Assembly (NCBI GenBank): GCA_016867655.1
Contig: VGJA01000009.1
Span: 1-14,388, forward strand
DNA from: Candidatus Altarchaeales archaeon
GTDB taxonomy: Archaea > Altiarchaeota > Altiarchaeia > IMC4 > SCGC-AAA252-I15
Direction of reading: 5' to 3'
Length of the DNA: 14,388 nt
The position numbers and the translations under genes were made by a program. Below are positions 1 to 14,388 of the stretch, one piece after another. The notes below the pieces were generated by a model that worked only from the letters and a program-made list of their open reading frames with translations, made no database searches and was not told the DNA's origin. Position 1 is the stretch's first letter. Each line of letters begins with the position of its first letter.

Positions 1-1424
1 ATGTTGTTGACAGCATCAAGTATCTTTACAGGGAAGGTTACGAGCAGTTTAAGAGTCTGAAAGGCTCTGGAGACTTTTTCAAGGTCGTCCACTGCACTGG
101 AGAAGTTAACGAAAGAGGGTGCAGCAGCAGTCCGGACAAGAAGAGGATTTACATGGATTTGAACGACAACACGGTTTACAGCGTCAACACGCAGTACGCC
201 GGGAACACCGTCGCTTTCAAAAAGCTTTCACTGAGGTTGGCTATAAGCAAGGCGTCTAAGGAAGGCTGGCTTGCAGAGCACATGCTGGTGATGGGAGTTA
301 AAGGTCCTGGAGGAAGGAAGACTTATTTCCTGGGGGCTTTCCCAAGCTTCTGCGGGAAGACTTCAACTGCGATGATTCCTGGAGAGAGCATACTGGGAGA
401 CGATTTAGCTTACTTGAAAGTTGTCGGTGGAAGGGTCATGGCTGCTAATGTTGAGAAAGGAATCTTCGGTGTCATAAAGGATGTTAATCCGAATGATGAC
501 CCGTTGATTTGGAAATTGCTGACTGAAGAAGGTGACGTGATATTTTCAAACGTGGCTGTTGACGCGCAAAATCTGCCGCGCTGGCTTGGAGACAAAAGGC
601 CTTTGCCTGCAAAAGCTTCAAACCATTTGGGCGCGTGGACTCCGGAAGACACTGACGCTGAAGGAAAGAAAAGGCCTATCTGCCATCAGAATGCACGCTA
701 TACTGTTGAACTACACCGTTTGGGCAACGTGGATTCAGAGCTTGAGAACCCCAACGGCGTTGAACCAAAAGTGATTCTTTACGGAGGAAGGGATGAGGAC
801 ACTACCGTGCCTGTGGAGCAGGCTTTCGATTGGGCTCATGGAGTCGCCACAAAAGGGGCTATAGTGGAGTCTGTAACCACTGCAGCCATTGTAGGGCAGG
901 CTGGAGTCAGAGTCATGGACCCTTTCGCAAACAAGGATTTCATATCGATTCCCATCGGCAGGTATGTCGGCAATCACCTGAAGTTTGTGAAAGGTGTTGC
1001 AAAGCCGCCTCAGATTTTTTCAGTGAACTATTTCCTTAAAAGCAGGGGCGGAGAGGATTTGACTGACAAGACTGACAAAAAAGTCTGGCTTAAGTGGGCT
1101 GAACTGAGGGTTCACGGAGACGTTGGAGCTTTGGAAACTCCGACCGGATGCATTCCAAAGTATGAGGACTTGAAAAGATTGTTCAAGGAGAATTTAGGCA
1201 AGGATTTCTCGAAAGAGAAATATGACGAATTGTTCACAGTCAGGATTCCGGAACTATTGGCCAAGCTTGACAGGGGCGTTAAGATGTTCAAAGAACTGCC
1301 TGAAACCCCGAAAGAATTTTTTGAGCTACTGGAAGAACAGAGGCAGAAGCTGGAGAGACTTAAAGCCAAGAAGGGCGATTATGTTATACCGGACGAGTTG
1401 CACAGCGCAGACTGGAAGCAGTGA
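1..1424 (+). CDS. pckG: Phosphoenolpyruvate carboxykinase (GTP), 5'-truncated by the window edge
   Basis: Interconverts oxaloacetate + GTP and PEP + CO2 + GDP, linking the C4-acid pool to gluconeogenesis in the cytoplasm. The reading frame is open from nt 3 to the TGA at 1422-1424 (about 473 codons); GTP-type enzymes are roughly 600 residues, so the N-terminal fifth lies outside the window. The ATG at 153 is internal, because the frame upstream (VVDSIKYLYREGYEQF...) is coding-like and continuous. Visible family marks: the P-loop/kinase-1 segment AFPSFCGKTSTAM with the reactive Cys and GKT (nt ~335-375), the acidic GDDLAY metal-site segment, the GGRDEDTTVPVEQAF segment and the FSVNYFL nucleotide-pocket segment. 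The C-terminal third resembles the thermococcal type of GTP-PEPCK. A new transcription signal begins 21 nt after its stop, so it is probably not cotranscribed with leuA. Confidence 0.93.
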   Translation, partial: VVDSIKYLYREGYEQFKSLKGSGDFFKVVHCTGEVNERGCSSSPDKKRIYMDLNDNTVYSVNTQYAGNTVAFKKLSLRLAISKASKEGWLAEHMLVMGVKGPGGRKTYFLGAFPSFCGKTSTAMIPGESILGDDLAYLKVVGGRVMAANVEKGIFGVIKDVNPNDDPLIWKLLTEEGDVIFSNVAVDAQNLPRWLGDKRPLPAKASNHLGAWTPEDTDAEGKKRPICHQNARYTVELHRLGNVDSELENPNGVEPKVILYGGRDEDTTVPVEQAFDWAHGVATKGAIVESVTTAAIVGQAGVRVMDPFANKDFISIPIGRYVGNHLKFVKGVAKPPQIFSVNYFLKSRGGEDLTDKTDKKVWLKWAELRVHGDVGALETPTGCIPKYEDLKRLFKENLGKDFSKEKYDELFTVRIPELLAKLDRGVKMFKELPETPKEFFELLEEQRQKLERLKAKKGDYVIPDELHSADWKQ

Positions 1425-1444
1425 CTGTAGAAACCTGTGGAACA

Positions 1445-1456
1445 TATATTTTTATA
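1445..1456 (+). promoter_or_regulatory. TATA-like box for the leucine-rich leader transcript
   Basis: An AT-only block, TATATTTTTATA, lies 21 nt after the pckG stop. Its centre is about 33 nt upstream of the ATG at 1484. Archaeal TATA boxes sit ~25-30 nt upstream of the transcription start, so transcription would begin only a few nucleotides before that ATG. Other promoters in this window have nearly the same box-to-ATG distance (30-31 nt). The T-rich strand could also help terminate pckG transcripts. Confidence 0.55.
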
Positions 1457-1483
1457 CCAGGAACTCACAGTATTTACTGCAAG

Positions 1484-1606
1484 ATGGATTCTTGTTTTTA
1501 CAGCACGGTGTCGTTTGACAGAAGACTTCTCTTAGGGAATCCTACCCCCTTGGGGTACCTACCGGGTCTAGAGTTGCTATTGCTGCTTTTGGGACTGCGA
1601 GAGTGA
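1484..1606 (+). CDS. Leucine-rich leader peptide upstream of leuA (putative attenuator ORF)
   Basis: A 40-codon ORF from ATG 1484 to TGA 1604-1606. Thirteen of 40 residues are Leu. The tail reads PGLELLLLLLGLRE, with six consecutive Leu codons at nt 1574-1591 (TTG CTA TTG CTG CTT TTG), a Leu codon just before (1568-1570), one just after (1595-1597), and an earlier Leu triplet (1526-1534). The six codons use five different spellings, so this is selection or chance at the amino-acid level, not a DNA microsatellite. It starts just after a TATA-like box, ends 91 nt before leuA, and its stop codon sits in the 5' arm of a long hairpin. Known parallel: bacterial leu/ilv/trp leader peptides, whose ribosomes stall at runs of the regulated amino acid's codons. 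The frame is open upstream to a GTG at 1421 overlapping the pckG end; ATG 1484 is preferred because of the promoter. It is not a membrane protein of any recognisable family. That it is translated and regulatory is inference. Confidence 0.6.
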   Translation: MDSCFYSTVSFDRRLLLGNPTPLGYLPGLELLLLLLGLRE

Positions 1607-1632
1607 ACTCTTAATTAAGATTCATGTCTCGC
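1570..1632 (+). promoter_or_regulatory. Competing RNA stems overlapping the leader stop codon (putative leucine attenuator)
   Basis: Stem B: nt 1597-1612 pairs with 1617-1632, loop AATT 1613-1616. Six pairs (GCGAGA with TCTCGC), a bulged G1626, five pairs (GTGAA with TTCAT, one G-U), a bulged C1608, then four pairs (TCTT with AAGA): 15 bp in all, extendable by U1596-G1633. The leader TGA (1604-1606) is inside the 5' arm. Stem A, mutually exclusive: AGAGTT 1570-1575 with AACTCT 1606-1611; its 5' arm begins at the last codons before and the first codon of the six-Leu run. A ribosome stalled on Leu codons would mask stem A and leave B free; a ribosome at the stop would block B. No long T-run follows stem B and I found no strong downstream partner for its 3' arm, so what B switches (termination, cleavage or leuA translation) is open. 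Confidence 0.55.
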
Positions 1633-1697
1633 GATTGGAGTAAAAAAGCTTAAATTAAATTTTCAATAATTAAAAAAAAAATTAAAGGTGCGTTAAA

Positions 1698-3221
1698 ATG
1701 ATCGGATTTGAATTCAACAAAAAGATAAAATACGAGGGAAAGCCAGGGAAGGTTAAGATTTTCGACACCACTCTGAGAGATGGAGAGCAGACTCCGGGAG
1801 TGGGCATGACCAGGCAGGACAAGGTCGAAATAGCTACGGCTCTTTCAAAACTTGGAGTGGACGTGATTGAAGCAGGATTCCCTGTTTCAAGCCAGGGCGA
1901 ATTCGAAGCTGTGAAGGCGGTTGCTGAAGCAGGGTTGAAAAGCAGGGTTTGCGCTCTCGCCAGGTGCGTTGAAAAAGACATGGACGCGGCGATGGACTGT
2001 AATGTGGATTTAGTGCACATTTTCATCGGCACGAGTCCGATACACAGGAAGTATAAACTGAAGATGAATGAGGAGGAAATTCTGAAGAAAGCGGAACAGT
2101 GCATCCAGTATGTCAAAGACAGGGGTTTTAAAGTGCACTTCAGCCCGGAGGACGCCTGCAGGACTGAACTTCCTTACCTGAAGAAAGTGTGCAAGCTTGC
2201 GAATGACATGAAAGTCAGTGAAATAAACATTCCGGACACTGTTGGAGTTATGACTCCGCAGGCGATGCACTGGCTGATTAAAGAATTAAAGAGTGTGATT
2301 AAAGTGCCGATTGCGGTGCACTGTCATAATGACTTCGGGCTTGCAGTCAGTAATACACTTGCAGCAGTAGCTGCCGGAGCTGTCATGCCCCATGTGACCG
2401 TGAACGGCCTTGGAGAAAGAGCGGGGAATGCAGACTTTGAGCAGGTTGTGCTGGGATGCAAGATTCTTTACGGGATAGACACTGGAATAAAGCTGAAGGA
2501 CATTTACAGCGCAAGCAAGATTGTGGAGAGAGTGTCTGGAATAAAGGTGATGCCGAACTTTCCGATTGTCGGGGACAATGCTTTCGCCCACCAGAGCGGA
2601 GTGCACGTTCATGGAGTCTTGGCTAAAGCTGCAACCTATGAGCCTATTGCTCCGGAAATGGTCGGCGCTAAGAGAAGGATGGTTCTTGGAAAACTGATTG
2701 GCGCTCACGGGATTAAAGACAAACTTGAACAGTTCAGCATTAAAGTCAATGAGGAACAGCTTCAGGAAATCACTTCAAAAGTGAAGGAGCTCGGCGCCAA
2801 AGGAAAGAAATTGGTTGAAGAAGACTTGATTGCAATAGCAGAAGATGTGCTGGGAGCCACTGCAAAGAAGGAGAGGATTGTGGAGCTCTTGGACATGAAA
2901 CTACACTCCGAATTGCACAAAAAACCGGTGGCGACAGTAAAAGTTACTGTGAACGGAAAACCGAAAACCGCAACCAAAGAAGGAGTCGGACCGGTGGATG
3001 CGACATTGAATGCAATCAAAAAAGCGGTTGGAGACGAGAGCATAAGGCTGGACGAATACCATCTGGACGCGATTACTGGCGGAAGCGACGCGCTCGCTGA
3101 AGTGACAATCAGAGTAAGCAGGAACGGAAACTCCACAATAGCCCGGGGAGTGAATGAAGACGTGGTGATGGCTTCAGTGATAGCGTTCATCAACGGGTTG
3201 AACAGGATACTCAAAAAATAG
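1698..3221 (+). CDS. leuA: 2-isopropylmalate synthase (archaeal type)
   Basis: Condenses acetyl-CoA with 2-ketoisovalerate, the first committed step to leucine. 507 residues, full length for archaeal LeuA. The TIM-barrel catalytic part carries the signature FDTTLRDGEQTPG (residues 22-34; R27 and D28 catalytic/metal), HCHND (H208 and H210 metal ligands) and GERAGN (239-244). A C-terminal LeuA dimerisation/regulatory domain (about residues 385-507) is where leucine feedback acts in this family. A good ribosome site, AAAGGTG at 1684-1690, lies 7 nt before the ATG; having a leader with an SD contrasts with the leaderless-looking neighbours and fits a transcript starting upstream. An AT-rich stretch at 1650-1662 could instead be its own TATA box, about 43 nt from the ATG. 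Paralogues in this family include citramalate and homocitrate synthases; the Leu-rich leader favours LeuA. Its last 56 bp are duplicated downstream. Confidence 0.88.
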   Translation: MIGFEFNKKIKYEGKPGKVKIFDTTLRDGEQTPGVGMTRQDKVEIATALSKLGVDVIEAGFPVSSQGEFEAVKAVAEAGLKSRVCALARCVEKDMDAAMDCNVDLVHIFIGTSPIHRKYKLKMNEEEILKKAEQCIQYVKDRGFKVHFSPEDACRTELPYLKKVCKLANDMKVSEINIPDTVGVMTPQAMHWLIKELKSVIKVPIAVHCHNDFGLAVSNTLAAVAAGAVMPHVTVNGLGERAGNADFEQVVLGCKILYGIDTGIKLKDIYSASKIVERVSGIKVMPNFPIVGDNAFAHQSGVHVHGVLAKAATYEPIAPEMVGAKRRMVLGKLIGAHGIKDKLEQFSIKVNEEQLQEITSKVKELGAKGKKLVEEDLIAIAEDVLGATAKKERIVELLDMKLHSELHKKPVATVKVTVNGKPKTATKEGVGPVDATLNAIKKAVGDESIRLDEYHLDAITGGSDALAEVTIRVSRNGNSTIARGVNEDVVMASVIAFINGLNRILKK

Positions 3222-3228
3222 TTTTCCC

Positions 3229-3268
3229 AGGTTTTTTGACCCGAGCTTGCGCGAGGGTCAAAAAAGCT
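3229..3268. terminator. Strong hairpin after leuA (probable bidirectional terminator)
   Basis: TTTTTTGACCC (3232-3242) pairs perfectly with GGGTCAAAAAA (3255-3265), 11 bp. Inside, GC pairs with GC around loop TTGC after a tandem G-A/A-G mismatch (GA on both strands). The T6/A6 flanks give a T-run on either strand, suiting termination of leuA and of the convergent gene ending at 3325. Role is inferred; archaeal termination depends mainly on T-rich non-template DNA rather than on the hairpin. Confidence 0.5.
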
Positions 3269-3323
3269 GATGGCCTCAGTAATAGCGTTCATCAACGGGT
3301 TGAACAGGATACTCAAAAAATAA
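3268..3323 (+). pseudogene. Duplicated 3' end of leuA
   Basis: These 56 bp repeat nt 3166-3221, the last 18 codons of leuA plus stop, at an offset of 102 bp. Only three bases differ, all at third codon positions: GCT/GCC, GTG/GTA, and stop TAG/TAA. The fragment has no start or expression signals. It ends 1 nt from the stop of the convergent gene (3325), resembling the 3-nt gap between ilvD and its convergent neighbour, so this may be the original leuA terminus and the 102 bp in front the later addition. A chimeric metagenome assembly of two strains is the main alternative. Confidence 0.75.
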
Positions 3324-3324
3324 T

Positions 3325-3822
3325 TTATCTTTCAGGAAGGACGCTGGCTCCTTTCAGTATTCTAACCACTTCCGGTAGCGGGATTTGTTTCACATCCTCG
3401 TCTCGAGCGCGGGTTAACGCAATTGTAAGAAGGGCATCATTTACTTTTTTGTCCGGCACTAGCGCCCTGGACTCTCTTGTGAGTCTCGCATCTTCATCCA
3501 CGGAAGTAGGTCTTGTAAGCTCCCTGACAAAAGTGTACTCAGGCTCCCCTTCTTTCGAGACTTCAAACCCGGCGTGGCCTGGCTCCAGCCGAGTGTAGAA
3601 AATGAAGTATGAATTTCCATCTGAAACCTTTATGAAATGCCTCTGGTGAAGTCCAGACTGAACAAAAACTTCAACTCCGGGGCCGCCTTGCCAGGCTGCG
3701 TTGAGAATGGTCTGGTAGACTCGCTGTCTTTGCGTTTGCGTTTCTTTGGGAGCGCCAGGGCCGCCGGATTCCGGCTGCTGCATGGGAGGCTTTCCGCCTG
3801 GAGGCAGTATTATTTCAGGCAT
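3325..3822 (-). CDS. Conserved-looking protein of unknown function
   Basis: 165 residues from ATG 3822 (an in-frame TTG at 3831 would add three). I do not recognise the family. Residues 1-30 are Pro/Gly/Gln-rich and probably disordered. The middle (WQGGPGVEVFVQSGL...HFIKVSDGNSYFIFYTRLEPGHAGFEV) alternates hydrophobic and polar residues as in a small beta-sheet domain. The C-terminal ~60 residues are charged and probably helical. There is no signal peptide or membrane segment, so it is likely cytoplasmic. It converges on leuA and diverges from ilvD, with a shared AT-rich promoter block centred 30 nt from its ATG. Sitting between two branched-chain amino-acid genes hints at, but does not show, a related role. 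Confidence 0.7.
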   Translation of the reverse strand: MPEIILPPGGKPPMQQPESGGPGAPKETQTQRQRVYQTILNAAWQGGPGVEVFVQSGLHQRHFIKVSDGNSYFIFYTRLEPGHAGFEVSKEGEPEYTFVRELTRPTSVDEDARLTRESRALVPDKKVNDALLTIALTRARDEDVKQIPLPEVVRILKGASVLPER

Positions 3823-3845
3823 GATATTCAAGTATACACATTTTC

Positions 3846-3860
3846 ACTATTAAAGTATAT
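3846..3860. promoter_or_regulatory. Shared divergent core promoter (unknown gene / ilvD)
   Basis: The 59-bp gap between the ATGs at 3822 (minus) and 3882 (plus) has one AT-rich block, ACTATTAAAGTATAT, with ACT/AGT as inverted flanks centred at 3851, almost exactly midway (3852). It lies ~30 nt from each start codon, the distance expected for a TATA box serving near-leaderless transcripts in both directions. Neither gene has a Shine-Dalgarno site. Confidence 0.5.
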
Positions 3861-3881
3861 CGCCTAATATTGTAAGTCGAA

Positions 3882-5531
3882 ATGAAGTCAGATACTGTAA
3901 AGAAGGGTATGGCAAGGGCTCCGAACCGAGCTTTGCTTTACGCAACGGGGGTTAGAAGAGAGAATCTTGGGAAGCCGTTTATTGGTATTGCCAGCTCTTT
4001 CACGGACTTGGTTCCAGGGCATGTTGGAATGCGCGATTTGGAGAGGTTTGTTGAAAGAGGAGTTTGTTCTGCAGGAGGAGTTCCGTTCATATTCGGCGTT
4101 CCAGCCATCTGCGATGGGATAGCGATGGGTCATCGGGGAATGCATTATTCATTGCCTTCAAGAGAGTTGATTGCAGACGAAGTTGAAAGCGTTGCTAAAG
4201 CCCATTGCCTTGACGGGCTGATACTGCTCACAAACTGCGACAAGATTACTCCAGGAATGCTTATGGCAGCCGGAAGACTGGACATTCCAGCGGTTGCCGT
4301 TACTGCAGGCCCTATGCTTTCAGGCAGGCATAAAGGGGAAAGAACAACGTTGATTAGAGGAACTTTTGAAGCGGTTGGAAGGTATCAGGCAGGGAAGATA
4401 ACTGGGAAAGAACTTTTGGAATTGGAGTGCGCAGCCTGCCCCGGCGTTGGAAGCTGCCAGGGAATGTACACTGCAAACACGATGGCCTGTCTGACAGAAG
4501 CCATGGGAATGAGCTTGCCTTACTGCGGAACCGCATTGGCTGCTTCAGCAGAGAAAAAATGGATTGCGGAAGAAAGCGGAATAAGAATTGTTGAGCTCGT
4601 TAAGAGAGGCATTACCGCAAGGAAGATTATTAACAGGAATTCCATCACCAACGCGATTATCGCAGACAACGCGCTTGGAGGTTCAACGAACACGGTATTG
4701 CACATTCCGGCCATAGCGCATGAAGCAGGGGTTGAAGTAAAGATTGAACTGTTTGACGAGATTTCAAGGAAGACTCCGCACATATGCAACATGGATCCTA
4801 GCGGAGAACACATGATGGAAGACTTGCACTGGGCGGGAGGCATTCCAGGAGTCTTGCATGTTCTGAAAGAAATGCTGAAAGACAATCCAACGGTTTCAGG
4901 AAGAAAAATCAGGGAGATTGCTTCAGCAGGAATTGTAGTGGACGGCAACGTCATCAGGCCTTTAAGCAAGGCTTACCACAGGGAAGGCGGAATAGCGATA
5001 CTGAAGGGGAATATTGCTCCAGACGGCTGCGTCGTCAAACAGAGCGCAGTCTCTGAAAAGGCATTGAAGTTCACTGGAAAAGCTTTGGTTTACAACAGCG
5101 AGGAAGAGGCGATGAAAGCAATTCTTGCCGGAAAAGCAAGGCCGGGACATGTTGTCGTCGTCAGGTATGAAGGCCCCAAGGGAGGCCCGGGAATGAGAGA
5201 AATGCTTTCGCCTACTTCGGCCATAGCCGGCATGGGATTAAGCGAAAGCGTTGCGTTAATCACTGACGGCAGGTTTTCAGGAGGCACCAGAGGACCTTGC
5301 ATAGGCCACATAAGTCCTGAAGCAGCAGCCTGCGGCCCGATAGCAGCGTTGAAAGACGGCGATACAATAGAAATCGATATACCTGAAAGGAGGATTAATG
5401 TCAAACTTTCAGCGCAGGAGATGGAAGAAAGGATGAAAACCTGCAGGATAATGAAGAAGAAGCTGACTGGATACTTAAGCAGGTATGCTAGAATGGTTTC
5501 TTCAGCAGACAAAGGAGCCATACTGGAATGA
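3882..5531 (+). CDS. ilvD: Dihydroxy-acid dehydratase
   Basis: Dehydrates 2,3-dihydroxyisovalerate and 2,3-dihydroxy-3-methylvalerate to 2-keto acids, the third common step of valine/isoleucine synthesis; its product 2-ketoisovalerate is the LeuA substrate. 549 residues, complete. Family marks: NCDKITPGM with cluster-ligand C119 (residues 118-126), the second cysteine region CPGVGSC (C186, C192), and TDGRFSGGT (461-469), matching the second IlvD/Edd signature. The first loop reads SFTDLVPGH, as in enzymes of the E. coli kind, with no Cys there; many homologues also have Cys where this has V189. The start lies 30 nt downstream of the shared divergent promoter, with no SD, so it is probably leaderless. 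Its stop is 3 nt from the convergent HEAT-like gene. The leader-type control seen before leuA is absent here. Confidence 0.95.
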
Positions 5532-5534
5532 CGA

Positions 5535-5855
5535 TTAGGATTTCTTCTTTGGCCCTAGTTTTTTTATAGCGCCATCTATTTCTTCGGCAAAAGGAGACTG
5601 ATAGCCACGTTGCCTTTTCCCCATCTTCCTTGACCTGATGTTGTCTAGTCTTTTAGCTTCCATGAGGGCAGGCAAATCAAACTCATCGCCAAGCCTGCCA
5701 AGCACATGGGCCGCAGTCGCTCTAACACTAGAGCCGCCGGTTGTAATCAGCTCTCTGGCCCTCTCCAGGGCCAGCTCTGGGTTAGAGTTGACCAAGGAGG
5801 TTAGTTCGGTCCTAACGTCAGCTGGAACTCGGTAAGGTTGAGACTTCAATGCCAT
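5535..5855 (-). CDS. Small HEAT-repeat-like protein
   Basis: 106 residues. The segment SSVRATAAHVLGRLGDEFDLPALMEA (about 42-67) has the helix-turn-helix spacing and the Arg, Ala and Leu/Gly pattern of HEAT repeats, which act as protein-interaction scaffolds. A preceding helical pair (about 13-40) may be a degenerate repeat. The C-terminus is strongly basic (KRLDNIRSRKMGKRQRG and a GPKKKS tail), so it may contact nucleic acid. There is no catalytic motif and no export signal. It converges on ilvD with a 3-nt gap and diverges from the TPR gene across a 60-nt shared promoter. The partner is unknown. Confidence 0.7.
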   Translation of the reverse strand: MALKSQPYRVPADVRTELTSLVNSNPELALERARELITTGGSSVRATAAHVLGRLGDEFDLPALMEAKRLDNIRSRKMGKRQRGYQSPFAEEIDGAIKKLGPKKKS

Positions 5856-5879
5856 AAGTAATACTGTACAAGAGAGTTA

Positions 5880-5891
5880 TTTAAATTTAAA
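5880..5891. promoter_or_regulatory. Palindromic TATA core shared by two divergent genes
   Basis: TTTAAATTTAAA is a perfect 12-bp palindrome whose centre (5885.5) is exactly midway between the first bases of the two start codons (5855 minus, 5916 plus), 30.5 nt from each. Being identical on both strands, it can serve as a TATA box in both directions. Neither gene has an SD site, which fits near-leaderless transcripts. This matches the ilvD divergent pair in spacing. Confidence 0.6.
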
Positions 5892-5915
5892 GCAACGTAA
5901 TCCTATTTTTAAAAA

Positions 5916-6536
5916 ATGGGTTTCCTGGATTTTCTTAAAGGCGGCAAGAAGGCTGAAACGCAGAAGGAGGAAGTTAGCAAGCACTTTCAGACTTTTCTCG
6001 AGCAAGGCAGGATAGAGCTTGAAAGCAAAAGCTTTGAAAAGGCGGTTGAATACTTTGAAAAGGCGATAGCTGAAAGCGAGAAAATCAAAAGCAACCCGGC
6101 TGAAAAGGCGTTGGTTTATAAAGCCAGGGCTTTAGACGGCTTAGGCAGGTTCAATGAATCTGAAGCCATATACGACAAAGCCTTTGAACTGAAGCCTGAA
6201 GAACCTTGGATTTGGCACATGAGAGGATTGTCTTACATGGACCAGGGCCTGAACGAGAAGGCGATGAAATACTTTGACAAAGCCTTCGAATTGAATCCCA
6301 TGTTTGAAGAGCCCATGATGGTTAAAGCCAGTTTGTGCGGAAAAAATGGGAGAGAAGACGTTCAGATTGAATGCTACCAGAGGATACTGCAGGCTAATCC
6401 AAGCAACGAGAGCGCAAAACAGAAGATTCAGAAAATGCTTGAAGACAACAAGATGCACAAAAACAGGCAGTGGCTTGGAGGCATAACGAAAGGCATGAAG
6501 CTGAGGGAAGGTTTAAGCGAGGAAGCTGAAAAATGA
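5916..6536 (+). CDS. TPR-repeat protein
   Basis: 206 residues with about four tetratricopeptide repeats (roughly 24-57, 64-97, 98-131, 132-165). The best are ALVYKARALDGLGRFNESE...AFELKP and WIWHMRGLSYMDQGLNEKAM...AFELNP, each with the W/A-G-Y/F-A-P pattern. TPRs form helical scaffolds for protein binding. The N-terminus MGFLDFLKGGKK is a short amphipathic/basic segment that could touch membrane or a partner; no signal peptide. The start is 30 nt from the palindromic TATA box. The stop overlaps the apgM start (ATGA, 6533-6536), so the two are translationally coupled and probably work in the same cell process, but no direct link to glycolysis can be read from the sequence. Confidence 0.88.
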   Translation: MGFLDFLKGGKKAETQKEEVSKHFQTFLEQGRIELESKSFEKAVEYFEKAIAESEKIKSNPAEKALVYKARALDGLGRFNESEAIYDKAFELKPEEPWIWHMRGLSYMDQGLNEKAMKYFDKAFELNPMFEEPMMVKASLCGKNGREDVQIECYQRILQANPSNESAKQKIQKMLEDNKMHKNRQWLGGITKGMKLREGLSEEAEK

Positions 6537-7750
6537 AAACAATACTCGTAATATGCGACGGCTTGGGAGACAGGCCAATAAAGGAATTGGGAAACAAAAC
6601 TCCGCTTGAAGCAGCTAAGACTCCTAACTTGGACAAACTTGCAAGAGAAGGCATATGCGGAGTCATGCACACTCTTGGCTTTGGCTTGAGACCAGGAAGC
6701 GACACAGCGCATCTGTCGATATTCGGCTATGACCCGAAGGAATACTACCATGGGAGAGGGCCTTTTGAAGCTGCTGGAATTGGAATAGACTTAAGGCCGG
6801 GAGACATCGCCTTCAGAGGCAATATGGGCACTGTGGACGAAAACCTGGTTGTGAAAGACAGGCGCGCTGGAAGAATTAGGGACACGACGCCCTACGCCAA
6901 AGCGTTGGACGGCATTGAGATAGACGGAGTCAAGTTCATAGTAAAGCCTGGAACAGGATACCGCGTTGGAGTGGTCATGAGAGGACCTGGCTTGAGCAGC
7001 AGGATAAGCGATCCTGACCCGCATGAGCTTGACGTTAAAGTTCATGAAGCCAAAGCCTTGGACAATTCCAAAGAAGCTAGGTTCACTGCAAACGTGCTGA
7101 ACAAGTTTCTTGTAAAAGCACATGGGATACTGAAAAACCTTGAGGCCAATAAACAGCGCATTAAGGAAGGAAACCCGCCTGGAAACTACCTGCTGGTGAG
7201 GGGAGCAGGATATGTTGCAGACACTCCATCGTTTGAAAAACGCTATGGACTGAAAGCCGCGTGCATAGCAGGCGCAGGACTGTACAAAGGAGTTGCGAGA
7301 ATACTTGGCATGGACGGAATCAAAGCAGAAGGCGCCACAGGACTGCCAGACACAAACATAGAGTCAAAATTCAAAACAGCAGTAAAGGCGCTGAACCAAT
7401 ATGACTTCATTTTCATACACGTCAAAGCCGCAGACTCGCTGGCAGAAGACGGAAACTACAAAGGCAAAAAAGAGTTCATAGAAAAAATAGACAAAGCGGC
7501 CAAGCAGCTGGTCGGACTGAAAGACACGCTGATAGTAATTACTGCAGACCACACCACTCCCTGCGCATTGAAGACACATTCAGGAGACCCAGTGCCACTG
7601 CTGATGAACGGCCCAGGCGTCAGAGTTGACGACATAAAAGAATTCGGAGAAAGAAACTGCGCCAAAGGCGGCTTAGGCCACATAAAAGGACTGGAACTGA
7701 TGCCAGAAATACTGAACATAATCGGAAAAGCACCCTTAGTTGGAGCATAA
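6533..7750 (+). CDS. apgM: 2,3-bisphosphoglycerate-independent phosphoglycerate mutase, archaeal type
   Basis: Interconverts 3- and 2-phosphoglycerate in glycolysis/gluconeogenesis. 405 residues, the normal aPGAM length. Alkaline-phosphatase-superfamily metal-site marks: ICDGLGDRP (D9) at the N-terminus, PGSDTAHLSIFGYDP (S56, D57, H60, S62), GRGPFEAAGIGI right after it, and near the C-terminus VITADHTTPC followed by KTHSGDPVPLL, with metal-binding Asp and His residues. One of the serines in the second motif is the expected phospho-acceptor. Translationally coupled to the TPR gene by ATGA. With pckG upstream it gives two lower-gluconeogenic genes in the window. Two hairpins and T-rich DNA follow the stop. 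Confidence 0.95.
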   Translation: MKTILVICDGLGDRPIKELGNKTPLEAAKTPNLDKLAREGICGVMHTLGFGLRPGSDTAHLSIFGYDPKEYYHGRGPFEAAGIGIDLRPGDIAFRGNMGTVDENLVVKDRRAGRIRDTTPYAKALDGIEIDGVKFIVKPGTGYRVGVVMRGPGLSSRISDPDPHELDVKVHEAKALDNSKEARFTANVLNKFLVKAHGILKNLEANKQRIKEGNPPGNYLLVRGAGYVADTPSFEKRYGLKAACIAGAGLYKGVARILGMDGIKAEGATGLPDTNIESKFKTAVKALNQYDFIFIHVKAADSLAEDGNYKGKKEFIEKIDKAAKQLVGLKDTLIVITADHTTPCALKTHSGDPVPLLMNGPGVRVDDIKEFGERNCAKGGLGHIKGLELMPEILNIIGKAPLVGA

Positions 7751-7756
7751 ATCGGT

Positions 7757-7849
7757 TTCCGCGGTTTTCCCGAGGTTTTCACGGTTTTTCTGTTTTCCCC
7801 CTATCGGGGATTCATGCCATAGGCATGAACAGTTATCAGTTTTCAATTT
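7757..7849 (+). terminator. Repeat-rich terminator region after apgM
   Basis: It begins with GGTTTYC-type tandem words (7755-7796), like those at 10351-10399. Two hairpins follow: TCCCC 7796-7800 with GGGGA 7806-7810, and the perfect 8-bp stem TTCATGCC 7811-7818 with GGCATGAA 7822-7829 (loop ATA). T-rich DNA (7840-7857) then runs into the end of the convergent gene. Likely terminates apgM transcripts. Confidence 0.5.
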
Positions 7850-8242
7850 CTATTTTCTGAAAACTTCTCCAAGACTTAAAACCAAGACTGCAAGCAAGCC
7901 TGCAGACACAAAAAACAAGGCATGCGAGTATTCATAGTACTTGTAGAGCACCAGAACCAACACAACCCGGTCCACAAGAAAGTCAAGCCAAGCCCCAGAC
8001 TTGGATTCAATGCCTGCAATACGAGCAAGCATGCCGTCTCCGACGTCAAACAAAAACCACAGCACAAGAAAAACGAAAGAATAAAACCAGTTTACATTAA
8101 AGTAAAAGGCTCCCAAAAGGCCAAACAAAAAAGAAAGCAAGGTCAAATGCACTGGCCTGAAACCAATTTTGTGGAGAAAAAGAAAGAGCGGCCTGAAGAA
8201 GTTATCTAAGAGAAACTTAACCCTCTTCAAAAAAGCATACAT
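7850..8242 (-). CDS. Short CDP-alcohol phosphatidyltransferase family membrane protein
   Basis: 130 residues from ATG 8242 (a TTG at 8248 would add two). The family signature D-x2-DG-x2-AR-x8-G-x3-D-x3-D is complete: D66, D69, G70, A73, R74, G83, D87, D91; the aspartates bind the divalent metals. Members move a phospho-alcohol from CMP onto an acceptor such as inositol phosphate, glycerol phosphate or serine in phospholipid synthesis; in an archaeon the lipid would be archaetidyl. Hydrophobic segments: about 31-48, 50-67, 85-101 and 106-125. Family members usually have six helices and ~180-200 residues, so the last pair appears missing. The frame after the TAG at 7850 shows no continuing similarity, so this looks like a natural short form rather than a frameshift. 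The substrate cannot be told. It lies 30 nt after the upstream Cys-rich gene and may share its transcript. Confidence 0.8.
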   Translation of the reverse strand: MYAFLKRVKFLLDNFFRPLFLFLHKIGFRPVHLTLLSFLFGLLGAFYFNVNWFYSFVFLVLWFLFDVGDGMLARIAGIESKSGAWLDFLVDRVVLVLVLYKYYEYSHALFFVSAGLLAVLVLSLGEVFRK

Positions 8243-8272
8243 AATCAATAATTAAACAACAGCCTAAATTAC

Positions 8273-8824
8273 CTACTCCCCGCTGGTGTCAGGCCTTAAG
8301 ACGCAGGTGCCGTTGATACAGGTTTCAGTGTTCAGACAAGCGGCCTTTGGAGTTCTAGAAGACGTCCAAATACAACAGCCACTACTGCAAGCGGGAGTGT
8401 AAGTCATCTCCCACACGTCATAGTCAACGCCGCCGGACTCACCGGCCTTACATATCGACTCAGAGTAAGCTGCTCCACAGCTTGAAGCGCTGGTACAGTG
8501 TATGCACAAAGTGGTCGGAGGTGAAGTAGTGGGCCTTGTAATGCAATCGCAGACCAGAGGACACCTAGTCGTGACTGGACAGGAAACCGAGGTAACAGCA
8601 GTAGAAACAGAAGAAACAAGGGTTGAAACCTTGGGACAATCGCTAAGCTGGGAAACAACCTTGCCGTCAAAACACTGGTATTTTATAACAGTACTTGGCT
8701 GGGTTCCGCCGCCACCCCCCTCTTCGCCGCCGGAAAGTATCATAAGAACTCCAACACCCAAACCAAGGAGGATAAGCAGTATCACAATGCCTACAACCAT
8801 AAGCAGAATATGGTCCAACTTCAT
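8273..8824 (-). CDS. Membrane-anchored, Cys-rich surface protein of unknown function
   Basis: 183 residues. A single hydrophobic segment at about 6-30 (ILLMVVGIVILLILLGLGVGVLMIL) after a short charged start looks like an uncleaved signal anchor or type IV-pilin-like N-terminus. A Gly-rich hinge (EEGGGGG) follows, then an outside region with Ser/Thr/Val-rich linkers and 16 cysteines, an even number that suggests disulfides. A possible N-glycosylation site, NGT, lies near the C-terminus. I recognise no named domain. The start is supported by TTTATAAA at 8851-8858, 30 nt upstream. It shares the Cys-rich/Thr-linker style with the protein at 9405-10130 but no clear alignment. Confidence 0.78.
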   Translation of the reverse strand: MKLDHILLMVVGIVILLILLGLGVGVLMILSGGEEGGGGGTQPSTVIKYQCFDGKVVSQLSDCPKVSTLVSSVSTAVTSVSCPVTTRCPLVCDCITRPTTSPPTTLCIHCTSASSCGAAYSESICKAGESGGVDYDVWEMTYTPACSSGCCIWTSSRTPKAACLNTETCINGTCVLRPDTSGE

Positions 8825-8850
8825 CTTGCGCTAATAATTAAGACAAGTTG

Positions 8851-8858
8851 TTTATAAA
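8851..8858 (-). promoter_or_regulatory. TATA box of the Cys-rich anchored protein
   Basis: TTTATAAA, a palindromic TATA box centred 30 nt upstream of the ATG at 8824. The intervening leader has no SD-like purine block. Confidence 0.55.
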
Positions 8859-9002
8859 TCAAAGAAAAGCTTTGGGCTCGCTTGGATTTTCCACCCTTCG
8901 GGTACTTCGTCCAGGGAACCTGGACTCAGCCCTCGGGGATTTCGTCCCTCTCCCCTATGGGGATCGGGACTCAAGAACCCTACGCTCATTTGATAATCTA
9001 GA
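8859..9002. repeat. Hairpin-rich intergenic DNA with a partial copy of the tRNA 3' end
   Basis: No convincing gene. nt 8874-8888 match 14 of 15 bases of the tRNA 3' end (9004-9018); similarity then fades and the T-loop is destroyed. Hairpins follow: ACCC-TTC-GGGT (8893-8902), GTCCAGG-GAA-CCTGGAC (a perfect 7-bp stem, about 8909-8925), and CCCC/GGGG stems near 8930-8965. The words CACCCTTCGGGTA and CCCCTATGGGGAT recur in other intergenic regions of this window, so this belongs to a dispersed repeat family. Confidence 0.55.
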
Positions 9003-9172
9003 CGGGCTCGCTGGGATTCGAACCCAGGTCTCAGGGTTTCTTGGAGCTTTTATCACCTCGCGTTCAAAGATACTTTTTTCTTTCTTTGAACCCGAGGGCC
9101 TTTCTTTCTTTAGAAAAGAAAGAAAGGGGCTCTCCGAAGCCCCGCAGGATATCCGAGCTACCCCACGAGCCC
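9003..9172 (-). tRNA. tRNA-Arg (UCG) with a ~96-nt intron
   Basis: Acceptor arms GGGCTCG (9172-9166) and CGAGCCC (9010-9004) pair perfectly, with G73 at 9003 and no encoded CCA. The D-arm has A14, G15, GG at 18-19 and A20. The T-arm is CTGGG-TTCGAAT-CCCAG (9015-9011 pairing with 9027-9023). Anticodon stem CGGGG pairs with CCCTG (one G-U) if ~96 nt (about 9038-9133) are removed at the canonical 37/38 site; the loop is then CTTCGGA, anticodon TCG at 9137-9135. A20, C35 and G36 are arginine identity elements. The intron holds two hairpins: a perfect 12-bp CTTTCTTTCTTT/AAAGAAAGAAAG stem, and CTCG-GTTCAAAG with CTTTGAAC-CGAG (12 bp, one mismatch). CTT/AAG and GGAG/CTCC can pair near the splice sites, but a strict bulge-helix-bulge is not obvious. 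The D-arm resembles tRNA-Pro, the main alternative identity. Confidence 0.8.
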
Positions 9173-9174
9173 TT
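9155..9174. repeat. 20-bp direct repeat, copy in the intact tRNA 5' end
   Basis: Covers the first 18 nt of the tRNA (acceptor arm to D-loop) plus 2 upstream bases. Identical to nt 9313-9332, 158 bp away. In this copy the tRNA continues correctly into its D- and anticodon arms. Confidence 0.85.
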
Positions 9175-9312
9175 TTTTGTACCTCGTTTTGTTTTTGCTT
9201 GTTTTTGGTTTATGTCTTTTATCGTTGATTTGAGCTTGTAGAGCGCTATCGAGCGATTCCCCGTAGGGAGGAGCGAAGATAGCGCAAAGCGCCAGCCGAT
9301 TTTGCGGCTGCT
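9175..9312. other. 138-bp structured spacer between two copies of the tRNA 5' end
   Basis: The left half is T-rich on the plus strand (A-rich upstream of the tRNA) and probably holds the tRNA promoter, for example ATAAAAG near 9209-9215 read on the minus strand. The right half is GC-rich: GCGCTATC (9243-9250) pairs with GATAGCGC (9278-9285) around an inner CCC/GGG stem-loop; GCGC-AAA-GCGC and an AGCCG/CGGCT hairpin (about 9294-9309) follow. No ORF with coding character was seen. It could be an inserted miniature element or a small structured RNA; the sequence does not decide. Confidence 0.45.
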
Positions 9313-9332
9313 GAGCTACCCCACGAGCCCTT
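9313..9332. repeat. 20-bp direct repeat, orphan copy of the tRNA 5' end
   Basis: Identical to 9155-9174. On the minus strand it starts like the tRNA (acceptor arm, T8, G9, D-stem, A14, G15) but then diverges: there is no GG at positions 18-19, no anticodon arm with T33, and no T-arm in the following 140 nt. It is therefore a tRNA fragment, not a second tRNA gene. Confidence 0.8.
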
Positions 9333-9404
9333 AGTGTTATAGAATTAGGCAGATTCTGGATTAAAGAGTTGGCTTTGCATGCTAAAAAGCAGAATCCGTT
9401 GGTA

Positions 9405-10130
9405 TTACACGCTTTTTCCTGCAATGCTGCTTGCTATTTGGCTTATGGCGCTGCTTACCGCGCTGCTTACCATGCTGCTCCTAAGGCTGCTTGTCTGCGT
9501 GTTTACGGTTGTGGTGGTTTTGGCTGCTGAGGTTGTAGTGGTGGTGATTACTGTGCCTGCAGTCATTATCAGCCTGCTGTTGCAGCCGTCGTACCATCCT
9601 CCGTCTTTGTATACTACACTACAGTGGGTGCAGCTTGCCTCCTTAACCAGTTCTTTGGTGCAGTAGTTGAACCATCCTTTCAGCGAGGGGCTTTTCTTGA
9701 TGCACACTGGCCCGCAAGCTGGGAGTGTTGTGGTGGTGGTTGAAGCTTTTGTGGTGGTGATTAAGGTGGTTGCTTTGGTTGTAGACAGTAGGGTTTCAGC
9801 CGGCTTTTGCGGGTTCAACACGGTTTGATTGCAGTTTGTGAAAACCAGTGGAAGTCCGGTGCATGAGTCGTACCATCCTTCAAAGGAGTTCAAAGCGTTC
9901 ATGCAAGCTGGCGAGCAATACCTACATTCCGCGTATTTTATCAGACTTTTGTTGCGGGGGTAATACCACCCCTCGGTATTGGAGTTCTTGTTCAAACAGA
10001 CTGGCCTGCAGTCGGTAATACTCGGGGCGACATAGTTTCTCGTAGTCTGGGATAGTATTTGTATTGCAAAAGCATTGGTTGTTAAAAACAAAAGCACTAG
10101 CAGGGTTAAAGCAGTGAAGGTTGGTTTCAT
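9405..10130 (-). CDS. Secreted Cys-rich protein with two repeated domains and Thr-rich linkers
   Basis: 242 residues from ATG 10130, preferred because MKPTFTALTLLVLLFLTTNAFA is a clean Sec signal peptide and the TATA box lies 31 nt upstream; ATG 10139 is also in frame. Two related ~60-residue domains: first CRPVC...EGWYY...LIKYAECRYC...EGWYDSC, second CGPVC...KGWFNYC...LVKEASCTHC...GGWYDGC. They share the CxPVC, GW(Y/F), LxK-x-A/E-x-C-x2-C and GWYDxC spacing, so one arose from the other. Poly-Thr linkers (ASTTTTTL; VITTTTTSAAKTTTTV) separate and follow them, as in glycosylated archaeal surface proteins. The tail is Ser/Ala-rich with a weakly hydrophobic helix. I recognise no named family; a role in adhesion or carbohydrate binding would be a guess. 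Confidence 0.75.
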   Translation of the reverse strand: MKPTFTALTLLVLLFLTTNAFAIQILSQTTRNYVAPSITDCRPVCLNKNSNTEGWYYPRNKSLIKYAECRYCSPACMNALNSFEGWYDSCTGLPLVFTNCNQTVLNPQKPAETLLSTTKATTLITTTKASTTTTTLPACGPVCIKKSPSLKGWFNYCTKELVKEASCTHCSVVYKDGGWYDGCNSRLIMTAGTVITTTTTSAAKTTTTVNTQTSSLRSSMVSSAVSSAISQIASSIAGKSV

Positions 10131-10154
10131 GGTTACCATATTGAGCAAAAACAA

Positions 10155-10167
10155 GTATTTAAAATAC
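10155..10167 (-). promoter_or_regulatory. TATA box of the secreted Cys-rich protein
   Basis: GTATTTAAAATAC is a perfect inverted repeat around one central base, with its centre (10161) 31 nt upstream of ATG 10130 and 22 nt upstream of ATG 10139. The spacing used elsewhere in this window (about 30 nt) supports the start at 10130. Confidence 0.5.
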
Positions 10168-10169
10168 GA

Positions 10170-10399
10170 TTTCCATGGTTTTCCCCCACCCTTCGGGTAT
10201 TTCACCTTTCAGGTATTTCACCTTTCAGGTATTTCCTTCTCCCCTTCGGGGATCAGTCAACCTTCTCCCCTTCGGGGATCAGTCAACCCTCACTTCGCTC
10301 GGTCAACTTACGGGGATCCCCCGAGGGGACACGGGTTTCCAAGTTTCCATGGTTTTCACGGGTTTTCGGTTTTCGGTTTTCGCGGTTTTCACGGTTTCC
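10170..10399. repeat. Cluster of short tandem repeats and GC hairpins
   Basis: No gene is seen between the Cys-rich gene's promoter and the PUA-like gene. Contents: a 16-bp unit GTATTTCACCTTTCAG twice (10197-10228) plus a partial third; a 26-bp unit twice without a mismatch (10235-10260, 10261-10286), each with hairpin CCCCTTCGGGG; an ACTTCGCT word and another GGGGATCCCC stem (about 10312-10321); and five to six GGTTTTC-type words (10351-10399). The last words overlap the final codons and TGA of the PUA-like gene. Similar words occur at 7757-7810 and 8890-8965. Confidence 0.7.
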
Positions 10400-10820
10400 A
10401 GTTTCTTCTGGCTAAAAGGCCTTTTTTCACACATCCTAAGTCTATTGCGTTTTTTAAGTGTTTCACTATGTAGAGGCCATCCGGCTTTTTCACGGCAACT
10501 GGCAGAGCTTTTATGAAATCCAAAGATTCTTTCCTGTCTAGCAGTATTGTATTTTCTGTTGTTTGGTTGTAGAACATTTGGACTGCGTTTACTGTGAGCT
10601 CAATCTGTTTGTTTTTTCTGGCAAACAGCATTCCAACTGATTCTACTGTGAAACCGCTGAAGTCCTGCATCAAACATTGTTTGCATGCAACCCAGATTTC
10701 ATCTTTGCTTTCCAGGAAGACAAGGTCTTTGAATTGTTTTCCTTCAACCCTGGATCTCTCAGCCAGCTCTTCCAGCAGAGCTTCCTTCTCCCTTGTGTTC
10801 AGTATCTTCAATTGCCGCAT
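10389..10820 (-). CDS. PUA-like RNA-binding protein, partner of the adjacent RNA methyltransferase
   Basis: 143 residues. The N-terminus (MRQLKILNTREKEALLEELAERSRVE) and the alternating strands that follow resemble the pre-PUA/PUA-type RNA-binding domains found in Nip7 and at the C-terminus of some NSUN/RsmF-type methyltransferases. The C-terminal part (LYIVKHLKNAIDLGCVKKGLLARR) is basic. The assignment rests on general resemblance and gene context, not on a decisive motif. Its ATG lies 13 nt inside the end of the methyltransferase gene (10808-10820), implying coupled translation and probably a complex that positions the enzyme on rRNA or tRNA. Its final codons and stop lie within GGTTTTC-type repeat DNA, so the C-terminus may have been trimmed or replaced by repeat invasion. 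Confidence 0.7.
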   Translation of the reverse strand: MRQLKILNTREKEALLEELAERSRVEGKQFKDLVFLESKDEIWVACKQCLMQDFSGFTVESVGMLFARKNKQIELTVNAVQMFYNQTTENTILLDRKESLDFIKALPVAVKKPDGLYIVKHLKNAIDLGCVKKGLLARRNWKP

Positions 10821-11734
10821 TTTCTGATTCTTGCAATGAAAAAGCCTTCGGTGTCGTTGTCCTGCGGATAGATTCTGGCGCAGTTTTTGACTTCAGGAGA
10901 GTATTTTTTTCCACCCCACTCTGCAACTCCACTTCTGTATTTGAATGCTTGCTTGCCTAACGGCTCTATTTTTATGTTGCCGTGTTTGCTCAAAATATGG
11001 TCTATTACCTCCTCATTTTCCTCTGGAGCGAGAGTGCAGGTCGAGTAGATTAAAACCCCCTTTGTGTCCAATAGTTCTATGGCATTTGTAATCAACTTCT
11101 TCTGCAAGCCAGAATGCCTTAGTATCTTGTTTAAGCTCCATTGTTCCAGTGCTTTCGGATTCTTCCTGAACTGGCCTTCGCAGGAGCACGGCGCGTCTAA
11201 CAGTATTTTGCTGAACTTTGTTTTGCATTCTATTTTGCCTGCAAAATCCATCGAAGTTATTGCAACGTTCAAAACCCCATATTTGCTGAGGTTGAACCTC
11301 AATGCGGCCCTCCTCTTGAAGTCTATTTCGTTTGCCAGAATGCAGCCTTGGTTTTCCATCAAAGCAGAAAGGTGTGTTGTCTTGCCTCCAGGAGCAGCGC
11401 AGACATCCAAGACAACATCCTGGCTCGTTGGCCTTAGAATTTCAGGCGGAATCAAGGACGAAGCTTCTTGGATGTAGTAGTGGCCGAGAAAATACTCCAA
11501 TGTTTCGCTCAAGCCTTTGCCTTCAACCCAGAAACCAGCTTCACTCCATGGAACCTGCGTTAAGGCGAAATTCTGCCCCCTCAGGCCTGCAGCAAGCTCA
11601 TCTTTAGTTGTCTTCAGAGCATTCACCCTGATTGACTTTCTGAGAGGCCTTCGGGAGTATTCAAAAAACCTTTCGGAGTCCTCAGCCAAAGCTTGGAACC
11701 TTTCTTCCAGGAGAGACAGACTATTTTTCTTCAT
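10808..11734 (-). CDS. NOL1/NOP2/Sun-family RNA (cytosine-5)-methyltransferase
   Basis: Transfers methyl from SAM to C5 of cytosine in rRNA or tRNA. 308 residues, complete for the archaeal catalytic core. Motifs: IQEASSLIPPEIL (88-100), which leads into the fold; SAM motif I DVCAAPGGKTTH (110-121); NEID (135-138) for ribose binding; DAPCSCEG (180-187) with P182-C183; and YSTCTLAPEENE (230-241) with catalytic C233. The two cysteines are the family's nucleophile/release pair. The basic N-terminus (RRPLRKSIRVN) matches the family's RNA-binding entry segment. There is no C-terminal PUA domain; the next gene may supply it. The start overlaps the preceding gene's end by 14 nt. Target base unknown (tRNA position 48/49 or rRNA are known archaeal options). 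Confidence 0.93.
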   Translation of the reverse strand: MKKNSLSLLEERFQALAEDSERFFEYSRRPLRKSIRVNALKTTKDELAAGLRGQNFALTQVPWSEAGFWVEGKGLSETLEYFLGHYYIQEASSLIPPEILRPTSQDVVLDVCAAPGGKTTHLSALMENQGCILANEIDFKRRAALRFNLSKYGVLNVAITSMDFAGKIECKTKFSKILLDAPCSCEGQFRKNPKALEQWSLNKILRHSGLQKKLITNAIELLDTKGVLIYSTCTLAPEENEEVIDHILSKHGNIKIEPLGKQAFKYRSGVAEWGGKKYSPEVKNCARIYPQDNDTEGFFIARIRKCGN

Positions 11735-12020
11735 GCTTGTATAAGGTCTTCAAATTGAATTTTCTCCTGTCTGTGAACGGGAGCTCTCTCGCCCCGGAAG
11801 ACTCGAACTTCCTGCTTGCGCACAATTCTTCAAGCCGTTTTCTGACTGAATCTCGTATTGCAATATTTTTGCTGGAGAGATATTCCTGATACAACAGACT
11901 CAACTGCCTCAAGTCCAAGTCTTTACTATACCTGCTCGAGAATTTTTCTATCAAGTTGCCTTCAACGCCGCTGTCAAAGCCCTTCAGTATGTCTTCCAGC
12001 ACGTGAAAGCTCGCATTCAT
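11721..12020 (-). CDS. Small helical protein of unknown function
   Basis: 99 residues from ATG 12020, chosen because it starts 10 nt after the CBS gene's stop; the open frame to 12080 would overlap the CBS coding region and has a poorly coding-like start. Predicted mostly helical (FHVLEDILKGF, LDLRQLSLLYQEYLSS, AIRDSVRKRLEELCAS), with a basic C-terminal third (TDRRKFNLKTLYKHEEK). No recognised family, signal peptide or membrane helix. Its stop lies inside the methyltransferase gene (14-nt overlap), so it belongs to this transcription unit. An RNA-related role is possible from context only. Confidence 0.65.
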   Translation of the reverse strand: MNASFHVLEDILKGFDSGVEGNLIEKFSSRYSKDLDLRQLSLLYQEYLSSKNIAIRDSVRKRLEELCASRKFESSGARELPFTDRRKFNLKTLYKHEEK

Positions 12021-12030
12021 GGCAAAGGAT

Positions 12031-12450
12031 TTACCGCCTGGATTGTTTGAACAACCTCTCTCCGGCATCAAAACGCGCAAAGCGGTCCAAGTTCTTTTTC
12101 TTCAAAACTCCGGCTATCTGGCCGTCATCATCCAATAGGGCAATCCTGCTTGCGCCGGTTTTCTTGAACTTGTCCATAACCTCATCTATGCTGGTATTCA
12201 TGCTTGCCATGACCAAGGACTCAAGCTTCAGGTCGCCCACCTTCAGGTTGCAGACGTCCATATAGCTTGAAATTGCGTTGAATATCACAATGTCGGTTAT
12301 CATTCCAACGTGCTTTCCTTCACGGTTGTCGACAATCATCGAGCCGATGTTTTCTTCCACCAGACGTCTTGCCACCTCCCTCACCGGCTCGTCAAGCCAG
12401 CAGTAGACAACCTTCTTCCTCGCATAGTCATAGGGTGTTAAAACCATCAT
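12031..12450 (-). CDS. Stand-alone CBS-pair protein
   Basis: 139 residues consisting of two CBS domains (about 8-60 and 72-128): first VYCWLDEPVREVARRLVEENIGSMIVDN...HVGMITDIVI, second ESLVMASMNTSIDEVMDKFKKTGASRIALLDDDGQIAGVLKKKNLDR. Both have the hydrophobic strand-GxxT/K-D pattern. CBS pairs bind adenine nucleotides or SAM and act as energy or methyl-donor sensors. The ATG at 12450 is preferred over the upstream TTG (12459, overlapping the atpD stop) because AGAGGT lies 8 nt before it, one of the clearest SD sites here. Placed between ATP-synthase genes and a SAM-dependent methyltransferase, both ATP and SAM are plausible ligands; no effector domain is attached. Confidence 0.88.
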   Translation of the reverse strand: MMVLTPYDYARKKVVYCWLDEPVREVARRLVEENIGSMIVDNREGKHVGMITDIVIFNAISSYMDVCNLKVGDLKLESLVMASMNTSIDEVMDKFKKTGASRIALLDDDGQIAGVLKKKNLDRFARFDAGERLFKQSRR

Positions 12451-12455
12451 TTCAA

Positions 12456-13088
12456 TCAACCTCTCTTGCTTTTAACCATCTTGAGGCGGTAGAAGCGCTC
12501 CCTCTCAAGCTCGCCCAGCCGCATCTCAATATACTTTCTTGTGTTCCTTAGTTTTGGTATAATATTGTATTCTAAGGCATTAACCCTTCTTTTAGTCCTC
12601 TTGGTTTCCTCTGAAAGAGCTTTGAGCATTGTTTCAACCTCAAGCAACTCCAAAACCCTGCCTGCAGCAATCTCATACTCGCTTGAAACCTCATCTACAA
12701 GCGGGTTTACCAAAGCAAGGCTGTAGTTCCTTTCATCCAGCTTTCTCTCGAACACAAACTTTGAAATCCTTGGCAGGGAGACGCCCATGACATTCTTGTA
12801 GGACACTTGGACCTCAACCCCTCTTTCTGAAGTAAGGGAGAGGGACTTCATTTCAGAAGGGCCTGCAACAGCGTTGGCCATTGTTATGAATTCCCTGGCC
12901 TTCAGAATCTGTGAGACAGTATTTTCAGCAGTTTCCTCGGCCTCTTTGGCAGCTGACATGAACTCAAGCATCAGTGCATCGCGCTTTTCCTTCAGCAATC
13001 TATGGCCTTTTTCCGCAAGCTGCATCCTATGCTTTATGTTCAAAAGCTCCATCCTTGTGGGGCTAATCCCCTCAACCATTTCAGCCAT
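12456..13088 (-). CDS. atpD: A/V-type ATP synthase subunit D (central stalk)
   Basis: 210 residues, the usual length. It forms the rotating coiled-coil shaft inside the A3B3 head and couples rotor to catalysis. The N-terminal signature [20 protein letters not shown]...[13 protein letters not shown] opens the first long helix; the C-terminal helix ([38 protein letters not shown]...[20 protein letters not shown]) is equally typical. The start overlaps the atpB stop by 8 nt (13081-13088), and the order B-D matches archaeal atp operons, so subunit A is expected beyond the window edge. Confidence 0.95.
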
Positions 13089-14388
13089 CTTTCTTCACAT
13101 AAAACTTTTCCATCAATTCCGGAGGAATTCTCTTCAACTCCAATTCGGGCAGTATTGAAATCAAATCCCAACCCAGATTTAAAGTCTCTTCTATTGAACG
13201 CTCTTCGTCTTTTTTCTGCGACAGGAACTCACCCTCAAAGCGTTCCGCAAACTCAAGATATTTCTTGTCTCTGGAGCTTAAAGCCTCCTCTCCGACAACG
13301 GCGACCATATCCCTCAAGTCGCGCCCTTCGGCATAGGCCACGTAAAGCTGGTTTGAAACACAATCATGGTCTTCCCTAGTTCTCCCAGCGCCTATGCCGC
13401 TGTGCATCAGTCTGGAAAGGGAAGGTAGGACATCTACTGGAGGGTAAACGCCCTTCTTGTGCAAGCTTCTGGACAGGACAAACTGTCCTTCAGTGATGTA
13501 GCCAGTCAAATCTGGGATAGGATGCGTTATGTCGTCATCTGGCATCGTCAGTATTGGAATCTGCGTTATGGAGCCTTTTCTATCCTTGATTCTTCCAGCT
13601 CGTTCATAGATGGAAGCTAAGTCAGTATACAAATAGCCTGGATACCCCCTCCTCCCAGGAACCTCCTCTCTTGCAGAGCTAACCTGCCTCAAAGCCTCGC
13701 AATAGTTTGTCATATCTGTCAGCAATACGAGAATATGGTAATCACACTGGAATGCCAGATATTCTGCAACAGTCAAAGCCATCCTAGGAGTGATGAGCCT
13801 CTCAACGGCCGGGTCATTGGCGAGATTCAAAAAAGAAACAATTTTCTCTGAAGCCCCGGTTTTCTCGAAACTCCTTTTAAAGAACGCTGCTTCATCGCTC
13901 GTTATGCCAATAGCTGCGAAGACCACCGCAAACTCCTCTTCCCTTCCAAGGACCTTCGCCTGTCTTGAAATCTGCGCTGCAAGCTCGTTGTGCGGAAGCC
14001 CGGCAGCGCTGAAGATTGGCAGCTTCTGGCCGCGAACAAGAGTGTTCATGCCGTCTATCGCAGAAATCCCAGTCTGGATGAAGTCCCTCGGATGCTCCCT
14101 CGCCTGCGGGTTAATCGGCCAACCGTTTATGTCAACCCTCTGCTCTGCTATGACCTCAACGCCGTTATCTATTGGCCTGCCGATGCCGTTGAAAGTCCTC
14201 CCAAGCATGCTTTCAGAGACGCCTATCTTCAGAGACTCGCCCAAAAACTTTACAGCTACGTTGATGTCAAGGCCAAAGGTGCCTTCAAAAACCTGGACCA
14301 CTGCTTTGTCTAAAGTCACGTCCAAAACCTGGCCAGTCCTCGTTCTACCAAACTTGTCCCTTATTCTAGCCACTTCTCCATAACTCAC
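13081..14388 (-). CDS. atpB: A/V-type ATP synthase subunit B, 5'-truncated by the window edge
   Basis: The regulatory, non-catalytic head subunit that alternates with subunit A. 435 codons are visible and the frame is open to the edge; the GTG at 14388 is probably an internal Val, since homologues (~460 residues) begin about 25 residues earlier. Family marks: [61 protein letters not shown], then [14 protein letters not shown] in place of a true P-loop, and the conserved [12 protein letters not shown] and [14 protein letters not shown] segments. It overlaps atpD by 8 nt. The membrane complex makes or uses ATP with an ion gradient. Confidence 0.96.

Follow-up and report, generated by a model that had tools for sequence, protein, structure and literature searches.

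Does the short ORF that precedes leuA in an archaeal genome report the leucine supply of the cell through the ribosome that reads it? This question is raised by a window of 14,388 nucleotides (the whole stretch of DNA analysed here) from an Altiarchaeota genome of 1.15 Mb in 215 contigs (G000), in which a leucine-rich ORF stands directly upstream of leuA. Ribosome-mediated transcription attenuators with trp, his, leu and ilv leader peptides are a textbook mechanism in bacteria. We compared the locus with its counterparts in a phylum sample of 29 genomes and with more distant archaeal loci. According to these comparisons, the leader ORF quite probably opens the leuA transcript and acts there as a leucine sensor read by the ribosome, and the same device would operate with Ile or Cys codons elsewhere.

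RESULTS

A leucine-rich ORF precedes leuA in related genomes

The original prediction had described a 40-codon ORF with 13 Leu, six of them consecutive, that follows a TATA-like box at leaderless spacing and ends in a hairpin before a leuA gene with a Shine-Dalgarno site. These elements were all borne out (Table 1): the box lies 27 nt from the ATG, the paired arms overlap the last codons and the stop, and leuA has a Shine-Dalgarno-like sequence. The prediction had also counted five Leu spellings in the run, which was wrong; there are four in the run and six over the entire ORF. The last codon of the run begins 8 nt ahead of the hairpin. Folding of the stop hairpin gave a z of -2.40, with 3 of 200 shuffles equally stable, and the full 214-nt leader was less striking (z -1.41, 19 of 200 shuffles as stable). 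Named close relatives of the window LeuA are 2-isopropylmalate synthases of Candidatus Altiarchaeota, and metagenome contigs encode LeuA proteins 64-90% identical to it. At the other end of the gene, the final 56 bases of leuA (3166-3221) recur about 100 bases downstream, at 3268-3323, with 3 mismatches, as a partial duplication.

Table 1. Features of the window and leader peptides of the compared loci
Feature	Position or locus	Strand	Sequence	Remarks
PEP carboxykinase gene	stop codon 1422-1424			upstream neighbour of leader ORF
TATA-like box	1449-1456	+	TTTTTATA	presumed leader promoter
Leader ORF	1484-1606	+	MDSCFYSTVSFDRRLLLGNPTPLGYLPGLELLLLLLGLRE	ATG...TGA, 40 codons, 13 Leu; stop TGA 1604-1606
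Six-Leu run	1574-1591	+	TTG CTA TTG CTG CTT TTG	within leader ORF
Stop hairpin, 5′ arm	1597-1606	+	GCGAGAGTGA	contains leader stop codon; arm limits set by us
Stop hairpin, 3′ arm	1622-1632	+	TCATGTCTCGC	bulged G kept in 4/4 family-f1 leaders
Shine-Dalgarno-like sequence of leuA	1687-1690	+	GGTG	
leuA, 2-isopropylmalate synthase	1698-3221	+		NCBIfam NF002085, 668 bits, cut-off 517
leuA leader peptides of relatives	G007, G004, G003		MSECWFPTVDFGSDFFSGSRLLLLLLRQRA, MEEGSCWYRFVDLEEIVSWNPILRLLLLLRPRA, MEKWVYQTASVYDMVKGNPLLRLLLLLLRLRE	
leuA leader of G008	G008		YAFYSYKDSLLLRLRLKLRALLK	end of ORF
Ile leader peptides	six family-f1 genomes		MAGKNGFWMVFLGIVLVASAIIIGT, MAERFSFWKVAFGMVLIAAAVIIGA, MAFKGFSTLATILICIIGA, MKCSTVFSGFVSLALVSIASLIIIGA, MAQFTRFLLLSTIIAIIIGA, MASNCLIIIIEG	
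Cys leader peptides	three cysK loci		MNGFHPRSGDCRCCCCRG, MDWQTSQKTESSNECRCLTCQCCL, MDSRPINAGICNRRCCLPECRL	
leuA leader of L174	L174:2302-2404		MICNAFIGLLLLLE	Shine-Dalgarno-led, predicted three-way junction
Leader peptides of six L174 relatives	L283-L288		MIFAQHAGLLLIG, MIFAQHIGLLLIE, MIFKLTTDELILLK, MICYASLGLILL, MIFSAHLRLLLIG, MMVYNLPSGNLLLE	

A search for LeuA orthologues in 61 genomes returned proteins 64-70% identical to that of the window from three members of the same family, f1 (G007, G004 and G003), and from one member of another family of the same order (G008). A Leu-clustered short ORF is present upstream of leuA at all five Altiarchaeota loci of this type, window included, with Leu runs of 6, 6, 5, 6 and 3. 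Thus, relatives keep the ORF and the run, as the prediction had anticipated. The weakest leader is that of G008, which has LLL at most and a poor stop hairpin (z 0.91). As controls we used 18 further Altiarchaeota LeuA loci, a set that leaves out partial LeuA-family matches in G005, G010 and G019; L008, with 67 nt upstream, was not counted, and the 17 others, each with at least 200 nt upstream, have no ATG ORF of 8-60 codons with a Leu run longer than 2.

Data from relative G002 give a background for the run itself. Of 886 short ATG ORFs located ahead of genes, 5 have a run of at least five of any one residue and 1 has a Leu run of five, and the five proteins of the window (8.4% Leu) have at most two Leu in a row. 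Both backgrounds agree with the earlier view that a chance origin of the six-Leu run is unlikely. Conservation across relatives is a stronger argument against chance than these run statistics.

A peptide variable outside the Leu run had been expected as well, and this stood in part. The cognate run is kept amid variation, but most of the Leu leaders also have in common an aromatic motif near the N-terminus and an R-x-R-[EA] end. The motif reads CFYSTVSF, CWFPTVDF, CWYRFVDL, WVYQTASV and YAFYSYKD (window 1484-1520; L004, L005, L026, L006), and codon sensing alone leaves it unexplained. These shared segments are what would be expected if the short ORFs were functional small proteins, hydrophobic or membrane peptides merely adjoining biosynthetic genes, to which we return with the Ile leaders.

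The spacer between leader and leuA in G003 (L026, about 1361-1446) contains two strong predicted hairpins. One of them has GGGAGG, which resembles the leuA Shine-Dalgarno sequence AAGGAGG and may compete with it for the same CCUCCC.

Ile and Cys codons replace Leu upstream of other genes

A citramalate-synthase-like paralogue, 45% identical to LeuA, is preceded by an ORF ending in Ile codons in all six family-f1 genomes that carry the gene; G005 and G006 gave no match to this paralogue at E 1e-100. Adjacent Ile codons number only two in G001 and G002 (2/6 leaders). The peptides range from 12 residues (MASNCLIIIIEG) to 26, and share the Ile codons and two residues before the stop, and little else. 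At 16 loci outside family f1, none of the ORFs listed has three consecutive Ile; MKISFSMLNFLLLLIYLI lies upstream of a LeuA-like paralogue in G025, also outside the family. NCBIfam models fail to separate LeuA from citramalate synthase here, and the source names of the paralogue differ, being 'D-citramalate synthase' (JGI) and '2-isopropylmalate synthase' (NCBI). Our label 'cimA' draws on paralogy, on these names and on the Ile leader, and is partly circular.

The cysK gene was found in 4 of the 29 genomes at E 1e-40, and a Cys leader precedes it in three; the cysK of G006 lacks one. With cognate leaders at 5/5 Leu, 6/6 Ile and 3/4 Cys loci, the reading of this layout as that of a leader peptide is supported.

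The same counts bear on the small-protein explanation introduced above. To the eye, the Ile leaders of G000 and G001 resemble a transmembrane helix, as a membrane peptide might. Against this, the Ile leaders have little in common over their 12-26 residues, the enriched residue is cognate for three different pathways, and the last codons pair with noncoding RNA. Functional small proteins thus seem to us very unlikely indeed as an account of these ORFs.

Other features were seen around cysK. All three leader promoters (L159, L160 and L161) have a palindrome, TTAACAATYGTTAA, between the TATA and the leader ATG, which is perhaps a repressor operator; TTAACAAT occurs in the G006 cysK promoter, where there is no leader ORF. 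Near one leader (L160:639-792, minus strand), an Rfam tRNA match spans 154 nt against a model of 71 positions, and because of this span the tRNA probably carries an intron.

We also looked for leaders on further genes. No candidate was found upstream of ilvB or hisG at 7 loci each, a count in which two ilvB loci have at most 115 nt upstream, the ilvB of G004 is left out, and ORFs can be missed where the gene frame stays open upstream (L245, L247, L249). A scan of about 1.7 Mb of G002, covered in 93 stretches, gave 185 distinct candidates combining a short ORF with a hairpin. The Ile and Cys leaders of this genome had the joint top promoter score among the 185, tied with one TTG and two ATG ORFs without a cognate run. 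When the candidates were ranked by residue run instead, the Cys leader came first, level with one PPPP ORF. A scan of 357,713 bases of the window genome (28 sequences, 67 candidates) gave, by our reading, no further leader, and it also misses the known Leu leader because of the bulge and long loop in its hairpin.

Leaders share their spacing and a hairpin at the stop codon

In each of the 14 Altiarchaeota leaders, a TATA-like hexamer, taken as the first match from a set of our choosing, starts 32-42 nt ahead of the ATG. Judged by the usual archaeal spacing between TATA and start, this would place the transcript start no more than about ten bases from the leader ATG. The final codon of the Leu run starts 15 nt ahead of the stop in 4/4 family-f1 leuA leaders, and in 6/6 Ile leaders the final Ile codon starts 9 nt ahead of it. 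Pairing sets in 6-8 nt before the stop in these 10 leaders, with arm limits set by us and with base -7 unpaired in the cimA-like leader of G007. Spellings of the cognate codons vary between leaders; hence, it is the amino acid that is kept and not the DNA.

The stop codon lies in the hairpin loop in 8/9 Ile and Cys leaders, and this loop has four bases in the Ile leaders. In the f1 Leu leaders the stop is within the stem, and the partner arm changes with it (UGA/UCA, UAG/UUA, UAG/CUA and UAA/UUA). Standard pairs fill 30/30 core cells of the Ile leaders and 40/40 cells of the four f1 Leu leaders, and when the 3′ arms are permuted, the pairing is as complete as observed in 3.3% of cases for Ile and 8.3% for Leu. 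With three to seven sequences per leader class, some of them identical in part, the pairing is support rather than proof. By fixed criteria, a stop-centred hairpin is present in 6/6 Ile, 2/3 Cys and 0/5 Leu leaders, and in 30 of the 886 background ORFs of G002, a group of 30 that includes the Ile leader of this genome. Four of the five Leu leaders, those of family f1, miss these criteria because their hairpin is longer and bulged.

One alternative is an element that acts as RNA or through a bound protein, in which the hairpin is the target of a regulator or belongs to an aptamer and the ORF is translated only incidentally. The bulged G kept in all four f1 leuA hairpins would suit such an element, and the Actinobacterial LEU element is argued, in the available part of its description, to be a protein-binding site despite its Leu-rich ORF (PMC1262725). 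However, the leaders keep their start, their frame, their stop and their cognate codons, and the hairpins of leuA, cimA-like genes and cysK are alike in their position at the stop codon and not in sequence. Moreover, an Rfam scan of the window and 20 loci returned no relevant family at gathering score, T-box included, its two tRNAs lying outside the leaders; two weak matches were unrelated, with E up to 5. We therefore regard an RNA-only or protein-bound element as very unlikely.

A ribosome on the cognate codons is predicted to change folding

In our folding model a ribosome masks a stretch that, by our own assumption, begins 18 nt upstream and ends 12 nt downstream of the start of the A-site codon. 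With the ribosome on the last cognate codon, the predicted number of hairpin pairs is 0.0 in all nine Ile and Cys leaders, and the four f1 Leu leaders are predicted to retain 3.0-5.1 of 10. When the ribosome is moved to the first codon of the run, 7.5-9.8 of 10 pairs are predicted to stay in the same Leu leaders. The first-codon mask also leaves the hairpin in three Ile leaders, those with a cluster that starts 18-21 nt ahead of the stop, and largely in the cysK leader of G003; 2.3 of 6 pairs stay in that of G002, and the remaining four Ile and Cys leaders lose the hairpin. According to the model, dwelling near the end of the run would hold the hairpin open. Strong starvation might then leave the Leu hairpin closed, since a ribosome halted on the first Leu codon is not predicted to open it.

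A T run of at least five is located 53-81 nt past the first base of the stop in 6/6 Ile and 2/3 Cys leaders. Among the leuA leaders it is found in 1/5 (G008, up to T10); a T run of 5 is absent before leuA in the four f1 leaders, and also for cysK of G002. Dinucleotide shuffles yield T runs with probability 0.07-0.92 at the eight Ile and Cys loci, and T-tract enrichment was rejected as proof of a terminator for lack of significance at single loci. A review names FttA, a termination factor, as the likely cause of polarity in archaea (PMC12548453). In the Ile and Cys leaders, premature transcription termination at the following U-tract, once the RNA lacks the protection of a ribosome, would be the likely output.

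Release of the ribosome-binding site was considered too. Predicted openness of the Shine-Dalgarno site and start stays within 0.15 of its free-state value among the folds listed, and sequestration of this site is unsupported by folding as a general switch. Mutually exclusive terminator and antiterminator structures before the gene were likewise not seen among the folds listed; since no such pair was found, we do not claim membership of the classical transcription attenuators.

The leader ORF could instead be a translation booster, with a ribosome that reads the leader to its end and then reinitiates on the next gene without sensing any amino acid. In its favour, the ORF is presumed to be first on its transcript, and by our reading a Shine-Dalgarno-like sequence is clear before 10/14 downstream genes. 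The gap from stop to gene, at 61-179 nt, speaks against this, for in E. coli and H. volcanii gene pairs the same review reports little or no coupling over more than 30 nt (PMC12548453). Boosting also leaves the runs of cognate codons unaccounted for, and we hold it to be extremely unlikely.

A second type of Leu leader outside Altiarchaeota

An alignment-based search of genome contigs gave 80 distant LeuA loci, and we took its 22 named archaeal loci, all but one with 200 nt or more upstream, as controls; the same search with a single LeuA protein gave no match. Among the 22, Leu runs of 5 occur in L167 (Methanomassiliicoccus sp.) and L174 (Methanomethylophilaceae), and a run of 4 in L182, which was rejected because its layout does not match.

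A search with the LeuA of L174 over 394 genomes returned six close relatives (L283-L288), 62-70% identical and of one family, whose identity to L174 suggests that they belong to the Methanomassiliicoccales. In 7/7 of these loci, L174 included, a Leu-rich ORF of 12-14 codons stands just upstream of leuA, although some runs are short (LILL). A predicted helix, ACCGUC:GACGGU, encloses the ORF and closes a few bases before the Shine-Dalgarno-like site of leuA. Seven common pairs are predicted, two of them with two-sided changes and the seventh broken in 2/7. The helix has a probability of 0.91-1.0 per sequence, and a longer stretch of L288 has a minimum-energy fold without it. In most predicted folds, the start of the leader and its Leu codons lie within hairpins inside the helix. 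Rfam has no family that matches this leader. In L167 the leuA start is similar and the ORF is different (MNDWRPDLLLLLRLVPVSSL).

In 41 further archaeal upstream regions of the LeuA family (24 families; best matches, some perhaps not LeuA), the best-ranked ORFs have no Leu run longer than 3. Other candidates were L030 (Leu run of 4), set aside on its peptide alone, L317, whose upstream ORF has LLL, and L023, L181 and L223, set aside by eye as hydrophobic ORFs.

DISCUSSION

From the ORFs, their cognate residues, the shared geometry and the conserved hairpin, we infer transcription start, translation, stalling, direction of response and output as follows. Transcription would start at or close to the ATG, and with such a start the first ribosome would need no Shine-Dalgarno site to load. 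Under a shortage of charged Leu-tRNA, the ribosome would dwell in the Leu run. As the last Leu codon begins 8 nt before the hairpin, a ribosome late in the run would cover part of the 5′ arm, and the outer stem would stay open. With ample Leu, the ribosome would reach the stop and depart, and the hairpin would close. A closed hairpin would lower and an open hairpin raise leuA expression, through translation, RNA stability or termination. The device with Ile codons would serve the citramalate-synthase-like gene, and that with Cys codons cysK.

In common with bacterial attenuators, the Altiarchaeota leaders have a short ORF with a cognate run upstream of a biosynthetic gene, and an RNA structure that overlaps the end of this ORF. 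They differ in being archaeal, in their presumed leaderless start, in the single hairpin that holds the stop, and in that no terminator/antiterminator pair was found for leuA.

The mechanism of mycobacterial polycysteine ORFs reportedly frees a sequestered ribosome-binding site. Here, in contrast to these bacterial ORFs, such release is unsupported by folding, and Leu and Ile are used as well. The likeness would lie in a Cys-rich ORF that opens the mRNA of a Cys gene, with the speed of the ribosome as sensor. This type of layout is present at cysK in 3/4 genomes, with a leaderless start suggested by TATA spacing. The mycobacterial Cys-rich leaderless short ORFs are those of Canestrari et al. 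2020, as cited in the accessible part of PMC9031893.

The Actinobacterial LEU element, as far as the available text of PMC1262725 describes it, is a pseudoknot whose base stem is made of Leu codons and the leuA Shine-Dalgarno site. Both it and the Altiarchaeota leader have a Leu-rich ORF immediately before leuA, together with RNA structure; the Altiarchaeota leader has a stop-codon hairpin instead of the pseudoknot. A base stem of this type, between the Leu codons and the 16 nt before leuA, is not predicted in G000, G007 and G004 (0.01-0.06 expected pairs), and 2.0 pairs are expected in G003.

No archaeal leader-peptide attenuator appeared among the literature matches listed, judged mainly by titles and openings of abstracts and with few subscription papers among them. 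In the portions available, 'leader peptide' in PMC13158618 belongs to a bacterial reference, PMC11481537 treats E. coli thrL, and Ribo-seq of Methanosarcina mazei mentions uORFs without the term attenuation (PMC11456600). The kind is known from bacteria; set against these matches, its archaeal occurrence, the set of cognate leaders on several genes and the stop-codon hairpin would be new.

The leaders of Altiarchaeota and Methanomassiliicoccales differ in structure, leader start and peptide, and for this reason look independent. Archaea may then have evolved ribosome-sensing leaders at least twice: once as the leaderless Leu/Ile/Cys stop-hairpin set of Altiarchaeota, probably with a U-tract/FttA-type readout for Ile and Cys, and once as the Shine-Dalgarno-led Leu sensor of Methanomassiliicoccales, in a three-way junction closing by the leuA ribosome-binding site. 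On this combined proposal our judgement is evenly balanced.

If confirmed, these leaders would mean that the movement of ribosomes is usable as an amino-acid sensor in archaea, and they would add regulators for poorly cultured groups. They would also offer ready constructs for testing the coupling of transcription and translation, as well as termination, in archaea. The order Methanomassiliicoccales includes cultured members, and its leader could be tested in culture.
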